Shown piece after piece: positions 1 through 64,000 of a DNA stretch of 64,000 nucleotides. Numbering within the stretch: the first letter of the stretch is position 1; each line of letters starts with the position of its first letter. This DNA is from Leucobacter viscericola (GTDB taxonomy: Bacteria > Actinomycetota > Actinomycetes > Actinomycetales > Microbacteriaceae), in the NCBI RefSeq assembly GCF_011299575.1, contig NZ_CP049863.1, positions 186,001-250,000 on the forward strand, given 5' to 3'. The notes under the pieces are model-generated. The model was given only the letters and a program-made list of their open reading frames with translations, searched no databases and was not told the origin of the DNA. Made by a program: the position numbers and the translations under genes.

Positions 1-357
1 GAGCATGTCCGATCCCGAAACCGGAGTGATGCCAGACCCAATTCCAACCGTGCCCAGGTTAAACCAGCGCCCGGGAGCAAAATTGACGTTGCCTTCGATG
101 ACCAGGAGGCCCTCGGATTCCTGGGCTCCCGTCGTGACGCTGTAATCACCGCCAACGTAAACAGCGACGCCTTGGTCGTCAAAGCGATGTCCACCTCCCC
201 ACAGGCCTGTGCTTTCACTGCCCGGCGGGCACTCGTTGCTATTTGCAAAGGCGGGTGCCGGTTGAGTTGCGGGGATCAGACAAAAGAGTCCTGCTGTGAG
301 GGCGATGGTCGATGGCAGTCGCCATTTGGGCAGAGTGGAGTTTGCAGTTGAACGCAC
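1..357 (-). CDS. secreted choice-of-anchor-A-type surface protein, N-terminal part (truncated by window edge)
   Basis: The gene runs off the left edge, so only 119 codons are visible. A GTG start at 357 is preceded by AGGAG at 362-366. The product begins with a basic stretch and a hydrophobic segment ending in a signal-peptidase-like APAFA-NS site, then the mature part starts with a short Cys-containing linker. The following sequence (VYVGGDYSV, a run around SEGLLVIEGN, then FNLGTVGIGSG) matches my memory of choice-of-anchor A domains, which are beta-rich surface domains joined to varied wall anchors. The anchor itself lies outside the window. The domain call is recognition by eye and not a search result. 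Confidence 0.65.
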   Translation of the reverse strand, partial: MRSTANSTLPKWRLPSTIALTAGLFCLIPATQPAPAFANSNECPPGSESTGLWGGGHRFDDQGVAVYVGGDYSVTTGAQESEGLLVIEGNVNFAPGRWFNLGTVGIGSGITPVSGSDML

Positions 358-398
358 GACGCTCCTTTGGGCGCGAGAAACTATTTGTGGTTGCTGCG

Positions 399-417
399 CT
401 GAGATCCCCGATCTCAG
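399..417. promoter_or_regulatory. 8-bp palindrome with 3-nt centre, possible operator
   Basis: CTGAGATC-CCC-GATCTCAG is a perfect inverted repeat lying 42-60 nt upstream of the secreted-protein start at 357 and about 150 nt before the divergent gene at 567. Its position fits a regulator site or a small hairpin in the 5' leader. No U-tract follows on either strand, so a terminator is less likely. Confidence 0.3.
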
Positions 418-566
418 ACAGAACCACAGGGAAAACGAGTTTGACTCCACACTCGCCAGTGGTAAGCATAGCCCAGCTGTTTAGTTTCTTGGTCAGGTGG
501 GCGCCTCTCAGTCATAGACTGGGGCGTGACGACTCGTTGAACCCACACTTGGAGGGACCTTCTTTC

Positions 567-1040
567 ATGGCTGACAACGCTTTTCCGAAGCCCGAGCTCA
601 AAGAGCTACCAGAGCGCCACCTCGCGGTTGTTCGCGAGACCGTCACTATGGAAGCGATCCCCGGCCTCTACGACCGTGCCTTCCCGCTGCTGTTCGGGGC
701 GCTCGGAGCCGCTGGGATCACCCCGGTCGCTGCTCCGATGGGTGTGATCCACGGGGTGCCCGGCGATGCCCTCGATCTATCGGTCGCGGTCCCGGTCGCG
801 GAGCCGTTTGCCGGCGCCGGCGAGGTAGCCGCCGAGACACTCCCCGCCGCGAAGGTGGCAACGCTGATGATGGTCGGTGACTACAGTCGCCTGGCAGAGG
901 CGTACGGATACCTCTACGGCTGGCTCGCCGAGAACGGACTTGAGGCAGGCGACCTCGCCTGGGAGCAGTACCTCACCGAACCAGAACCGGGTGGCGACCC
1001 CGCGCTCAATGAAACCCTGATTGGCGTTCACCTGAGGTAG
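567..1040 (+). CDS. GyrI-like small-molecule-binding domain protein
   Basis: A 157-residue soluble protein without a DNA-binding domain. The ATG at 567 has GGAGGG at 551-556; an earlier in-frame start is unsupported. The sequence contains the features of the GyrI-like/AraC effector-binding (SHS2) fold: an opening strand (HLAVVRETV), a helix with PGLYDRAFPLLFGALG, the strand with PMGVIHG, then the central SRLAEAYGYLYGWL helix and a closing YLTEPE segment that holds the acidic residues of the ligand pocket. Such single-domain proteins bind hydrophobic cations or act as small-molecule sinks or hydrolases. The specific ligand cannot be told. It is a monocistronic gene just ahead of valS. Confidence 0.75.
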   Translation: MADNAFPKPELKELPERHLAVVRETVTMEAIPGLYDRAFPLLFGALGAAGITPVAAPMGVIHGVPGDALDLSVAVPVAEPFAGAGEVAAETLPAAKVATLMMVGDYSRLAEAYGYLYGWLAENGLEAGDLAWEQYLTEPEPGGDPALNETLIGVHLR

Positions 1041-1110
1041 CCCGCGCGCTCGAAAATGAGCGGGTTCGGTGTGCCTCTGCTGCCCAGCACAAATCCCGGT
1101 AAACTAGCGG

Positions 1111-1140
1111 AATTGACCATCAGGCACCAGGGCGTCAATT
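1111..1140 (+). promoter_or_regulatory. inverted repeat in the valS leader
   Basis: AATTGAC at 1111-1117 pairs with GTCAATT at 1134-1140, leaving a 16-nt loop, just downstream of a TAAACT (1100-1105) that could be a -10 element. It may be a leader hairpin. It has none of the conserved elements of a T-box, so regulation by tRNA charging is not supported. Confidence 0.25.
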
Positions 1141-1192
1141 TGACCGTCCACCGACTCGGTGCCGTCCACATCGAACCCCACGGAGCACACGC

Positions 1193-3781
1193 ATGAGCGC
1201 GATTCCCGACAAGCCGGCACTCGAAGGCCTCGAATCAAAGTGGGGGGCTGTCTGGGAAGAGCAGGGCACCTACGCTTTCCCCCGTGAGGGTGCGGCCCGC
1301 GAAGACGTCTACAGCATCGATACTCCCCCGCCAACGGCTTCGGGATCGCTGCATGTCGGCCACGTGTTCTCGTACACCCACACTGACACCGTCGCCCGCT
1401 TTCAGCGCATGCGCGGCAAGCGCGTGTTCTACCCGATGGGCTGGGACGACAATGGTCTTCCCACTGAGCGCCGCGTGCAGAACTACTACGGCGTGCGCTG
1501 CGATCCGTCACTCCCCTACGTTGAAGGATTTGTACCGCCACACGACGGTGGCGAGGGCAAGAGCATTAAGGCCGCGGATCAGCAGCCCATCTCGCGCCGC
1601 AACTTCATTGAGCTGTGCGAGCGACTGACCGTCGAAGACGAAAAGCAGTTCGAGGATCTCTGGCGCACGCTCGGGCTCTCGGTCGACTGGAAGCAGACCT
1701 ATCGCACCATCGGCGAGGATTCCCTGCGTGCATCGCAGCTCGCCTTCCTCCGCAACATCGAGCGCGGCGAGGCCTACCAGGCCCAGGCTCCGACCCTGTG
1801 GGACGTCACCTTCCGCACCGCGGTGGCGCAGGCTGAGCTGGAAGATCGGGATCAGCCCAGCGCCTACCACCAGCTCGCCTTCCATAAGAGCGACGGCAGC
1901 GGCGATATCCTCATCGATACGACGCGCCCCGAGCTGCTCGCAGCATGTGTGGCGCTTGTCGCGCACCCCGACGACGAGCGCTTCAAGCCGCTCTTCGGCA
2001 CCACTGTGCGCACGCCGATCTTTGGTGTTGAGGTGCCGATTTTGGCCCACCACCTCGCCCAGCAAGACAAGGGCACCGGCATCGCGATGATCTGTACCTT
2101 CGGCGACGTCACCGACGTTGTGTGGTGGCGCGAGCTGAACCTGCCGAACCGCGCAATTCTCGGGTTTGACGGCCGGATCCTTGCCGAGGCCCCCGAAGCA
2201 ATCACCAGTGAGGCTGGCCGCGAGGCGTACGCGCAGATTGCGGGCAAGACCGTGTTCAGTGCGAAGCAGACGATGGTTGAACTGCTGCAGGCCTCCGGCG
2301 AACTGCTCGGCGAGATTCGTAAGATCACCCACCCCGTGAAGTTCTTCGAGAAGGGCGATCGCCCGCTCGAGATCGTGTCGACGCGTCAGTGGTACGTGAA
2401 GAACGGCGCCCGCGACGAGTCGCTGCGCGAGCGCTTGCTCGCTCACGGTCGCGAGATGGAGTGGCACCCCGACTTCATGCGCGTGCGCTACGAAAACTGG
2501 GTTGAGGGCCTGTCGGGTGACTGGCTAATCTCGCGCCAGCGCTTCTTCGGCGTGCCGATCCCGGTTTGGTATCCGCTCGACGCCGAGGGTAACCCGGTGT
2601 TCGATGAGCCGATCCTGCCCACCGCAGATCAGCTGCCCGTTGACCCCTCGAGTGACGTGCCCGCGGGGTTCACCGAGGCGCAGCGCGGCCAGGCTGGCGG
2701 CTTCCAGGGTGAGGTCGACGTCATGGACACCTGGGCGACCTCCTCGCTCACGCCGCAGCTCGCTGGCGGTTGGGAACGCGACCCCGAGCTCTACGACCTC
2801 GTTTTCCCCTACAGCCTGCGCCCGCAGGGCCAAGACATCATTCGCACCTGGCTGTTCAGCACGGTGCTGCGCTCCGAGCTTGAGTCGGGTCAGCTGCCTT
2901 GGCAGCACGCCGGAATCTCAGGCTGGATCCTTGACCCCGACCGCAAGAAGATGTCGAAGTCGAAGGGCAACGTTGTCACGCCCGCCGGGATGCTTGCGCA
3001 GCACGGCTCGGATGCGGTGCGCTACTGGGCAGCCTCGGCGAAGCTCGGCACGGACGCCTCGTTCGACCCGCAGAACCCCACCCAGATCAAGATCGGTCGC
3101 CGCCTCGCGATCAAGCTGCTGAACGCGGCGAAGTTCACGCTGAGCTTCGATGCGAGTGGCGCAGGCACGGTGACAGAGGCGCTCGATCGTTCGATGCTCG
3201 CGGGCCTCGCGACCGTGATTGACGACGCCACCCGCGCGTTCGAATCCTACGACCACGCTCGCGCGCTCGAACTCGCGGAGTCCTTCTTCTGGACCTTCTG
3301 CGACGACTACCTCGAACTCGTCAAGGAGCGTGCCCACGGTGGCGAGGGTCAGGCACAAGCCTCGGCGGTCACAGCGCTGCGCGCCGCGCTCAAGGTATTC
3401 GTGCGCCTGTTCGCGCCGTTCCTGCCCTACGCAACCGAAGAGGTGTGGTCCTGGTTCGGTGAGGGATCCGTGCACCTCGCTGAGTGGCCCGTTTCGAGCG
3501 AGCTGACCTCGTTGGCCGGCGCCGATGCTGACCCCGGCCTGCTGGGTCTCGTTGGTGGTGCGCTCGTCGGCATCCGTGGCGCAAAGACTGATGCAAAGGC
3601 GTCGCAGAAGACTCCCGTGACGCTCGCGGTTGTTCACGCGCCTGCGGCAGATCGGGATCGACTCGCGCTTGCAGCGGCTGACCTCTCTGACGTCGGTCGC
3701 ATCGCTGAGCTGAGGATCGAGACCGCTGAGGTGACTGAACCCACAGTGGTTGAGATTCAGCTCGAAACGACGGAAGCTTAA
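1193..3781 (+). CDS. valS: valine--tRNA ligase
   Basis: Class Ia aminoacyl-tRNA synthetase that charges tRNA-Val using ATP and edits misactivated threonine. The 862-residue product carries the HIGH-type motif HVGH at residues 54-57 inside PPPTASGSLHVGH, a CP1 editing domain in the first half, and the KMSKS loop at residues 586-590 followed by KGN. The C-terminal half holds the anticodon-binding helical domain. The ATG at 1193 follows CACGGAG with reasonable spacing. The length matches the shorter form seen in many actinobacteria. A small gene follows after 3 nt and is probably cotranscribed. Confidence 0.96.
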   Translation: MSAIPDKPALEGLESKWGAVWEEQGTYAFPREGAAREDVYSIDTPPPTASGSLHVGHVFSYTHTDTVARFQRMRGKRVFYPMGWDDNGLPTERRVQNYYGVRCDPSLPYVEGFVPPHDGGEGKSIKAADQQPISRRNFIELCERLTVEDEKQFEDLWRTLGLSVDWKQTYRTIGEDSLRASQLAFLRNIERGEAYQAQAPTLWDVTFRTAVAQAELEDRDQPSAYHQLAFHKSDGSGDILIDTTRPELLAACVALVAHPDDERFKPLFGTTVRTPIFGVEVPILAHHLAQQDKGTGIAMICTFGDVTDVVWWRELNLPNRAILGFDGRILAEAPEAITSEAGREAYAQIAGKTVFSAKQTMVELLQASGELLGEIRKITHPVKFFEKGDRPLEIVSTRQWYVKNGARDESLRERLLAHGREMEWHPDFMRVRYENWVEGLSGDWLISRQRFFGVPIPVWYPLDAEGNPVFDEPILPTADQLPVDPSSDVPAGFTEAQRGQAGGFQGEVDVMDTWATSSLTPQLAGGWERDPELYDLVFPYSLRPQGQDIIRTWLFSTVLRSELESGQLPWQHAGISGWILDPDRKKMSKSKGNVVTPAGMLAQHGSDAVRYWAASAKLGTDASFDPQNPTQIKIGRRLAIKLLNAAKFTLSFDASGAGTVTEALDRSMLAGLATVIDDATRAFESYDHARALELAESFFWTFCDDYLELVKERAHGGEGQAQASAVTALRAALKVFVRLFAPFLPYATEEVWSWFGEGSVHLAEWPVSSELTSLAGADADPGLLGLVGGALVGIRGAKTDAKASQKTPVTLAVVHAPAADRDRLALAAADLSDVGRIAELRIETAEVTEPTVVEIQLETTEA

Positions 3782-3784
3782 GTT

Positions 3785-4039
3785 ATGCAGTTGGGGGCAC
3801 GTTGGATGGTCGGCGCACAGCCGCACTCCAGCGTGCCCCCTGAGCTGTACGCGGAGATCGCTCGCCAGGAGCAACTGCACCCCGATGCCAGCTCGTGGAC
3901 ACTCACCTGGCTGGAGGGGCGGCCGCGCGCTGGGCTCGACGACCTGGTGATCGTCAGCGTGAATGCTGAAGGGCAGATTGTGGCTTCGCCAGTCGGGGGT
4001 TCGCTCCCCACGAGGACAGCGACGACGATGATTGGCTGA
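3785..4039 (+). CDS. small hypothetical protein downstream of valS
   Basis: An 84-residue soluble protein starting 3 nt after the valS stop, so very likely translated from the same mRNA. It contains a PPELYAEIARQEQ helix followed by WTLTWLEGRP and a DDLVIVSVNAEGQIV strand pair, giving a compact alpha/beta look. It has no signal peptide and no membrane segment. I do not recognise a named family. It converges with clpX (19 nt between stops). The codon usage agrees with valS, which supports a real gene. Confidence 0.65.
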   Translation: MQLGARWMVGAQPHSSVPPELYAEIARQEQLHPDASSWTLTWLEGRPRAGLDDLVIVSVNAEGQIVASPVGGSLPTRTATTMIG

Positions 4040-4058
4040 GCTAGCAGCCGAGCCTAAA

Positions 4059-5330
4059 CTACGCGCTCTCGCGACCGCTGCGAGCCTGGAGCACGCGCGG
4101 CGGTGCCTCTCCTAGTACGGACTCACGGGTGACGATGACTTTGGTGATGTCGTCGTCTGAGGGAACGTCGAACATGACCGGCTGAAGCACGTTCTCGAGA
4201 ATCGCGCGCAATCCGCGTGCACCCGTCTTCTTCGCGACGGCCATCTCTGCGATTGTCTCGAGCGCCGCCTCTTCGAACTCGAGGCCCACGCCGTCGAGTT
4301 CAAACATGCGCTGGTACTGTTTGACGAGCGCGTTCTTCGGCTCGGTCAGAATGCGGGTGAGGGCCTCGGTGTCGAGCGGATCGACGGTGGCTACGACGGG
4401 CAGACGCCCGATGAACTCGGGAATCAGGCCGTACTTGTGAAGGTCTTCAGGCTGCACCTTTGAGAACAGGTCTGCTTCATTGCGCAAGCTTGAAACGGGG
4501 GCGCCGAAACCGATGCCTCCCTTGCCCAGGCGGGAGCCCACGATCTCTTCAAGGCCGGCAAACGCACCGGCGACGATAAAGAGCACGTTGGTGGTGTCGA
4601 GCTGCAGGAACTCCTGGTTCGGGTGCTTGCGCCCACCCTGGGGTGGGATTGAGGCGACGGTGCCCTCAAGAATTTTGAGCAGCGCTTGCTGTACGCCCTC
4701 GCCCGACACGTCGCGGGTGATGGAGGGGTTTTCGGCTTTGCGGGTGATCTTGTCGATCTCATCGATGTAGATGATGCCGGTCTCGGCGCGCTGCACGTCG
4801 AAGTCAGCGGCCTGCAGCAGCTTCAGCAGAATGTTCTCGACGTCTTCGCCGACGTATCCCGCCTCGGTAAGCGCTGTCGCGTCAGCCACCGCGAACGGAA
4901 CACCCAACTGCCGGGCAAGCGACTGGGCGAGATAGGTCTTACCGCAGCCGGTCGGGCCGATCATAAGGATGTTCGACTTCGCGATCTCAACCTGCTCAGA
5001 CGCCACCTCGGCAGAGGTGAGGGCGCTGAGCGCACGCACGCGCTTGTAGTGGTTGTAGACGGCCACCGCGAGTGACTGCTTTGCCCGATCCTGACCGATG
5101 ACGTACTGGTCGAGGAAGTCGGAGATTTCACGCGGCTTGTGCAGGGTGAAGTCTGAAGGCTCGGCGGTCTCGTGCTCCGCGAGTCGCTCTTCAATGATCT
5201 CGTTGCACAGCGCAACACACTCGTCACAGATGTAGATCTGAGGGCCAGCGATGAGCTGCTGTACTTGCTTCTGCGACTTTCCGCAGAAGGAGCACTTGAG
5301 CAGTTCGCTGCTCTCGCCGATCTTTGACAT
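4059..5330 (-). CDS. clpX: ATP-dependent Clp protease ATP-binding subunit ClpX
   Basis: AAA+ unfoldase that recognises substrates and feeds them to the ClpP1P2 chamber. The 423-residue product has an N-terminal C4 zinc-binding domain (Cys13, Cys16, Cys35, Cys38), Walker A GPTGCGKT at 125-132, Walker B IIYIDEID near 190, and the sensor/arginine regions of the family. The length equals typical ClpX. Its start at 5330 has AAGGAG close upstream. It follows clpP2 but is separated from it by a 134-nt gap containing a strong hairpin, so it may have its own promoter. Confidence 0.97.
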
Positions 5331-5421
5331 CCGGTGGCTCCTTCGGGATCATTGAATGTTTTTCAGTGAAAATCTCTCATTCGAGATTAACTCTAGCCAC
5401 CGACATTCTTCGGCGGCGCGC

Positions 5422-5459
5422 CGCGGGCCCCGGCTGGCATTGCCATTCCGGGGCCCGCG
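5422..5459 (-). terminator. 12-bp GC hairpin between clpP2 and clpX
   Basis: CGCGGGCCCCGG at 5422-5433 pairs perfectly with CCGGGGCCCGCG at 5448-5459, and the 14-nt loop can extend the stem through GGC/GCC. It lies just after the clpP2 stop (5465). No U-run follows on the minus strand, so it may attenuate readthrough or stabilise the upstream mRNA. Confidence 0.5.
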
Positions 5460-5464
5460 ATCCT

Positions 5465-6136
5465 TTACTGCGTAATAACCGCTTGAGGATTCTTACGACT
5501 CGTCAACACCTGATCGACCAGACCGTACTCAAGCGCCTCTGCTGCGCTGAGGATCTTGTCGCGATCGATGTCTTTGTGCACCTCTTCGGGAGTGCGCTTT
5601 GAGTGCTTGGAGAGTGTCTCTTCAAGCCACTCACGCATGCGCATGATTTCGGCCGCCTGAATCTCGATGTCAGACGCCTGGCCGTGGCCAGCCTGTCCGG
5701 TCGAGGGCTGGTGAATCAGCACGCGTGCGTTGGGCAGCGCGAGGCGCTTTCCTGGGCTGCCACCGGCCAGCAGCACGGCCGCGGCGGAGGCCGCCTGGCC
5801 GAGGCAGACCGTCTGCACGTGCGGACGAATGTACTGCATCGTGTCGTAGATCGCCGTCATCGCGGTGAACGAACCACCGGGTGAGTTGATGTACATGGTG
5901 ATGTCGCGCTCGGGATCCTGGCTTTCCAGAACGAGGAGCTGCGCCATGACGTCATCGGCCGAGGCATCGTCAACCTGCACGCCGAGGAAGATGATGCGAT
6001 CCTCGAAGAGCTTGGCGTATGGATCTTGGCGCTTGTAACCGTACGCGGTGCGCTCCTCAAACGAGGGAAGCACGTAGCGTGAACCGGGCATCTGCAGGCT
6101 TGCGCCGCCTGACTGCGGCATTTGTGGGGTCATCAT
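5465..6136 (-). CDS. clpP2: ATP-dependent Clp protease proteolytic subunit ClpP2
   Basis: Serine protease subunit, the second of two ClpP paralogues that form a mixed ClpP1P2 tetradecamer in actinobacteria. The 223-residue protein has the catalytic triad Ser117 (in GQAASAAA), His142 (LIHQP) and Asp193 (DIDRDK). The N-terminus is longer than in ClpP1, with [15 protein letters not shown], as in mycobacterial ClpP2. The position next to clpX and the YVLPSFEE segment identify it as ClpP2. It starts 27 nt after clpP1 and is surely cotranscribed with it. Confidence 0.95.
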
Positions 6137-6163
6137 CGAATCGTTTACTCTCTGTCCCGTTGC

Positions 6164-6751
6164 CTAGTTGGTGTTTGTTCCGCCGCCACCGACGACATCG
6201 GCCGCGGAGTCACGGATGAAATCAACGAAGCCGTACTCAAGCGCTTCCTGAGCGGTGAACCAGCGATCACGGTCGCCGTCCTCGTTGATCTGCTCCACGG
6301 TCTTGCCGGTCTGTGCCGCGGTGATCTCAGCGAGGCGGTTCTTCATCGAGGTGATGAGCTGTGCCTGGGTCTGAATGTCACTCGCGGTGCCGCCAAAGCC
6401 GCCGTGGGGCTGGTGCAGCAGCACACGCGCGTTCGGCGTGATGTAGCGCTTACCCTTGGTGCCGGCAGTAAGCAGGAACTGGCCCATGGAGGCCGCCATT
6501 CCGATGCCCACCGTGACGATGTCGTTTGGCACGAAAGACATCGTGTCGTAGATTGCCATACCCGCGGTGATGGATCCACCGGGCGAGTTGACGTAGAGAT
6601 AGATGTCGGCCTCGGGATCTTCTGCTGCGAGCAGCAGGATCTTGGCGCAGATCTCGTTTGCGTTGTCGTCGCGCACCTCGGACCCGAGCCAGATAATGCG
6701 ATCCTTCAACAACCGATCAAACACACTGTTCGGCGGCATTTGTTCTGCCAT
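6164..6751 (-). CDS. clpP1: ATP-dependent Clp protease proteolytic subunit ClpP1
   Basis: Proteolytic subunit partnering ClpP2. With the ATG at 6751 the protein has 195 residues and the triad Ser88 (GMAASMG), His113 (LLHQP) and Asp162 (GDRDRW). A start 12 nt earlier (6763) is possible, but the bases of that upstream ATGGAG supply a GGAG ribosome site 6 nt before the 6751 ATG, and the earlier ATG has no good site of its own. It is the first gene of clpP1-clpP2, downstream of tig and its terminator, with a ClgR-type operator at 6815-6828. Confidence 0.94.
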
Positions 6752-6814
6752 GCGGAGCTCCATTCGTTGTTGCTTGATTCGAGGCTACAGACTTGAGGCC
6801 CGAGATATGGCCTT

Positions 6815-6828
6815 GTTCGCCGTGGGCG
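6815..6828. promoter_or_regulatory. ClgR-type operator upstream of clpP1
   Basis: GTTCGC-CGTGG-GCG reads exactly as the GTTCGC-N5-GCG motif described for Streptomyces ClgR; on the opposite strand CGCCCACGGCG also fits the corynebacterial CGC-YNANR-GCG core. It sits 64-77 nt upstream of the clpP1 start, the expected place for the activator of clp genes. Regulation is inferred from family knowledge; no clgR gene is in this window. Confidence 0.65.
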
Positions 6829-6848
6829 CATGCTTCAGTGAAACGCAA

Positions 6849-6883
6849 AGATCCCCCGCCCAGCAAATGCGGGCGAGGGATCT
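6849..6883 (-). terminator. terminator after tig
   Basis: AGATCCCCCGCCC (6849-6861) pairs with GGGCGAGGGATCT (6871-6883) with one mismatch and a 9-nt loop. On the minus strand a T-rich stretch follows. It lies 19 nt past the tig stop and separates tig from clpP1. Confidence 0.7.
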
Positions 6884-6901
6884 CTGACGTGTGAAAACGA
6901 A

Positions 6902-8440
6902 CTACTTCGCTTCGGCGTCCTTAGCAGCAGCCTTCTTGGCCGGAGCCTTCTTTGCTGGTGCCTTCTTGGCTGCAGGCTTTTCGTCTGCGTCCTTTGCGGC
7001 GGCCTTCTTAGCGGGAGCCTTCTTGGCTGCAGGTGCCTTCTCGGCAGCTGCTTCCTTGGCCTTTGCGGGTGCCTTCTTGGCGGGGGCCTTCTTCGCGGGC
7101 TTTGCTTCAGCTGCCTCGACGATTTCTTCGGCCTCTTCGACGACCTCTTCTTCACCCTCGGTATCAACCGCGGTGAACTCGCTCAGGTCAACAGCCTTGC
7201 CGTTCTTGTCGACAACCTTTGCCTTTGAGAGCGCAACGGCCAGAGCCTTGTTGCGGGTGACCTCGCCGAGGATGACGCCCATCTGGTTACCCTGGCTGAT
7301 CGCCTGGAGGAACTCGGTGGGCTCCATGCCGTACTGCTGGGCCGACTGGAAGATGTACTGCGAGAGCTCGTTCTGAGTCGGGGTGACACCCTCGGCCTCA
7401 ACGATTGCATCGAGCAGGAGCTGCAGCTGGATCTGCTTCTCGGAAGAGATGCGAACCTCTGCGCGGTGCTCATCGTCTTCGAGGCGACCTTCGCCCTCAA
7501 GGTGACGGTGAACTTCTTCTTCGACGAGCTCCTCGGAAACCGGAATACCGGCCTTCTCGATGAGGGTTTCGGTGAAAAGATCCCGAGCCTGCTGGCCCTG
7601 AGCAAACACCGACGCACGTGCAACCTGATCCTTCAGGCTCTCGCGCAGTTCCTTGATGGTGTCGAACTCGCTTGCAAGCTGTGCGAACTCGTCGTCTGCC
7701 TCGGGCAGTTCGCGATCCTTGACGGCGGTGAGGGTGACCTCAACCTCGGCGTCCTGACCCTCGTACTCGCCGCCCAAGAGCTGTGAAGAGAACGTGGTGG
7801 TCTCGCCTGCGGTGAGGGTTTCGATGGCCTCATCGGTGCCTGCGAGCAGGTTGCCCGCGCCGATCTCGTACGAAACGCCACTTGCCTGGTCAACCTCGTT
7901 GCCGTCGATGCGTGCGACAAGATCGAGCTCGACGAAGTCGCCGGTCTTTGCGGGGCGATCGACGGTGACGAGAGTGCCGAAGCGCTCCTGCAGCTTGACG
8001 AGCTCTGCGTCAACCGCGGCCTCATCAACCTCAACGTTGTCGACGGTCAGCTTGATGCCGTCGTACTTGGGAAGCTTGAACTCGGGGCGAACCTCAACCT
8101 CGAAGGTGAGCTCCAGCTCGCTCTTCGGATCCTTCGCGTCGGGCCAAGCGGCCACGTCAGCGGTGGGGCGTCCCATGGGGCGCTCGTTCGACTCTGCAAG
8201 AGCGGACTGGTAGAAGTCGTCGAGTGAAGCGTTGACTGCCTCCTGCACAACGGCTTCGCGGCCTACACGCTGATCGATGATCTGCGCGGGAACCTTGCCC
8301 TTGCGGAAACCAGGAATCGAAACCTGGTTCGAGATGGTCTTGTATGCCTGCTTGAGGTATGGCTCCAGCTCGTCGAGCGTAACCTTCACGCTCATCTTCG
8401 CGCGGGTCGGAGTGAGCTTCTCAGCTGTCGTCTTCGGCAA
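6902..8440 (-). CDS. tig: trigger factor with long acidic then Lys/Ala/Pro-rich tail
   Basis: Ribosome-associated peptidyl-prolyl isomerase and chaperone. The N-terminal ribosome-binding domain ([20 protein letters not shown], then GFRKGKVP, the ribosome-contact loop) is followed by the FKBP-like domain (around residues 160-240) and the helical C-terminal arms. The start is a TTG at 8440 with GAGAGG in front; this matches the usual family start. After the normal end, near residue 426, an acidic stretch (427-445) is followed by about 67 residues of PAKKA-like repeats. Trigger factors are usually about 430-470 residues long, so the tail makes this one (512) unusually long. It is transcribed away from tRNA-Pro and ahead of clpP1. 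Confidence 0.95.
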
Positions 8441-8501
8441 TTTGACCTCTCATGATTGTCCATTTGGCGGTGTCAGCCTGTATCGGGCCTTTTGACCCTG
8501 G

Positions 8502-8576
8502 TCGGGGCGACAGGATTCGAACCTGCGACCTCCCGCTCCCAAAGCGGGCGCTCTAGCCAAGCTGAGCTACGCCCCG
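8502..8576 (-). tRNA. tRNA-Pro (anticodon TGG)
   Basis: Cloverleaf on the minus strand: acceptor CGGGGCG pairs with CGCCCCG, the D-arm has AGCTCAG, the anticodon stem CCCGC/GCGGG closes the loop TTTGGGA giving TGG, and the T-arm contains GGTTCGAATCC. The CCA tail is not encoded. Confidence 0.95.
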
Positions 8577-8715
8577 AAACCCAAAGGTTTCTTCGTGTTG
8601 ATCCCGCGCTTGCGCGAGCAACCTGAGCAAGTCTAGCTGATCCGAAGCTGGGTGTGTGCCACGTGCGGAAATTACGGGCGTTTCTTCTTAAGATTCAACC
8701 TGAGACGGTATTTGG

Positions 8716-8786
8716 AGGGGATGACGGGAATCGAACCCGCGTAATCAGTTTGGAAGACTGAGGCTCTACCATTGAGCTACATCCCC
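8716..8786 (-). tRNA. tRNA-Gly (anticodon TCC)
   Basis: Minus-strand cloverleaf of 71 nt: acceptor GGGGATG with CATCCCC, D-arm AGCTCAATGGTAGAG, anticodon stem TCAGT/ACTGA enclosing CTTCCAA (TCC), and T-arm GGGTTCGATTCCC. CCA is not encoded. Confidence 0.95.
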
Positions 8787-8821
8787 GGAACATTTGCCGT
8801 GTGGCAATCGCACCTCAACGA

Positions 8822-9382
8822 TCATAGTGCATTTTTGCTCGCACTTTTTCCAAGTGCGTTTTGGTGGTTCGTTGTGTACTCGAGATAGACCTCAGCATTG
8901 CGCCGAACGGACTCGCGATCCTCTTCGTTTAACGGGCGAATGACTCGGCCGGGAATGCCAGCCACGAGCGAGTGTGGCGGGATCACGGCCCCCTGCGGCA
9001 CCAGTGCTCCAGCGGCAATGAGGGATCCTAATCCAACGATCGCACCGCTGAGCACGGTCGCGTTCATGCCTATCAGGCAGCCGTCTTCAACCGTTGCGCC
9101 GTGTACGACCGCGTTGTGTCCGATCGAAACATTGTCGCCGATGATCGCGGGGTGGCCGCGATGGGTGTGGATCACCACGCCGTCCTGCACGTTGCTGTTC
9201 GCGCCGATTGTGACGCTGTCGGAGTCGCCGCGCACGACCGCGTTGTACCAAACGCTGCTGCCCTCTCCGAGCGTCACATTGCCGACCACCACAGATCCTG
9301 GCGCAAGCCATGCGCTTTTGTGAATCTCGGGCGTGCCGTAGGGGTCAACTCCGTAAACCTGAGGTGGGTTCAATTCGCTCAT
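8822..9382 (-). CDS. gamma-carbonic-anhydrase-like left-handed beta-helix protein
   Basis: A 186-residue protein of the gamma-class carbonic anhydrase/YrdA family built from hexapeptide repeats (for example VVVGNVTLGEGSSVW, then NVQDGVVIHTH and IGDNVSIGHNAVVHGA). Histidines in VIHTH, the IGHN segment and VVHGA are placed as the three zinc ligands of the family. Members either hydrate CO2 or act as acyl-carnitine-pathway or uncharacterised metal proteins, so the reaction is not certain. It is monocistronic, downstream of the tRNA-Asn terminator. The C-terminal helix (residues 155-175) is normal for the family. Confidence 0.85.
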   Translation of the reverse strand: MSELNPPQVYGVDPYGTPEIHKSAWLAPGSVVVGNVTLGEGSSVWYNAVVRGDSDSVTIGANSNVQDGVVIHTHRGHPAIIGDNVSIGHNAVVHGATVEDGCLIGMNATVLSGAIVGLGSLIAAGALVPQGAVIPPHSLVAGIPGRVIRPLNEEDRESVRRNAEVYLEYTTNHQNALGKSASKNAL

Positions 9383-9417
9383 GCGAGGATCATATCCCTC
9401 AGTTGGGTCCGCAAATC

Positions 9418-9453
9418 AAAACAGCCCCCACCGTGACGGTGAGGGCTGTTTCT
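9418..9453 (-). terminator. terminator downstream of tRNA-Asn
   Basis: AAACAGCCCCCACCGT pairs with ACGGTGAGGGCTGTTT with one mismatch and almost no loop; runs of T follow on the minus strand. It ends tRNA-Asn transcription and lies upstream of the gamma-carbonic-anhydrase-like gene. Confidence 0.75.
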
Positions 9454-9461
9454 GTGTTCTG

Positions 9462-9534
9462 CTCCCCCGGCTGGGCTCGAACCAGCGACATCCTGATTAA
9501 CAGTCAAGCGCTCTGCCAACTGAGCTACAGGGGA
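9462..9534 (-). tRNA. tRNA-Asn (anticodon GTT)
   Basis: A 73-nt minus-strand cloverleaf: acceptor TCCCCTG with CGGGGGA (one G-T pair), D-arm AGCTCAGTTGGCAGAG, anticodon region GACTGTTAATC giving GTT, and T-arm CTGGTTCGAGCCCAG. It resembles bacterial tRNA-Asn throughout. Confidence 0.95.
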
Positions 9535-9608
9535 TCATTTCGTTGCCGTGGCAACCTGACTATATTACCAAGCCAAGTTGTCTTTGCAAATCCGGGCTCG
9601 CGTTTCGC

Positions 9609-10457
9609 CTACTCTTCGGCGATCTCGTCATACGCGGTCGCCCGAAGCGCCTGCGCGAGCTTCTGCACGTAACCGTGATCCGCCTGCCTGAAGATCGCAT
9701 TAATGTCGCCGTGGCCCACGAGCCGGCCCTGCTGCAGTACGAGCACGTCGCGCGCCAATGCCTCAAGCATTCCAATGTCGTGGCTGATGAGGACCAGAGT
9801 TGCACCGGTGCGCTCGCGATACCAGCGCAGCAGTTCCACGATTTTGGGTCGATTGTTCGCGTCGACGCCCAGTGTTGGCTCGTCTGCGATGAGAACGGTT
9901 GGATCCAGCATCAACGAGCGCATAACCGCGACACGCTGTCTCTGACCCTTTGAGAGCTCGTACGGGTACTCCTGCAGCTTGCTGAGCGGCAGAGCGATGA
10001 TGTCCATCATCTCGGCGATGCGTTCGCCGAGAGCATCCCGATCAAAGTGTTTGCTGCGCTCAACAATCGGTTCAAACAGAATGTCGCCGACATTGAGCTC
10101 GGGAACGAGGGTCGCCCCCGCGTCTTGGGCGAGGTGTCCGACGTAGGCCGTGAGTCGCGCACGGGCTCTGCGGCCAAGCTTGGCCATTGGTACCCCAAGA
10201 ACACTGGCGTCTCCCCCGGTGAACTTGATGCGCGCCGACTTTTCGCCAGCATCGGGCCCGCGGCCCGCGAGGAATTTAGCCAGTGTCGACTTGCCTGATC
10301 CACTCTCACCAAGAAGAGCGACGACGTCACCCTTGGGAATGTCGAAGGAAACTCCCTCAACGGCCTGGAACTCGCGACCGCCAGCGTGGGCTGGATACGA
10401 CAAGGAAAGATCTGAAACTCGGATGGTCGGATCGGCATCAAGCCGCGGATGCACCAT
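9609..10457 (-). CDS. orphan ABC transporter ATP-binding protein, Dpp/Opp-like
   Basis: A 282-residue ABC ATPase with Walker A GESGSGKS, a Q-loop region, the signature YELSKGQRQR, Walker B TVLIADEPT and the switch histidine LISHD. The signature and the C-terminal layout resemble ATPases of peptide/nickel importers rather than exporters. No permease or binding protein is next to it, so its partner must be encoded elsewhere, or it serves another role. The ATG at 10457 has AAGGA seven bases upstream and is preferred over an upstream TTG. It lies 82 nt downstream of dnaG on the same strand. Confidence 0.8.
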   Translation of the reverse strand: MVHPRLDADPTIRVSDLSLSYPAHAGGREFQAVEGVSFDIPKGDVVALLGESGSGKSTLAKFLAGRGPDAGEKSARIKFTGGDASVLGVPMAKLGRRARARLTAYVGHLAQDAGATLVPELNVGDILFEPIVERSKHFDRDALGERIAEMMDIIALPLSKLQEYPYELSKGQRQRVAVMRSLMLDPTVLIADEPTLGVDANNRPKIVELLRWYRERTGATLVLISHDIGMLEALARDVLVLQQGRLVGHGDINAIFRQADHGYVQKLAQALRATAYDEIAEE

Positions 10458-10539
10458 GGTCTGTTCCTTCAATCAATGCAGGGTGGGTGTGTTGATTACA
10501 ACCAACCTGACCAGCCTAGGGCATTGTCTGGTACACCGA

Positions 10540-12501
10540 TCACTCGTCGCGGAGCCCGCGTCTTGCCGCCTCAAGCGCCACAAGTTGTTCTTGAATGCGG
10601 CGGGATCCAGGGTCGCTCGAATCACCGATCCGCTGCATGCGAGAGAGCAACTCCCCCTTGAGCGAAAGCAGATCCCTGTCGAGCAGTGACACAACAACCT
10701 CGCGTGCGTACACCTTCAGCTGATCGGGTCGGCGCTCGGGCATCGGCGCCATCGCTAACTCACGAACAAGATCTTGGTGGCTTGGCGGGGTCGCCTCTAG
10801 GACGGCATCGAGCCACCCCGTTGAGCCGAGCTGCGGCAGGGCAACACCTAGAGCGTCGCGCACAACTTTGAGGTTTGGCTCCATTACCTGCGCGGTGACC
10901 GCCTGCGCGAGTAGGTCTGCGCCGACGGCTTCTCCCTGCTGCAGCATTGACATGAGTGCGTCGCGTTCGAGCCACGTAGTTGGGGTGGATCGCAGGCTCG
11001 AGAGAGAGACCCGGGGCGCTGGCGGCTGGGCCTGCGGTTGGAAATCTGGATCAAACTGATCGTTTGAGGGGCCCTGAGCATCTGGGCCCTGGCGATACTG
11101 CTGTTGGCTGCCCTGCCGGTTTTGCTGTTGGGATCGCTGCTGACCCTGCTGAGGGGGCGCTGCTCTGCCGGGGGTGCGCTCTGTGTGCTGCGAAACCTGG
11201 CGCACCGCCTGCTGGACCTCGGCCATTTCGGAGCCCAGCATTTTGGCGAGCTCTCGGGTGTAACCGGGGCGAATCGAGGGATCCTTAATCTCAGCGATGA
11301 TCGGTGCCGCCTCGCGGAGTGCGGACACTCGCCCCTCAACGCTGTTGAGGTCAAAACGGCTCACGGCTCGCTTGAGGGCAAACTCAAAGAGCGGAACCTT
11401 GCGGGTGAACAGCTCGCGGACCGCTTCGTCGCCCCTGTGGAGACGCAGGTCACAGGGATCAAAACCCTCGGGTGCAACGGCGACGTAGGTTTGTGCGGTG
11501 AAGCGCTTTTCTTCGCTGAACGCACGAAGCGCGGCTTTCTGGCCCGCTTCGTCGGGGTCGAACGTGAAGATGACCTCTGAGGCGCTGTCGTCGCCCATGA
11601 TCCTTCTCAGCACCGAAATGTGGTCCTTACCAAACGCCGTGCCACAGGTCGCGACCGCGGACTCAACGCCCGCCAGGTGGCACGCCATCACATCGGTGTA
11701 CCCCTCGACCACAACCGCCTGGTGGCCTCGCGAGATTGATTTTTTCGCGACATCGAGACCGTAGAGCACCTGAGACTTGTGGTACACCGGAGTTTCAGGC
11801 GTGTTGAGGTACTTGGGTCCCTTGTCGTCTTCGTAAAGATGACGTGCACCAAACCCGAGTGTTTGTCCGCTGGTATCGCGAATCGGCCACACCACGCGGC
11901 CGCGGAATCGATCGTAAACCCCGCGCTGCCCCTCAGAGACGAGGCCGGACTGCACGAGCTCGGCGGGGGTGTAACCCTGCGCTCTGAGGTGTTTCGTCAG
12001 GGCATCCCAGCCGCGGGGTGCATAGCCCACACCAAACTGGGCCCAAACGGCCTCGCCGAAGCCGCGGTCGCTCAAGAACTGGCGGCCCGTTGAGGCTTCC
12101 TCGCTTGCCAACTGCTCCGCGTAGAATTTCGCGGCGGCGGCGTTGGCGGCGAGCAGGCGGGCGCGGTTGGGGCCCTCCTCGCGTGTAAAGCCGCCCTCTT
12201 CGTAGGTGAGTGGGTAGTGGATCCGTGCCGCGAGCCGCTCGACGGACTCCGCAAACGTGAGGTGGTCCATTCGCTGCAGGAAGGTGAAGGCGTCGCCCGA
12301 TTCTCCGCAGCCAAAGCAGTGGTAATACCCGAGCGCGGGGCGCACGTGAAAGCTGGGACTGCGCTCGTCGTGGAAGGGGCAGAGACCCTTCATCGAGTCG
12401 ATGCCGGCGTTTTTAAGCATGACGTAGTCACCGACAAGATCGGCCAAATTGGTGCGACGTTTCACCTCTTCAACGTCACTCGCCTTAATCCGACCTGCCA
12501 T
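10540..12501 (-). CDS. dnaG: DNA primase
   Basis: Synthesises RNA primers for replication. From the MAGRI start the protein has 653 residues: CHC2 zinc-binding domain (Cys41, His44, Cys62, Cys65), the RNA polymerase/TOPRIM core with VVVEGYTDV and the metal-binding FDPDEAG, a Q/N-rich linker near residues 440-480, and a C-terminal DnaB-interaction domain. The earlier ATG at 12507 is less likely, because actinobacterial DnaG normally starts MAGRI. In related genomes dnaG usually follows dgt; here a divergently oriented protease gene lies between them. Confidence 0.95.
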   Translation of the reverse strand: MAGRIKASDVEEVKRRTNLADLVGDYVMLKNAGIDSMKGLCPFHDERSPSFHVRPALGYYHCFGCGESGDAFTFLQRMDHLTFAESVERLAARIHYPLTYEEGGFTREEGPNRARLLAANAAAAKFYAEQLASEEASTGRQFLSDRGFGEAVWAQFGVGYAPRGWDALTKHLRAQGYTPAELVQSGLVSEGQRGVYDRFRGRVVWPIRDTSGQTLGFGARHLYEDDKGPKYLNTPETPVYHKSQVLYGLDVAKKSISRGHQAVVVEGYTDVMACHLAGVESAVATCGTAFGKDHISVLRRIMGDDSASEVIFTFDPDEAGQKAALRAFSEEKRFTAQTYVAVAPEGFDPCDLRLHRGDEAVRELFTRKVPLFEFALKRAVSRFDLNSVEGRVSALREAAPIIAEIKDPSIRPGYTRELAKMLGSEMAEVQQAVRQVSQHTERTPGRAAPPQQGQQRSQQQNRQGSQQQYRQGPDAQGPSNDQFDPDFQPQAQPPAPRVSLSSLRSTPTTWLERDALMSMLQQGEAVGADLLAQAVTAQVMEPNLKVVRDALGVALPQLGSTGWLDAVLEATPPSHQDLVRELAMAPMPERRPDQLKVYAREVVVSLLDRDLLSLKGELLSRMQRIGDSSDPGSRRIQEQLVALEAARRGLRDE

Positions 12502-12711
12502 AAGCATTGAGTCTAGCCAACGCTCAGTCCGTATTTCTCCCAGTTGTGCAGCTCGCTGATGTCAGTGACAAGAGGGTGGGTTTTGTGCGAAGGATATTTA
12601 TTTTGGATTCACGGTTCAAGGGGATTGATTGAGCGGGGTCGAAGTCGTAAATTACTCCCAAGTTCATCCGCAGGGGGGTGAGCTTGTTCATCCACGGGGA
12701 CGGTGACCAAT

Positions 12712-14694
12712 ATGGGCTCACGCAGTGTTTTGGGGAGTATGTGCGCTCTCGCTTTAGCTTGCGGCGCACTGGTACTCTCGCCAGCGGCAGCGGCCAACGC
12801 TGAGTCAACGGGGGATGTTTGGTTTGTCGATGACGCAGTGCCACCGACAGAGACTGCGCAGGCGATTCCACCGACCGGTTCCACAAAGGCACCCAGTGTC
12901 GCGCCAGACGCTCTCCCACCCTCAGACGTGAGCCGTTCACGAGTCTCACCACTGGACGCGGATGTAGCGTTGGGCCAGCTGGTATCGCCAGATGTACTCG
13001 CGCAGGATCCAGGTGATGAGCGAGTCGTCGTCCCTTCCGCGAGCAACTTCGCCCTGCAGCTTTTTGACGGACGCCAGATGCAGGTGGCAGTGCAAGAGGT
13101 GGCGCTGACAAAACCGGAGGGTGCTTCTACTCAATCCCCCGATGTTGAGGTACTGGGACAGGCGACAACGCCTGAGGGTGGCACTGGCTCGGTCACCCTA
13201 TCGTTTGTGCCTGGCGCCACGGGGTATGAACTGTTTGGCGGTGTTCAAGAAACGTCGAACCCCTCGGTGATCATCAAACCTGACGAGAACAAAGACAATA
13301 CCTACAGCATTGAAGAGACGAATCTTGCCTACGAGCCCGCGCAAAAGATGACCGAGCCCGAAGCCGAAGCTCCGACGCAGGAAGACATTAGCGCTAGTGA
13401 AGAACTGAGCGCTGCAGAACCCGATACCGCAAAGGAAGCGTCCGCGAGTGCGGCGCAGGGGCTCACCACCATCGATGTTTTGGTTGGCTTCGCCAACAAC
13501 TTCCAGAGTGTGGGTGCGGTCGAGAGCTACATTGCCAGCCAAATAGCCTTCATGAATCAGGCCCTCTTGAACTCGGGTGTGACGCTGCGAGTGAGAGTCA
13601 TGAAGATTAGCTACGTCAATTACACTCAGAGCTGGAACAACATTGTGACCGACGTCGACAATCTCAGAAATGGCGCGGGTGACCTGTGGCGGTTGAAAGC
13701 TGAGCGTGACGCGATCGGCGCGGATCTCGTGACCATGATCGTGCCAAACGCAACGAACGCGTGCGGTGTCGCCGGGCGGCCAACCTCCGTATACGGCGCA
13801 CGTGAAAGTGGCGCCTACAGCGTCACCGCGACCGCCCCCTACTGCTACCGCAAGTTCACGCTCGCCCACGAACTCGGGCACAGCCTGGGGCTGTCGCACA
13901 ATCCCGAGGTTCCCGCAGCCGCGCCTCCCGTTTTCCCGTACAGTCACGGCAGTGCCACCCCCGGGGTGGCTCGAGACATTATGGGATACGAGTGCTGGAG
14001 CGGTGGAGTCGACACCTGCCCCGTTCGTTTGCAGTACTCAAACCCCTGGATCAATTACCTGGGAACAGGGGTCGCATCGGGAGAACCCGCGTATCGAAAC
14101 GGAGCGCGAGCTCTGAACGAGATGGCGGCCACAATAGCGAGCTACCGTCAGCGCGTGCTGGCCTGGGACGTTCCAACCTCGCACAAGTTCTTCACCGAGA
14201 TTAACTGGATGCTCGTGAAGGGCTACTCGACCGGGTTCGCGGACGGCACGTACCGGCCCAACGACTCGGTCTCGCGGGAAGCGATGGCCGCCTTCCTCTA
14301 CCGCTACGCCGGGAGCCCGAAATATAACCCGCCCGCGCGCTCCCCCTTCAGGGACGTTCCAAAGGGATACAAGTTCTACAAGCAGATCACCTGGTTGAAC
14401 TCAAAGGGCATAACGACCGGCTATAAAGACGGCACCTTCAGGCCGGGCGACTCGATTTCGAGGCAGGCGATGGCCGCGTTCTTCTACAGGTTTGCGGGGT
14501 CTCCAAAGTACACAGCCCCGGCCAAAGCGCGCTTTTCAGATGTGCGGCGATCCGCCCCCTTCTACAAAGAGATCAGCTGGCTGAACTCGACGGGCATTAC
14601 AACGGGCTACGCGGGTGGAGTGTTCCGCCCGACCTATCCCGTGACCCGCGGAGCGATGGCGGCGTTCATCTACCGCTACGACCGAAAGTTCTGA
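12712..14694 (+). CDS. secreted zinc metalloprotease with three C-terminal SLH repeats
   Basis: A 660-residue exported protein. A signal peptide (hydrophobic residues 8-28, cleavage near AANA) is followed by a long acidic, low-complexity pro-region to about residue 255, then a metzincin-like catalytic domain with the full HExxHxxGxxH motif (His386, Glu387, His390, His396) and a Met-turn candidate in RDIMGYE (Met424). Three SLH-type repeats at roughly 495-550, 556-612 and 616-660 (FFTEINWM, GYSTGFADGTYRP and AMAAFLYRY motifs) suggest cell-wall attachment. Codon 12703 (GTG) is an alternative start. The gene separates dnaG from dgt and converges with dgt, leaving 9 nt. Confidence 0.85.
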   Translation: MGSRSVLGSMCALALACGALVLSPAAAANAESTGDVWFVDDAVPPTETAQAIPPTGSTKAPSVAPDALPPSDVSRSRVSPLDADVALGQLVSPDVLAQDPGDERVVVPSASNFALQLFDGRQMQVAVQEVALTKPEGASTQSPDVEVLGQATTPEGGTGSVTLSFVPGATGYELFGGVQETSNPSVIIKPDENKDNTYSIEETNLAYEPAQKMTEPEAEAPTQEDISASEELSAAEPDTAKEASASAAQGLTTIDVLVGFANNFQSVGAVESYIASQIAFMNQALLNSGVTLRVRVMKISYVNYTQSWNNIVTDVDNLRNGAGDLWRLKAERDAIGADLVTMIVPNATNACGVAGRPTSVYGARESGAYSVTATAPYCYRKFTLAHELGHSLGLSHNPEVPAAAPPVFPYSHGSATPGVARDIMGYECWSGGVDTCPVRLQYSNPWINYLGTGVASGEPAYRNGARALNEMAATIASYRQRVLAWDVPTSHKFFTEINWMLVKGYSTGFADGTYRPNDSVSREAMAAFLYRYAGSPKYNPPARSPFRDVPKGYKFYKQITWLNSKGITTGYKDGTFRPGDSISRQAMAAFFYRFAGSPKYTAPAKARFSDVRRSAPFYKEISWLNSTGITTGYAGGVFRPTYPVTRGAMAAFIYRYDRKF

Positions 14695-14703
14695 GGATCA
14701 GAA

Positions 14704-15978
14704 TCAGACCAGTGGCACGTCGCACAGGCGTTTGTACCAGGCGATCGCGGACTGATCGGTGAGTGAGGCCACCTGATCTACGACGGCGCGCTTCGCCTCG
14801 GCATCGTTCCGAGCCGCCCGGTAGTCATCTGCGAAGGCTGGCTCCAACTCGTTGCCGTCCGATTCCCACAGCACCTCGAGCAGCTCAAGAAGCAGGTCGC
14901 GCTGCCTGCGGTAGGTCGGTTGGCGGCGGCCACTGGCCATGACAAACGCGGCAACGATGCCCTTGAGCACGGCAATCTCGGCGCGTACCTCACGTGGCAC
15001 CACAATGCTCGCGCCGTAGCGGGTCAACGGGGATCCGTCTGCCGCCTCAAGCGTGTCGTGAATGGCCGCGCGCGCGAACCGTCCAATCATGTCGCTCGTG
15101 AAATTCTTGAGCTGCGCCTGGTGTCGTCGCGATCCGTCCCAGCGAACCAGCCAGTTCGACGATTCAGCGATGCGGTCGTAGGCGGCTCCGAGTTCGTCCG
15201 TTGTGTATGAGCCACCGGCCCACTCTGAAACCGCCTCAATGAGCGAGCTGTGGCCAGAGCGAGAGGTCAGAATTTCGGGATCGATGAACTCGCTGACAAC
15301 CGCGTCCTCGAAGTCATGAACCGAGTAGGCAACGTCGTCGGCCAGATCCATCGCCTGGGCTTCCGCGCACTTCACACGAGCCGGAGCGCTCTCGCGCAAC
15401 CAGCGAAAGACTGGCTCGTCGTCGGCGAAGAACCCGAACTTGCCGCTGCCCGCGGGGGCCTCGGAGAGGCTCCACGGATACTTGCAACTCGCGTCGAGTG
15501 TGGCGCGGGTGAGATTGAGACCAATGCTGGTGCCGTCGGGCGCAAAGCGCTTTGGCTCGAGGCGGGTCAACAACCGCAGCGTCTGGGCATTGCCCTCGAA
15601 ACCTCCAGCGTCGGCGGCCCACTCGTTGAGCGCCTTCTCGCCGTTGTGCCCGAAGGGCGGGTGGCCGAGGTCGTGCGCGAGGCACGCGGTGTCGACAACG
15701 TCTTGGGCGAGGCCGAGCGACACTGCCAGCTCGCGGCCGATCTGCGCGACCTCAAGCGAGTGGGTCAGCCGGTTGCGCGCGAAGTCAATGCCGGCGGTGG
15801 GGCTTAGCACCTGCGTTTTCGCGGCCAGCCTGCGCCAACCGCTTGAGTGAAGCACACGAGCGCGATCCCGCGCGAAATCACTGCGGATGCTGCTGTGCTG
15901 CTCTGGCACAACTCGCTCGGCGTCTTCGGCCTCGTATCCCGCGGGCAACTGCAGCGCGGGCGTCAATACCTCAACCAC
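14704..15978 (-). CDS. dgt: deoxyguanosinetriphosphate triphosphohydrolase-like protein (HD domain)
   Basis: Hydrolyses dNTPs to the nucleoside and tripolyphosphate. The 424-residue protein has the HD-domain metal ligands RNRLTHSLE and CLAHDLGHPPFGHNGE, plus the later AMDLADDVAYSVHDFED segment. It starts with a GTG at 15978 that overlaps the dusB stop by 8 nt, a sign of translational coupling; longer in-frame upstream sequence lies inside dusB and is not expected to be translated. It belongs to the uppS-dusB-dgt block and is convergent with the SLH protease. Confidence 0.9.
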   Translation of the reverse strand: MVEVLTPALQLPAGYEAEDAERVVPEQHSSIRSDFARDRARVLHSSGWRRLAAKTQVLSPTAGIDFARNRLTHSLEVAQIGRELAVSLGLAQDVVDTACLAHDLGHPPFGHNGEKALNEWAADAGGFEGNAQTLRLLTRLEPKRFAPDGTSIGLNLTRATLDASCKYPWSLSEAPAGSGKFGFFADDEPVFRWLRESAPARVKCAEAQAMDLADDVAYSVHDFEDAVVSEFIDPEILTSRSGHSSLIEAVSEWAGGSYTTDELGAAYDRIAESSNWLVRWDGSRRHQAQLKNFTSDMIGRFARAAIHDTLEAADGSPLTRYGASIVVPREVRAEIAVLKGIVAAFVMASGRRQPTYRRQRDLLLELLEVLWESDGNELEPAFADDYRAARNDAEAKRAVVDQVASLTDQSAIAWYKRLCDVPLV

Positions 15979-17212
15979 CGGAATCGTCTCGCTCTGCCTC
16001 GGCGAGCTCAGAGAAATCGATGCTGTCGCTCGTGCGGCTCTCAAGCCACCCCTGCGGCAGAATCGGCCGCTTCGGGCTGCCAGCGCGTCCGCGAGGACCT
16101 TCAGCGCCCTCGCCGGGGTACGGCATCGATCCGTCCATCGTGCTGAAAATCTCGTCCATGTGGTCGATTGACTCGACTGTGGCCAGTGCGCGCCTAGTGT
16201 CGCCGCCGACCCCGTAGCCCTTGTAGTACCAGGCGACGTGCTTGCGAATATCGCGGCACGCATGGCCCTCGTCACCGTCAAAGAACTCAACGAGCAGTTC
16301 CGTGTGGCGGCGCATCGCCTGCATCACAAAGCCGAGCGGGGGTTTTGCGATGGCGGCTTCTGCCTCTTCCCAGGTGATGTCCCCGCGCTCGGCGCGGAAG
16401 GCAGCGGCGAGGTCGCCGAACAGCCACGGACGGCCCAGGCAACCTCGGCCAACAACCACTCCGTCGCAGCCGGTCTCGCGCACCATGCGGATCGCGTCTT
16501 CAGCCGACCAGATGTCGCCGTTGCCGAGAATCGGCACACTCGTGATCGTTTCCTTGAGCGTGGCGATGGAGGTCCAGTCTGCCTCGCCCGAGTAGAACTC
16601 ATTTGCGGTGCGGCCGTGAAGCGCGATTGCGGCGACGCCGGCACCCTCTGCTGCCTTGGCGGCGTCCAGATAGGTGAGGTGATCCGCGTCGATGCCCTTG
16701 CGCATCTTGATGGTGAGTGGAATCTCACCCGCCGCCTTTACCGCACCCTCAACGATCGCGCGGAACAGGTCGCTCTTCCAGGGCAGTGCGGATCCGCCAC
16801 CCTTTCGAGTCACCTTGGGAACAGGGCAGCCGAAGTTCAGATCGATGTGGTCGGCGAGGTCTTGATCCACAAGAAACTTGACGGCCTCGGAGACCGTTTT
16901 GGGGTCGACGCCGTAGAGCTGGATGGAGCGGGGCGTTTCGCTCTCGTGGTGCTTAATGAGTCGGAGGGATCCCGGTGTGCGCTCGACCAGCGCGCGGCTC
17001 GTGATCATCTCGGAGACATAGAGGCCCGCACCGTACTCGCGGCACAGTCGACGGAAAGCAGTGTTCGTAATGCCTGCCATGGGTGCCAGCACAACTGGCA
17101 CGTCAAGGGAAAGCGGCCCGATCTTGAGGCGGTCGTCAACGCCGAGGTCGGTAGCAGCGGGAGTTTGCGAGTTCATATCCGGACCATTCTCGCAGATGAA
17201 CCTCCCGGTCAT
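15971..17212 (-). CDS. dusB: tRNA-dihydrouridine synthase
   Basis: FMN-dependent enzyme that reduces uridines in the tRNA D-loop. The TIM barrel begins with [16 protein letters not shown] and contains the catalytic cysteine in [18 protein letters not shown], the TIKMRKG and ALHGRT strands, and GNGDIWS and VVGRG phosphate-binding segments; the C-terminal helical tRNA-binding domain includes [12 protein letters not shown]. The ATG at 17212 overlaps the uppS stop in an ATGA arrangement; MNSQTP at 17176 is an alternative start. The C-terminus has an extra acidic tail of about 30 residues. Confidence 0.93.
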
Positions 17213-18021
17213 ACTGCGCGGGGCCGGAGTGGTTCAGGATCCGGCACCTGGCACGTCGACCGCTCCCCAAAACGGCGGTCGCGATCCTGGTAGATCTGGA
17301 TCGCGCGCCACAGTTCGGTTCGCCCGAAGTCGGGCCAGAGGGTGTCGAGGAAGACCATCTCGGCGTAGGCGGACTGCCAGAGCATAAAGTTGCTGGTGCG
17401 TTGCTCACCGGAGCTGCGCAGAAACAGGTCTACATCGGGCAGTTCGGGTACGTACAGGTGGCGCTCGATCGTGCGCTCTGTGATTCCGCTCGGCGAGAGC
17501 CTGCCCGCACGAACCTCCTCGGCGATGCGACGCATGGCGTCCGTGATCTCATTGCGACCGCCGTAGTTGACACACATGGTGAGGGTGAGGCCGGTGTTGC
17601 CCGCCGTCACTCGCTCAGAGGTCTGCAGCTCATTGATGACCGACCCCCACAGCCGCGGCCGGCGACCGGCCCAGCGCATGCGTACGTTCCACGCGTCAAG
17701 CTGTTCGCGGCGGCGGCGCAGCACGTCGCGGTTGAACCCCATGAGGAAGCGCACCTCGTCTGGGGATCGCCGCCAGTTCTCGGTCGAGAACGCGTAGACG
17801 CTGAGGTGCTTGACGCCAGCCTGGATCGCGCCCGCGACAACATCGAGCAGAGCCTGCTCCCCCATGCGGTGACCCTCAACCCGGGAGAGGCCGCGGCGGT
17901 TCGCCCACCGTCCGTTGCCGTCCATCACGATGGCGACGTGGCCCGGGGCTGTGGCGGCGAATCGGGGTGGTTGCTCGCCGGTCCAATCGACGGGCACCAG
18001 GGAGGTGGGAGCAGTGCGCAT
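17209..18021 (-). CDS. uppS: isoprenyl transferase (polyprenyl diphosphate synthase)
   Basis: Cis-prenyltransferase that makes the long-chain polyprenyl diphosphate carrier for wall synthesis. The 270-residue protein has the catalytic loop [17 protein letters not shown], the following GHRMGEQAL helix, [11 protein letters not shown], and the C-terminal [23 protein letters not shown] region with the metal/pyrophosphate-binding residues. The start at 18021 lies 29 nt after recO; the stop overlaps dusB by 4 nt. Confidence 0.94.
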
Positions 18022-18050
18022 GCGTGCCAGTTTATGCCCGTCAGGCTGGC

Positions 18051-18788
18051 TTAAGCCCGAGGTGAGCTGCTGTGCCGTGAGCTAAACGAGCGCAGCCCGC
18101 GTTCGAGGTGCCACTGCGTGTGGGCGGCAGCGATGCCCGCTGCCTGCCCGCGCTCCCTCTCGGTCGATTCGCTCGCGGTGTCCCAGTCCCCCGCGAGCAA
18201 CGCCGCGAGTAAACGAATGCTGCCGGGGTCGAGCCTCGGCGATCCTGCTTGGCGGCAGTTTTCGCACACGACCCCACCGAGCTGCACCGCGACGATGGTG
18301 TGCGGGCCGGGCGCGCCGCAGCGCACGCACGCGTCGAAGCCGGGGGTCCACCCCGCGAGGCCCATGGCTCTGAGCAGATACCCGTCGCGCACGAGCTCCG
18401 CCGGAATCTTTGCCGCCGCGAGCGTGCGAAGGGCGCCGACGAGCAGTGCGTACTGTTCTCGCGAGGGGCCGCCCTCGGCGATGCGCTCAGCGGTCTCGAC
18501 GATCACGCTGCCCGCGCGATAGCGGTCGTAATCGGCGCTGATGTTGGGGCCGTAGGCTCCGAGTGTTGATGCCTGCGTAATCGTGTCGAGTGTGCGGCCC
18601 TCGTAGCACTGAATGTCGGCGACCATAAACGGCTCGAGGCGGGCACCGAACTTTGAAGATGTGCGCCGCACACCCTTTGCTACAGCTCGAAGCAGTCCAC
18701 GCCCGCGCGTGAGCATGGTGACGATGCGATCCGCTTCACCCAATTTATGGGTGCGGATCACCACACCTTCTTCGCGGTACAGGGGCAT
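18051..18788 (-). CDS. recO: DNA repair protein RecO
   Basis: Recombination mediator that loads RecA with RecF/RecR. The 245-residue protein has an OB fold at the N-terminus ([20 protein letters not shown], then [12 protein letters not shown]) and a helical C-terminal domain with a zinc site (CVRCG and CENCR). The position between ruvC and uppS is typical for actinobacteria. The C-terminal 40 residues are rich in Ser/Arg and Ala. Confidence 0.93.
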
Positions 18789-18806
18789 GAAGCCAGTATC
18801 TCGCAG

Positions 18807-19397
18807 TTAGTTGCGAGGCCCGCGCCGGGCGCCCGACTTTTGTTCCGCCTCGCGCCAGGCGCGCTGGGCTGGGGTTTCGGCGGCGGGAGCGGCTCCTCGC
18901 CCGAGACGATCCGCAGATCCTCCCCTGCCCAGGTGCCAGGCGTGGGTGATGGCGAGTGCCAAGGCATCTGCGGCGTCCGCAGGTTTGGGCGGCGCTGCGA
19001 GACCCAAAAGCCTCGTCACCATGGTGGTCACCTGGGCCTTGTCGGCGGCGCCGTAACCGGTGACCTGAGACTTGACCTCGTTGGGGGTATACAGCGCGAC
19101 GGGAATCCCCCGCTGTTCAGCGAGGAACATGACGACCCCACTGATCTGGGCGACGCCCATCACACTCGGCAGGTTTTGCTGGGCGAACACACGCTCGAGT
19201 GCGATGCCGTCGGGTTTTTCGCCGTCGAATAGGCGCTGCAGGGCAGAGCCCAGGATCAGCAGGCGCTCGGGAGTGCTCGCCGAAGCCGAGCTGCGCAGCA
19301 CCTCGACGTGTTCGAAGGTGACGCGCCTCCCGGTTTCAGAGGTGACGATCCCGACCCCAAGACGGGTGAGGCCGGGATCGATCCCGATGATGCGCAT
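18807..19397 (-). CDS. ruvC: crossover junction endodeoxyribonuclease RuvC
   Basis: Holliday-junction resolvase. Catalytic acidic residues lie in IIGIDPGLTRLG (Asp7), IALERVF (Glu) and the C-terminal ADAADALALAITH pair. The 196-residue length includes a basic, proline/alanine-rich tail of about 35 residues beyond the core. It starts 9 nt after the yebC stop. No ruvA or ruvB follows in the window; the next gene is recO. Confidence 0.95.
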   Translation of the reverse strand: MRIIGIDPGLTRLGVGIVTSETGRRVTFEHVEVLRSSASASTPERLLILGSALQRLFDGEKPDGIALERVFAQQNLPSVMGVAQISGVVMFLAEQRGIPVALYTPNEVKSQVTGYGAADKAQVTTMVTRLLGLAAPPKPADAADALALAITHAWHLGRGGSADRLGRGAAPAAETPAQRAWREAEQKSGARRGPRN

Positions 19398-19406
19398 CGG
19401 GAAAGG

Positions 19407-20171
19407 CTACTCGTCGGTAGCGAGTTCGGCCTGGACCTCTGGGGTGAGGTCGAAGTTCGAGTACACGTTCTGCACGTCGTCGCTGTCTTCGAGGGCATCG
19501 ATGATGCTGAAGACCTTACGAGCGGTTGCTGCGTCGATCTCAACCTTGAGGTTGGGCACAAACTCGGCGTCGGCCGCGTCGTAGTCAATTCCAGCCTCGA
19601 CGAGTGCGGTACGGGCGGCGACCAGATCTGACGCTTCCGTAATCACTTCGAAGGCTTCGCCGTTCGGAGTCGGATTGACCTCTTCAGCGCCAGCGTCGAG
19701 CACGGCGTTAAGCACGTCGTCTTCGGTGGTGCCCTCGGCGGGAACGGTGATGACACCCTTACGAGCAAAGTTGTAGGCAACGCTACCGGGATCGGCGAGT
19801 GTGCCACCGTTGCGGTTGAGCGCGGTGCGCACCTCGGCCGCGGCGCGGTTCTTGTTGTCGGTCAGACACTCGACCATGAGGGCGACACCGTTCGGGCCGT
19901 ATGCCTCGTACATGATGTTGAGGTACTCAACGGCGTCGCCGTCGAGGCCAGCGCCACGCTTAATCGCGCGGTCGATGTTGTCACCGGGAACCGAGTTCTT
20001 CTTTGCCTTGTGCACAGCATCGGCGAGAGTCGGGTTACCCGAGAGGTCGGCGCCGCCGATGCGGGCTGCAACCTCAATGTTCTTGATGTACTTGGCAAAC
20101 GCCTTGGCACGGCGGCTGTCGATAATCGCCTTTTTGTGCTTGGTCGTTGCCCACTTGGAGTGTCCTGACAC
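19407..20171 (-). CDS. YebC/PmpR family DNA-binding regulatory or translation factor
   Basis: A 254-residue protein with the diagnostic start [14 protein letters not shown] and the [15 protein letters not shown] segment. YebC-type proteins bind DNA as regulators in some bacteria and, in recent work, help ribosomes through proline-rich stretches. The GTG at 20171 is preceded by GGGGAAG. It sits upstream of ruvC as in most bacteria, but 95 nt separate it from the HIT gene. Confidence 0.94.
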
Positions 20172-20266
20172 GGGAGCTTCCCCTTTTCTAAAGTGTGTTG
20201 TTCGCTGAGTCGAGTCTAGAGGCGAGCTCCTCGGAGCTTGCGTTGAATGCCGTACGGCGAGTTGCG

Positions 20267-20809
20267 TTAGGGGTGCGGCCAGGCAGCCGCGAGCGATGCG
20301 CGCACGTCGCCGAGCAGCTGCGGCAGAGCCTTCGTCTTCGCGATAATCGGGAAGAAGTTTGCGTCTGACGACCAGCGCGGCACGATGTGCTGGTGCAGGT
20401 GCGAGGCAACGCCCGCGCCAGCAATGGCGCCCTGGTTCATGCCGATGTTGAAGCCCTGGCAGCCCATGACCTCGCGGGCCACGCGCATCGCTGTCTGGGT
20501 GAGTGCCGCGATCTCCGCGACCTCTTCATCCGTCGCGTCGTCGTACAGCGAGACGTGACGATACGGGCACACGAGCATGTGGCCGTTGTTGTATGGAAAA
20601 AGGTTCAGCAGCACGTAGGCGGTTTTGCCGCGAGCAACGATGAGCGCATCCTCGTCACTGCGTTTTGGCGCCTCACAAAACGGGCAGTCGCTGTGATCGG
20701 GTTGGCGATGATCCGCGACGTACACCATGCGGTGCGGCACCCACAGCCGCTGCATGTCGTCGGGATCACCGACGGCTGCAGTCGTGCTGAGGTCTTCTAC
20801 TCCGTCCAC
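20267..20809 (-). CDS. HIT-domain protein, diadenosine-tetraphosphate phosphorylase-like
   Basis: About 180 residues. The histidine triad [11 protein letters not shown] is at the C-terminal side, with the [13 protein letters not shown] strand and a CPFC pair near the N-terminus. In Mycobacterium tuberculosis the gene next to thrS with this layout is an Ap4A phosphorylase, so a role in cleaving Ap4A made by the synthetase is plausible. The GTG at 20809 overlaps the end of thrS by 13 nt, so translation is probably coupled; longer upstream in-frame sequence is inside thrS. Confidence 0.88.
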
Positions 20810-22761
20810 GCCGTCGACACCTGCTCGTGCGTTTCGATCGACTTCACGATCCGCTCGACTGCCTCGGCTACCGGCACACCGTTGAGCTGCGTGCCGTCGC
20901 GGAAGCGGAAGCTCACGGCACCCGCCTCGCGATCTTCTTCGCCCGCAATCAGCTGGAACGGCACCTTGGCCTTCGTGTGATTGCGGATCTTCTTCGGCAT
21001 ACGATCGTCGCTGTGGTCGACCTCGGCGCGCACCCCGCGGGCGCGCAGCTGCGCGATGACCTCGTCCAGGTACTCGCCGTAGTGCTCGGCAACGGGGATC
21101 CCGACGACCTGCACGGGCGAAAGCCACACGGGGAATGCACCCGCGTAGTGCTCAAGCAGGATCGCGAAGAACCGCTCGACGGAACCGAGCAGAGCGCGGT
21201 GGATCATGACCGGCTGCTTGCGTGTACCGTCGGCGGCCGCGTACTCAAGTTCGAACAGCTCGGGCTGGTTGAAGTCGAGCTGCACGGTCGAGAGCTGCCA
21301 GGTGCGACCAATCGCATCGCGGGCCTGAACCGAGATCTTGGGGCCGTAGAAGGCGGCGCCACCGGGATCGGCAACAAGTTCAAGACCGGACTCTTCGCCG
21401 ACCTGGCGCAGAGTCTCGGTCGCGACCTCCCACTGCTCTTCGGTGCCAACTGACTTCTCGGGATCCCGGGTCGAGAGCTCGAGGTAGAAGTCGTTCAGGC
21501 CGTACGCGCGCAGCGTCGCGAAGACGAATTCGAGCTGGCGCTTGACCTCGTCTTTGACCTGCTCGTCGGTGACGTAGATGTGGGCGTCGTCCTGGGTCAG
21601 GCCGCGCACGCGAGTGAGGCCGGAGAGCGTGCCGCTCTTTTCGTAGCGGTAGACCGTGCCGAACTCGGCGAGGCGCAGCGGGAGCTCGCGGTAGCTGCGG
21701 GCGCGCGAGCGGAAGATCAGGTTGTGGAACGGGCAGTTCATGGGCTTCAGGTAGTAATCCTGGCCCTGCTTCGTCACGTTGCCGTCGGCGTCGACAACCT
21801 CATCGAGGTGCATCGCCGGGAACATGCCGTCTTTGTACCAGTTCAGGTGTTGGCTGGTCTCGAAGAGTGTGCCCTTGGTGATGTGCGGGCTGTTGACGAC
21901 CTCGTAGCCGTTCTTGAGCAGCTCGTCGCGCATGTACGACTCGATCTCGTGGCGAATAATGCCGCCGCGAGGGTGGAACACGGCGAGGCCGGAGCCAATC
22001 TCGTCGGGGAAGCTGAAGAGGTCCATCTCGACGCCGAGCTTGCGGTGGTCGCGCTTCGCGGCCTCTTCGAGGCGGGTCTGGTACGCGCGCAGCTCGTCTT
22101 TGGTGGGCCACGCGGTGCCGTAGATGCGCTGCAGCATCGGGTTCGCCTCGCTGCCGCGCCAGTAGGCACCGGCGCTACGCATGAGTGCCCAACCGTTGCC
22201 GAGCATACGAGTGTTGGGAACGTGCGGGCCGCGGCAGAGATCCTTCCAGCAGACCTCGCCGGTCTTCGGGTCGACGTTGTCGTAGATCGTGAGTTCGGCG
22301 CCGCCGACCTCGACGCTCTCGTTGTCGTCGCCGGTGTTGCCGCCCTTAAGGCCGATGAGCTCGAGCTTGTAGGGCTCGTTTGCGAGTTCGGCGCGGGCTT
22401 CGTCTTCCGTGACGACGCGGCGAATGAAGCGCTGACCCTGCTTCACGATCTTCTGCATCTGGGCGGAAATCGCCTTCAGGTCTTCGGGCGTGAAGGGTTC
22501 GGCCGGATCAAAGTCGTAGTAGAAACCATCGGTGATTGGCGGGCCGATCCCGAGCTTTGTGTCGGGGTTGATCTGCTGCACGGCCTGCGCGAGCACGTGG
22601 GCTGCGGAGTGGCGCAGGATGCTGAGGCCGTCTGCGGAGTCGATTGCGACCGGCTCGACGGTGTCTGTGTCCGTCACCTCTGCGGCGAGATCGCGCAGCT
22701 CGCCGTTGACGCGCATGGCGACAATCGAACGGTCGGTGAACAGGGAGAATCCGTCTGCCAC
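20797..22761 (-). CDS. thrS: threonine--tRNA ligase
   Basis: Class II synthetase with an N-terminal TGS-like domain, an editing domain starting with [12 protein letters not shown], the catalytic core with KPMNCPFHN (zinc Cys), the second zinc ligand in [11 protein letters not shown] and [15 protein letters not shown] (zinc His), and a C-terminal anticodon-binding domain. The GTG at 22761 has AAGGAG eight bases upstream; a GTG nine bases earlier overlaps that site and is unlikely. 654 residues is normal. First gene of the thrS-HIT pair. Confidence 0.96.
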
Positions 22762-22859
22762 GTGGCACACTCCTTCAATGCGAGTGAACGCGGAGCCTCG
22801 GTACTGCTTTTAGGCGTTGCATCGAAAACAGCCGCGTTCAGGGTTACGACGTAACGATC

Positions 22860-23087
22860 CTACTGGGTTGAGGTGGTGGAATCTTCCGCGCGCTCACGCA
22901 AAACGCGGCGTTTGCCGATCCAGAGCCACAGCACACTCCCGATGATGGGCAGGAGAACGATGAGAACGGTCCAGCGACCTGCCCGCAATGCGGTCATCGA
23001 GGAAGAAACCTTGCTCATCGACATCACCGCAAAAAGCGCCAACACAAGATGGGCTATGACGAGGAGGCTCCAGATGAAATCAGTCAT
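22860..23087 (-). CDS. small two-helix membrane protein, phospholipase D N-terminal-like (PLDc_N)
   Basis: A 75-residue protein with two membrane helices (residues 4-25 and 40-60); the second, with VLLPIIGSVLWLWIG, matches the PLDc_N/cardiolipin-synthase N-terminal pattern. The C-terminus is basic then acidic. Only one base separates its ATG (23087) from the encoded CCA end of tRNA-Val, so no ribosome site is available except within the tRNA; translation may use a leaderless mRNA produced by tRNA 3' processing. Confidence 0.75.
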   Translation of the reverse strand: MTDFIWSLLVIAHLVLALFAVMSMSKVSSSMTALRAGRWTVLIVLLPIIGSVLWLWIGKRRVLRERAEDSTTSTQ

Positions 23088-23091
23088 GTGG

Positions 23092-23164
23092 TGGGCGATA
23101 CCGGACTCGAACCGATGACCTCTTCCGTGTGAAGGAAGCGCGCTACCAACTGCGCCAATCGCCC
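23092..23164 (-). tRNA. tRNA-Val (anticodon CAC), CCA encoded
   Basis: A 73-nt minus-strand cloverleaf: acceptor GGGCGAT with ATCGCCC, anticodon stem CTTCC/GGAAG enclosing TTCACAC (CAC), T-arm TCGGTTCGAGTCCGG, discriminator A at 23092. The bases 23089-23091 read CCA, so the tail is encoded. It is transcribed directly into the small membrane protein gene. Confidence 0.95.
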
Positions 23165-23290
23165 GCTTGCGCCGGTTCAGATTCTTTCGATTCGCCACCT
23201 GCGCTAACCGAAATGATCCTACACGGATTCAGTGCGCACTTAAAATCTGGTGGCACGCGACACGCGATCCGTGTGGGGTTTCGAAGCGCA

Positions 23291-24291
23291 CTAACCGCCG
23301 TTTGCACGTTCTTTCTTCTCTGCTTCCTGGGCGTGGCGGAGCTCGTTTGTTGCCGCAGCGACGGCGTTTTCGGCGCGTTGCCGACGGCGCTGGGCGAGTG
23401 TGCTGGCTCCGAACACCTCGCGCACTCGGTCATGCGATTCCGCTGTTGCCGTGATGATGTAACTGCTTGCGAGCAAAAGAACCTGCGCCGACAGATTGAA
23501 CCAGATCAAGAGCGCAATGAGGGCCGCAAACGAAGCCAATAGCGGGTTCGAACTCGCGCCTCTCACAAACAAACCGGAGAGCTCCTGCAACACGACGAGC
23601 CCCACTCCGCCGAGCATCGCACCCCTCCAGAGTGCTCTCGCGGGTGCTTTGACTCCCGAGAGCAGGCGGAAGACGAGCGCGATCGCCAGCGTATCGATGA
23701 CAAAGATGATGATGATTGCGAAGATGCGCGTGAGAACTGCGCCAAACCCCGTGCCGGTGAGTCCCAGCCAGTTGGTCACCGCGGGAATCCACAGCGAGCC
23801 GAGGGCACTGCCCAGAGTTGCGGCCACAAGCAACCCACCGAAAGCAACGGCCACCAGCAGGTTCTTCAGCATCACCCAGAGAAAAAAGCTCGAGTCGGTC
23901 AGTTCGCCGGTGAGGATCCGCAGGGCAGCACGCAGGCTACCGATAGCGCTGATAGCGGCTCCGACGAGACCAAGGAGTGAGACCACCCCCAAGATCGTAA
24001 AGCCGGTGGGTGCCTTGATTTCGCTCGGGTCGACGATGTCGGATATGCCGGGAACAACCGAGTCGAGGGAATCCCCAGGGCCCGAAACGCCTCGGGGTTA
24101 TTGCCGAGCCACAGCGCGGCGAGCGAAAAACCAAGAAGTAGTGCGGCGAACACGCTGAAGAGCGCGCGGTAGGTGATGCTGTCGGCCAGCATCGGGCCGC
24201 GGTTCTCGCTGTAGAGCAAGTATGCGCGCACGAGGCGGAGTCTAAGAAGGCGCGCGATGATCCGCTGCGGTAGTGACGATGCCTGAGTCAT
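23291..24291 (-). pseudogene. YihY/BrkB-family inner-membrane protein with an apparent one-base frameshift
   Basis: Two overlapping reading frames together make one protein of about 330 residues with six or so membrane helices. The first part (from 24291: SENRGPMLADSITYRALFSVFAALLLGFS) is the typical family N-terminus. It shifts near 24064-24069 into the frame that continues DSVVPGISDIVDPSEIK and then GVVSLLGLVGAAISA, through to a Gln/Glu/Lys-rich C-tail. One missing base in the TCCCTCG stretch explains the break. Members are widespread predicted transporters of unclear function, not the RNase BN once claimed. It could be a true loss or a sequencing indel. Confidence 0.8.
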
Positions 24292-24325
24292 GGAAGCCGT
24301 CGTTTCTCTTGTTCGTGAACTGCGC

Positions 24326-25345
24326 TTATTCTTCCGGGCGAGTCGTTACCGGAGCGAGGTCGCTATTGAGCTTGCCCGCGAGTTCCGTGCTGACCTGGCC
24401 CAGTTCTTGCAGCTGTTTGCGCAGCTCGTTGTAGTGATCGATGTCCGCCTGCAGGTCTGTGAGAGTTGCCTGCAGCGCAGAGCGTCGTTCTGATAGTTCC
24501 GCGCGGATGCGATCGAACTCATCCGGGTTGTCGGAGAACTCAAACCGTTCGTTGCGGGCGCGAAACTCCGCCGCATCGTCATTGAACTTCTTGACTGCCG
24601 CGTCGTAGTTCAGATTTCGCTGTTCAACGTCTGCCCGCAGTGAAGACATCTCGCTCTGCAGATTCTCGGCGCGATCCTGAAGCCCGATAAAGACCGAGTG
24701 GTACGAGTCAAAATCGTCGACGAGAGCGCCGCGGTCCTTGAACCAGGTTGCGTAGTGGTTGTTGAGCCAAGTGGGTAGGTCTCGCACCTCGGTGCCCAAC
24801 ACGGAGTTCAGCTCGTTCGCAAACGCCGAGTCCGAGAGGTTCTTGTAGACGCTCATGCGATCGACAAGCTCGGGGTTATTGGTGCTCATCACGTCGTACT
24901 CGTTGAGCAACTTCTCTGACAGGGCGGTGCGGTCGCCGTCACTCAGTCGCGAATACGCTGCGTGAAGCAGCTCGTGAGCGGCAGTGACCTCGACGATCCC
25001 GCTTACCCGCTTGTCGGTTACGTCAAACAGGTGAATGCGCTCGCCCGTAAAGCACCCGAGCACGTGGCCCTCTTCGGAGTGATCAACGTTCGCACACTGC
25101 TCATTGAATTTCTGGCTGCCATCAACCGTGGGGTGCGAGGCGAGAAAGACGCGCTCGCCGGTCGAGGTGAGCTGAAGTGAATTCATGACCTGGACAGTGC
25201 GCGGTGACGGATTAAAGCTGGAAGCGCTGAAGTGATCTTGAATGTCTTGCCTGTGCGCAAACGCGACAATAAGCGCGATAACAACAATGAGAAAGATAGA
25301 CACACGCAACGCCCGCTTGGCGCCTCTGCGTAGCTCCGTCCCCAT
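24326..25345 (-). CDS. membrane-anchored HExxH protein with C-terminal coiled coil
   Basis: A 339-residue protein: short basic N-terminus, one membrane helix (residues 11-30), then an extracellular domain with AAHELLHAAYSRL, a zincin-type HExxH motif, near residue 125. The last 120 residues (QDRAENLQSEMSSLRADVEQ onward) form a long heptad-rich coiled coil. The ATG at 25345 is chosen because GTGGAG lies just upstream and the membrane segment follows directly; longer in-frame sequence upstream looks noncoding. I know similar actinobacterial proteins only as uncharacterised; protease activity is inferred from the motif alone. It is upstream of and on the same strand as the BrkB-like gene. Confidence 0.75.
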   Translation of the reverse strand: MGTELRRGAKRALRVSIFLIVVIALIVAFAHRQDIQDHFSASSFNPSPRTVQVMNSLQLTSTGERVFLASHPTVDGSQKFNEQCANVDHSEEGHVLGCFTGERIHLFDVTDKRVSGIVEVTAAHELLHAAYSRLSDGDRTALSEKLLNEYDVMSTNNPELVDRMSVYKNLSDSAFANELNSVLGTEVRDLPTWLNNHYATWFKDRGALVDDFDSYHSVFIGLQDRAENLQSEMSSLRADVEQRNLNYDAAVKKFNDDAAEFRARNERFEFSDNPDEFDRIRAELSERRSALQATLTDLQADIDHYNELRKQLQELGQVSTELAGKLNSDLAPVTTRPEE

Positions 25346-25516
25346 CACTCCACAGTATCCATGAAGCGCTTTCCGTGGTGTCAAAATAAGCTCTTGGTTC
25401 AAATTGTTACAGGGAAACTGAGTCAAACAGGGGCGGCACGCCCGAACATCCGCGCTGAATTTGCGAGGTCCAGGCAAGTCCCCTATAGTCATTTGAGTAC
25501 ACGGAAACGTGCACAA

Positions 25517-25589
25517 GCGGATGTAGCGCAGTTGGTAGCGCATAACCTTGCCAAGGTTAGGGTCGCGAGTTCGAGTCTCGTCATCCGCT
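25517..25589 (+). tRNA. tRNA-Gly (anticodon GCC)
   Basis: A 73-nt plus-strand cloverleaf: GCGGATG with CATCCGC, anticodon stem TAACC/GGTTA enclosing TTGCCAA (GCC), and T-arm GCGAGTTCGAGTCTCGT. First of a three-tRNA cluster. Confidence 0.95.
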
Positions 25590-25634
25590 CGAATGGATCG
25601 GTTCGCCGAGCCATGATGTGGTGCAAATCACTGC

Positions 25635-25705
25635 GGTGGCGTGGCCGAGAGGCGAGGCAGCGGCCTGCAAAGCCGTATACACGGGTTCGAATCCCGTCGC
25701 CACCT
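25635..25705 (+). tRNA. tRNA-Cys (anticodon GCA)
   Basis: A 71-nt plus-strand cloverleaf: GGTGGCG with CGCCACC, anticodon loop CTGCAAA (GCA), and T-arm CGGGTTCGAATCCCG. Confidence 0.95.
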
Positions 25706-25730
25706 CTCTACAACTAAATAGCCTTCATTG

Positions 25731-25802
25731 GCGCGATTGGCGCAGCGGTAGCGCGCTTCCCTGACACGGAAGAGGTCACTGGTTCGATCCCAGTATCGCG
25801 CA
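25731..25802 (+). tRNA. tRNA-Val (anticodon GAC)
   Basis: A 72-nt plus-strand cloverleaf: GCGCGAT with ATCGCGC, anticodon stem TTCC/GGAA enclosing CTGACAC (GAC), and T-arm CTGGTTCGATCCCAG. It is the last of three tRNAs and is the parent sequence for the tandem elements that follow. Confidence 0.95.
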
Positions 25803-25806
25803 CAAC

Positions 25807-25835
25807 AAGACCCGGCTTTTGCCGGGTCTTTTTTT
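25807..25835 (+). terminator. terminator of the tRNA Gly-Cys-Val cluster
   Basis: AAGACCCGGC-TTTT-GCCGGGTCTT, a 10-bp stem followed by seven Ts: a textbook intrinsic terminator 5 nt after tRNA-Val. Confidence 0.93.
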
Positions 25836-25973
25836 GTTGTGCGCACGATACTGGGATCTCACGCAGTGACCTCGCAGGAATTGCAAACGCTGGCGCGTTT
25901 GCCTTGAAATTCCTGCGCTGGTTCGATCCCAGTATCGCGCACGACAAGACCCGGCTTTCGCCGGGTCTTTTTT
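25836..25973 (+). repeat. tRNA-Val-derived hairpin/terminator unit 1
   Basis: The unit consists of: an inverted copy of the tRNA-Val 3' part (CGATACTGGGATC at 25846-25858 and CAGTGACCTC after it), a nested hairpin (CGCAGGAATT/AATTCCTGCG at 25873-25882 and 25908-25917, then GCAAACGC/GCGTTTGC with loop TGGC), a direct copy of the tRNA-Val T-arm and acceptor 3' end (25918-25942), and a second intrinsic terminator (25946-25973). The two tRNA copies pair with each other over 13 bp, so the block can form a three-tier hairpin spanning 25846-25937. Confidence 0.85.
25946..25973 (+). terminator. second copy of the tRNA-cluster terminator
   Basis: AAGACCCGGC-TTTC-GCCGGGTCTT followed by Ts; same stem as the first terminator, part of unit 1. 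Confidence 0.85.
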
Positions 25974-26116
25974 GTTGCGCGCACGATACCGGGATCTCAC
26001 GCAGCGACCTCGCAGGAATTGCAAACGCTGGCGCGTTTGCCTTGAAATTCCTGCGCTGGTTCGATCCCAGTATCGCGCACGAGCAAGAGCCTGACCTTTG
26101 GTCGGGCTCTTTTTTG
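25974..26116 (+). repeat. tRNA-Val-derived hairpin/terminator unit 2
   Basis: Near-identical to unit 1 with a 138-nt period; by eye I see three substitutions before the terminator (T to C in the linker, in the inverted tRNA arm and in its CAGTGACC part). The nested hairpin core is unchanged, and the tRNA 3' copy is at 26056-26080. The terminator (26085-26115) differs: it reads AAGAGCCTGACC-TTT-GGTCGGGCTCTT. Confidence 0.85.
26085..26115 (+). terminator. third terminator of the tandem element
   Basis: A 12-bp stem with one G-T pair and a TTT loop, followed by a T-run. After it a degenerate third start of the unit (GTTGTGCGTACGATACCGAG, 26116-26135) breaks off. Confidence 0.85.
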
Positions 26117-26232
26117 TTGTGCGTACGATACCGAGATCTCGCATTTCTGCCCATCAAGGAGCCCAACTCTACGGTTGCGGCCGCGTCTAGGGGAGGGGCG
26201 AAGCTCGAATGCCCCACCCCTCCCCTGTGTTC

Positions 26233-26673
26233 TTAGCGACGTGCGTAGAAAACTTTTGTGCCGCACGCGTGCCCGACGCGCTTGCTGGGGGCAGCAGACA
26301 TATTTATCACACAAGACACAAGCCGGAGCTTCGTGCCGGTTGCCTGCAGCGGGACCGCAATTGACCGGCTTGTCTTCGCGCCGCCGGTGGCGACTACTCT
26401 GCGAACCTCAACCCAACGGCCGCCGGACCACTTCTGCAGGGTCGCAAGCGCGCTTTCACCATCGCGATAGTTGTCGTGGGCGGTTAAAGTGGCTGTGCGC
26501 GAACCAAACAGTGGGATGTTCGAAAAGGATGCTCGGGCTTGAGCGCTGTAGTAACTGTTTACCGATGCGGTATAGGTTGTTGACACAGCGGAAGCACCTG
26601 CGGCGGTTCCGAAAAGAAGCGCTCCCGTGGCCACTACTGTAGCGACGGACTTCGCGATCTTATTGAACTTCAT
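26233..26673 (-). CDS. small secreted protein of unknown function
   Basis: A 146-residue exported protein: basic N-terminus, hydrophobic stretch, and a signal-peptidase site near AGASA-VS (residue 29). The mature part is polar and contains SRTATLTAHDNYRDGE and QKWSGGRWVEVRRV, with two cysteines (SCVINM and HACGTK) that could form a disulfide. It reads like a beta-sheet domain; similar small secreted proteins occur in Microbacteriaceae, but I cannot name a family. AAAGG lies upstream of the ATG with long spacing. Monocistronic. Confidence 0.75.
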   Translation of the reverse strand: MKFNKIAKSVATVVATGALLFGTAAGASAVSTTYTASVNSYYSAQARASFSNIPLFGSRTATLTAHDNYRDGESALATLQKWSGGRWVEVRRVVATGGAKTSRSIAVPLQATGTKLRLVSCVINMSAAPSKRVGHACGTKVFYARR

Positions 26674-27229
26674 GGGGGTTAATTGCCTTTCTTGGTGGTG
26701 ATCTGGCGCCTATCTGGCGGGTAAACAAGCGCAGTCGCTCGAACAAGCTGGCTGTCGGCTCTGCTGCGTAGTGGCGCGGCCGAAGCGGGCCTCACAGACG
26801 CGGCCACAACTGCAATGTCAAGGACAAAGAAGGCGCGATCAAAGCCTTCACTGTTCTCGATTGTTCCGTGCGGGTTGACGGCCGAACCAATTTGGGAGTA
26901 GCTCTGTGGCGGAAACTGAGACTGTTCTTTCGGCATCTGGGATGGCTCTCAAATATTGAGCGTGGAATAAACATGCTGCTCATCAGGAGAGTTATGGATC
27001 TATTGTCAGCCGAGATGGCACCGGGAATCATCGTTCTCGAGCCTTTGACGGCGGCGTAAAATGCGACTGCATCTACGCGGATTCATGCTCGCGGCACCCC
27101 TGGGCTCTCAGAATCCGCAGCCTGGGTGGCAATACACGACAGCGATGTCTCGTTTCCTGCGAGGTGAATTACGCTCTTCTATTTTGGGGTCACTCCCCCA
27201 CCGAAATAGTGAGTAAAGAGAAGAACCGT
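26674..27229. other. 556-nt intergenic region, no convincing gene
   Basis: This separates the divergent secreted protein (26673) and the membrane protein (27230). Open frames in it lack coding character. One short frame (26994-27059, 21 codons) has AGGAG five bases before its ATG and could be a leader peptide, but has no other support. No repeat or strong hairpin was seen. Confidence 0.4.
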
Positions 27230-27871
27230 ATGTCGCAACCGCAGCAGCCGTCAATCGTGGATCAGGGTACGCCACGCCGAGATTATCGGGTCATGTCGAT
27301 CATCGCCATCATTTTGTGCTGGCCCCTGGGGCTCGTGGCTCTCATGAAGTCCATTCGAGCTCGACGCGAATACGCGGCCGCCGATCCCGCCGCTCGAAGT
27401 AGCGCCTCGGCAGCCAAAGGCTGGTCCATTGCCGCGTTCATCGCCGCGGGGATCCTGGTGATTTTGAGCGCAGTGCTCATTGCTTTCGGGATTAATGCAC
27501 TCTCCAAGGCAGACCCCATGCCTGAGGCCGGAACACCGCCAGCCTCGACCAGCAAGACCGAATTCTGCCAGCAACTGGTTGAGGTTCTTGATCCCATAAC
27601 CGCGGTTGCGTCAGACAAGGATTCAACCGTTGGTGACGTCATCAAGGCAATCGATGCGGCAGAGCCCGCCGCTGACAGCGTCGATCCTCCGAGCGAAATG
27701 AACGATGACTGGGACGTTGTCATGGACACGTTTAACCAGATGAACGAAAAGCTCAAAACGGTTCCAGCTACCACCAACTTTGCGGAATACGAGTCCAGTC
27801 ATCCTGAGCTTGATGGTAGCGAGACCATGCAGGAATCCTTCGACAGGATTAGCGACTACTGCACCTACTAG
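27230..27871 (+). CDS. CD225/dispanin-like two-helix membrane protein with extracytoplasmic domain
   Basis: A 213-residue protein. The first half has a short Pro/Gln-rich start then a CD225-like module: helix one (VMSIIAIILCWPLGLVALM), a basic/alanine-rich loop (SIRARREYAA), and helix two (WSIAAFIAAGILVILSAVLIAFG). The C-terminal 120 residues have two Cys (EFCQQ and DYCTY) and a conserved-looking DDWDVVMDTFNQM segment, probably outside the cell. The ATG at 27230 follows AAAGAGAAG; an earlier start is unlikely. It lies 9 nt before the LRR gene, so they may be cotranscribed. Confidence 0.75.
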   Translation: MSQPQQPSIVDQGTPRRDYRVMSIIAIILCWPLGLVALMKSIRARREYAAADPAARSSASAAKGWSIAAFIAAGILVILSAVLIAFGINALSKADPMPEAGTPPASTSKTEFCQQLVEVLDPITAVASDKDSTVGDVIKAIDAAEPAADSVDPPSEMNDDWDVVMDTFNQMNEKLKTVPATTNFAEYESSHPELDGSETMQESFDRISDYCTY

Positions 27872-27880
27872 GGGCAGCGA

Positions 27881-29410
27881 ATGAAGATTATGGAAGGTAT
27901 GCAGTTGAAACCATTGAGAACATTTGCCTCGGCGGCCCTTGCGGTTGCTGTGCTGAGTGTCGGTGTGATTGGGGGCACGACGGCTGCCCAAGCCGCCCCC
28001 AATGATGAAGTGAGCTTTGCTGACGCTGGGCTGAAGGCCTGTGTCGCGAAGGCACTGGGTGCTCCGGTGCTCGACCCAATTACTGAGGAGCAACTCAATT
28101 CGCTGACCGGGACGCTTGATTGTGCAGAAGGAGGCATTGATGATGTCACTCCGCTGCAGTTTGCCAAAAGCATCACCGGCCTCAATCTTGGCAATAACGA
28201 ACTCGCTGACATCTCGCCCCTGGCTGGCCTCACTAACCTCACCGTCCTCGAACTTGACCACAATCAAATCGTGGATGCATCACCCGTGGCCGGTTTGACG
28301 AACCTATCCAGCTTGGACCTGGTTTTTAACCAGATCACGGATCTGTCTTCGCTGACCGGACTGACGAACATCAAGTACCTGTATCTCGACGGGAACCACG
28401 CCCCAGACCTCACTCCACTCGCCGGTCTAGATACGCTCGTCACGCTCACGCTTGGTGGTAATGGAATCACGGACCTGTCTCCCCTGGCAGGTCTTCGTAA
28501 TCTCGACTGGCTTGACCTGTATGTGAACAAGGTCACGGACCTGTCGCCGCTGTCAGGGCTGAGTAAACTGCGTTTTCTTGAGTTAACCCACAACGATGTT
28601 TCGGATGTGTCGCCGCTGGCCGCGCTTCCGGTCATATCGACGATTGAAATCGGGGACAATCACGTTGCTGATATCTCGCCTTTGGCTGGCCTCGAGACGC
28701 TGCAGAGTGTCTATCTGGTAGGTCAGACTCTCCCCGCTCAGGCGGCAATCGTTGGGGTTCCCAGCGCAGTTCCGACAGTCACCATACTTGATGGGTCAGT
28801 GGCGCCGTTGACAGTTGGAAACGGAGCCGGCTCTGTAGCGGGCGGTGCAGTCACCTGGTCTGTTGCGGGTGACGGGACACTGGTCTGGTCGCAAAAGGTA
28901 ACGGTTGGACCATCCACTTCAAACTTCAGCGGAACCGTTCCGTATACGGCTACCGAAGCTGCTGCAGCGCCGTTGCTTTCGGGGTCTCCAACGGCCGGCG
29001 TTGTGGGCTCGGACTATTCATACTCGTTCGACGTGAGTGGCCCCCCTATGCCTACGGTTTCGGTTACCGCCGGCGCGCTTCCTGACGGGCTCACCCTGTC
29101 GACTGACGGAGTGCTCTCGGGCACTCCGACCGCGCCCGGAACCTACACGTTCACGCTGACCGCTTCAAACGGCACCGCCCCAGACGCGGTTCTTGAGGTG
29201 AAGCTCGTCATTACGGCGGCTGCGGATCCCGCTGATACGCCGAAGGCTCCGGTTACCCAGGAAGCTCCGGTCGTGAAGCCGGGTTCAGCGCCGCAAACCC
29301 TAGCAGTTACGGGTGCCGACCCGGTCTTCGGTTGGCTCGCGAGCGGCGCACTGGGGCTACTCGCTGGAGGGGCAATGCTCTTCATTGCGAGGCGCCGCCT
29401 GTCTCACTAG
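27881..29410 (+). CDS. leucine-rich-repeat, Ig-like cell-wall protein with LAVTG sorting signal
   Basis: A 509-residue surface protein: signal peptide to about residue 40 (AAQA-AP), nine or so 22-residue LRRs of the internalin type (TDLSPLAGLTNL pattern, residues 90-285), a linker, then a putative-Ig (He_PIG-like) domain around residues 365-445 with LPDGLTLSTDGVLSGTP. The C-terminus has LAVTG at residues 474-478, a hydrophobic helix and RRR, the arrangement used by class E-type sortases of actinobacteria. No sortase gene is in the window. It may bind host or other cells; the partner is unknown. Confidence 0.85.
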   Translation: MKIMEGMQLKPLRTFASAALAVAVLSVGVIGGTTAAQAAPNDEVSFADAGLKACVAKALGAPVLDPITEEQLNSLTGTLDCAEGGIDDVTPLQFAKSITGLNLGNNELADISPLAGLTNLTVLELDHNQIVDASPVAGLTNLSSLDLVFNQITDLSSLTGLTNIKYLYLDGNHAPDLTPLAGLDTLVTLTLGGNGITDLSPLAGLRNLDWLDLYVNKVTDLSPLSGLSKLRFLELTHNDVSDVSPLAALPVISTIEIGDNHVADISPLAGLETLQSVYLVGQTLPAQAAIVGVPSAVPTVTILDGSVAPLTVGNGAGSVAGGAVTWSVAGDGTLVWSQKVTVGPSTSNFSGTVPYTATEAAAAPLLSGSPTAGVVGSDYSYSFDVSGPPMPTVSVTAGALPDGLTLSTDGVLSGTPTAPGTYTFTLTASNGTAPDAVLEVKLVITAAADPADTPKAPVTQEAPVVKPGSAPQTLAVTGADPVFGWLASGALGLLAGGAMLFIARRRLSH

Positions 29411-29907
29411 CTCACGCTCGCACTACAACTTTGGCCTCTCGTCGTTAGATACTTCCGACGAGGGGCCATTGTCGTAGCTGACGGACACGACTCGACACGA
29501 CTCGCAAGAGGGTAAACCTGGCCGAAGGTCGCAATAAACGACAGGTGCTCGCAGAATCCGCCACTGAACATTGCAACGCAAGCCTCGCGACGTACCATTG
29601 ATTTCGTTCGAATGAGTCTGGGATCGGGCGGCAATATTGATCGCTCTGAAAAGACTTATTTACAAGGGTGACCATGCCTCTGATGCCATGGTTTCAGCTC
29701 ATGTCGTTGCTGCTTCTCCCCCTGCGAAGCAACCAGCACAGCGTGGGCACTCAGATGGGACCAGCAGCCGTATCCCCTCGTGCTGCGGGTCCCATCTTCA
29801 TTTCATCCGAGTGGGCTCAACTTTGAATGCTCACGTACTCGGGAAGATTGTTGATCCTCTCGAAGAACGCAAAATGTATCGCATCAACACGAACAAGAAG
29901 GATATGA
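29411..29907. other. 497-nt region between LRR protein and adhesin
   Basis: Contains a stem at 29432-29468 (TGGCCTCTCGTCG with CGACGAGGGGCCA, one G-T pair) that may end the LRR gene, but no U-run follows it. The rest is AT-richer and probably holds the adhesin promoter. Frames inside it do not look coding. Confidence 0.45.
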
Positions 29908-32900
29908 ATGTTCTCTTCAAGTAAGGTTCTCAAGAGGGGCGTTGGGGCTGGCGTCCTATCTTCGCTCCTGTTGAGCCTGTTGCTGTCTCCACCCGCAATT
30001 GCGGACGAGCCTGTTTCGCCCGAAGTCGCAACTGATAGTGCGAGTCAATCCTCAAACGACTCAGGCGCACAGGACACACCGGCGAAGGATGCTGCTGACG
30101 CTGCACCGCTAGCGGCGGCAGCGGGCGACGCTAGCATTACTATGACAGTCGCGCAGAAAACTGGCACGGCCCCGTTTACCCCGGGAAGTACCGCTGCTGG
30201 TGACGACCCGGGTGATGATGATCCGGGAAATATCGTGCGAACCAACGACACGGTGACCTATACGGTGGGTGTTCGTTATCACGGTGAGGATCAGACAAAC
30301 AGCCAACTGAAGTTCAGTCTTCCACGAGGTCAGACGCTTGCAGTCTTGCCGCCATTCTGTCTCGCAGGCTCGTCGGTTTCCCCCAGTAGCGACTCAATCC
30401 CTGCCCCGGCGGTGCCTCTCACTTCTTCCTCATGGGAATCGCTGCCGGTACAGCAGGTGACCTGCAACCTTGGAAAGGGCGAGGTAGCGAGTGCGCTTGA
30501 CTACAGCTTTGTGTCCAAGGTGCGCCCGGAGGTGCCAAACGGCACTGTCATGGATGACGTGGTGTTTACTGCCGCATCAGATCAAGCAACGGACCCGGTA
30601 GCGACTCCCCCTCTGTCGCAGACGGTTTCAGCGGCCCCGCAGTTCGACGTATCAAAGCGTGGTGAGGCGACTGCTGCGAACCAGGGACCTTTGGGTCAGT
30701 CGACCGGGGCGTGCCCAAGCGACAGCACCAAGGCATGTGTCTCAGTGTTCTATCCAATGACGATTACTGCACCCCAGGGCGGGAAGGGAGTAACGCCACT
30801 TGGCAATCCCATTCGGTTCCAGGATGACCTGTCTCCGGCGTCGTTCTTCGGGGACACCGTTTGGTCTCAGATGGTCGCAAAAGCAGGTTCAGAGAGCGCA
30901 GCCCGCGCTGCTTACGCTCCAATGCTCGAAGTGTGCACTCCGATCGTGGCCAACAGCTCGTTGAAGTTGTCAGTCCCTTACAGTAAAGCTGGCCAGGGTT
31001 CGTACGCGAACGCAGCGAATTCCGTTCGAGATTCCGGCTCGGTGGATTGCACCCAGGATGCCCCTGGAGATCCCGCTCAGATTACAATCACCAATGCGGA
31101 CACGAGCGCCTACACGTTCCCGACGACGAGCGGGAGCGGAACGCAACTGAGTGCGGATCGCGCCTACCTGTTCAGCTACGAGATTCGAGTGGCAGTGCCC
31201 CAGGCGGCAGTGCTTGAGTTTGGTGGTAAGAGCTCGCCCTACACCATTGCAACGCACAACGAATTCAACAAATTTGAGATGACCGGCATTGATGGTCAGG
31301 CAAACATCGGCGAGAAGGTCGAAAACAACGATCGCGACGCGATGATTCGCATTCAAAACGGCTTCGGCTTGAATAAGTTCTTCGCGGGCATTTGGGGAAC
31401 CCCGGGCAATACGCCTGCGTATGACTTTTCTGATTCGTACCTCTACGAGGGCCTCCCCGGATCCGCAAAAAAGCAAGATGGCAACACGGTTGTGATGCCG
31501 GGTCAGTCCGTGCAGAGTGTTCTCGCAGTATCAGCAACCGGCCCCGCTGGCTCGGGAACTGAATACTCCAAGACCAGTGTTTCCTGTGACGTTTGGGATC
31601 CAAGCCGCCTGGCACTTGCTGCCAAACAGGATTGGCATGGATACGACCAGACACTGTACCCGAGCAATGGCAAGCCAGTTTATGTATCGGGATACCTGGA
31701 GCAGTACACGTCGCGCGGTGCCGCGGCCGTGGGAAGCGCCACTTCAGGAGTAAAAAATCTGAAGATTGAGTACAGCTCAGGTCCTTCAGGGGCCGGAGAC
31801 GGTTCTGACTGCTCTCAGGGAACCTGGTTTGCCGACCCCAGTGATGTTCCCGGTGCGAAGGTGAACACTGATGCAGACGGACGAACCACCTGGGAAGGCG
31901 TTAACCGTGTGCGCGTCACCTACAACACCGAGTGGCCGGAAGGAACTACCTACGGTGCCACCTACCTCTACATGTCCATTGGGCAGGTGGTGCTGGATAA
32001 CGGTAGCAGCGACGAAATCGGAAACTGGGCGTCTCAGATTCGGGCAGATGGAATCAAGACCGCGAAAGAAGCGATTGCCGACCCAGACCACGTTTCAGTG
32101 CCATCGGAGTATGATCCTGCAACGCACAAGGGAAGCACCGGCGATAGGTTGATTCCGGGCAATGCGATCGTTCGGGTCGCTAAGTATGTGAAGAACCCCG
32201 AAACCGGAGAGTTCACTGACACTGCGGTGCCGCTCTATAAAGCTGGGAGCTCGGTGGAGTATCGCCTGAACCCCTCGCTTACCGCTGCGGTTCCGGCATC
32301 AGATGTTCAGTACCCCGTCACGATGGAAGACTGCTTGCCGCTGCATCAGGTGTTTAAGAAATCTGAACAGGCTGGCGCCGCAATTACTCCTGACCTGGTT
32401 CAGATGGGCTCTCCAGCGGACGCTGGGTTGAAGTGTGCTGATGACCGCCAGTATGTGCACTGGGATCTGGGCATGCGCACTGTGGGTGCAGCGATTGACC
32501 CAGTGATCGTGTCAACAGATATCTTGTCGACAGCCAGGAACGGCACCTACGCAAATGACGTTGTTGTTGCTTCGCCGGCAGACACAGGGCCAGTCTCCTC
32601 CAGGTCAGACTCTGTGCAGATCCAGATCCTCTCACCGACGGGAATCAAGATCGCGAAGGGTGTCGATAAACCGATCATTGAGGTGAACCCCGAGGGAGTC
32701 ACCAAGCCGCGCACGATGACCTGGTCTGTGCAGTTTGCAAACCTGGACTCAAGCTCCACGGTGTCGAATGTGGACGCGATTGACGTGCTCCCCGCGAACG
32801 GTGAGAACGGGAACAAGTTCAATGGTCAGCTTCGGTTCGACTCGGCAACTCCGGCTGCTGGCGACAACATCAACGTTCTCTACACCAAACAGGCTGTCGC

Positions 32901-34161
32901 AGATCTAGATTCGGATCCTTCGGCCTCGAGCAACGAAAGTGCCGGCGCTACGGTCTGGTGTGATGCAGTTGGCGGCAAGGTAGTTTCCGGTTCTGGAAGC
33001 GCTGCCGATTGCCCGCAGAACAAGAGTGAGGTCACGGGCCTGCGGTTCCTGCGGTCCGGGGAATTTACTCCTGACCAAGAGTTCCAGGTGGATATTGCCA
33101 TGACGCCAATCAACAATGCGGTTGGCGACCACTACCGCAACATCACCTCTGGCCGCGCTGATGGCGTGAGCCAGGGAGTTGGCCCCGCCGCGCGTACGGT
33201 CGATGTCATTGGCTCAACCGTCGGTGACTACGTCTGGGAGGACACGAATAAAGATGGACTCCAGACCGCGGGTGAACCTGGCGTATCGGACTTTCCGGTG
33301 CGGCTGATTGGCACTGATGTTGATGGCAATGCTGTCGACCTTCAGACGAAGACAGACAGCAACGGTCACTACCTGTTCGAAGGCCTCGCCTCTGGTGAAT
33401 ACCGCGTGGTGTTTGATCCGAACGCTCTCAGCTCGAACACGACGTTCACCGAACAGAGTGTTGGAGACGATACTTCGGTGGACTCGGATGCTGACAAGGT
33501 AACCGGTGAGACGAAGAGCTTTACTCTTGGAAGTGATGCTGAGGATCTCACCCTAGACGCCGGTCTTGTGATCGATCGAAACGTGAACGTTGTGCTCGAC
33601 AAGAAGCTTCTGGGCACACCAGAGCTGGACAAGAACCACAACACGACACTGGCCTACGCGCTCGACGTAACAAACGAGGGCACGGCCGACACCACCTACG
33701 ACCTGAGCGACAAGCTCAAGTTCGGTGGCGACATCACGATTAACAGCGTTTCCGTGAAGCGCGACGGTGCAAGCCAGGCTCACGTAAACTCCGACTTCGA
33801 TGGCCAGGGTAACCAAAACATCGTGAGTGACGTCGCCCTGTCGGGCGGAGAAACCCACACCTACCTGGTGACGGTGAAGGCGACCGCCGCAACCAAAATC
33901 ACCGCGAGTGAGCGAGATTGCGTCGTGGAAAAGGGTGAAGCAGGAAGCGGTTTCCTGAACACCGCAGAGCTTGTTGCGAATGGGAAAACCATCTCTGACA
34001 AGGCCTGTGGCGAAGTTCCTCCGATCCCTGAGGATTCGCAGGCCGGGACGCTGGCAATTACCGGTGCTGCCGGGACCTGGACGCTCATGCTCGGTGGGCT
34101 CGCGCTCGCAGTGCTAGGAGCCGGTGCGTTTGTGGTCCGTCGTCGGAACCGCAGAGCCTGA
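29908..34161 (+). CDS. large isopeptide/SdrD-B-domain adhesin with LAITG sorting signal
   Basis: A 1417-residue wall protein. A signal peptide (cleavage near IADE, residue 34) is followed by a disordered Ser/Ala/Asp-rich part, then large DUF11/isopeptide-type domains (residues about 90-1100). An SdrD B-like domain (GDYVWEDTNKDGLQTAGEPG, from about 1106 to 1215) and a further DUF11-like module precede the sorting signal LAITG at 1382-1386, a membrane helix and RRRNRRA. Such proteins act as adhesins or pilus-like components; several domains likely carry internal isopeptide bonds. The ATG at 29908 follows AGAAGGA. No sortase or pilin partner is next to it. Confidence 0.85.
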   Translation: MFSSSKVLKRGVGAGVLSSLLLSLLLSPPAIADEPVSPEVATDSASQSSNDSGAQDTPAKDAADAAPLAAAAGDASITMTVAQKTGTAPFTPGSTAAGDDPGDDDPGNIVRTNDTVTYTVGVRYHGEDQTNSQLKFSLPRGQTLAVLPPFCLAGSSVSPSSDSIPAPAVPLTSSSWESLPVQQVTCNLGKGEVASALDYSFVSKVRPEVPNGTVMDDVVFTAASDQATDPVATPPLSQTVSAAPQFDVSKRGEATAANQGPLGQSTGACPSDSTKACVSVFYPMTITAPQGGKGVTPLGNPIRFQDDLSPASFFGDTVWSQMVAKAGSESAARAAYAPMLEVCTPIVANSSLKLSVPYSKAGQGSYANAANSVRDSGSVDCTQDAPGDPAQITITNADTSAYTFPTTSGSGTQLSADRAYLFSYEIRVAVPQAAVLEFGGKSSPYTIATHNEFNKFEMTGIDGQANIGEKVENNDRDAMIRIQNGFGLNKFFAGIWGTPGNTPAYDFSDSYLYEGLPGSAKKQDGNTVVMPGQSVQSVLAVSATGPAGSGTEYSKTSVSCDVWDPSRLALAAKQDWHGYDQTLYPSNGKPVYVSGYLEQYTSRGAAAVGSATSGVKNLKIEYSSGPSGAGDGSDCSQGTWFADPSDVPGAKVNTDADGRTTWEGVNRVRVTYNTEWPEGTTYGATYLYMSIGQVVLDNGSSDEIGNWASQIRADGIKTAKEAIADPDHVSVPSEYDPATHKGSTGDRLIPGNAIVRVAKYVKNPETGEFTDTAVPLYKAGSSVEYRLNPSLTAAVPASDVQYPVTMEDCLPLHQVFKKSEQAGAAITPDLVQMGSPADAGLKCADDRQYVHWDLGMRTVGAAIDPVIVSTDILSTARNGTYANDVVVASPADTGPVSSRSDSVQIQILSPTGIKIAKGVDKPIIEVNPEGVTKPRTMTWSVQFANLDSSSTVSNVDAIDVLPANGENGNKFNGQLRFDSATPAAGDNINVLYTKQAVADLDSDPSASSNESAGATVWCDAVGGKVVSGSGSAADCPQNKSEVTGLRFLRSGEFTPDQEFQVDIAMTPINNAVGDHYRNITSGRADGVSQGVGPAARTVDVIGSTVGDYVWEDTNKDGLQTAGEPGVSDFPVRLIGTDVDGNAVDLQTKTDSNGHYLFEGLASGEYRVVFDPNALSSNTTFTEQSVGDDTSVDSDADKVTGETKSFTLGSDAEDLTLDAGLVIDRNVNVVLDKKLLGTPELDKNHNTTLAYALDVTNEGTADTTYDLSDKLKFGGDITINSVSVKRDGASQAHVNSDFDGQGNQNIVSDVALSGGETHTYLVTVKATAATKITASERDCVVEKGEAGSGFLNTAELVANGKTISDKACGEVPPIPEDSQAGTLAITGAAGTWTLMLGGLALAVLGAGAFVVRRRNRRA

Positions 34162-34208
34162 CTCCCTATAAGAGAGAATGAATTGAAATAGGTTCCTAAC
34201 GGACTTTT

Positions 34209-34262
34209 CGAGCGGTTGAGAGCGCTGGGGTGGGTGACTAGCCCAGCGCTTTCCGCCGCTCG
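34209..34262 (+). terminator. nested hairpin after the adhesin gene
   Basis: Outer stem CGAGCGG/CCGCTCG (34209-34215, 34256-34262) encloses AGCGCTGGG/CCCAGCGCT (34221-34229, 34242-34250). It lies 47 nt past the adhesin stop. No U-run is present, so it may be a weak terminator or a processing hairpin. Confidence 0.45.
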
Positions 34263-34323
34263 GAAGCAGGAGTTGGATGACGAAGTGAGGCACACGATTG
34301 CCCGTATTTCTGGGGAGGATGAA

Positions 34324-34815
34324 GTGAACGAAGTCGTGTGGCAGTTTGCAGACAGGGATGTGACCCTGGAAGAGATCGCCGCAATTCAACAAGAATTGGG
34401 TGTTGAACTGCCGAGCGACTACGTCACGTGCATTCGTAAGAACAACGGAGCCAGTGCAGAACCGGATCTCTTCGAGCTAGAAACGGGAGAACAGAAGGTT
34501 TTCGGAACGCTGTTGTCTTTTGACCGCGAAAGCGAAGAGTTCGTTCTCGATGTATTCAACGACCACAAAGCAGCCTTGCCCGCGGGTGCAATACCGATTG
34601 CTTTTGATCCTGCGGGAAACCTCATTTGCTTTGATTATGGCGGTGACGACGCTAATCCAGCGGTGGTGTTCTGGAATCACGAGAATGCGGGTGACAAAGA
34701 CATTCTGATGAGTGAACTGGGTTTGACGGCAACACAAGCCGATGCGATGGTGAGAAAGAAGCTCACCCGTATTGCGTCGACTTTTACTGCATTTGTGGAA
34801 GGTCTTCACGGTTGA
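34324..34815 (+). CDS. SMI1/KNR4 (SUKH) family protein
   Basis: A 163-residue soluble protein. GTG at 34324 has GGGGAGG ideally spaced; longer in-frame sequence upstream overlaps the hairpin. The family core is seen in DVTLEEIAAIQQELGVELPSDY, KNNGASAE, FELETGE, PIAFDPAGNLICFDY and the following VVFWNHE. SUKH proteins are commonly immunity proteins against polymorphic toxins in bacteria, but no toxin or secretion gene is adjacent, so it may be an orphan immunity gene or a housekeeping relative. It sits between the adhesin and an oppositely oriented LRR gene. Confidence 0.85.
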   Translation: MNEVVWQFADRDVTLEEIAAIQQELGVELPSDYVTCIRKNNGASAEPDLFELETGEQKVFGTLLSFDRESEEFVLDVFNDHKAALPAGAIPIAFDPAGNLICFDYGGDDANPAVVFWNHENAGDKDILMSELGLTATQADAMVRKKLTRIASTFTAFVEGLHG

Positions 34816-34871
34816 GTGAAGTTAGTCCCTGTTAAAGATCTAGGCTGCAGTTAGGCTTCAGGATCAAGCAC

Positions 34872-34905
34872 AAAGCCCGCCCCTACTTGGTTGGGGGCGG
34901 GCTTT
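34872..34905. terminator. bidirectional terminator between SUKH and LRR genes
   Basis: AAAGCCCGCCCC (34872-34883) pairs with GGGGCGGGCTTT (34894-34905) with an 11-nt loop, between convergent genes, A/T-flanked on both sides. Confidence 0.85.
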
Positions 34906-34955
34906 GGCATACCGTGTTTGCTTTCAGGTCAGAGACGCTGGCCTGTCAAGTGAGG

Positions 34956-35927
34956 CTAACTCGTCCTGATGATCTTGAGGTTCTTGCGATCCGCCAACAA
35001 CCCTTCGTCTGTAACGGGGGTATTTGTTAGATTGAGCAGCTTCAGCTCTGAGATTCCCCGCAGCGGCGCAACCTGCGCCACCTGTGTGTCTGACAAATAG
35101 AGGCGCTTCAGACGGTGAAGACTCCCGAGAGGACTGATATCGCTCACGCCAGTGTTGTCGGCGTTCAGCTCGGTTAACTCTGTGAGCGTCGACAGCGGTC
35201 CAAGATCCGACACTTTCGTCTCGGAGATCCCCAGTTCGGTGAGCTGAGGGAGGCCCTGCAGCGGAGCTAAGTCCGTAATCAGAGTGCTGTCCAGCAGCAG
35301 CACGCGCAGATTCTTGAGCCTTGAAAGCGGCGCGAGATCCACCACTTGCGTTTCGTAAGCTCGGAGCTCAGTCAGGTTCTCCAGTTCCGACAGTGGGGAA
35401 AGGTCTGCCACGCGAGTGCCGGATATGTCCAGCACCCTAAGCTCCGTCATCGGAATAAGTGCCTTGAGATTCGTGATCTCAGTGTTGCTGAGCGAGAGTC
35501 GTTCCAGTTTTGTGTACCGGGACAGATCTTTGAAATCGCGCGAGCTGGTGTCCCAGGTGAGTTCGCTTACGTCGTACTTATCTTGAGTTGCGTTAGGGGC
35601 CTCGGGCGGCCACAGCGAGTACAGCAGTGCGGCGAATGCACAGGCGGCTATTACAAGCGCTACATAGAACAAGAGTGTCGCGCTGAGAGGTGCCCGCCCC
35701 GACAACATCGCGCCAAGCATCTCAAAGAAATACCCCGTGGCCTCACCACGCCTCAGAGCGAAAGACTCGGGACGCTGTCTGTAGCCACCATTGGTAATCA
35801 TGAATGAGAACCCAACCATAACCACAGAGGTCCAGAGGACGAATCGAGCTAGCGTTGGAACCCACTTCGGCCCGCGTTGGGCGCGCTTCATCAAGAAGAT
35901 TCCCCGCGGCCCAATCGAGTCGGTCAC
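34956..35927 (-). CDS. membrane protein with external leucine-rich repeats
   Basis: A 323-residue protein: two membrane helices (residues 27-46 and 83-105), then about nine 22-residue LRRs (TDLAPLQGLPQLTELGISETKVSDL type) from about residue 130 to the end. The GTG at 35927 shares one base with the stop of the upstream membrane gene, so both are probably translated together; an ATG at 35891 is an alternative. The LRR consensus is like those of the genes at 27881 and 50907, suggesting paralogues. No sorting signal is present; it is held by its N-terminal helices. Confidence 0.8.
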   Translation of the reverse strand: MTDSIGPRGIFLMKRAQRGPKWVPTLARFVLWTSVVMVGFSFMITNGGYRQRPESFALRRGEATGYFFEMLGAMLSGRAPLSATLLFYVALVIAACAFAALLYSLWPPEAPNATQDKYDVSELTWDTSSRDFKDLSRYTKLERLSLSNTEITNLKALIPMTELRVLDISGTRVADLSPLSELENLTELRAYETQVVDLAPLSRLKNLRVLLLDSTLITDLAPLQGLPQLTELGISETKVSDLGPLSTLTELTELNADNTGVSDISPLGSLHRLKRLYLSDTQVAQVAPLRGISELKLLNLTNTPVTDEGLLADRKNLKIIRTS

Positions 35928-36310
35928 TAACCAACCGTCCTGAGCAGGAAACTAAAGATTGCCCCGAGAGCCATCGACAATAAGAGGAAAGCGCCGAGCC
36001 CAATACCGATACCAGCCCCGGTATTTCTCGACCGGGAGCGGACCGCACTGAAGATTCCGGCGGTGAGTGCAACAATCGCGGCGAGCACCATCACGACCGT
36101 GAGCACCGCACTGAAGATCCCGAGTCCGCCGAGCGCAGAGAGATCCTCACCAGTGGCAGAAAGCATGGCTCTCGTGTAACCGAGGGACGTGGCTAGAAGT
36201 GAGAACACGCCAGCAACGGCCCCGCTGATCCATGCGATTCGACCAGGAGTGCGTCCCGGGACGTTCTCGACTGTGGTGGTGCCGGTTGAGACCGGGTTAT
36301 GTATCGTCAT
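35927..36310 (-). CDS. small three-helix membrane protein
   Basis: A 127-residue protein with a 25-residue polar N-terminus and three hydrophobic helices (about 25-48, 60-92 and 100-125). A short basic loop (RSRSRN) follows the second helix. No family recognised. It overlaps the downstream LRR membrane gene by one base, which suggests that the two products work together. Confidence 0.7.
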   Translation of the reverse strand: MTIHNPVSTGTTTVENVPGRTPGRIAWISGAVAGVFSLLATSLGYTRAMLSATGEDLSALGGLGIFSAVLTVVMVLAAIVALTAGIFSAVRSRSRNTGAGIGIGLGAFLLLSMALGAIFSFLLRTVG

Positions 36311-36385
36311 ATTAAATATCTTAGAATTCTGAGGTTTTGTGTTCGCGGAAAGTGGCAGTAAACGTCACTGATGCGTCGCTAATGG

Positions 36386-36436
36386 TACGTCCCTCCTGGG
36401 GAGCTGGGTTGTGCCCAGCTCCCCAGGAGGGACGTA
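36386..36436. terminator. perfect 23-bp inverted repeat downstream of carbamate kinase
   Basis: TACGTCCCTCCTGGGGAGCT continues to GGG at 36408; this arm pairs without mismatch with 36414-36436, with a 5-nt loop TTGTG. It lies 20 nt past the carbamate kinase stop, and on the minus strand no strong U-run follows. It probably ends the ureido operon and insulates it from the 36310 gene. Confidence 0.75.
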
Positions 36437-36456
36437 AATAGACCGTTGGGCCCCAA

Positions 36457-37395
36457 TTACTTCTTCACGTAGACGATCCCACCCTTAACATCGGGCCGAA
36501 TCTCGGTTCCGATGTTGCGTGCGAGCAGGTCGTCGAGCCGATCAAGCGGCCCGATGAGGGCCCGCCCGCCCGCTCGCGCAACCCGAATCGCGGCGTCAAC
36601 CTTGGGCTGCATCGAGCCCTCGGCAAACTTCAGCTCGGAGATCGCATCGGCCGAGGCGGTGAGGATGTCACGCTGCTCGGGTGTTCCCCAGTTTTCGCTC
36701 ACGTACTCACCATCGGTCAGCATGATGAGAGTGTCAGCGCTGAGGTCCGCCGCCAGCGCGGCACTTGCGAGGTCCTTATCGACAACCGCCTGCACACCCG
36801 CCTGCAGCGCGCCCGTCTGGTCGACACGCACTGGTACACCACCACCACCGGCGCAAACGACGAGGGTGCCACCCTTGAGTAGTGATTTGATCAGCGGTGC
36901 CTGCTGAATAGAAATCGGCTGTGGAGACGGCACGACCCGGCGAAACGCTTTGCCGTCCTTCGCGATTGTCCAGCGGTATTCGGCCGCGGCCTCTGCTGCA
37001 TCCTCGGCCGAATAGGTCGGCCCGATGAGCTTAGTTGGGTGCTCAAACGCGGGATCATTCTCGTCAACAACCGTGGTCGTGATGATTGCGGCAACCTCGC
37101 GCGCGCCACCGAGCGCGTTCGAGAGTTCCTGCTGCACCACGTAACCGATCATGCCCTGGGTTTCGGCGCCGAGGATGTCGAGCGGGTATGCCGCCACATC
37201 CTGGTAAGCGAGATTCTGCAACGCGAGCAGACCTACCTGGGGGCCGTTGCCGTGTGTAATGACGAGTTCATTCTTGTCAGCTAGCCCGGCCAGTGCCTGG
37301 CAGGTAGACCGCACGTTTGCGCGGAGGCGTTCCGCGGTCATTGGCTCGCCGCGTCTTGCGAGGGCGTTTCCGCCCAGAGCAACAACAATGCGCAT
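36457..37395 (-). CDS. carbamate kinase, catabolic (AllK/YbcF-like)
   Basis: Transfers the phosphate of carbamoyl phosphate to ADP, giving ATP and carbamate that falls apart to ammonia and CO2. The 312-residue protein has the family start RIVVALGGNALARRG, THGNGPQVG, the ETQGMIGYVVQQEL helix, VVCAGGGGVPV, and the active-site KDLASAALA and LTDGEYVSENWG segments. AAGGAC lies before the ATG. As the last gene of an FdrA-type operon it most likely draws on carbamoyl phosphate made by that complex rather than on arginine breakdown; no arginine deiminase is present. Confidence 0.92.
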   Translation of the reverse strand: MRIVVALGGNALARRGEPMTAERLRANVRSTCQALAGLADKNELVITHGNGPQVGLLALQNLAYQDVAAYPLDILGAETQGMIGYVVQQELSNALGGAREVAAIITTTVVDENDPAFEHPTKLIGPTYSAEDAAEAAAEYRWTIAKDGKAFRRVVPSPQPISIQQAPLIKSLLKGGTLVVCAGGGGVPVRVDQTGALQAGVQAVVDKDLASAALAADLSADTLIMLTDGEYVSENWGTPEQRDILTASADAISELKFAEGSMQPKVDAAIRVARAGGRALIGPLDRLDDLLARNIGTEIRPDVKGGIVYVKK

Positions 37396-37441
37396 AGTTC
37401 TTTTGTCCTTCTATTGTCTGGAGAGTTTTGGTGGAGCGCGC

Positions 37442-38695
37442 TTATGCTCGTTGGCGCCGAATAAGCCCAAGTGCCCCGTAGAGCAGAGCACTGAACAGCA
37501 GTGAGTCGAGCGAGGGCACCGAGGTGATCGTGAGGATGCCATTGGCGCACAGGAAACCGAGGATGCTGCCGGCGAACCAGATTGCGTATGTGTCAAGTCG
37601 CACCGCAGGCTGTGATTTGAGCACTGACTCGTCGTAACCGCGTCGGCGGTAGAGGGCGAAGTCGACAATGTAGATACCCGCGACGGGAGGTGCTGCGACG
37701 CCTAGGAAGAGCAAGAAGCTCGGAAGCCACGCGCCCACGTCCATGCTGCCAATAACAGCCACTCCAATGCCCAGGGCTACAGTCAGCATCCACTTCTTGC
37801 GCACAATGTTGAACAGGTTCGCAAAGGCGAGTGTGCCCTGAAACATGTTGCCTGCGTTAGCCGTGACCGAGGCGATCACCATCAGAATGATCGCGGGAAC
37901 AACCGAGGCGATGATCCCCATCGCGTCAATCAACGATCCCTTGCCCGTCAGCACGCTCGGGATTGCCCCCGCAACATAGAGCAGCGGATATGCAACCAAG
38001 AAGGTGAGAATCGCACCGACGATCGCGTGCTTGCGGCTACGAGTGAAGCTTCCGAAGTCGGCCGCGGTGACCACCAGCACGATAGCCGTTCCGACAACCG
38101 TTGACACGGCAACACCCCACGGCATGGATCCGCTCTGCGCGTGTGCGCTGAGCCCCGCCGAGAGCGACTGGAACACCAGGAATCCAAGGATCAAGACGAT
38201 AACCGGAACAGCCCACTGCGCAACCTTGCCGATCACCTCAAAACCGAATGCGGTTGATGCGACAAAGATGATGCAGCCGATCGTTACCAGAATCGGAAGG
38301 GGAACACTGATACCAAAGGAAGTGCTCAGCAGGTTTGAGACGGCGAGTCCAAACCCGTTGGCCGTCACGGCGCTCCAACCGAAGAGGCTCACGGCGAGCA
38401 GCACGGTTACGGCTTTTGCACCGAGTCGCCCAAACGGAAACCGAACGATGTCATACGTAGGCTGCCGGGCGTGCTGACCAATTGAGAGTGTGAGCGAAGC
38501 GAGCAGGGTGAGGATCACGGCACCGACAAGGATGGCCGCGATCATGCTTCCCATGGGCAATCCCGTGCCGAGGGTTGGAGCGGAGAGCACAACCGGCGTC
38601 ACCAAGATGCCGAGAAGGATCAAGGCCAGGCGCCATCCCGGTGCACCAGAGGCAGCGCTACCGCGGGTGGTGTCTTCGGTTTCAGCTTTGACCAT
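37442..38695 (-). CDS. NCS1-family nucleobase/ureide permease (CodB-like)
   Basis: A 417-residue integral membrane protein with about 12 hydrophobic helices; segments such as VSLFGWSAVTANGFGLAV, FGFEVIGKVAQW and ADFGSFTRSRKHAIVG are typical of the cytosine/allantoin permease family. Substrates of NCS1 carriers include cytosine, uracil, allantoin and hydantoins. In this operon it probably imports the ureido compound. It starts 3 nt after the upstream gene and ends 46 nt before carbamate kinase. Confidence 0.88.
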   Translation of the reverse strand: MVKAETEDTTRGSAASGAPGWRLALILLGILVTPVVLSAPTLGTGLPMGSMIAAILVGAVILTLLASLTLSIGQHARQPTYDIVRFPFGRLGAKAVTVLLAVSLFGWSAVTANGFGLAVSNLLSTSFGISVPLPILVTIGCIIFVASTAFGFEVIGKVAQWAVPVIVLILGFLVFQSLSAGLSAHAQSGSMPWGVAVSTVVGTAIVLVVTAADFGSFTRSRKHAIVGAILTFLVAYPLLYVAGAIPSVLTGKGSLIDAMGIIASVVPAIILMVIASVTANAGNMFQGTLAFANLFNIVRKKWMLTVALGIGVAVIGSMDVGAWLPSFLLFLGVAAPPVAGIYIVDFALYRRRGYDESVLKSQPAVRLDTYAIWFAGSILGFLCANGILTITSVPSLDSLLFSALLYGALGLIRRQRA

Positions 38696-38698
38696 GGG

Positions 38699-39097
38699 TC
38701 AGCCCTCCGTATCTGTCATCGCAGCAGTGTAGGCACGCCATCCACCAAATTCGGTGATATCGCGCTTTCCCTCCACCAGGAATGGCTCGCCGAGCACACC
38801 GAGCACCGTTGACCCATCGGCAAGTTGAACTTTTCCGATCGAGAGACCTGCGGGCTCTTGGCCGAGAACCGTGGCGATGCCATCGTTCGGCACATCCCAC
38901 ACCTCGAGGGCGACCGCGGTGCCGCTGTTGTCTGTCACGCGGATCATTGCTGGGTGAACATCGTCGATGCTCCACAGCCGGTAGCATGCCTCAGTCGTGG
39001 TTTCAGTGACGAACGTCGCCCCGACCGCAGTGAGATTGGGGTTGAGCACAAGGCCGCGCATGAGGGTGCCGTTGACGGCAAGACGTGTGGTGTTCAT
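38699..39097 (-). CDS. stand-alone protein like the allophanate hydrolase C-terminal domain
   Basis: A 132-residue protein resembling the small C-terminal domain of allophanate hydrolase (AtzF-type), with ACYRLWSI, AVALEVWDVP, LSIGKVQLADGS, the LGEPFLVEG segment and the closing DITEFGGWRAY. In AtzF that domain removes CO2 from the first-step product. The classical catalytic histidine lies in an LNHQL-type segment; here the matching stretch seems to be LNPNL, so activity may differ or be lost (from memory, unaligned). It lies between the DUF1116 gene and the permease. Confidence 0.65.
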   Translation of the reverse strand: MNTTRLAVNGTLMRGLVLNPNLTAVGATFVTETTTEACYRLWSIDDVHPAMIRVTDNSGTAVALEVWDVPNDGIATVLGQEPAGLSIGKVQLADGSTVLGVLGEPFLVEGKRDITEFGGWRAYTAAMTDTEG

Positions 39098-39109
39098 AGT
39101 TTCTGATCC

Positions 39110-40522
39110 TTAATCGTTAGTGAGATTTTCAGCGAGGGCGGCGACCGCCTCCGCAAAACATGCCTGAGGTGCCGAGGTGATGCCCGCACCGATCTGACCG
39201 ACACCGGCCTTACGGTGGGCGATGCCGCTGTTAATCACCGGCAGTGTGCCGGAGTCGAGCACGGCGAGTGCGTCAATGCCTGCCGCACTTCCCGCGAAGT
39301 CCAGGGCGGGAAGGCTGAAGACAGGGTTCGTTCCGAGTGTGATCGTGCGCATGCGTCGGCTGTGTGCCGTTGCATCCGCGGGCGTTCCCCCGACAAACTG
39401 CACAATCGCAGGGGCGGCCGCCATCGCGAACCCGCCGACACCGGCAGTCTCGGTGATGGCGCTGTCCCCCAGGTCTGGCGCGGCATCATCGATGCCGTAA
39501 CCGGGAAAGAACAGGCCGTCGATGGGGTTGGCGGGTGCCTGGAACCACTGGTCCCCCGTGCCCGAGAGGCGGATCCCAAAGTTGATTCCGTTTCGAGCCA
39601 TCACGGTGACCATTGAGCTGCCCGGCACCCCTGTCGCGGCGTCGAGCATGGCCTTGCTGGCCGCCATCGATAGGTTCAAGAAGAAGTGGTCATTGCCGGC
39701 GATGAAGTCGATCGAACGCTGTACCTGCCCAGTGGGGAGGTCGGTTGCGAGCAAAGCGGGCACGAGCTGCTTGAACAGCAGCCCGGTCGCGGCGGCGTTG
39801 CGATTGTGAATCTCGTCGCCCATGAGCAACGCCTGGGCCATAATTGGCTTCAGGTCGATCCCGCCGATGTGACGCACCGCTCCCCGCATTGCGGGGAACA
39901 ACTCGTCGCGCATCCAACGCAAACGCTCGATTACCTCGGGGCCATTTGCGCCAAACCGAAGCACCTTGCCGAGGCCCTCGTTGAAGTTGCTGTAGGCCCG
40001 GTTGCCAGACGTGACGTTCTCGACCTGCCACAGCGGGCTTGAAGGGCTGATGACGCCGGCCATCGGCCCCACCGCACCGTAGTGGTGGCAGGGTGCAAAA
40101 CGGATCTCGCCGCTGTCTGCGAGTGCCAGCGCCTCTTCTTCGGATGCAGCCCATCCCTCGTAGAGGATGGCGCCAGTGATTGCGCCGCGCATGGGTCCGC
40201 ACATATCGGCAAACGCGATCGGCGGGCCAGCGTGCAAGATAAGCCGCGTGGTGGCCATGTCGTCGATCACGTCGCTTGCAAGAGCGACGTCGACCAAACG
40301 AGGCTGAGCGCTCAGGTAGCGGTCGAAAGCGATTTTGTTCGCTTCGGTGACACGATCATCACCCATCAGCTTGGCGAGCTGCCAGCCGGCTGCAGCATCT
40401 CCATTTGCCGGTGGGTGCCAATTGAGCTGGTGGGCGGTTGCTCCGGCGCTGATGATGTCGTCAGCAAAAGAAGCTAGGCCGAGGTTCAGCACCTCGGGCT
40501 CTCGAGAAAGTAGGTGCATCAT
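39110..40522 (-). CDS. DUF1116 protein, oxamate carbamoyltransferase subunit AllG/YlbE-like
   Basis: A 470-residue soluble protein of the YlbE/DUF1116 family, with GATAHQLNWHPPANGD, ADMCGPMRGAITGAILYEGWA and MARNGINFGIRLSGTGDQWF. In Escherichia coli this family, with FdrA and YlbF, forms the oxamate carbamoyltransferase that phosphorolyses oxalurate to oxamate and carbamoyl phosphate. The ATG at 40522 overlaps the fdrA stop in an ATGA context, indicating coupled translation and a fixed subunit ratio. Confidence 0.85.
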   Translation of the reverse strand: MMHLLSREPEVLNLGLASFADDIISAGATAHQLNWHPPANGDAAAGWQLAKLMGDDRVTEANKIAFDRYLSAQPRLVDVALASDVIDDMATTRLILHAGPPIAFADMCGPMRGAITGAILYEGWAASEEEALALADSGEIRFAPCHHYGAVGPMAGVISPSSPLWQVENVTSGNRAYSNFNEGLGKVLRFGANGPEVIERLRWMRDELFPAMRGAVRHIGGIDLKPIMAQALLMGDEIHNRNAAATGLLFKQLVPALLATDLPTGQVQRSIDFIAGNDHFFLNLSMAASKAMLDAATGVPGSSMVTVMARNGINFGIRLSGTGDQWFQAPANPIDGLFFPGYGIDDAAPDLGDSAITETAGVGGFAMAAAPAIVQFVGGTPADATAHSRRMRTITLGTNPVFSLPALDFAGSAAGIDALAVLDSGTLPVINSGIAHRKAGVGQIGAGITSAPQACFAEAVAALAENLTND

Positions 40523-42084
40523 GAGTTTGCTCCTGACGGGGTTTGTGAGTTGAGCGTTGCGAGTGCCCAGTGCGCGGCTTCGGCGTTGCTATCGGCGACG
40601 TATACGCCCGCGTCGCGCAGGCGCTCGACAACGGCTGAGCGGTCTTGAGAATCGAGCTCAGTACCGCACACGTGTGCAATGAGTGAAACGGTGCGGCCCG
40701 CGGCAGCGGCAGCGCGACGGCCGGTTTCCAGCACGTCAATCAGCGACGAAACCGGGTCTGCTGAAGCGCCGTAACCAATGACCACATCAAACACCAACAC
40801 CGCGGTTTCGGGATCGCCGAGCTCGGCCGTAATCCGCTCATTGCGCAGGGTTGGATCGATCATTGGGTGTGGGCGACCCTGAGTGAACACGTCATCACCC
40901 ATGTCAAGAATGGTGTGACCCTCGCTGTGCCAGAGGTCAGTAGCCATCTTGTTGCCGGCAACCGGGGTGTTTGACGCCGCAACGACGCCCCCCTGCTGGC
41001 AGAGGGACTGCGTTTCATAGCAGAATGTGCCACCGGAGAAGACTCCGCGCAGGTACTTCTGCGAGGGGGTACGCGTGAGAGCTTCTGCCCTCAGCGCGAC
41101 TGGCAGGGAAGACTCTGCAATCTGCACCGGATCCTTCCCCGCCGCAACGGCCACAGCGAGATCGGCGGCACCCGCGAGAGTGTCGGCCATCACAATGCCG
41201 GAGGTATCGATACCCGCGTCCTTCGGGCCGACAAACACGGCGACAACGGGGGTGCTTAAGCTGCGTGCCATATCAAGAACCCGAGCGGCAACGGAGGGTG
41301 CCGGTGGTTTTGAGACCAGTACGATCACGTCGGTCGCTTCGTCTTCCTCTAGCCCGCGCATGGCGCGCAGCATGGAGATTGCACCGACCTCGGCTGATAG
41401 GTCGTGGCCGCCGGTGCCGAGTGCGTGCGAGACGCCAGCCCCGAGGTGGTGGATCCGGGTTGCAACTTCCTGGGTTCCGGTTCCCGATGCCCCTACGATG
41501 CCGATTGAACCGCGGCGCACTGCATTCGCGAATCCGAGCGGTACTCCACCCACAATCGCCGTTCCGCAGTCAGGCCCCATGACCAGCAGACCGCGGTCAT
41601 CCGCGTAGCGCTTCAGGGCAATCTCCTGGTCAACAGGAACGTTGTCGCTGAACATCATCACGTCAAGGCCAAGCTCAAGCGCTTTGAGTGCTTCGGCGGC
41701 AGCATATTGCCCCGGTACCGAGATCAGCGCGAGTGTGGAATCGCCGTAGCGGGATGCAGCAGCTTTCAGGCTCACTGGGGGTGCTTCCTCGGCGGCACCC
41801 TCTTCTGATCCGCTGCGCTCCTTGGTGAGGAGCTCTTCAGCCAGGTCGAGCGCTTGGGTGCGTGCTTCTTCTGCGCCGCGGACCACAACAAGCAGGTCGT
41901 TGGGGCCCGCCGAGCTGTCATCCGCGAGTCCTACTCGGCGTAGGTTGGCTCGGTTTGCTTCGGTGGCCATGACAACCGAAGCCTCCTCGATGCCCTCTAA
42001 CTTGGTAACGGCCGCGGTGATCGCCATAAGGGCGACTGAGTCCTTGTATAAGTTGGGATACACACGGTGTTCGGAAACCGTCAT
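40519..42084 (-). CDS. fdrA: FdrA family protein, oxamate carbamoyltransferase subunit
   Basis: A 521-residue protein with two acyl-CoA-synthetase-type Rossmann regions: MGPDCGTAIVGGVPLGFAN, then IGIVGASGTGTQEVATRI with GTGGHDLS, and later VSKPPAPSVAARVLD and DVVIGYGASADP. This layout is that of FdrA, which resembles succinyl-CoA synthetase subunits and is thought to carry the phosphoryl-transfer site. The length is close to other FdrA proteins. It starts by ATGA overlap with the DUF2877 gene and ends by ATGA overlap with the DUF1116 gene. Confidence 0.9.
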   Translation of the reverse strand: MTVSEHRVYPNLYKDSVALMAITAAVTKLEGIEEASVVMATEANRANLRRVGLADDSSAGPNDLLVVVRGAEEARTQALDLAEELLTKERSGSEEGAAEEAPPVSLKAAASRYGDSTLALISVPGQYAAAEALKALELGLDVMMFSDNVPVDQEIALKRYADDRGLLVMGPDCGTAIVGGVPLGFANAVRRGSIGIVGASGTGTQEVATRIHHLGAGVSHALGTGGHDLSAEVGAISMLRAMRGLEEDEATDVIVLVSKPPAPSVAARVLDMARSLSTPVVAVFVGPKDAGIDTSGIVMADTLAGAADLAVAVAAGKDPVQIAESSLPVALRAEALTRTPSQKYLRGVFSGGTFCYETQSLCQQGGVVAASNTPVAGNKMATDLWHSEGHTILDMGDDVFTQGRPHPMIDPTLRNERITAELGDPETAVLVFDVVIGYGASADPVSSLIDVLETGRRAAAAAGRTVSLIAHVCGTELDSQDRSAVVERLRDAGVYVADSNAEAAHWALATLNSQTPSGANS

Positions 42085-42998
42085 TGTGCTTTCTCCTTTG
42101 TTGAAACGTTTGATTCGTCAGCGGCCAGCACAGAGAGGCCAAGCACGATTCCAGCGATCGCGTCTGCCCCCGAAGTGGCGCCGACAGCGAGCACGTGCTG
42201 AATGCAAGTGCTTTGCAGATCCACCAGGTCGGGCCGGGTGAGTGCGTCGAGCAGTTCGGTGAGTGGTTGGCTGAACTTTCCCTCTGTCGCAAGCTGCAAG
42301 TAGTGGCGACTGACATCGGTCGTGGCTTCGCCTCGCGTCGCAATGACCGCGGCCACTTCGTTGGCAACGTCGCGAGCGTACGTACCACCGCTTCTCGCGA
42401 GTGTGGCCAGCAGGCCAACCAGCAGATCGTCCCCCGAAGGAGTCAGACCTGGCCCCAGACCGATGAGGGCCCCCACCGCGGTGGCCAGCTCGTCGCTCGT
42501 TGCCGAGCAGGTCGCGTTTTGCGCGAGAATCTTGCGCAGGGCGTCGACCGCGGCGCACAGATCCGGTCGATTTCCGCCGCCTACCGGGTGCTCGTGCACG
42601 ACCCTGCGAAGCTGAACCGTGGTAGCGGTGTTCAGCGTCGCAAACTGTAGCGCGTGATGCGGGCGCCATACCTCCGCGCCAGATATATCGAGGGTGTAGG
42701 TGCTCTCCCCCGATCCGCCAATGCGGATCAGGCCGTCGGCCAACCAAACTGGTTGGCCTGGAGCGACCGAGGGCTGCCAGCGGCGACCAGCATGCCCGGC
42801 TATTCGAATCGATGTTGGGGAGTGTAGGTTGGCGCTGTCTTGCAGCGTCAGGAGCGTTCCGGCAACTGCCAGATTGCAGGAGTGTGCAAAGACGCTGTGC
42901 ACGACTCCGGTGAACGTGCCCTCTGGTACCGCGTGGCCGCGAGAGAGGGCACGTTCGTGGCGCTTTGCCTCCTTGTTGAGAAGGGGCATCGCCGACAT
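42081..42998 (-). CDS. DUF2877 protein, AllH/YlbF-like
   Basis: A 305-residue protein of the DUF2877 group: SVFAHSCNLAV, a long beta-rich middle, ALIGLGPGLTPSGDDLLVGLL (the family hallmark), and a C-terminal helical part. E. coli YlbF/AllH of this family is the third component of oxamate carbamoyltransferase. It starts 7 nt after the hydrolase gene and overlaps fdrA by 4 nt. Confidence 0.85.
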   Translation of the reverse strand: MSAMPLLNKEAKRHERALSRGHAVPEGTFTGVVHSVFAHSCNLAVAGTLLTLQDSANLHSPTSIRIAGHAGRRWQPSVAPGQPVWLADGLIRIGGSGESTYTLDISGAEVWRPHHALQFATLNTATTVQLRRVVHEHPVGGGNRPDLCAAVDALRKILAQNATCSATSDELATAVGALIGLGPGLTPSGDDLLVGLLATLARSGGTYARDVANEVAAVIATRGEATTDVSRHYLQLATEGKFSQPLTELLDALTRPDLVDLQSTCIQHVLAVGATSGADAIAGIVLGLSVLAADESNVSTKEKAQ

Positions 42999-43005
42999 GG
43001 TCGTG

Positions 43006-43674
43006 CTAGCTGTTCAGAACGCGAAGAGCCGCAGCCGAGTCCGAGACCCAACCGAAGATCGCACCCTGTGCTTTGATCATCTTCAGGCCGACCTCTTGGA
43101 ACTCGGGAAAGTACGAGCCGGTGCAGTCAGAGAGCACCACGCACTCGTAGCCGCGGTCGTTTGCCTCGCGCACCGTCGTGTGCACGCAAACCTCAAGTGT
43201 CACTCCGCAAACAATAAGCGTTTTGATGCCCTTGTTCTGCAGAATCAAGTCAAGATCCGTGGCGTAAAAGGAGCCCTTGCCAGGCTTGTCGATGATCGGC
43301 TCACCCTCGATCGGGGCAAGCTCGGGCACAATGTCATGGCCCTTCTCGCCGCGAACAAGGACCCTGCCCATTGGGCCGTCTTCGCCAATGAACGTGGTGC
43401 CGCCACGCGTCAGTTTTGCCGGTGGGCAATCCGCGAGATCGGGGCGGTGGCCCTCCCTCGTGTGGATCACAAACATGCCTGCCTTGCGGGCTGCTTCAAG
43501 CACTCGACGCGTGGGCTCAATTGTTTCCTGAAGCGGTGAAGTGTCGTTGCCCAGCATCTCACCAAATCCAGCCGGCTCAACGAAGTCGCGCTGCATGTCG
43601 ATGATGAGCAAGGCCGTTGAATCTGTATCAAGTTCAAGATCGAACGGTTCTGCAGTAATTCGGGTATAGACCAT
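43006..43674 (-). CDS. isochorismatase-superfamily cysteine hydrolase, biuret amidohydrolase-like
   Basis: A 222-residue amidase. The triad is Asp26 (LLIIDMQRDF), Lys129 (IIDKPGKGSF) and Cys162 (GVTLEVCVHTT). The blocks HTREGHRPDLAD, a RGEKGHDIVPELAPIEGE stretch and REANDRGYECVVLSDCTGS are very close to what I recall of biuret hydrolase (BiuH), which turns biuret into allophanate and ammonia. Related enzymes act on ureidoacrylate, N-carbamoylsarcosine or oxamate, so the substrate is a prediction. AAGGAG precedes the ATG; it is the first gene of the operon, divergent from a LysR regulator. Confidence 0.88.
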   Translation of the reverse strand: MVYTRITAEPFDLELDTDSTALLIIDMQRDFVEPAGFGEMLGNDTSPLQETIEPTRRVLEAARKAGMFVIHTREGHRPDLADCPPAKLTRGGTTFIGEDGPMGRVLVRGEKGHDIVPELAPIEGEPIIDKPGKGSFYATDLDLILQNKGIKTLIVCGVTLEVCVHTTVREANDRGYECVVLSDCTGSYFPEFQEVGLKMIKAQGAIFGWVSDSAAALRVLNS

Positions 43675-43769
43675 GATGGTCTCCTTCTACGAGTGGTTTA
43701 TCTTCAATCGAGAGTCACCAGTCCTGCAGTACTGGCGAGTCCTACCTCCCCGCTTCTATTATCCCTAAT

Positions 43770-43793
43770 GTTTCGATCAATTTTCACCGAAAC
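43770..43793. promoter_or_regulatory. candidate LysR operator in the divergent promoter
   Basis: GTTTCG-N12-CGAAAC, a symmetric pair, lies midway between the hydrolase start (43674) and the lysR start (43854). Spacing and place suit a LysR-type site that controls both directions. Binding is not shown. Confidence 0.4.
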
Positions 43794-43853
43794 CATTGAA
43801 TTGACGCGAATTCTTGTGATGACTTCTATCGCTTTTGTCGATATATTGGGCTT

Positions 43854-44723
43854 ATGGAACTGCGTCAACTCGAGTACTTCATCGCTGTCGCTACCCACGG
43901 CAGCTTTACACGGGCAGCACGAGAGGTCCACACCGTACAATCGACGCTCAGTTCTGCGATCAATCGCCTCGAACAAGACGTCGGAACTGCGCTTTTCGAA
44001 CGAACAACGCGGCGCGTTGCGCTCACAGTGGCGGGGCAGGCACTGCTGCCACTTGCGATTCGTATGATTGGTGATGCCCACGCGGCGCGGGGTGCCGTTG
44101 CTGCTGTTATGGGCCATCGCAAGGGGCAGGTAAATATCGGAACGATCCAGGCCCTTACCTGGATTGACCTTCCGGCCGCGCTCGGTCGCTTTCACACTGA
44201 TCACCCGGGGGTCAGCATTACTGTTCGGGAGGCGCCCGTCGATGAACTCACCGACAGCCTGCTGGCTGGCGATATCGACCTTGCCGTTGTTGCCCGAGAC
44301 CACTATCCGAAACCTATGGGCTTGGTTACTCTCAGCTCGCACGACGAAGAGCTGGTTGTTGTTGTGTCGAAGCATCATCCGCTTGCGGATCGAAACGAGG
44401 TCGCCATTGCGGAACTCGCTGGCGTTCCTTTCGTGAACTTCGAGGCCGGTGCCGGCCTTGAGGCCGTTGTTTCGCGGTATTGCGCTAATGCGCGCATTGA
44501 ACGGACGATCGTTGTCCATACGGCCCAGCTTCAGCTACTCATCGAGCTTGTCGCACGAGGTCTCGGTGCGGCAATCATCCCAGCGAGCCTTGCGCAGCAC
44601 CCTGAAATTGCCTCCATCCCCTTTGTAGCCCCGCGCCCCCACCGCACTGTTGCACTGCTCGCTCGAGAACAGCAGCCGAGCAACCCCGCTGCCGCTGCGC
44701 TCCTGCAATATTTAGGCGTCTGA
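43854..44723 (+). CDS. LysR-family transcriptional regulator
   Basis: A 289-residue regulator with an N-terminal winged helix (MELRQLEYFIAVATHGSFTRAA, then the HTVQSTLSSAINRLEQDVGT recognition helix) and a periplasmic-binding-like effector domain (from about residue 90, starting KGQVNIGTIQAL). It is divergent from the ureido operon and probably activates it in response to the substrate or an intermediate. It converges with the glycine-rich surface protein gene. Confidence 0.9.
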   Translation: MELRQLEYFIAVATHGSFTRAAREVHTVQSTLSSAINRLEQDVGTALFERTTRRVALTVAGQALLPLAIRMIGDAHAARGAVAAVMGHRKGQVNIGTIQALTWIDLPAALGRFHTDHPGVSITVREAPVDELTDSLLAGDIDLAVVARDHYPKPMGLVTLSSHDEELVVVVSKHHPLADRNEVAIAELAGVPFVNFEAGAGLEAVVSRYCANARIERTIVVHTAQLQLLIELVARGLGAAIIPASLAQHPEIASIPFVAPRPHRTVALLAREQQPSNPAAAALLQYLGV

Positions 44724-44733
44724 GAGACCGCAC

Positions 44734-46095
44734 TTAGCTGCGCCTTCGTGAAGTGCGTCGCAAAAGAGTGGTCAATAATCCGGTGAGTAGCAGCGTCACC
44801 GCGGTCAACACCGCGGGAGTAAGGGCAGCAGAACCGGTCTCCGGGAGCTCTGGTTGTTTGATCCCTGCTTGCCCCGGCGTAGGCGTAGGCGTGGGCGTCG
44901 GCGTGGGCGTGCCTGGCACCGCGACCGCGTCAAACACAACGGAAGTGTCGCCGGCTGATTGACCATCAACCGTTGCACTCACCCGGGCGGTTCCATCCGA
45001 GGTTCCACTGAGAGTTGCTGTGTAGGTGCCGTCGCTGTGGTCGATAACGCCACTGAGGGTGCCAAAGTCTGAGGTAAACGCAACGGAGCGCCCGCCCCGC
45101 TGGTCAGGTACGCCGCCCTCGGAAACGCTCAGCGTGATTGTTGAGACGCCGGTTTTTCCCTCGTCAAACGTGACTTGGCCTGGGGCTGCCGAGAGCTGGC
45201 CGGTAAGGGCCGCCCACTGCAGACGAACCGAACCATTCGTTTCAGTCGCTGCTCCACCACCCGTCGTCAGAGCCCCGCCCGTCACCGACGAAGCGAGAAA
45301 CCCGGATCCACCACCCCCGCCTCCAGCGTCGGGCGCGAGCCCTCCGCTGCCGCCTCCGTAGTACCCGCCACCGCCACCACCGCTCACAACGCTGATGTTA
45401 GTAACGGCATCTCCGCCTCGGAACGCGGTACCTGGATTACCGCCCTGACCTGCTGCCCCACCGCCTGTTTGGGTTCCCGGTTGGCCTCGAAGCGCGGGGT
45501 CTGGGTCGAGGTTTTGGTGAGTTCCGGCGGTGCCGACTTCGCCGCCGCCGTCTCCACCGGACGGAATCTGCGGAACCGCCGTGACTGAAACGCTACCGCC
45601 GCCACCCCCGGCGATGAGTAATGGTGTCGGTGCGGGTCCAAGTGGGTCACTTGACCACACTCCGGAAAGCCCACCACCGGCCCCTGAAGAGTAGCCAGCG
45701 GTCGAGTCTGTTGCGCCGTTGCCGCCACCCCCGGTGCCATCAGATCCTCCAACCGTCACCCAGAGGGTACTGCCCGGAGTAAGACCCGTGATGATCCCCG
45801 AGGCTGCGCCGCCGATCCCACCATCACCGCGAAGTCCACCGCTCACGGGATCCGTGCCCATGCCTCCCCCGGCCCCCGCGGCAGAACTCAGAAGCCTGGT
45901 CACCCCGGCAGGAACAACGAAGGTCTCTGCTTCTGCCGGAGTGGAGAACTCCACGCATCCGACATAGCCGGGATCAGGGACGCAGCCGACCGGTGCGGCT
46001 ATGGCCGCCGAGCTCACACCGAGTGTTGCCGCGCCACCAAGCAACAGTGACACGGTCAATAAACTCACCCGACCTGCCGGTTCAGAAACCCTCAT
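44734..46095 (-). CDS. glycine-rich secreted wall protein with LPETG sorting signal
   Basis: A 453-residue exported protein. The ATG at 46095 has GGAG six bases upstream and is preferred over the upstream MEL start. After the signal peptide (cleavage near AIAA) come a Cys-containing VGCVPDPGYVGCVEF stretch, a glycine-rich domain (residues about 65-290, GGGGG runs), then an Ig-like/invasin-type domain (AAPGQVTFDEGKTG onward) and a TPTPTPTPTPTP linker. The end has LPETG at residues 417-421, a hydrophobic helix and RRTSRRRS. This motif is the classic sortase form, unlike the LAxTG motifs of the other wall proteins here. Confidence 0.82.
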   Translation of the reverse strand: MRVSEPAGRVSLLTVSLLLGGAATLGVSSAAIAAPVGCVPDPGYVGCVEFSTPAEAETFVVPAGVTRLLSSAAGAGGGMGTDPVSGGLRGDGGIGGAASGIITGLTPGSTLWVTVGGSDGTGGGGNGATDSTAGYSSGAGGGLSGVWSSDPLGPAPTPLLIAGGGGGSVSVTAVPQIPSGGDGGGEVGTAGTHQNLDPDPALRGQPGTQTGGGAAGQGGNPGTAFRGGDAVTNISVVSGGGGGGYYGGGSGGLAPDAGGGGGGSGFLASSVTGGALTTGGGAATETNGSVRLQWAALTGQLSAAPGQVTFDEGKTGVSTITLSVSEGGVPDQRGGRSVAFTSDFGTLSGVIDHSDGTYTATLSGTSDGTARVSATVDGQSAGDTSVVFDAVAVPGTPTPTPTPTPTPGQAGIKQPELPETGSAALTPAVLTAVTLLLTGLLTTLLRRTSRRRS

Positions 46096-46267
46096 GCCCA
46101 ACTCCATCGTCTCGTTGCAGCCTGTCTCACGCACCAGCGTGTTGCAGCGCCTGAAAAGCACGATCAGTATCCCGCATTGAAGCCCAAATTTCTACGCATG
46201 GACTGCCCCACCGAATTTTGCTAAGAACCCGCGTTCTTCAAGATATGTTGCCGGGACCGACGAGGCC

Positions 46268-46621
46268 TCATTGCTCGCCAGAAAAGGCGCAGAATCGATC
46301 AATCAGGATGTCCATGCCCGTTTGCAACCACCAGGAGGGCATCACCTGTCCGGCGGACATACCGTGCCCCGGGTCGAATCGCTCGACGTAAAACGATGTC
46401 GAAGTGTTTGTGAGCGCCGTTCCCGTCGCGGACTCCCAGGCGCCTTCGAGAATCTTCCGCAGATCCCACTGGTTGTCGGGCAACGGAGTATCGGCCAGAA
46501 CATCCTTGAGTTCTCCCCACAGGTAGGTGTCGCCGCGCAACCCGAAGCGAGGGGGCATGCGTGTAAAGAGGTCACCCACGGTCGACGGCGGCGCGAGCGG
46601 GGAGAATCGATGAGAACCCAT
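46268..46621 (-). CDS. hypothetical protein of 117 residues
   Basis: A soluble protein starting with an AAGGAG site seven bases upstream. Visible features are DLFTRMPPRFGLRGDTYLWGEL, PLPDNQWDLRKILEGAW, then FYVERFDPGHGMSAGQV and the ending DILIDRFCAF. The pattern (acidic, aromatic, no signal peptide) fits many small cytosolic proteins of toxin-immunity or unknown role. I do not recognise it. It is divergent from the 436-residue gene at 46676, 54 nt apart. Confidence 0.7.
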   Translation of the reverse strand: MGSHRFSPLAPPSTVGDLFTRMPPRFGLRGDTYLWGELKDVLADTPLPDNQWDLRKILEGAWESATGTALTNTSTSFYVERFDPGHGMSAGQVMPSWWLQTGMDILIDRFCAFSGEQ

Positions 46622-46675
46622 GCCCTAACTCCTTCTGGTTAGCGCGGTAAGTCTTGGCCCTGCCAGAATATCTGA

Positions 46676-47986
46676 ATGTCACCCATGAACGATTCGTATG
46701 CGAGCGAAGTTATGCCTGGAGAACATCGAGTGCACTCGCCGGGAGTGACCCGGTGTTTTCTTGGCGTAGAGGCTAGGAGCTTGCCGTTCACTGAACTCCT
46801 GAAGTCCACCGATTTCTCTGGGCTGAGCCACGCCTATGGGCCAGCAAACGACGCTGCCAAGCAGCTTGCGGGACTTGCCGGAGATACTGTTGATCGTCGT
46901 GCTGCCGGAGCCTATCTCAACGGAGTAGTTCTGCACCAGAGCACTCCGTCGGCAGTCACCGCGACGGTCGTGGAATTATTGCTTCGCTCAATCGAGGATC
47001 CCACGCTGCGTGATCAGCTTTCGGTGATCCTTGGGTTCGTGTCAGACGTTGCCGACGCGCCCTCTGACACGGGGATGCCTGTGGATGAAGACCTGTCCAG
47101 CATCCTGGTTGTTGACGGGGTGGACCAGCGAGAAATACTTGTCGACCTCACTCGACGCGGTGGCTTGGGCGGCGATGAGGGTGAAGCTCTTCTTGAGGTC
47201 GGCATGGCCTGGGGGTTTGAGGAGATCTTTGCGCACGCCCGATCCTGGTGGAGTCAAGTGGATCGGTTCTTAGCGGGGTGCGGCGGAACTCAAAACGGCG
47301 AGACCTCACCGTCATCGCTTGCCATTGGCGCGGCGGGCTACGCCCTGGCGAGACTCGCAACTCTTTGCGAGCCGTCTGTTTTGGAAGCAACAGCGGAACG
47401 GCTCAGGTGGCTGCTGACAACGATGCCCGCTGCGAGCTCCGACGGTCGTCCGGTGCTGGTTCGAGCGCTGGGTACGTTCGAATCCCCAGTTGAGTACTTG
47501 GATGATGCCGACAGACTCAGCAGGATCGCCGCGGCGTTGTCTCCGTTGCTGAAGCAGGATGAACGTGCGCTCACGCTGCTCGCCAGGGAACTTGAGCGGG
47601 CGGCCGATCTGGAACCGCTGCTCGAACGGCCCGAGTATCGCTCGGTATACCTCAACTTGCCCAACATGATTGCTCAGCTCACTTCAGCGAATATTGCTCC
47701 GGAACTTTTGGTGGACGCTGCTATCGGTTGCCTGCGGTGGACGGGGCAAACAGGAACAGGCTTGTATCAGACCGCTCGTTTTCTGCCTCGTGTCTTCCCC
47801 CTCCGCACTGACAACCAGGAGCTTGACCTGCTCAGCCCGGAACAGAGCCGCTATCTTGCGGCGTTACTCGCGGAGGGTGACCTCTTTGAACAGTTTGTAT
47901 CGGGTCCCACAGGAGCATCGTTTGCGGCCGCTGGCCTGCCAACCACACGACGCGGGTGTTCGCGACTTATCCGTCGATCGAGGTGA
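46676..47986 (+). CDS. hypothetical alpha-helical protein, 436 residues
   Basis: A soluble, mostly helical protein with leucine-rich helices (AKQLAGLAGDTVDRRAAGAYL, LLRSIEDPTLRDQLS, ADRLSRIAAALSPLLKQD) that give a HEAT-repeat-like look. No catalytic motif is recognisable. The start is uncertain: the ATG at 46676 has no ribosome site, and a GTG at 46730 with GGAG upstream is an alternative. The last 25 residues are basic and Arg/Ser-rich. It converges with the SUKH-domain gene; the context suggests an accessory or immunity-type role. Confidence 0.6.
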   Translation: MSPMNDSYASEVMPGEHRVHSPGVTRCFLGVEARSLPFTELLKSTDFSGLSHAYGPANDAAKQLAGLAGDTVDRRAAGAYLNGVVLHQSTPSAVTATVVELLLRSIEDPTLRDQLSVILGFVSDVADAPSDTGMPVDEDLSSILVVDGVDQREILVDLTRRGGLGGDEGEALLEVGMAWGFEEIFAHARSWWSQVDRFLAGCGGTQNGETSPSSLAIGAAGYALARLATLCEPSVLEATAERLRWLLTTMPAASSDGRPVLVRALGTFESPVEYLDDADRLSRIAAALSPLLKQDERALTLLARELERAADLEPLLERPEYRSVYLNLPNMIAQLTSANIAPELLVDAAIGCLRWTGQTGTGLYQTARFLPRVFPLRTDNQELDLLSPEQSRYLAALLAEGDLFEQFVSGPTGASFAAAGLPTTRRGCSRLIRRSR

Positions 47987-47995
47987 ATCGTTAGG

Positions 47996-49438
47996 TTAGC
48001 CCCGCCCGAACCAGCGGCGTTTCCGTGGTTTCGGCGGTGCTATCTGTGAACCGGGCGCCGCTGAATGATCAGCATCTTCCGCCCCGAGGTCAACCTGAAT
48101 AACCCTGGAACTGATGAGAGGCTGCGATCGCGCAGCGAGTAGTCGGTTCGACAGCTCGGCGGTGGTGAGTAAATCGTTGCCGCTCACGCTAGCTGCGAGC
48201 AGGGTTGGTGGCACCGCATCGTGTTCGAGCAGCAACCTCCATTCAGCGGGCGCAAGCTCAAGAAATTCAAGGTTCGTGAACGAGGAGACCTGCTGCGGTG
48301 AAGCTAGACTTCCGGCTGCAACTTTCAGGTAGCGGAGGCTAGAAACGGCCGGTGAGGACTCTCTGAGAAGAGGTTCAAGATCAACGGGTTCTGAGACCTC
48401 TCCGATGTTGAGCGAAGCGATTGGCTCGTCGGCGATCTCGGCGATGGTCTTACCGGAGCGATCATTCACATACACAACAGGATTCTGGTTCTCCGCCCAT
48501 GGAATCTTAGGCGCTTCGTCGGCCAACAACAGCTCACCCAGGCTTTCCGTGATTCGAACGGCGCCCGCAGATTGCTCATGATCTAAGAAAAGGATCTGGC
48601 CGACAACACCCTCTGGCCCCGGTGCGAGGTCGACGGCGTACATGTTTCCGCCCCAGTCGTTGGCAAGAGGAAACCAATAGGGTGATCCAGCGAGAGGCTG
48701 CACCGCACCACTCGGAGCCGTTGCCGCCACCTCGGTTGCGTTAGATGCCCAGCCGAAAAAGCGGTTTTCTGGGGTGTATGCGTCGCGTTGTTCGGTGTCG
48801 TCAAGAGCAATGATGTCGAACCCGTAGAACCCGGTGGCATCCTCATCGTCACTCAGAATAAGATCGCCACTCGCCGCGGCTCTGTACAGGGCACGGACCT
48901 CCGCGGGAAGCGGGACGCCGAGGCGCTGTTCCACCGCTTCAATGAGGGTGTCGGGTGCTCCCACCGCGTCGGGCATTCGTCGTTCTACGAGTTCGGTGAT
49001 GCGCTGAACGTACTCGCTCTTGGGTTCGATAGTCGGCTGCTCAGGCAGCACAGCCTCACGTCGAAACGTTTCGGGCATCGCACCCGGCACGAGCACAATC
49101 GAATTGATCGGTCGGCTTGATCCGGTTTCGACCGAGGCAGGGAACCTCAGAAGCGTGACCTCACCTTTGCCAGTGGCTTCGATCCGGATATTCACCCCGA
49201 CCTGGCGATCCTCCTGGGCCTCATTCACGGCGGAGAGAGCGTCCATAAAACCGTCGTCTGAAGAGCGGTCGGATCGTGCTGAAAAGTCACCGTCGTCCTC
49301 GTATGAACCACCCCACGAAGATCTGCTCACTGTGCCGCTGAACTGTGACACCGCGGTTCCAGGAGGGGCCTCCGCGCGAAGAGCGCGGGCGGCGCGGATC
49401 CAAAGTTCTGTTCCGGTTTCGTCAGTCAGATCAGTCAT
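47996..49438 (-). CDS. SUKH (SMI1/KNR4)-domain protein with extended N- and C-terminal parts
   Basis: A 480-residue protein. The middle (residues about 165-300) is a SUKH domain (TLIEAVEQRLGVPLPAEVRALYRA, FYGFDIIAL, PYWFPLANDWGGNMYAVDL). The N-terminal 160 residues form an alpha/beta part of unknown type; the C-terminal 160 look LRR-related (VSSLRYLKVAAGSLAS, FTNLEFLELAP). It ends in a basic PPKPRKRRWFGRG tail. It is large for the family and may not be a simple immunity protein. It converges with the gene at 46676, whose stop is 9 nt away. Confidence 0.75.
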   Translation of the reverse strand: MTDLTDETGTELWIRAARALRAEAPPGTAVSQFSGTVSRSSWGGSYEDDGDFSARSDRSSDDGFMDALSAVNEAQEDRQVGVNIRIEATGKGEVTLLRFPASVETGSSRPINSIVLVPGAMPETFRREAVLPEQPTIEPKSEYVQRITELVERRMPDAVGAPDTLIEAVEQRLGVPLPAEVRALYRAAASGDLILSDDEDATGFYGFDIIALDDTEQRDAYTPENRFFGWASNATEVAATAPSGAVQPLAGSPYWFPLANDWGGNMYAVDLAPGPEGVVGQILFLDHEQSAGAVRITESLGELLLADEAPKIPWAENQNPVVYVNDRSGKTIAEIADEPIASLNIGEVSEPVDLEPLLRESSPAVSSLRYLKVAAGSLASPQQVSSFTNLEFLELAPAEWRLLLEHDAVPPTLLAASVSGNDLLTTAELSNRLLAARSQPLISSRVIQVDLGAEDADHSAAPGSQIAPPKPRKRRWFGRG

Positions 49439-49497
49439 ATCAGCGTCCGTTCGAGAGATAGATGTGGAGCTTCGTCGGGAGACCCGCGGCCGCCAGC

Positions 49498-50217
49498 CTA
49501 GGCCGGGAGCGGCTTGCGCCAGTCAGTGATCTGGACGGCGATCCTGTTTTTTACGTCTTCATCCCAGCGAACGTCGAGCCCTCGCGAGCGAAGAGCGGCG
49601 CTGACCCGCTGGCCCACTCCGGTATCGGTCAAGACAACGACTTCGGATCGCGCATCCTCATCGCCGGCGCGCGCCATCTCGAGCAGCTGCGGATCGATGT
49701 CATCGGCCGGGCGCCACGAGCTGTAAGTAAGGAACAGCTGCGCCGGATCATCCGCGAGCCTGTCCGCATCTTGCCGGTGAAAGAAGGTGTACTCCCGCTC
49801 AAGGAACGGATATCCTTCGGCAACCTCTATCGGGGTTCGTTCATCGTCGATCTCGTCTGTGCCGCACGTCTGGCAACAGGTAAAGTCCATGCGCGCAATG
49901 ACCCCCTGCTCTCCCAGGTCTTCAAACGCCAAGCGGAGCTTTTCGTAGTCCGACTCTCCTACCCAGGTTGTCTGTTCTGCGATCCGGCGAGCCCACACAT
50001 CCTCGACAGTTTGCTCCACACGCTGGTCCTCGAGCGGGAGCTCGAGATTCTCGCGAACACTGTCGATCGCCTCAGCCTTCGTGCGGAACCCCGGAAGAAC
50101 CGAAGCGGCTGCCTCATTCAGCAGCTGTTCTTGGGTTACGGTCGGCGCCGCCGCAGTTGCCTCAGTGTTCCGCTTTTGAGTGTTCTTGTCACGGTTACCG
50201 CGTCGGAAAAGTCCCAT
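49498..50217 (-). CDS. DUF6891-like CCxxC protein
   Basis: A 239-residue soluble protein with a basic, Asn/Thr-rich start, a helical N-terminal part, and a core with ARMDFTCCQTCGTDEI, EYTFFHRQDADRLA and LFLTYSSWR, which fits what I remember of DUF6891 (function unknown). The C-terminus has a RSRGLDVRWDEDVKNRI segment. The adjacent Cys residues could bind metal. It lies 59 nt upstream of the SUKH-domain gene on the same strand. Confidence 0.7.
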   Translation of the reverse strand: MGLFRRGNRDKNTQKRNTEATAAAPTVTQEQLLNEAAASVLPGFRTKAEAIDSVRENLELPLEDQRVEQTVEDVWARRIAEQTTWVGESDYEKLRLAFEDLGEQGVIARMDFTCCQTCGTDEIDDERTPIEVAEGYPFLEREYTFFHRQDADRLADDPAQLFLTYSSWRPADDIDPQLLEMARAGDEDARSEVVVLTDTGVGQRVSAALRSRGLDVRWDEDVKNRIAVQITDWRKPLPA

Positions 50218-50253
50218 ACTTCGATGCTACGGGGCGACCCTGAAAGGATTTGG

Positions 50254-50763
50254 TTATTGGAAGCGCTCGTACACCTGCTTCATCGCCTTCGCGCCGACGA
50301 TTTCTTCAATGGCTTCGCGCACGATGTCTTCCTCGCTTCCGCGCGGGTAGCTGGTGAAGACTGTGCCTGCTTGGTTGCGTACGAGGATCTCGCCGAATCC
50401 ACAGTCTTGGCAGCTGTTTGGATCGGGGCGGGCTTGTCGAAGACCCTCGTCTTGAAGGTTCTTCAGCGCCTCCTGAACCCGCTGCGGGGTACCGGTTATG
50501 GAGATCTCGTCGATCCCTGAGCGCGCAACGAGAACAAAGGAGTCCTTGTCGAATGACAGCTCGAGACGGCCGAGATCGGAACTTGGCGACGCGGGGCCGC
50601 CGAATCCGTAAGTGAGTTCGCCAGACTCAACAGCAGAGGAGAACCACTGTGGTGCGCAACCGGTCAGCACGAGCCCCAGGATCAGGGCCACCAGGGCCGC
50701 TGCGACTGAACGGACGCGGCGGGACTTGGTTGTCGCCTTCTGCAGGGGGAAGGAATCCATCAT
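50254..50763 (-). CDS. lipoprotein of unknown function
   Basis: A 169-residue exported lipoprotein: basic N-terminus, hydrophobic segment, lipobox LTGC with Cys36, then an alpha/beta domain with ELTYGFGGP, ELSFDKDSFVLVARSGID and a DPNSCQDCGFGEI cysteine pair resembling the CCxxC of its neighbour. It starts 36 nt upstream of the DUF6891-like gene, on the same strand, and is divergent from the LRR gene at 50907. Confidence 0.75.
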   Translation of the reverse strand: MMDSFPLQKATTKSRRVRSVAAALVALILGLVLTGCAPQWFSSAVESGELTYGFGGPASPSSDLGRLELSFDKDSFVLVARSGIDEISITGTPQRVQEALKNLQDEGLRQARPDPNSCQDCGFGEILVRNQAGTVFTSYPRGSEEDIVREAIEEIVGAKAMKQVYERFQ

Positions 50764-50906
50764 CTATTGGAACTACTTTCTGGTGGGCAGGTCATGCCTC
50801 GAACCAGCATGCCACCACGGGCTGGGAGCAACTACTGCACTGGAGCGCCTGCGGCAGGTGCGCGGGAGCGGGGCTGATCCTCACTTCTGCTGCGTAGACT
50901 CGTCAC

Positions 50907-51950
50907 GTGAACAGCCTCGTTACTGCGCAGATCGCGTTGATCGGTGCACTTGCGGCCATCGCGATTTTCGGGTGGCAGTGGGGTCGTCCTAAGAACGGTG
51001 CACGGACTCCGCGCCGACAGTCCCTTGCTTCATTCCACCCCGGTGTGCCAGCAGAACAGGTTGAAGAGCTTTCCCTCGGATACTGGCGCCCAGTACCAAG
51101 ACTTACGGGGTTGCAACGGTACAAAGCCCTGAGGATACTCGATCTGTCGGGCAACAAGCTTGCAGATGTGTCAAAGATAGGCAATCTGACGACACTTACA
51201 ACTCTGAGAGTAGAGGGCAACCAACTTACGGATCTGAGGCCGCTGGCCGCGCTCATCAATCTTGAGGAACTCTTTCTCAGTGGGAACCCAGTCTCTGACC
51301 TTCGTCCGCTAAACAACCTCAAGCGCTTAAGTAAATTGCACCTGAACAATTCTCAGGTCCAGGATCTAACGCCCCTGCGTGAACTCACCGAGCTCACAAC
51401 CCTGAATATTTCAGGCTGTCCAGCAACAGATTTGACGCCTCTGTCGGCACTTGGCAAGCTCTCAACGCTATATCTCAAGGGAACCAACGTATCCGAGCTC
51501 GCACCGTTGGCGGAGCTCAATCTTAAGACTCTTAACATGAGTGACACGACGGTGACATCCCTTCGCGACCTCGCTGGAATGCACTCACTACGCACCCTCA
51601 ATTGTGTGCGTACAGACATCAGCGACCTTTCCCCAATAGCGGGGTTACGATCGCTTGAAGACTTGAGACTGTGGGACACGTCCGTCACTGATCTGACTCC
51701 CCTGGCCGCACTGATCAATCTGTACGACCTTGATCTTGCAGAAACTCAAGTCCATGACCTGACTCCGCTTGCCGGGCTCACAAACCTCGTCAGTCTGGAT
51801 CTCAGCAGCACGGAAATCACCGACGTGACTCCGCTGGCGCAGTTAACAAACCTCACCTACCTCGATCTGAGCAACTGTCCTGTGGCGGATGTCTCCCCAT
51901 TGGCGAACCTGCCAATTTACGAGGATCCCTCGAGCTTTCTTCGCCCCTAA
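50907..51950 (+). CDS. membrane-anchored leucine-rich-repeat protein
   Basis: A 347-residue protein: one N-terminal membrane helix (residues 4-22), a basic linker, then about 12 LRRs of 22 residues (TDLTPLAALINLYDLDLAET type) to near the end. It looks like a third paralogue of the LRR proteins at 27881 and 34956. It lacks a sorting motif. The GTG at 50907 has no clear ribosome site. Confidence 0.78.
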   Translation: MNSLVTAQIALIGALAAIAIFGWQWGRPKNGARTPRRQSLASFHPGVPAEQVEELSLGYWRPVPRLTGLQRYKALRILDLSGNKLADVSKIGNLTTLTTLRVEGNQLTDLRPLAALINLEELFLSGNPVSDLRPLNNLKRLSKLHLNNSQVQDLTPLRELTELTTLNISGCPATDLTPLSALGKLSTLYLKGTNVSELAPLAELNLKTLNMSDTTVTSLRDLAGMHSLRTLNCVRTDISDLSPIAGLRSLEDLRLWDTSVTDLTPLAALINLYDLDLAETQVHDLTPLAGLTNLVSLDLSSTEITDVTPLAQLTNLTYLDLSNCPVADVSPLANLPIYEDPSSFLRP

Positions 51951-52004
51951 ACGAACTAACACACTCCCTGGGTTATTCAGCAATATCACCTCTACTCTTG
52001 AAAC

Positions 52005-52310
52005 ATGAGCTGGGTTGAATCCTTTGAAATTTCCGCACCCTTTATTGACCTAAAGAATGATCCGGAGCGCGCGGCGATGCTTGCTAAGGAATTGTCAAAG
52101 GAGATAGTCGATACGCACCCTCTTGCCGGTCGATACTGGAAAGTGATCGCGGAAGTTGAACCTCAGGACGACGTGCTGGCAACGGCTGAAGATGAGACAG
52201 TGCTCGTTCATTTGACCTGGTCAAGGAAATCGGAAACTCCGCCGTGGCCGCTCCATCAGTTTCTTGGGAGTGCTGTTGAGCTACGCGACCTACTCGGGAG
52301 CCGGTACTGA
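52005..52310 (+). CDS. hypothetical protein of 101 residues
   Basis: A small soluble protein (helix DPERAAMLAKELSKEIV, strand ETVLVHLTWS) with a WPLHQFLGSAVELRDLL end. No family recognised; it could be an immunity-type or regulatory protein. Its last 21 bases overlap the end of the histidine kinase gene on the other strand. No ribosome site precedes the ATG. Confidence 0.6.
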   Translation: MSWVESFEISAPFIDLKNDPERAAMLAKELSKEIVDTHPLAGRYWKVIAEVEPQDDVLATAEDETVLVHLTWSRKSETPPWPLHQFLGSAVELRDLLGSRY

Positions 52311-53546
52311 CTGCTCGGAAAGTGGCAACTCGACGCGGACCGCGAACCTGTCGGGTGCAGTTTTCTCGATGAGGAGAGTGCCGCCGTGGGCTTCGGCGAT
52401 GGCGCTCGCGATCGCGAGCCCGAGCCCGCTGCCTCCCGCGCCGCGCACTCGGGCCTCAGCTCGTACAAAGGGTTCAAGCAGGCGCTCGCGTTCTGCGGTT
52501 GGTATCGGGTTGGCAACGTTCTTCACCCTCAGAATCGATACCTCACCTTTCGCAGACCAGTTGATCCACATATCGCCACCCGTTAGGCCGTGGCGCACTG
52601 CGTTCTGCAACAGATTGTCGAGTAGCTGTTCCACCAGTTGCCGATGGGCAGCGACCATGTGGTCCGACACGTCAACGTGAACCGCGATCCGAATTTCTGC
52701 TGCGCTTTCCCTGCATCGTGCAAGTGGATCGGCGAGCAATTGAGACGCATGTTGGTTGTGCAGATTGATGCCCTCGGTGTTCGCTGAGCCCTCTAAAGGC
52801 CCCTCGCCAACACCGCTCGCGACGCGCAGCCCCTGCGCTCGACCGAGTTCGAGGAGCGCTCCGACCATCGCGATGCTGCGCGCATTGACCTCGCGTAGTC
52901 GCTCGGCGACGGCACGATACTCCGTCTCAGAGGGTGCCGGCCCGTCGAGCAACATATCGAGCATCGCCTTCTCGGTTGCGAGCGGGGTGCGCAGCTCATG
53001 CGAGGCATTTGAGGTGAACAACCGCTGTGCCGTAAACGCTCGCTCGATCCGGGCAAGCATCTCGTCGAGCGTGTCAGATAGTTCGCGGAGTTCATCACGA
53101 GGGCCGGTCAAGCCGACCCTGCGGTCGAGCCTGTCGGGCGTTGCAGATCGCGCCGCTTCGTTGATCGTATGAAGTGGGGCCAGCAAACGGCCGGCAAGAA
53201 ACCACGCGGCTACCGATCCGATTGCCACGATGAGAATGAGCGCAATGATCGACGACCACATGAGGGTGTTCAATACGTCGCTTGAGTTACGAATCTCGAT
53301 GTTTGGTGCCATCGATGTTGTCATGCTGGTGCCGTCATTGAGATCTTGAAACGGGAGGCTATCTGGAGCGGTGGGTGCGGTCGAGGGATCCGCGCTCTGC
53401 GCAGGTGCTCCTGTGAGTGACCACACTGGGCCGAAACGCATGAAGACGTTCAGAAGAGTCACAATCAGTCCACCGCCAACCGCGAACAACAGGGCGAAAC
53501 TTAGTGTGAGCCGCGCTCTGATCGTGAGCCTGAATCGCTTATGCAT
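52290..53546 (-). CDS. sensor histidine kinase
   Basis: A 418-residue membrane kinase: two membrane helices (residues about 13-33 and 94-118) flanking a 60-residue extracytoplasmic loop, a HAMP-like segment, the dimerisation/phosphorylation helix SHELRTPLA with His183, and an HATPase domain with NLLQNAVRHG (N-box) and GGSGLGLAIA (G-box). The ATG at 53546 overlaps the response regulator stop by 8 nt. The pair lies divergent from a MacAB-like operon and probably controls it. Confidence 0.92.
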   Translation of the reverse strand: MHKRFRLTIRARLTLSFALLFAVGGGLIVTLLNVFMRFGPVWSLTGAPAQSADPSTAPTAPDSLPFQDLNDGTSMTTSMAPNIEIRNSSDVLNTLMWSSIIALILIVAIGSVAAWFLAGRLLAPLHTINEAARSATPDRLDRRVGLTGPRDELRELSDTLDEMLARIERAFTAQRLFTSNASHELRTPLATEKAMLDMLLDGPAPSETEYRAVAERLREVNARSIAMVGALLELGRAQGLRVASGVGEGPLEGSANTEGINLHNQHASQLLADPLARCRESAAEIRIAVHVDVSDHMVAAHRQLVEQLLDNLLQNAVRHGLTGGDMWINWSAKGEVSILRVKNVANPIPTAERERLLEPFVRAEARVRGAGGSGLGLAIASAIAEAHGGTLLIEKTAPDRFAVRVELPLSEQSVPAPE

Positions 53547-54216
53547 GGGGCATCTCGGGCGAACCGACGCGGTAGCCCGAGCCTGGCACAGTATGAATAA
53601 ATGGTGGCTCACCGAGGCGCTTGCGCAGTGTCGACACGGTGACGCGAATTGCATTGCTGAAGGGGTCGGCATTCTCATCCCAGGCGCGCTGGAGTAGCTG
53701 TTCAGCACTCACTACCCCGCCGCTTGCTTCCATCAGTACTCGAAGCACAGCAAACTCTTTGCGGCTTAGCTTTACGTAGCGGCCTTTACGAAACACCTCG
53801 CGCCTAAACGGGTCAAGCGTCACACCGTGCGCTTCGAGTATGGGTGGGAGCGCAGGTGTGGTCCTTCGTTTGAGTGCGTTGAGGCGAGCAATGAGCTCTG
53901 GAAAATCGAATGGTTTTGCCAGATAGTCGTCAGCGCCTATCGAGAACCCATCGACTTTCTGCTGCATACCACCGGCGGCGGTGAGCATGAGTACCCGTGT
54001 TTCTGGTAGCTCTTGCGCGATCCACGCGCAGAGATCATCGCCGTGCATACCCGGAAGATCGCGATCGAGTATCACGATGTCGTACGAGGTGTGGCTCAGC
54101 GTTTCGTGCGCTGCCGTGCCGTCAAGTGCTACATCGGCCGCGATGGACTCTCGCCTGAGTACCGTCTGAATGGCCTCAGCGAGGTATCCCTCATCTTCAA
54201 CTATCAATACACGCAC
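53539..54216 (-). CDS. OmpR/PhoB-family response regulator
   Basis: A 225-residue regulator: receiver domain with EDE at residues 7-9, phosphoacceptor Asp51 (VILDRDLPG), Thr/Lys switch (LMLTAAGG, LAKPFDFPEL), and a C-terminal winged helix (KLSRKEFAVLRVLMEASGG, then VTVSTLRKRLGEPPFI). A GTG start at 54216 is preceded by GGAGG. It is the first gene of the pair and is divergent from the lipoprotein-ABC operon, with possible binding repeats between them. Confidence 0.94.
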   Translation of the reverse strand: MRVLIVEDEGYLAEAIQTVLRRESIAADVALDGTAAHETLSHTSYDIVILDRDLPGMHGDDLCAWIAQELPETRVLMLTAAGGMQQKVDGFSIGADDYLAKPFDFPELIARLNALKRRTTPALPPILEAHGVTLDPFRREVFRKGRYVKLSRKEFAVLRVLMEASGGVVSAEQLLQRAWDENADPFSNAIRVTVSTLRKRLGEPPFIHTVPGSGYRVGSPEMPHA

Positions 54217-54234
54217 GTGTTACCTCCGCCTTCA

Positions 54235-54256
54235 GTTAAGCACGGGAGGGGTTAAG
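54235..54256. promoter_or_regulatory. direct repeat GTTAAG in the divergent promoter
   Basis: GTTAAG at 54235-54240 recurs at 54251-54256 (16-nt period), 19-40 nt upstream of the response regulator start and about 110 nt before the lipoprotein start. A direct repeat at this place fits an OmpR-type binding site; autoregulation is inferred. Confidence 0.35.
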
Positions 54257-54362
54257 AAAAGATCTGCGATTTCCCTAATGCTCCCGTGACCGCTGGTTCA
54301 GTGAAATGGGTTTTGGGCGAACCAACGCCCTCCACACACAGCAATCCCCAGAGGAGATAACC

Positions 54363-54877
54363 ATGATGAAGCCACACCGTTCCCGCCGACTCGCAGCACT
54401 CTTGGTCGTGCCAACAATCGTGTTTGCGCTCGCGGCATGCTCAACCGCGGCCCCGAGAGTAAAAAGAATGAATCCACAAAAACCGACGAGGGAGATCTTC
54501 AAGCTTGGTCGATCAGTTACTCGGCCTGCATGCAAGAAGAAGGCATCAAATATCCCGACCCTCCCTCCGATCCTTCACAGGGAGCGGCGGCTCTGGACAT
54601 CGAATCGTTGGGCGGCATGGATGCCTTTAGCGCCGCCGACGGCGTTTGCCGTGGCAAGCTCGGTGACCCACCGATGGCGAAGGGCCCGAAGCGCAACATG
54701 CCAAACGAGGAGGAGATGTTTAAGAACAATCTAGAACTCGCGAAGTGCCTACGAGAGCAGGGCGTCGACGTTGAAGACCCAACGCGAGGAAGCATGCTCG
54801 ACCTGCCACAGGGCATCTCGCCTGACCTGTTCGAAAAGTGTGGATCGGGCTCGATCACCATGAGTACGGCAGAGTAG
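54363..54877 (+). pseudogene. lipoprotein with an apparent one-base frameshift just after the lipobox
   Basis: The ATG at 54363 has GAGGAG upstream and begins a normal lipoprotein signal (RRLAALLVVPTIVFALAACST), but the frame then loses sense. The neighbouring frame from about 54452 codes for a well-formed mature domain (SKKNESTKTDEGDLQAW, then YSACMQEEGIKYPDPPS, NMPNEEEMFKNNLELAKCLREQG) ending at 54877, 2 nt before the next gene. A single base lost in the GGCCCC run at 54449-54454 explains it. It may be a real inactivation or an indel in the assembly. Repaired, it would be an export-operon lipoprotein of about 170 residues. Confidence 0.8.
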
Positions 54878-54879
54878 CG

Positions 54880-55992
54880 ATGAGCGGCATTGTTGTGAGC
54901 GCGGACGCTCCCCAAAAGCGCGCTCGCCGGCGCTGGCTACTGGTGATCTCGGGCACGGCAATTGTGCTCGCCCTTGCAGGAGGAATGAGTTGGGTCACAC
55001 TGTCAAGCGTGCCGGTCGAGGGCCGATCCGAGAAGATGCCCCAGAGGAACACCGTAAAGGTGATTCGCGGCGACCTGGTTGAGCAAACGCTCATCTCAGG
55101 AACGCTCAGTTACATCGGCGAACAAAAGATCGAGGGGCCGGCTGGCATCCTTACCTCTCACCCGGCCCCGGGCGCTATTGTGCACCAGGGTGAGACGCTA
55201 TTTGCTGTCGACAATGTTCCCGTAATCCTCCTCATCGGTGAGTTGCCTCAGTGGCGTTCCTTTGCGATCGAGATGGAACCCGGCCCCGACGTGATTCAAC
55301 TAGAAACTGCGCTGCGGGATCTCGGATTCTTCTGGTCGGAACCCGATGAATATTTTGATGCTGATACCCGCTACGGCATTCGACTCTGGCAGGAGGCGAA
55401 TGATCGCGAAGTTACCGGAGAGATCGGGCTTGGTGAGGTTGTGTTCTCCCCCGGGCCACTACGAATTGCGAGCGTTTTACTGCCTTCGGGATCCGCCACC
55501 GGTCCCGGTGTCTCGGTCATAAGCGCAACCTCCATCCAAAAGGCCGTGTCGGTTGAGGTCAAACTGGCACAGCAACAGTTAGCTGTCCTCGATTCCAAGG
55601 TTGAAGTGGAGCTGCCGGGTGGTAAACGCACCGGTGGCACCGTGACCGCAGTGGATCCGCCGCGCGAGCAAGAAACAAACAATCCGAGTGACGGAGAAGC
55701 ACCGACGATCATCCCAGTTTCAATCACGCTTGACCAGCCAGACGAGGCAGAAGGCTTCGATAAGGCTACTGTCCGCGTGTTCTTCACGAGCGAGACTAAA
55801 CCCGATGTGCTCTCCGTGCCAGTGAGCGCTCTGCTCGCCCTTCGTGGCGGCGGTACCGGGGTAGAGATCGTGCGATCCAACGGAACAACCAAACAGGTGC
55901 CTGTTGAGACAGGACTGTTTGCCGGGGGCATGGTCGAAGTATCGGGTGACGAGATAGCGGAGGGCACCACAGTCGTGGTGCCGGAAGCATGA
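54880..55992 (+). CDS. membrane-fusion (periplasmic adaptor-like) protein with peptidoglycan-binding domain
   Basis: A 370-residue protein: basic N-terminus, one membrane helix (residues 15-40), biotinyl-lipoyl-like halves (DLVEQTLISGTLSY and SHPAPGAIVHQGETLFAVD) and, between them and the beta-barrel part, a peptidoglycan-binding-like module (QLETALRDLGFF, FDADTRYGIRLWQ). This build is typical for adaptors of MacB-like exporters in Gram-positive bacteria, which must cross the wall. The ATG at 54880 lies 2 nt after the lipoprotein stop. It overlaps the ATPase gene by 4 nt. Confidence 0.88.
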   Translation: MSGIVVSADAPQKRARRRWLLVISGTAIVLALAGGMSWVTLSSVPVEGRSEKMPQRNTVKVIRGDLVEQTLISGTLSYIGEQKIEGPAGILTSHPAPGAIVHQGETLFAVDNVPVILLIGELPQWRSFAIEMEPGPDVIQLETALRDLGFFWSEPDEYFDADTRYGIRLWQEANDREVTGEIGLGEVVFSPGPLRIASVLLPSGSATGPGVSVISATSIQKAVSVEVKLAQQQLAVLDSKVEVELPGGKRTGGTVTAVDPPREQETNNPSDGEAPTIIPVSITLDQPDEAEGFDKATVRVFFTSETKPDVLSVPVSALLALRGGGTGVEIVRSNGTTKQVPVETGLFAGGMVEVSGDEIAEGTTVVVPEA

Positions 55993-56660
55993 TTGTGCTT
56001 GAAGGGGTGACCCGCAGTTACGGTTCACCCCCGACCCAGGCGCTTGGAGGTGTGAGCTTCCGGGTTGAACGCGGCGAGTTTGTTGGCATTGTCGGACCTT
56101 CTGGTTCCGGTAAGTCAACGCTCCTCAATATCCTTGGCACACTTGATCGCCCGACTTCTGGGAAGGTCTCGATCGCGTCTCAAGATGTTGGGTCGCTGAG
56201 TGACGATGATCTCTCGGGGCTTCGGGCGAACCGGATCGGCTTTGTGTTTCAGCAGTTTCATCTCAATGAGGGCAGGACTTCTCATGAGAATGTCGCGGAT
56301 GGCCTGCTGTATCGGGGACTGCGCCGCGGAGAACGAATTGCGGCGGCGGCACGTGCGCTCGAACAGGTGGGGCTGGGACATCGGCTAAACCACAAGCCTC
56401 AACAGCTGTCGGGAGGGGAACGTCAGCGCGTGGCCATTGCACGCGCAACCGTGGGCAAGCCCGAGATATTGCTCGCTGACGAGCCCACGGGCAATCTCGA
56501 CAGCGTTTCGGGCGCAGCAGTGATGCGAATTCTTCACGAACTTAACAGAGTGGGAACCACAATTGTCATGATCACTCACGACCGCGAACTCGCGGCATCT
56601 TTACCGCGTAGCGTGCAAGTGCGCGACGGCTTGCTTGTAGAAGCGGAGGCAAAGAAATGA
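55989..56660 (+). CDS. MacB-type ABC transporter ATP-binding protein
   Basis: A 223-residue ATPase: Walker A GPSGSGKST, Q-loop FVFQQFHL, signature QLSGGERQRVAIARA, Walker B ILLADEPTGNLD, and switch His in MITHD. It belongs to the LolD/MacB/FtsE type. It starts and ends with ATGA overlaps with its neighbours. With the adaptor and FtsX-type permease it should form an export or extracytoplasmic mechanotransmission complex. Confidence 0.93.
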   Translation: MIVLEGVTRSYGSPPTQALGGVSFRVERGEFVGIVGPSGSGKSTLLNILGTLDRPTSGKVSIASQDVGSLSDDDLSGLRANRIGFVFQQFHLNEGRTSHENVADGLLYRGLRRGERIAAAARALEQVGLGHRLNHKPQQLSGGERQRVAIARATVGKPEILLADEPTGNLDSVSGAAVMRILHELNRVGTTIVMITHDRELAASLPRSVQVRDGLLVEAEAKK

Positions 56661-57898
56661 TCCGCAAACGAACCTCCTGGAGACCGGCGGCCTCGCGGCG
56701 GCGAAGCAGAATCCCCACGGAGCGCTCACGGCTCCGCAGCACCGACCTTGTTCGGTTAAGCATCGCTGGCATGCGGGCGCGGCCCGTGCGCGCGATTCTC
56801 TCGGCGCTGGGTATTGCGATTGGGATCGCGGCTATGGTCGCGGTTATTGGAATCTCTTCGTCGAGCCAGGCGAAACTGCAGCAACAACTTGACGCGCTTG
56901 GCACCAACCTGCTCACGATCGAGGGCGGACAAGACGCCTTTGGGCGGGATACTCCCCTCGTTGAGGATGCGGTTGGGCGCGCGCTTCGAATTGCGGGGGC
57001 GAGCAGCGCAACCGGCGTTGGGAACGTTCCTGGGGCCTTCATCTATCGCAATTCGTACATAAACCCAGCACAGACGGGTGGGCTCGAGGTGAAAGCCGCG
57101 GATAAGGATCTTCTGGACGTTACGGGCGCAAAGGTTCGAGCAGGAGCGTGGCTGAGCGCTGCGACAGACGAGTATCCGACCGTCGTTCTTGGAGCCAAGG
57201 CTGCAACTCGACTTGGTGTGGATACCCCCGGTACCCAGGTGTGGCTTGGTAATCAGTGGTTCACTGTTATCGGGATTCTTGAAGAGATTCCGCTTGCGCC
57301 CGAACTCGATACCTCCGCTCTCGTGGGCGCTGACGTTGCCGCTGAGCGACTCGCGTACGACAAGCAGCCAACGCGTGTTTATCTGAGATCGGCGGAGAAC
57401 CAGGTGGCCGCTGTTCGAAAGCTTCTACCCGCAACGATCAATCCCAAGATGCCCGAGAGTGTTGCTGTGTCGCGACCTTCGGACGCGCTTGCCGCCAAAG
57501 ATGCGGCAGATGATGCCTTCACGGGTTTGTTGCTCGGGCTTGGTTCGCTCGGGTTGCTCGTTGGTGGCATTGGAGTCGCAAACACGATGATCATCTCGGT
57601 TATGGAGCGGCGACGCGAGATCGGTTTGCGGCGGGCCTTGGGCGCGTTACGCAAACACATCAGGCAACAGTTTCTTGGTGAAGCCTTGCTGCTCTCGGCC
57701 ATGGGAGGTCTGGCCGGAGTCGGGGTTGGTGCAATTGCAACTGCTGCGTTTGCGCTTGCAAACGGGTGGCCCATTGCAATTCCGCCGCTTGTACCAGCTG
57801 CTGCGGTTGGTGCGACACTCGCGGTCGGAACGGTTGCGGGTATCTATCCAGCTTGGCGTGCGGCACGTGTTTCGCCGACAGTGGCTCTGAGTGATTAG
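56657..57898 (+). CDS. FtsX/MacB-type ABC transporter permease
   Basis: A 413-residue membrane protein: one N-terminal helix (LSALGIAIGIAAMVAVIGI) after a basic start, a large extracytoplasmic MacB periplasmic-core-like domain (residues about 70-280), then three helices with VGGIGVANTMIISVMERRREIGLRRALGA, the hallmark of the family. It closes the operon. Such complexes export antimicrobial peptides, lipids or signals; the substrate here is unknown. Confidence 0.92.
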   Translation: MIRKRTSWRPAASRRRSRIPTERSRLRSTDLVRLSIAGMRARPVRAILSALGIAIGIAAMVAVIGISSSSQAKLQQQLDALGTNLLTIEGGQDAFGRDTPLVEDAVGRALRIAGASSATGVGNVPGAFIYRNSYINPAQTGGLEVKAADKDLLDVTGAKVRAGAWLSAATDEYPTVVLGAKAATRLGVDTPGTQVWLGNQWFTVIGILEEIPLAPELDTSALVGADVAAERLAYDKQPTRVYLRSAENQVAAVRKLLPATINPKMPESVAVSRPSDALAAKDAADDAFTGLLLGLGSLGLLVGGIGVANTMIISVMERRREIGLRRALGALRKHIRQQFLGEALLLSAMGGLAGVGVGAIATAAFALANGWPIAIPPLVPAAAVGATLAVGTVAGIYPAWRAARVSPTVALSD

Positions 57899-58073
57899 TT
57901 CCAGCCGCACGGGAACCAAAGTTGGCCGCGCATTGACCTCCCTTAACCTTCGTTGCAACGCGAGGCTCCTAACGCAGGTGGCCGCGGTATGGAGTGGCAT
58001 CCACTATGTTGGTGTGATGCGCCCGTCAGCGGGCAGCGTCGAACACGGAAATCCGGCCACGAAGGAGTAGCCA

Positions 58074-59420
58074 ATGCTAGCCCAGCCCAAACGATACGCA
58101 CTGATCGGCGCGGGGCCGACCGGTCTCGCGGCAGCTCAGAAACTGCTCGCGAAGGGCGTCGAGTTTGTCGGGTTCGAATCGTCGAACGGCGTGGGCGGAC
58201 TCTGGGACATCACGAACCCTCGCAGCACCGTCTACGAGTCAGCCCACCTCATCTCGTCGCGCAACACAACCGAGTTCGCAAACTTCCCGATGACCAAGGT
58301 GCGCGCGGACTACCCGAACCACCGCGAACTCAAAGAATACTTCGACGACTTTGCCGATGCCTTCGATCTCCGCGAGCACTTCCGCTTCAACACTACGGTC
58401 AACTCGGTAGAGCCCGAAGGCGACCGCTGGCAGGTCAACTACCAAGACGAGAGCGGCGAGCACGCAGACACGTTTGACGGAGTCATTCTCGCCTCGGGCA
58501 CCCTCGCGCACCCCTCGATCCCGAAACTCAAGGGGGAGTTTGACGGCGAGCTGCTGCACACCGCCGACTACAAGCACCCGCGCGTGTTCGAGGGCAAACG
58601 CGTGCTGCTGATCGGCGCCGGCAACAGCGGTTGCGACATCGCGGTTGACGCGGTGCACTACGCGAAGTCGGTCGACATGAGCGTGCGCAGAGGCTACTAC
58701 TTTGTGCCCAAATACATGTTCGGTAAACCGACCGACACCCTCACTCAGGGCAAGCCGCTCCCCCGTCCCATCAAGCAGGCCGTGGATTCCCGGTTGCTCA
58801 AAGCCTTCACCGGCAAACCTGAGCGCTTCGGTTTTCCGAAACCCAAGTACCGCATTTACGAGTCGCACCCGGTGGTCAACACCCTCATCTTGCACCACGC
58901 GGGTCAGGGCGACGTGAAGATCCGACCCGACATCACCCGCTTCGAGGGGCACACCGCAACCTTCGCTGACGGATCCCGAGCCGACTACGACCTCGTGATG
59001 CTCGCAACCGGTTACGTGCTCGACTACCCCTACATCGAAAAGAAGCACCTTAACTGGATCGGTGCCTGCCCCAAACTCTTTCTCAACATGTTTACCCCTA
59101 ATTTCAACGGTATCTACGTGCTTGGCATGATCGAGGCCTCCGGCATCGGGTGGGAAGGCCGCGCCGAGCAGGCGGAGTTGCTCGCGAGCTATCTCGCGGG
59201 GGTCGACGCGCAAGACGGCACGGCCGAGGTGGTTCGGGATCGTGCAGCGGCACCCTGGCCCGACCTGACGGGCGGCTACCGCTACCTCGGGCTCGACCGC
59301 ATGTCGTACTACGTCGACAAGCACACCTACCGCACCACCGTGAAGGCGCTGACCGCGGAACTCGCGAAGAAGCGCGCAGAGGCACCAGCACCGGCACGCA
59401 CACTGGTGGAACAGTCATGA
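58074..59420 (+). CDS. flavin-containing monooxygenase-like protein
   Basis: A 448-residue class B FMO-like enzyme: FAD-binding GAGPTG at residues 12-17, FESSNGVGGLW, NADPH-binding LIGAGNSGCDI near residue 180, and the late LATGYVLDYPYI motif that resembles the family FATGY. Such enzymes put oxygen on a soft nucleophile or on a carbonyl (Baeyer-Villiger). AAGGAG precedes the ATG. It overlaps the BASS transporter gene by 4 nt (ATGA). Confidence 0.88.
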   Translation: MLAQPKRYALIGAGPTGLAAAQKLLAKGVEFVGFESSNGVGGLWDITNPRSTVYESAHLISSRNTTEFANFPMTKVRADYPNHRELKEYFDDFADAFDLREHFRFNTTVNSVEPEGDRWQVNYQDESGEHADTFDGVILASGTLAHPSIPKLKGEFDGELLHTADYKHPRVFEGKRVLLIGAGNSGCDIAVDAVHYAKSVDMSVRRGYYFVPKYMFGKPTDTLTQGKPLPRPIKQAVDSRLLKAFTGKPERFGFPKPKYRIYESHPVVNTLILHHAGQGDVKIRPDITRFEGHTATFADGSRADYDLVMLATGYVLDYPYIEKKHLNWIGACPKLFLNMFTPNFNGIYVLGMIEASGIGWEGRAEQAELLASYLAGVDAQDGTAEVVRDRAAAPWPDLTGGYRYLGLDRMSYYVDKHTYRTTVKALTAELAKKRAEAPAPARTLVEQS

Positions 59421-60352
59421 ACATCGACGAGGCCGCGGTGAACTTCACCCCCGGATCGCTGATCGCACTCAGCGCCGTGCTCGCGTTTGTGATGTTCGGG
59501 ATCGCCCTCGACACCAAACTCGAAGACTTTAGACGGGCGCTCCAAAACCCGAAGGCGATTATCGTTGCGATTGCGGCCCAGTTTTTGCTGCTGCCTGCGA
59601 TCACGTTTGGACTCACCATCTTGCTGGGGCTATCGGCCTCGGTCTCGCTGGGCCTGATCCTGGTCGCCTGCTGCCCACCCGGCAACGTCTCACAGGTGCT
59701 GACCTATCGCGCCAAGGGCGACGTGGCGCTTTCGGTGTCAATGACCGCCATCTCAAACGTGATCGCAATCTTCGCGATGCCGGCGAACCTCGCGTTTTGG
59801 GGTGGGCTGCATCCAACCGCGCACGAGATACTGAAGTCGGTGCGCCTTGAGCCGCTGCAAATGCTGATCGAGATCGCCCTGATTATCGGTGCACCTTTTG
59901 CGCTCGGGCTCTTTATCGCCCACCGCTGGCCGCGGTTTGCAGCGAGGGTGCAGCCCTGGGCAAAGCGCCTCAGCCTGCTGGCTCTGCTCGGTTTTGTGCT
60001 GGCGGCCCTGCTGGGAAATCTGCAGTTGTTCATGACCTATGTTGGGCTGGTGCTTGTGGCGGTGTTCTTACACGAGGCAATTTCGCTCGCGCTCGGCTGG
60101 GGTATTGCCCGCGGCTTCGGGCTGCCTCCCAAAGCTCGACGTGCGATGGCGTTTGAGCTGGGCATTCGCAATGCTGGCCTGGGCCTCGGCCTGGTGTTCA
60201 CGTTCTTCGGAGGGCTCGGTGGCATGGCGGTTGTGGCCGGCTGGTGGGGCATCTGGGACATCATCGCGGGGCTGATCCTCGCAACGTTCTGGGCGCGCTA
60301 CAGCGCTCGATATGAGGCGCGCAAGGTTGCGCGAACGGAGGTGGCGGCGTGA
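59417..60352 (+). CDS. bile acid:sodium symporter (BASS) family transporter
   Basis: A 311-residue membrane protein with nine to ten helices. The conserved BASS stretch LILVACCPPGNVSQVLTYRAKGDVALSVSMTA (read in short pieces) and FELGIRNAGLGLGL match the family. It could import or export organic acids, sterol-derived acids or ketoacids. ATG at 59417 is in an ATGA overlap with the monooxygenase; earlier in-frame sequence is inside that gene. It overlaps the next gene by 4 nt. Confidence 0.9.
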   Translation: MNIDEAAVNFTPGSLIALSAVLAFVMFGIALDTKLEDFRRALQNPKAIIVAIAAQFLLLPAITFGLTILLGLSASVSLGLILVACCPPGNVSQVLTYRAKGDVALSVSMTAISNVIAIFAMPANLAFWGGLHPTAHEILKSVRLEPLQMLIEIALIIGAPFALGLFIAHRWPRFAARVQPWAKRLSLLALLGFVLAALLGNLQLFMTYVGLVLVAVFLHEAISLALGWGIARGFGLPPKARRAMAFELGIRNAGLGLGLVFTFFGGLGGMAVVAGWWGIWDIIAGLILATFWARYSARYEARKVARTEVAA

Positions 60353-61329
60353 ACGCTGAGGCGGCAAAGACGGGTCGCCGCGTGCTCATTACCGGTGGTA
60401 ACGGGTTTCTGGGGCGCTCCGTCATCGAGCAACTGTGTGGTGCGGGCAGGTTCGCTGGCGTTGAACACGTGGTGAGCGCAGATATTCGCCTGCCCGCCGA
60501 CGGAGACCGGATCCCGAACGTGAGTTATGAACTCTGCGATGTGACGGACGCGGCCGCGCTGCCGCCGCTACTGCGCATGCACCGGATCACAACCGTGATC
60601 CACCTCGCCTCGATCGTCAATCCCGGCAAACAGACGACCGAGGCGCAGGAGTACGCGGTCGATGTCACCGGCAGCCGCAACACGATTGACGCCTGCCTCA
60701 CAGAGGGAGTGCAGCGCATCATCGTGTCCTCGAGCGGCGCTGCCTACGGGTACCACGCCGACAACCCCGAGTGGCTCACTGAGTCGGACCCGCTGCGCGG
60801 CAACGACGAGTTTTCGTACAGCAAACACAAACGCCTTGTCGAAGAGATGCTGGCTGAGTGCGGTGAGCAGCACCCGGAGCTCGAGCAGAGCATCTTCAGG
60901 ATCGGCACGATCCTCGGAGAGGGCTTGCAGAACCAGATCACCGCACTGTTCGATGCGAAGCGGGTGCTCGCGATTGCGGGCAGTGACTCCCCCTACGTGT
61001 TCATCTGGCACAGTGACGTGGCAGCGGTACTTGCTAAGGCCGTGACAAGCCCGGTTACCGGCATCTTCAACGTGGCGGGAACCGGCGCTCTCACGATCCA
61101 GAACATTGCCGCACGCATGGGCAAGCGCAATCTGACGCTGCCGGCCTGGCTGCTTTCAGCGGGACTCACGGTTGGCCACGCGTTGCGCCTGACCCCGCAC
61201 ACGGCGGCCCGCGTAAACTTCGTGCGCTATCGCCCGGTGCTGAGCAATGCGGCGCTCATAGAGCGCTTCGGATACACCCCGAGCAAAACCTCCGCCGAGG
61301 CCTTTGAAGCTTTCCGAGCGAGCCGCTAG
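60349..61329 (+). CDS. NAD(P)-dependent epimerase/dehydratase (extended SDR)
   Basis: A 326-residue extended SDR: TGGNGFLG at residues 15-22, the catalytic SSSGAAYG serine segment, and Tyr157-x-x-x-Lys161 (YSKHK). The C-terminal part binds the substrate. A GTG start overlaps the transporter stop. Similar proteins oxidise 3-hydroxy steroids, epimerise sugars or reduce ketones; combined with the monooxygenase and BASS carrier, a role in hydroxylated or ketone compounds is a guess. Confidence 0.87.
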   Translation: MNAEAAKTGRRVLITGGNGFLGRSVIEQLCGAGRFAGVEHVVSADIRLPADGDRIPNVSYELCDVTDAAALPPLLRMHRITTVIHLASIVNPGKQTTEAQEYAVDVTGSRNTIDACLTEGVQRIIVSSSGAAYGYHADNPEWLTESDPLRGNDEFSYSKHKRLVEEMLAECGEQHPELEQSIFRIGTILGEGLQNQITALFDAKRVLAIAGSDSPYVFIWHSDVAAVLAKAVTSPVTGIFNVAGTGALTIQNIAARMGKRNLTLPAWLLSAGLTVGHALRLTPHTAARVNFVRYRPVLSNAALIERFGYTPSKTSAEAFEAFRASR

Positions 61330-61365
61330 GCAAACTTCGAGAGCCCCTCACGGGCCGAACCGGGC

Positions 61366-61992
61366 CTACTTTCGTGCCCCACGGTAAGAACGAAACGGGA
61401 TCGGTCGGGTGAAGCGCCGCCACACGCCTCGGACAATGTAGAAGAACAGCACAGCGGACCCAGCCCAGTACGGTGGTGCCACGAGCCACAGCGGAGCGGT
61501 GCTGGATTCCCAGGAACGAGTCCTCGGAACTTGGACGTACGCGCTCAGGTCGTAGCCGTCAAAAAGCGCCATGGCCGGTGCCAGTGCAATCAGTAGACCG
61601 CAGAGCGCCATCATGCCCACGAGATACCAGAACAGGGCGGGCGAGTAGCGGTCGTCGGTGTACGTCGGTATGGTGCCGTCTTCAGAAACGAAGGCGTGCG
61701 GGAGCACGCTGGCGAGCACTGCCATCAGAGCGAGGAACGAGAACGGGAAGAACATCTCGCGCCCGTCGTAGTCGGCCTCCCCCGTCAGCATCGGAGAAAT
61801 CAGGTACCACGAGAACAGAGCGCCGAGCAGCACGAACCCGCCAAGAACCCACAACGCAGCCCAGTTCCTCGGGCCAATACCAAACCCGACTTTGGCCTTG
61901 CCCCCTGGATGCTGGCTTTCATACTGGCGTTTGCTTCTGGCCAAGCCGCGTCTGCGCCGTGTGACAGACCGGCGCTTATTCTGCTTCCCCAT
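61366..61992 (-). CDS. four-helix membrane protein of unknown function
   Basis: A 208-residue protein with a very basic N-terminal 35 residues (KRRSVTRRRRGLARSKR) and four membrane helices (about 43-65, 82-100, 121-142 and 171-190). No family recognised. It lies 2 nt downstream of the photolyase stop on the same strand, suggesting cotranscription. Confidence 0.72.
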   Translation of the reverse strand: MGKQNKRRSVTRRRRGLARSKRQYESQHPGGKAKVGFGIGPRNWAALWVLGGFVLLGALFSWYLISPMLTGEADYDGREMFFPFSFLALMAVLASVLPHAFVSEDGTIPTYTDDRYSPALFWYLVGMMALCGLLIALAPAMALFDGYDLSAYVQVPRTRSWESSTAPLWLVAPPYWAGSAVLFFYIVRGVWRRFTRPIPFRSYRGARK

Positions 61993-61994
61993 GA

Positions 61995-63536
61995 CTATTG
62001 GCTCCCTCGATACAACCCAACGGCCCGCATCTCGTCGTAGGCGGCAAGCGCGGCTACGCGCGTTTCGCGCAGATCAACAATCGGGGCGGGGTATGACCCG
62101 CCAAACAGCGTCTCGGCCCCGGGCGCACGCTTGCCCGCAGCGTCCCCCTCAAACTCGGGGACCCAGCGCTGAATATAGTGAGCCTCGGGGTCGAACTTCT
62201 TCGCCTGCGTCTCCGGATTGAACACTCGAAAGTACGGCGCTGCATCCACTCCGCTGCCAGCAACCCACTGCCAGTTTCCCGGGTTGCTCGCCTCGTCTGC
62301 ATCAACGAGTGTGTCCCAGAACCAAGCTTCACCGATGCGCCAGTCAACCAAAAGGTTCTTGATCAAAAAGCTGGCCGCGACCATTCTGACCCGGTTGTGC
62401 ATGATGCCCGTGTGCCACAGTTCGCGCATGCCCGCGTCAACAAGAGGCACTCCAGTTTGCCCCGTCTGCCAGGCTTTCAACTGGTGCGGATCCGTCTCTT
62501 TCCAGGGGAACGCGTCGAACTCGGGGCGCACGTTCTGGTCGCGAAGGTACGGCATGTAGAACAGGATGCTGGCATTGAACTCTCGCCACCCAATTTCGCT
62601 CAGGAACTTTGCCGCGTTATCGAGTGATTGCCCGGAGAGCTCAGTTCGCCTCGCCGAGTCCACCGCGTGCCACACCTGGAATGGGCTGATCTCGCCGAAC
62701 CGCAGGTGCGGGCTGAGCATGGAGTTCACCGCTTCGGATGGTTCATCGCGGCGGTGGTACGAGGCCAGCCCGACCTCAAGAAACGCGCTCAAACGTGTCA
62801 GGGCGGCCTGCTCCCCCGGCTGCCAGGTCTCGCGCAGCCCCGAGGCCCAATCGGGATTTTGCGGCAGTAGGTTCCAAGACGACAGATCGTCGCTGGCAAC
62901 GGCCGTAAGGGGCGTTGTGATCCGCTCTGGAGCGGGCAAGGGCGCGCGTGGCAGCGGCCTGCTCAGGCAGGCGCGCCAGTAGGGCGTGAAGACTCGAAAG
63001 GGAGTGCCCGATCCTGTGCTGACTGTCCAGGGCTCGTGAAGCAGGTTTGCCTGAAAGCTGTGCGCGTCGATTCCCGAGGTGCGCAGGCGCGACTTAATGA
63101 CGCCGTCGACAGCGCGGGCGTTTGTGTACCGACGGTTCCAGTAGACCCCGGTGGCGTTCACCTCGTGTGCGAGCTCGGGAATCACTGACGCAGCGTTGCC
63201 GCGGCGCAAGACGAGCTCGCCCCCGATCGCGCGCAGGCTCGAGGCCAGTGCGGTGAGCGAGTGGTGCAGCCACCACCGCGAGGCGCCTCCCAATGGCCGA
63301 GGCGCGTTCGAGTTGGGCACGGACTGGCGTGCCTCTTCGGAGTTCTCTTCCTGTGAGGCTGACTGGAAGGGTAACGGATACTCCGCGGCATCGGGCTCTT
63401 CGAGTACATACACAACGACAACGGCGCCATGATCCCCCGCGGCCTCGATACCAGCAACGAGAGCGGGGTTGTCTTCGAGACGTAGATCGTTGCGTAGCCA
63501 CACCAAGCTCACGGGTGAACTGTCGGGTTTACTCAC
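61995..63536 (-). CDS. phr: deoxyribodipyrimidine photo-lyase
   Basis: Repairs cyclobutane dimers in light with FADH. The 513-residue protein has the N-terminal antenna domain (VWLRNDLRLEDNPAL), a low-complexity insertion near residues 57-82, and the FAD-binding helical domain with RFGEISPFQVWHAV, WREFNASILFYMP, AWQTGQTGVPLVDAGMREL, the MHNRVRMV helix and the WQWVAGSG segment. The GTG start overlaps the upstream gene's stop by 8 nt. Confidence 0.93.
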   Translation of the reverse strand: MSKPDSSPVSLVWLRNDLRLEDNPALVAGIEAAGDHGAVVVVYVLEEPDAAEYPLPFQSASQEENSEEARQSVPNSNAPRPLGGASRWWLHHSLTALASSLRAIGGELVLRRGNAASVIPELAHEVNATGVYWNRRYTNARAVDGVIKSRLRTSGIDAHSFQANLLHEPWTVSTGSGTPFRVFTPYWRACLSRPLPRAPLPAPERITTPLTAVASDDLSSWNLLPQNPDWASGLRETWQPGEQAALTRLSAFLEVGLASYHRRDEPSEAVNSMLSPHLRFGEISPFQVWHAVDSARRTELSGQSLDNAAKFLSEIGWREFNASILFYMPYLRDQNVRPEFDAFPWKETDPHQLKAWQTGQTGVPLVDAGMRELWHTGIMHNRVRMVAASFLIKNLLVDWRIGEAWFWDTLVDADEASNPGNWQWVAGSGVDAAPYFRVFNPETQAKKFDPEAHYIQRWVPEFEGDAAGKRAPGAETLFGGSYPAPIVDLRETRVAALAAYDEMRAVGLYRGSQ

Positions 63537-64000
63537 CGTTTTTGGCTCCTGCGGCTTGAATGATTCGGTTTGCCATACCGCTAAAGATTATGCCGTGGAA
63601 GGGAAGAATGGAAAACCAGTAGAGCCGGCCAAACAGCCCGCGTGGAAAGAAGATGGCACGCTGTTGGTAACGACACCCCTGGCCATCATCACCGGGCTCG
63701 GCGCTCAGCTCAAGCCAGGCTCGCCCGGGCACCTTCATCTCCGCGCGGAGGCGCAGCAGGCGACCGCGTTCCAACCCCTCGACGCGCCAAAAGTCGAGCG
63801 CTTCGCCAACGAACAGGGTGTCGGGGTGTCGCCTGCCTCGCCGCAACCCGACCCCGCCGACGAACTTGTCCATCCAGCCCCGCAGTGCCCAAGCGAGCGG
63901 AAAGGAATACCAGCCGCGTTCCCCGCCAATCCCCTCAATAACGCGCCACAGCTGATCAACCGAGGCCTCGGACTCCCGGCTGCGCAGGTCGGTGTAGACG
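63529..64000 (-). CDS. DUF2867-type protein (SDR-fused family), C-terminal part, truncated by window edge
   Basis: Only the last 156 codons are visible; the start lies to the right of the window. The residues RESEASVDQLWRVIEGIGG, GWYSFPLAWALRGWMDKFVGG, DTLFVGEALDFWRVE, and AIFFPRGLFGRLYWFSILPFH are typical of the DUF2867 domain attached to NAD(P)-binding SDR proteins (YbjT-like). It overlaps the photolyase start, a pairing seen in other actinobacteria. Confidence 0.8.
   Translation of the reverse strand, partial: VYTDLRSRESEASVDQLWRVIEGIGGERGWYSFPLAWALRGWMDKFVGGVGLRRGRRHPDTLFVGEALDFWRVEGLERGRLLRLRAEMKVPGRAWLELSAEPGDDGQGCRYQQRAIFFPRGLFGRLYWFSILPFHGIIFSGMANRIIQAAGAKNGE

Follow-up and report, generated by a model that had tools for sequence, protein, structure and literature searches.

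The question raised by this locus is which compound is broken down by an operon that places oxamate carbamoyltransferase-type subunits and a carbamate kinase beside a cysteine hydrolase. In the window, the 64,000-nucleotide stretch of Leucobacter viscericola DNA analysed here, seven tightly packed open reading frames (ORFs) occupy positions 36457-43674 of the minus strand, as the sequence-only reading had stated, with a regulator gene diverging from them:

43006..43674, minus strand: TrtA/BiuH-clade cysteine hydrolase (isochorismatase-like), 222 aa; PF00857
42081..42998, minus strand: AllH (DUF2877) subunit; PF11392, E 3.7e-27
40519..42084, minus strand: AllF (FdrA) subunit, succinyl-CoA-synthetase-alpha-like; NF004760, 491.4 bits, cut-off 433; PDB 3dmy
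39110..40522, minus strand: AllG (DUF1116) subunit; PF06545, E 4.9e-95; PDB 3clq
38699..39097, minus strand: free AH_C protein, homologue of c4763 (PDB 5c5z); PF21986, E 2.7e-41; 5c5z, E 2.7e-44
37442..38695, minus strand: NCS1/CodB-like permease; PF02133, E 4e-11; NF008241, 123.9 bits, below the cut-off of 326
36457..37395, minus strand: carbamate kinase; NF009008, 411.8 bits, above the cut-off of 361
43854..44723, plus strand: divergent LysR-type regulator; PF03466 and PF00126

Profile searches matched all seven ORFs to the families claimed for them, including the set of AllF, AllG, AllH and carbamate kinase, of which AllF and the kinase exceed the NCBIfam cut-offs given above; by a further model, TIGR00746, the kinase falls just under the cut-off (356.7 versus 358.25). 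From hydrolase to kinase the intergenic junctions measure 7, -4, -4, 12, 3 and 46 nt; within the first five genes three junctions out of four are thus 7 nt or less, rather than all four as had been reported, and the fifth junction (3 nt) is equally short. An AAGGAG motif lies 7 nt upstream of the hydrolase start, and a scan for promoters and terminators gave a result near chance. The start codons of the hydrolase and LysR genes are 179 nt apart, and the regulator, whose best NCBIfam match is CynR (173 bits, below the cut-off of 277), probably controls the operon. The permease is predicted from its family to import the substrate.

This arrangement is not unique to the window. In Escherichia coli CFT073 homologues of all seven genes, and of the LysR gene, lie in a single cluster (identities: hydrolase 71%, AllG 69%, AH_C 61%, permease 53%, AllF 52%, kinase 41% and AllH 29%), and Edwardsiella and Vibrio hold the same families. 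The stretch from hydrolase to AH_C, used as a query that leaves the permease and LysR genes outside, has matches in 1547 of the 5426 complete E. coli genomes (~28%) and so is common in this species, with copies on both chromosomes and plasmids. The gene set recurs, sporadically, in Actinomycetota and Pseudomonadota, and hydrolase, AllH, AllF, AllG and kinase recur in Peptoclostridium, an anaerobe of the Bacillota. The operon claim is borne out by this conservation, and a chance neighbourhood is ruled out by recurrence across phyla. A scan of named genomes with narrow patterns gave eight loci; one locus of the wider set (L114) repeats another (L010), and of 50 stretches around AllG genes 15 fall short of 19 kb, nine of them even of 12 kb, so that gene context is partial for those.

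We lean towards a reading in which the operon degrades biuret and/or triuret with conservation of energy, each reaction step of which we infer from the observed genes, families, residues, conservation, fusions and module swapping. Biuret and/or triuret, as short urea oligomers, would be taken into the cell, where the hydrolase would cut a terminal amide, releasing ammonia and an N-carboxy ureide, either allophanate (from biuret) or carboxybiuret (from triuret). The AllF-AllG-AllH complex (AllFGH) would then use phosphate, in place of simple hydrolysis, to release the carbamoyl group at the other end; from allophanate this would give carbamoyl phosphate and carbamate. Carbamate kinase would transfer the phosphoryl group of carbamoyl phosphate to ADP, giving ATP and carbamate, the latter decaying to NH3 and CO2. 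The AH_C protein, predicted to be a decarboxylase of N-carboxy intermediates, may speed the loss of CO2 from an unstable N-carboxy compound, either carboxybiuret (giving biuret) or carbamate, and so might either move intermediates along or draw the kinase towards ATP. Within this reading allophanate is the possible substrate of AllFGH to which we give most weight, and it is unlikely that carboxybiuret, or both compounds, fill that place. To our knowledge the breakdown of allophanate, biuret and triuret is known only as hydrolysis, and an allophanate (or carboxybiuret) phosphorylase activity is not known to us from any source.

The first enzyme had been described as biuret-hydrolase-like; its place in the isochorismatase/BiuH-like family stands, and its identity as BiuH proper does not. 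It scores below the cut-off of the NCBIfam BiuH equivalog NF050097 (279.5 versus 370), and its best PDB sequence matches are the TrtA entries 6xix/6xj4, followed by BiuH chains. The catalytic Asp, Lys and Cys are present, and at TrtA positions 35, 41, 160, 187 and 205 the hydrolase carries the TrtA-type residues F, N, E, Y and I, where BiuH has Y, Y, D, T and V; BiuH proper is ruled out by the score and these residues together. When A134 is added to F35, N41, E160, Y187 and I205, five of six are retained, the exception being a Ser at position 134, a substitution reported to do no harm (PMC7948467). In a tree the hydrolase falls in a clade (support 97/93) with TrtA-type proteins of Rhizobium and Agrobacterium, separate from a BiuH clade (99/99); the proven Herbaspirillum TrtA was compared by sequence match, outside this tree, and the residue table omits two loci (L007 and L008) that the AllG tree and the locus comparison include. 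The hydrolase is therefore predicted to hydrolyse triuret and/or biuret at the terminal amide. RutB function is ruled out by 32% identity and none of five substrate-side residues in common.

In a sample of Actinomycetota, six of eight triuret-type hydrolases have AllG as a neighbour (four of those six also AllF), compared with none of seven enzymes with BiuH-like residues (Fisher p 0.006), which favours our reading. Against it, hydrolases of the triuret type are not tied to AllFG: in a sample of Pseudomonadota six of 26 hydrolase places at >=62% identity adjoin AllFG; these 26 come from 68 places, the other 42 comprising four inside stretches already examined and 38 left out, by hand count. 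AtzF neighbours were found in four genomes (G298, G100, G782 and G689) with one detected hydrolase, as judged on at most seven scored candidates per genome at E <= 1e-45. The clues as to substrate conflict: the hydrolase residues would point to triuret, the AtzF neighbours to biuret.

All three oxamate carbamoyltransferase subunit families are present and adjacent in the operon. In E. coli the AllFGH enzyme is reported to be an oxamate carbamoyltransferase that works in both directions and requires all three genes (PMC11326118). The operon AllG proteins form one clade (100/100) spanning Actinomycetota and Pseudomonadota, in which all 19 rows adjoin the hydrolase, and lie outside both the K-12 oxalurate (YlbE) clade, the two being supported as separate (99/98 and 100/100), and the YahG clade. 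E. coli E69 carries three AllG copies, one of the operon type, and this, together with the position of the clade, leads us to expect a different substrate. A point against our preferred reading is that in oxalurate a CO separates the carboxylate from the ureido group and in allophanate this CO is missing, so recognition must differ. Another is locus L147, where the AllG is nearest to YahG and the hydrolase residues are F, N, H, F and I. AllH has no convincing PDB relative by sequence, and the AllH profile found no AllH in seven of the 21 AllFG loci (L006-L009, L045, L046 and L100), which counts against our preferred reading given that E. coli needs all three genes; in L087 and L089 no AllF match to the reference proteins was found.

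That the allophanate hydrolase amidase is replaced by AllFGH and the kinase had been proposed, and the comparison of loci supports it. Of 21 hydrolase loci that also carry AllF and AllG, none has an AtzF-type amidase (>150 bits) within 8 kb, compared with seven of the 27 that lack AllF (Fisher p 0.014); carbamate kinase is found at 21/21 versus 0/27. These statistics are soft, as near-duplicates occur among the 21 (three from E. coli and four from named mycobacteria) and some of the 27 had been selected as references. A transporter family unmatched in Pfam is common to both kinds of locus (L100 and L147 with AllFG; L089, L136, L137, L182 and L199 with the amidase). The swap is not strict, since in L089 AllG and AtzF are adjacent and in the AllFG locus L099 a general amidase, scoring 209 bits against the AtzF model, lies ~3 kb from the hydrolase. 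Amongst 13 operon genomes, allophanate hydrolase exceeds its curated cut-off in two (G655 and G658) and is a partial match in G649 (453 bits, cut-off 511); the remaining ten hold only the operon AH_C or general amidases of <=209 bits, plus an AH_C in a 168-aa frame in G361. Urease is absent in five of the 13, and these searches found neither urease nor allophanate hydrolase in the window genome (G000), G396, G397 and G398. The operon contains AH_C and no AtzF-type amidase domain. Allophanate hydrolase elsewhere in the window genome is ruled out, its best amidase reaching 179 bits against the cut-off of 511, as is urease as the end enzyme of the operon, there being no urease match.

The fifth gene product had been called AtzF-C-like. 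It does belong to the AH_C family, but it has the motifs VNGTLMRG and EPAGL in place of the VVGAHL and PAPL of three AtzF proteins compared, and forms a distinct subfamily. Fusions join AH_C to the kinase in L006-L009, L046, L096 and L099, and to the hydrolase in L100 only (they were checked with Pfam in L006, L099 and L100); L047 and L147 are without AH_C, which counts against our preferred reading.

Three other explanations have to be set against phosphorolysis of an N-carboxy ureide. AllFGH might still be an oxamate carbamoyltransferase acting on oxalurate or another ureido acid, with the hydrolase making that acid from its amide or serving a separate biuret/triuret pathway. All three subunits match the families of that enzyme, and in nitrifiers a biuH-allFGHK neighbourhood has been read as two pathways (PMC12625717); we nevertheless regard this as unlikely, because the operon AllG clade is separate from that of K-12, E69 has an operon-type AllG in addition to two others, and the fusions link AH_C with both kinase and hydrolase. 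Moreover, no allantoin enzyme of the K-12 panel is best-scoring (>40 bits) near the window operon or same-clade loci, the sole panel match being an IclR-type regulator (AllR, 75 bits) ~7 kb from the CFT073 operon.

Triuret might alternatively be converted by the hydrolase to carboxybiuret and by AH_C to biuret, from which AllFGH would form carbamoyl phosphate, urea being discarded. Such a route would suit the five triuret-type residues, the L100 fusion, which would channel unstable carboxybiuret, the established decarboxylation of carboxybiuret to biuret (PMC7948467), and hosts lacking urease, which could export urea. It is nonetheless rather improbable: neutral biuret resembles oxalurate less than N-carboxy ureides do, the kinase-AH_C fusion is left unexplained, and the exchange with AtzF-type amidases suggests allophanate. 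Least credible by far is a Rut-like pyrimidine route, as proposed for the E. coli region GR29 (PMC12928451), in which the hydrolase would be a ureidoacrylate amidohydrolase and set carbamate free. The CodB-like permease and a distant homology to RutB (111.6 bits against a cut-off of 378) fit it, but the divergence from RutB noted above does not, no rut gene occurs among 39 annotated features in 40 kb around the CFT073 operon, and carbamate released by RutB would not require AllFGH.

Our preferred reading, phosphorolysis of allophanate or carboxybiuret, can be extended, as a tentative proposal that we hold to be plausible rather than probable, to AllF-AllG-AllH as a general ureide phosphorolase family, in which the operon clade would be an allophanate (or carboxybiuret) phosphorylase conserving one ATP per biuret and up to two per triuret, and the triuret met by the many E. 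coli strains with the operon would possibly arise where uric acid has been oxidised, in urine, inflamed tissue or bird droppings. If true, the phosphorolytic step would add an enzyme activity and make AllFGH a versatile module rather than a single-purpose allantoin enzyme, would give a function to the gene set of the 1547 E. coli genomes, and would lead one to expect that anaerobes such as Peptoclostridium gain energy from urea oligomers. A literature search found no phosphorolytic mechanism for urea oligomers, whilst the association of hydrolase and AllFGH genes is already partly in print (PMC12625717, PMC12928451). In the nitrifiers, biuH adjoins allFGHK in ammonia-oxidising archaea and trtA-biuH-atzF adjoins allFGHK in comammox bacteria (PMC12625717); an isochorismatase-like hydrolase thus accompanies AllFGH-AllK as in the window, but the loci are read as separate pathways and the portion of that paper drawn on here makes no mention of a free AH_C. 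In E. coli BEN2908 the genes listed for GR29 include, as in the window, those for a hydrolase, FdrA, AllG, a kinase and a permease, and the region is read as a pyrimidine/nitrogen module (PMC12928451). The CFT073 c4763 operon (PDB 5c5z) has the same seven families and LysR, with the kinase preceding AH_C, unlike the window operon, and c4763 has been read as a urea-use protein (PMC7558591). From the TrtA-BiuH-AtzF pathway (PMC7948467) the operon shares a hydrolase of the TrtA-type clade, with TrtA residues, and the family of the AtzF C-domain, whereas BiuH and the AtzF amidase are absent beside the window hydrolase and AllFGH and the kinase are there instead.

E. coli K-12 AllFGH and AllK (PMC11326118) share with the operon the three subunit families and carbamate kinase, and with them a predicted transfer of the carbamoyl group to phosphate and the making of ATP; they stand with allantoin genes, in place of which the window has the hydrolase, AH_C and the NCS1 permease, and a segment of ~50 residues found at the end of AllF in K-12 lies at the start of AllG in the window. 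The portion of PMC7439467 used here deals with K-12-type allantoin genes only. A further AllH/AllF/AllG/kinase set in K-12, yahE-yahF-yahG-yahI-yahJ, resembles the operon but has the amidohydrolase YahJ as its partner. The window genome also carries a YahF/YahG-type AllF/AllG pair (L005).

The operon is real and widespread, and can be read as a new form of the AllFGH–carbamate kinase system that is joined to a triuret/biuret pathway. It is transcribed divergently from a LysR gene and has the following layout:

43674-36457, minus strand: seven-gene operon encoding, in transcription order, the hydrolase, AllH, AllF, AllG, AH_C (an allophanate-hydrolase C-domain), an NCS1 permease and carbamate kinase

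Its successive junctions measure 7, -4, -4, 12, 3 and 46 nt. All seven families and the LysR gene are found in E. coli CFT073, where the hydrolase and AllG are 71% and 69% identical to those of the window. A 6.1-kb CFT073 stretch running from AH_C to the hydrolase, the permease and LysR genes lying outside this megablast query, was matched in 1547 of 5426 complete E. coli genomes (at least 80% of it being covered in 1542), at 1489 chromosomal places and 127 on plasmids. The probiotic strain Nissle 1917 is among these genomes, and plasmid pACN001-B provides an example of the stretch with permease and LysR. The seven families also occur together in Edwardsiella, Vibrio, a Photobacterium plasmid and genomes G649 and G658, and Peptoclostridium acidaminophilum carries the hydrolase, two permeases, AllH, AllF, AllG and the kinase without AH_C. 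At a threshold of E <= 1e-20, AllG was found in 49 of 396 sampled Actinomycetota genomes and 14 of 398 from Pseudomonadota. The corresponding E. coli region, GR29, has been suggested to serve the use of pyrimidine-derived nitrogen (PMC12928451), and c4763 (5c5z) has been linked to urea use (via PMC7558591).

Within the genus the operon is a sporadic trait that was probably acquired, since operon-type AllG was found in one of 54 sampled genomes, that of the window alone (a single contig of 3.70 Mb). The nearest matches make an actinobacterium the probable host. More distant AllG proteins (50-51% identity) are present in five other genomes of the genus; four of these score near the second copy of the window genome and one is a partial match. 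This second AllF/AllG pair (locus L005, G000:C1:3360000-3379999) is of the YahF–YahG type, and is accompanied by carbamate kinase, AllH-like genes and an AllW-like permease. On both flanks of the operon region (window 29908-34161 and 44734-46161) lie genes for long proteins which, judged by eye from their translations, are apparently secreted or surface-anchored.

The sequence-only reading had proposed that the operon may conserve energy as ATP by phosphorolysing allophanate or another N-carbamoyl compound. That proposal is plausible, and the exchange of an amidase for AllFGH and kinase described below backs it by comparison, whilst the substrate of AllFGH stays putative. In the route that we infer, every reaction of which is a prediction, the hydrolase would convert biuret and water to allophanate and ammonia, or triuret and water to carboxybiuret and ammonia; AllFGH would then split allophanate with phosphate into carbamoyl phosphate and carbamate, and the kinase would use carbamoyl phosphate and ADP to yield ATP and carbamate. 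The E. coli AllFGH enzyme is described as reversible, interconverting oxamate plus carbamoyl phosphate and oxalurate plus phosphate (PMC11326118, in part). Carboxybiuret resembles oxalurate in having one carboxylate end and one carbamoyl end, and so could be used directly by AllFGH. Carboxybiuret and allophanate are reported to decay spontaneously, to biuret and urea respectively (PMC6219798, in part). The gene combination itself has been noted before: PMC12625717 describes allFGHK together with biuH in ammonia-oxidising archaea, and together with trtA-biuH-atzF in comammox bacteria, and treats them as separate pathways. No proposal that AllFGH phosphorolyses allophanate, carboxybiuret or biuret was found in the open-licence literature, mostly at the level of titles and abstracts.

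The window hydrolase is of the TrtA (triuret hydrolase) type by its residues and its place in the tree. Its nearest solved relatives by sequence are two TrtA structures, 6xix (264.6 bits) and 6xj4 (260 bits), followed by 6xjm (253.9 bits) and then the Rhizobium BiuH (biuret hydrolase) chains (233-238 bits). The residues given for TrtA as discriminating triuret from biuret hydrolases are F35, N41, E160, Y187, I205 and A134 (PMC7948467, in part), at which Rhizobium BiuH has Y, Y, D, T, V and S. At the first five positions the window hydrolase reads F, N, E, Y and I, and at that of A134 it has Ser, a replacement reported in the same source not to be deleterious. The five TrtA-type residues are present in 20/20 AllG-linked hydrolases compared, among which that of locus L099 deviates at substrate-binding E72 and Q202, and in 120 database homologues among the matches listed; in Peptoclostridium the five read F, N, H, F and I, and K-12 RutB has none of them. 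This type of hydrolase is nevertheless not bound to AllFGH everywhere. Amongst 15 hydrolases found in sampled Actinomycetota at E <= 1e-45, the TrtA-type set was seen in eight, six of them beside AllG (in G100 and G121 without AllF), and BiuH-like sets in seven, none of them beside AllG; in sampled Pseudomonadota, all 26 hydrolase places of at least 62% identity were TrtA-type, and six were beside AllF and AllG.

Comparison of 48 loci with a TrtA-type hydrolase (that of L147 being basal) revealed what accompanies the enzyme in either case. Within 8 kb, the 21 loci with AllF and AllG all carry carbamate kinase, 19 carry AH_C, and none has an AtzF-type (allophanate hydrolase) amidase above 150 bits. 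The 27 loci without AllF, with which L087 and L089 were counted though they have a divergent AllG, have no kinase, and seven have such an amidase (L089, L149, L136, L137, L182, L195 and L199; 0/21 against 7/27, Fisher p 0.014). The exchange is not strict: AllG and AtzF occur together in L089, and in the AllFG locus L099 a general amidase (G721:C16:87660-88877; 209 bits against the AtzF model) lies roughly 3 kb away from the hydrolase. A transporter family of about 530 residues is common to AllFG loci (L100, L147) and loci without AllF (L087, L089, L136, L137 and 14 of the 20 in L182-L201), and therefore the same import and first step would precede either the amidase or AllFGH with kinase. Standing beside TrtA-type or related hydrolases, this family is likely to be a biuret/triuret importer; four scanned members lacked a Pfam match, and in Peptoclostridium it is annotated as a xanthine permease. 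The amidases of L136 and L137 each pass the cut-off of one allophanate-hydrolase model but fall slightly short of that of another, so that the intermediate shared by both pathway kinds would most simply be allophanate. Among the candidates scored, amidase genomes G298, G100, G782 and G689 each hold a single hydrolase at E <= 1e-45. This points to biuret as the compound from which their TrtA-type enzyme would itself form allophanate, contrary to the residues if these are taken strictly as those of a triuret enzyme.

A survey of end enzymes in 13 operon genomes found urease in eight but not in those of the window, Vibrio (G396), E. coli (G397), Edwardsiella (G398) and G658. The allophanate-hydrolase model was passed in G655 and G658 and matched in part in G649 (453/511 bits), and the best amidases of the other ten reach at most 209 bits. 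AH_C occurs beyond the operon in G655, G658 and G649, and, within a 168-residue frame, in G361. Matches to the model in G396, G397 and G398 are the operon AH_C alone, and those in the window genome also include general amidases scoring no higher than 179 bits. For the last step, these four genomes yielded no candidate other than AllFGH with kinase; an enzyme of another kind may also serve there.

The C-domain of AtzF decarboxylates N-carboxycarbamate, and GGCT-fold enzymes use a glutamate. AH_C is fused to the kinase C-terminus in the mycobacterial loci L006-L009, in L046 and in L096 and L099 of G721, and to the hydrolase N-terminus in L100 (G655); Pfam confirmed the fusions in L006, L099 and L100. 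A role for AH_C as decarboxylase of N-carboxy compounds would fit both kinds. The operon AH_C, free or kinase-fused, has VNGTLMRG (INGTLMRG in L096 and L099), HP[AG]M and EPxGL; three aligned AtzF C-domains have VVGAHL and PAPL instead, and in the L100 fusion VNGTLMRG goes together with EPPHL. Among the best 120 database homologues, NGTLMRG is present in 117 and EPxGL with HP[AG]M in all 120. A free AH_C-like protein (L140:11436-11816) is also encoded close to an amidase and a hydrolase of BiuH type, in a locus that lacks AllFGH.

An AllH profile was positive in 14 of the 21 AllF–AllG loci and negative in the stretches examined of L006-L009, L045, L046 and L100, all with AllF, AllG, kinase and hydrolase, where AllH may be dispensable, encoded elsewhere or diverged. 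A third TrtA-type hydrolase of G721 (L201, contig C18) lies beside an AllH gene, in a stretch where neither AllF nor AllG was matched. Of the 83 rows in an AllG tree, 19 form one clade (support 100/100), each of these 19 being beside the hydrolase, and K-12 AllG (oxalurate) and YahG-type rows fall in other clades; the program gave a long-branch warning, and the order among large clades is weakly supported. Two more hydrolase–AllG associations lie outside the clade (L047; L087 with L089); in L087 and L089 the divergent AllG adjoins the TrtA-type hydrolase, and AllF and kinase were not detected there. A segment of about 50 residues that ends AllF in K-12 starts AllG in YahG, CFT073 and the window (39110-42084), a shift which suggests that the AllF and AllG chains touch there.
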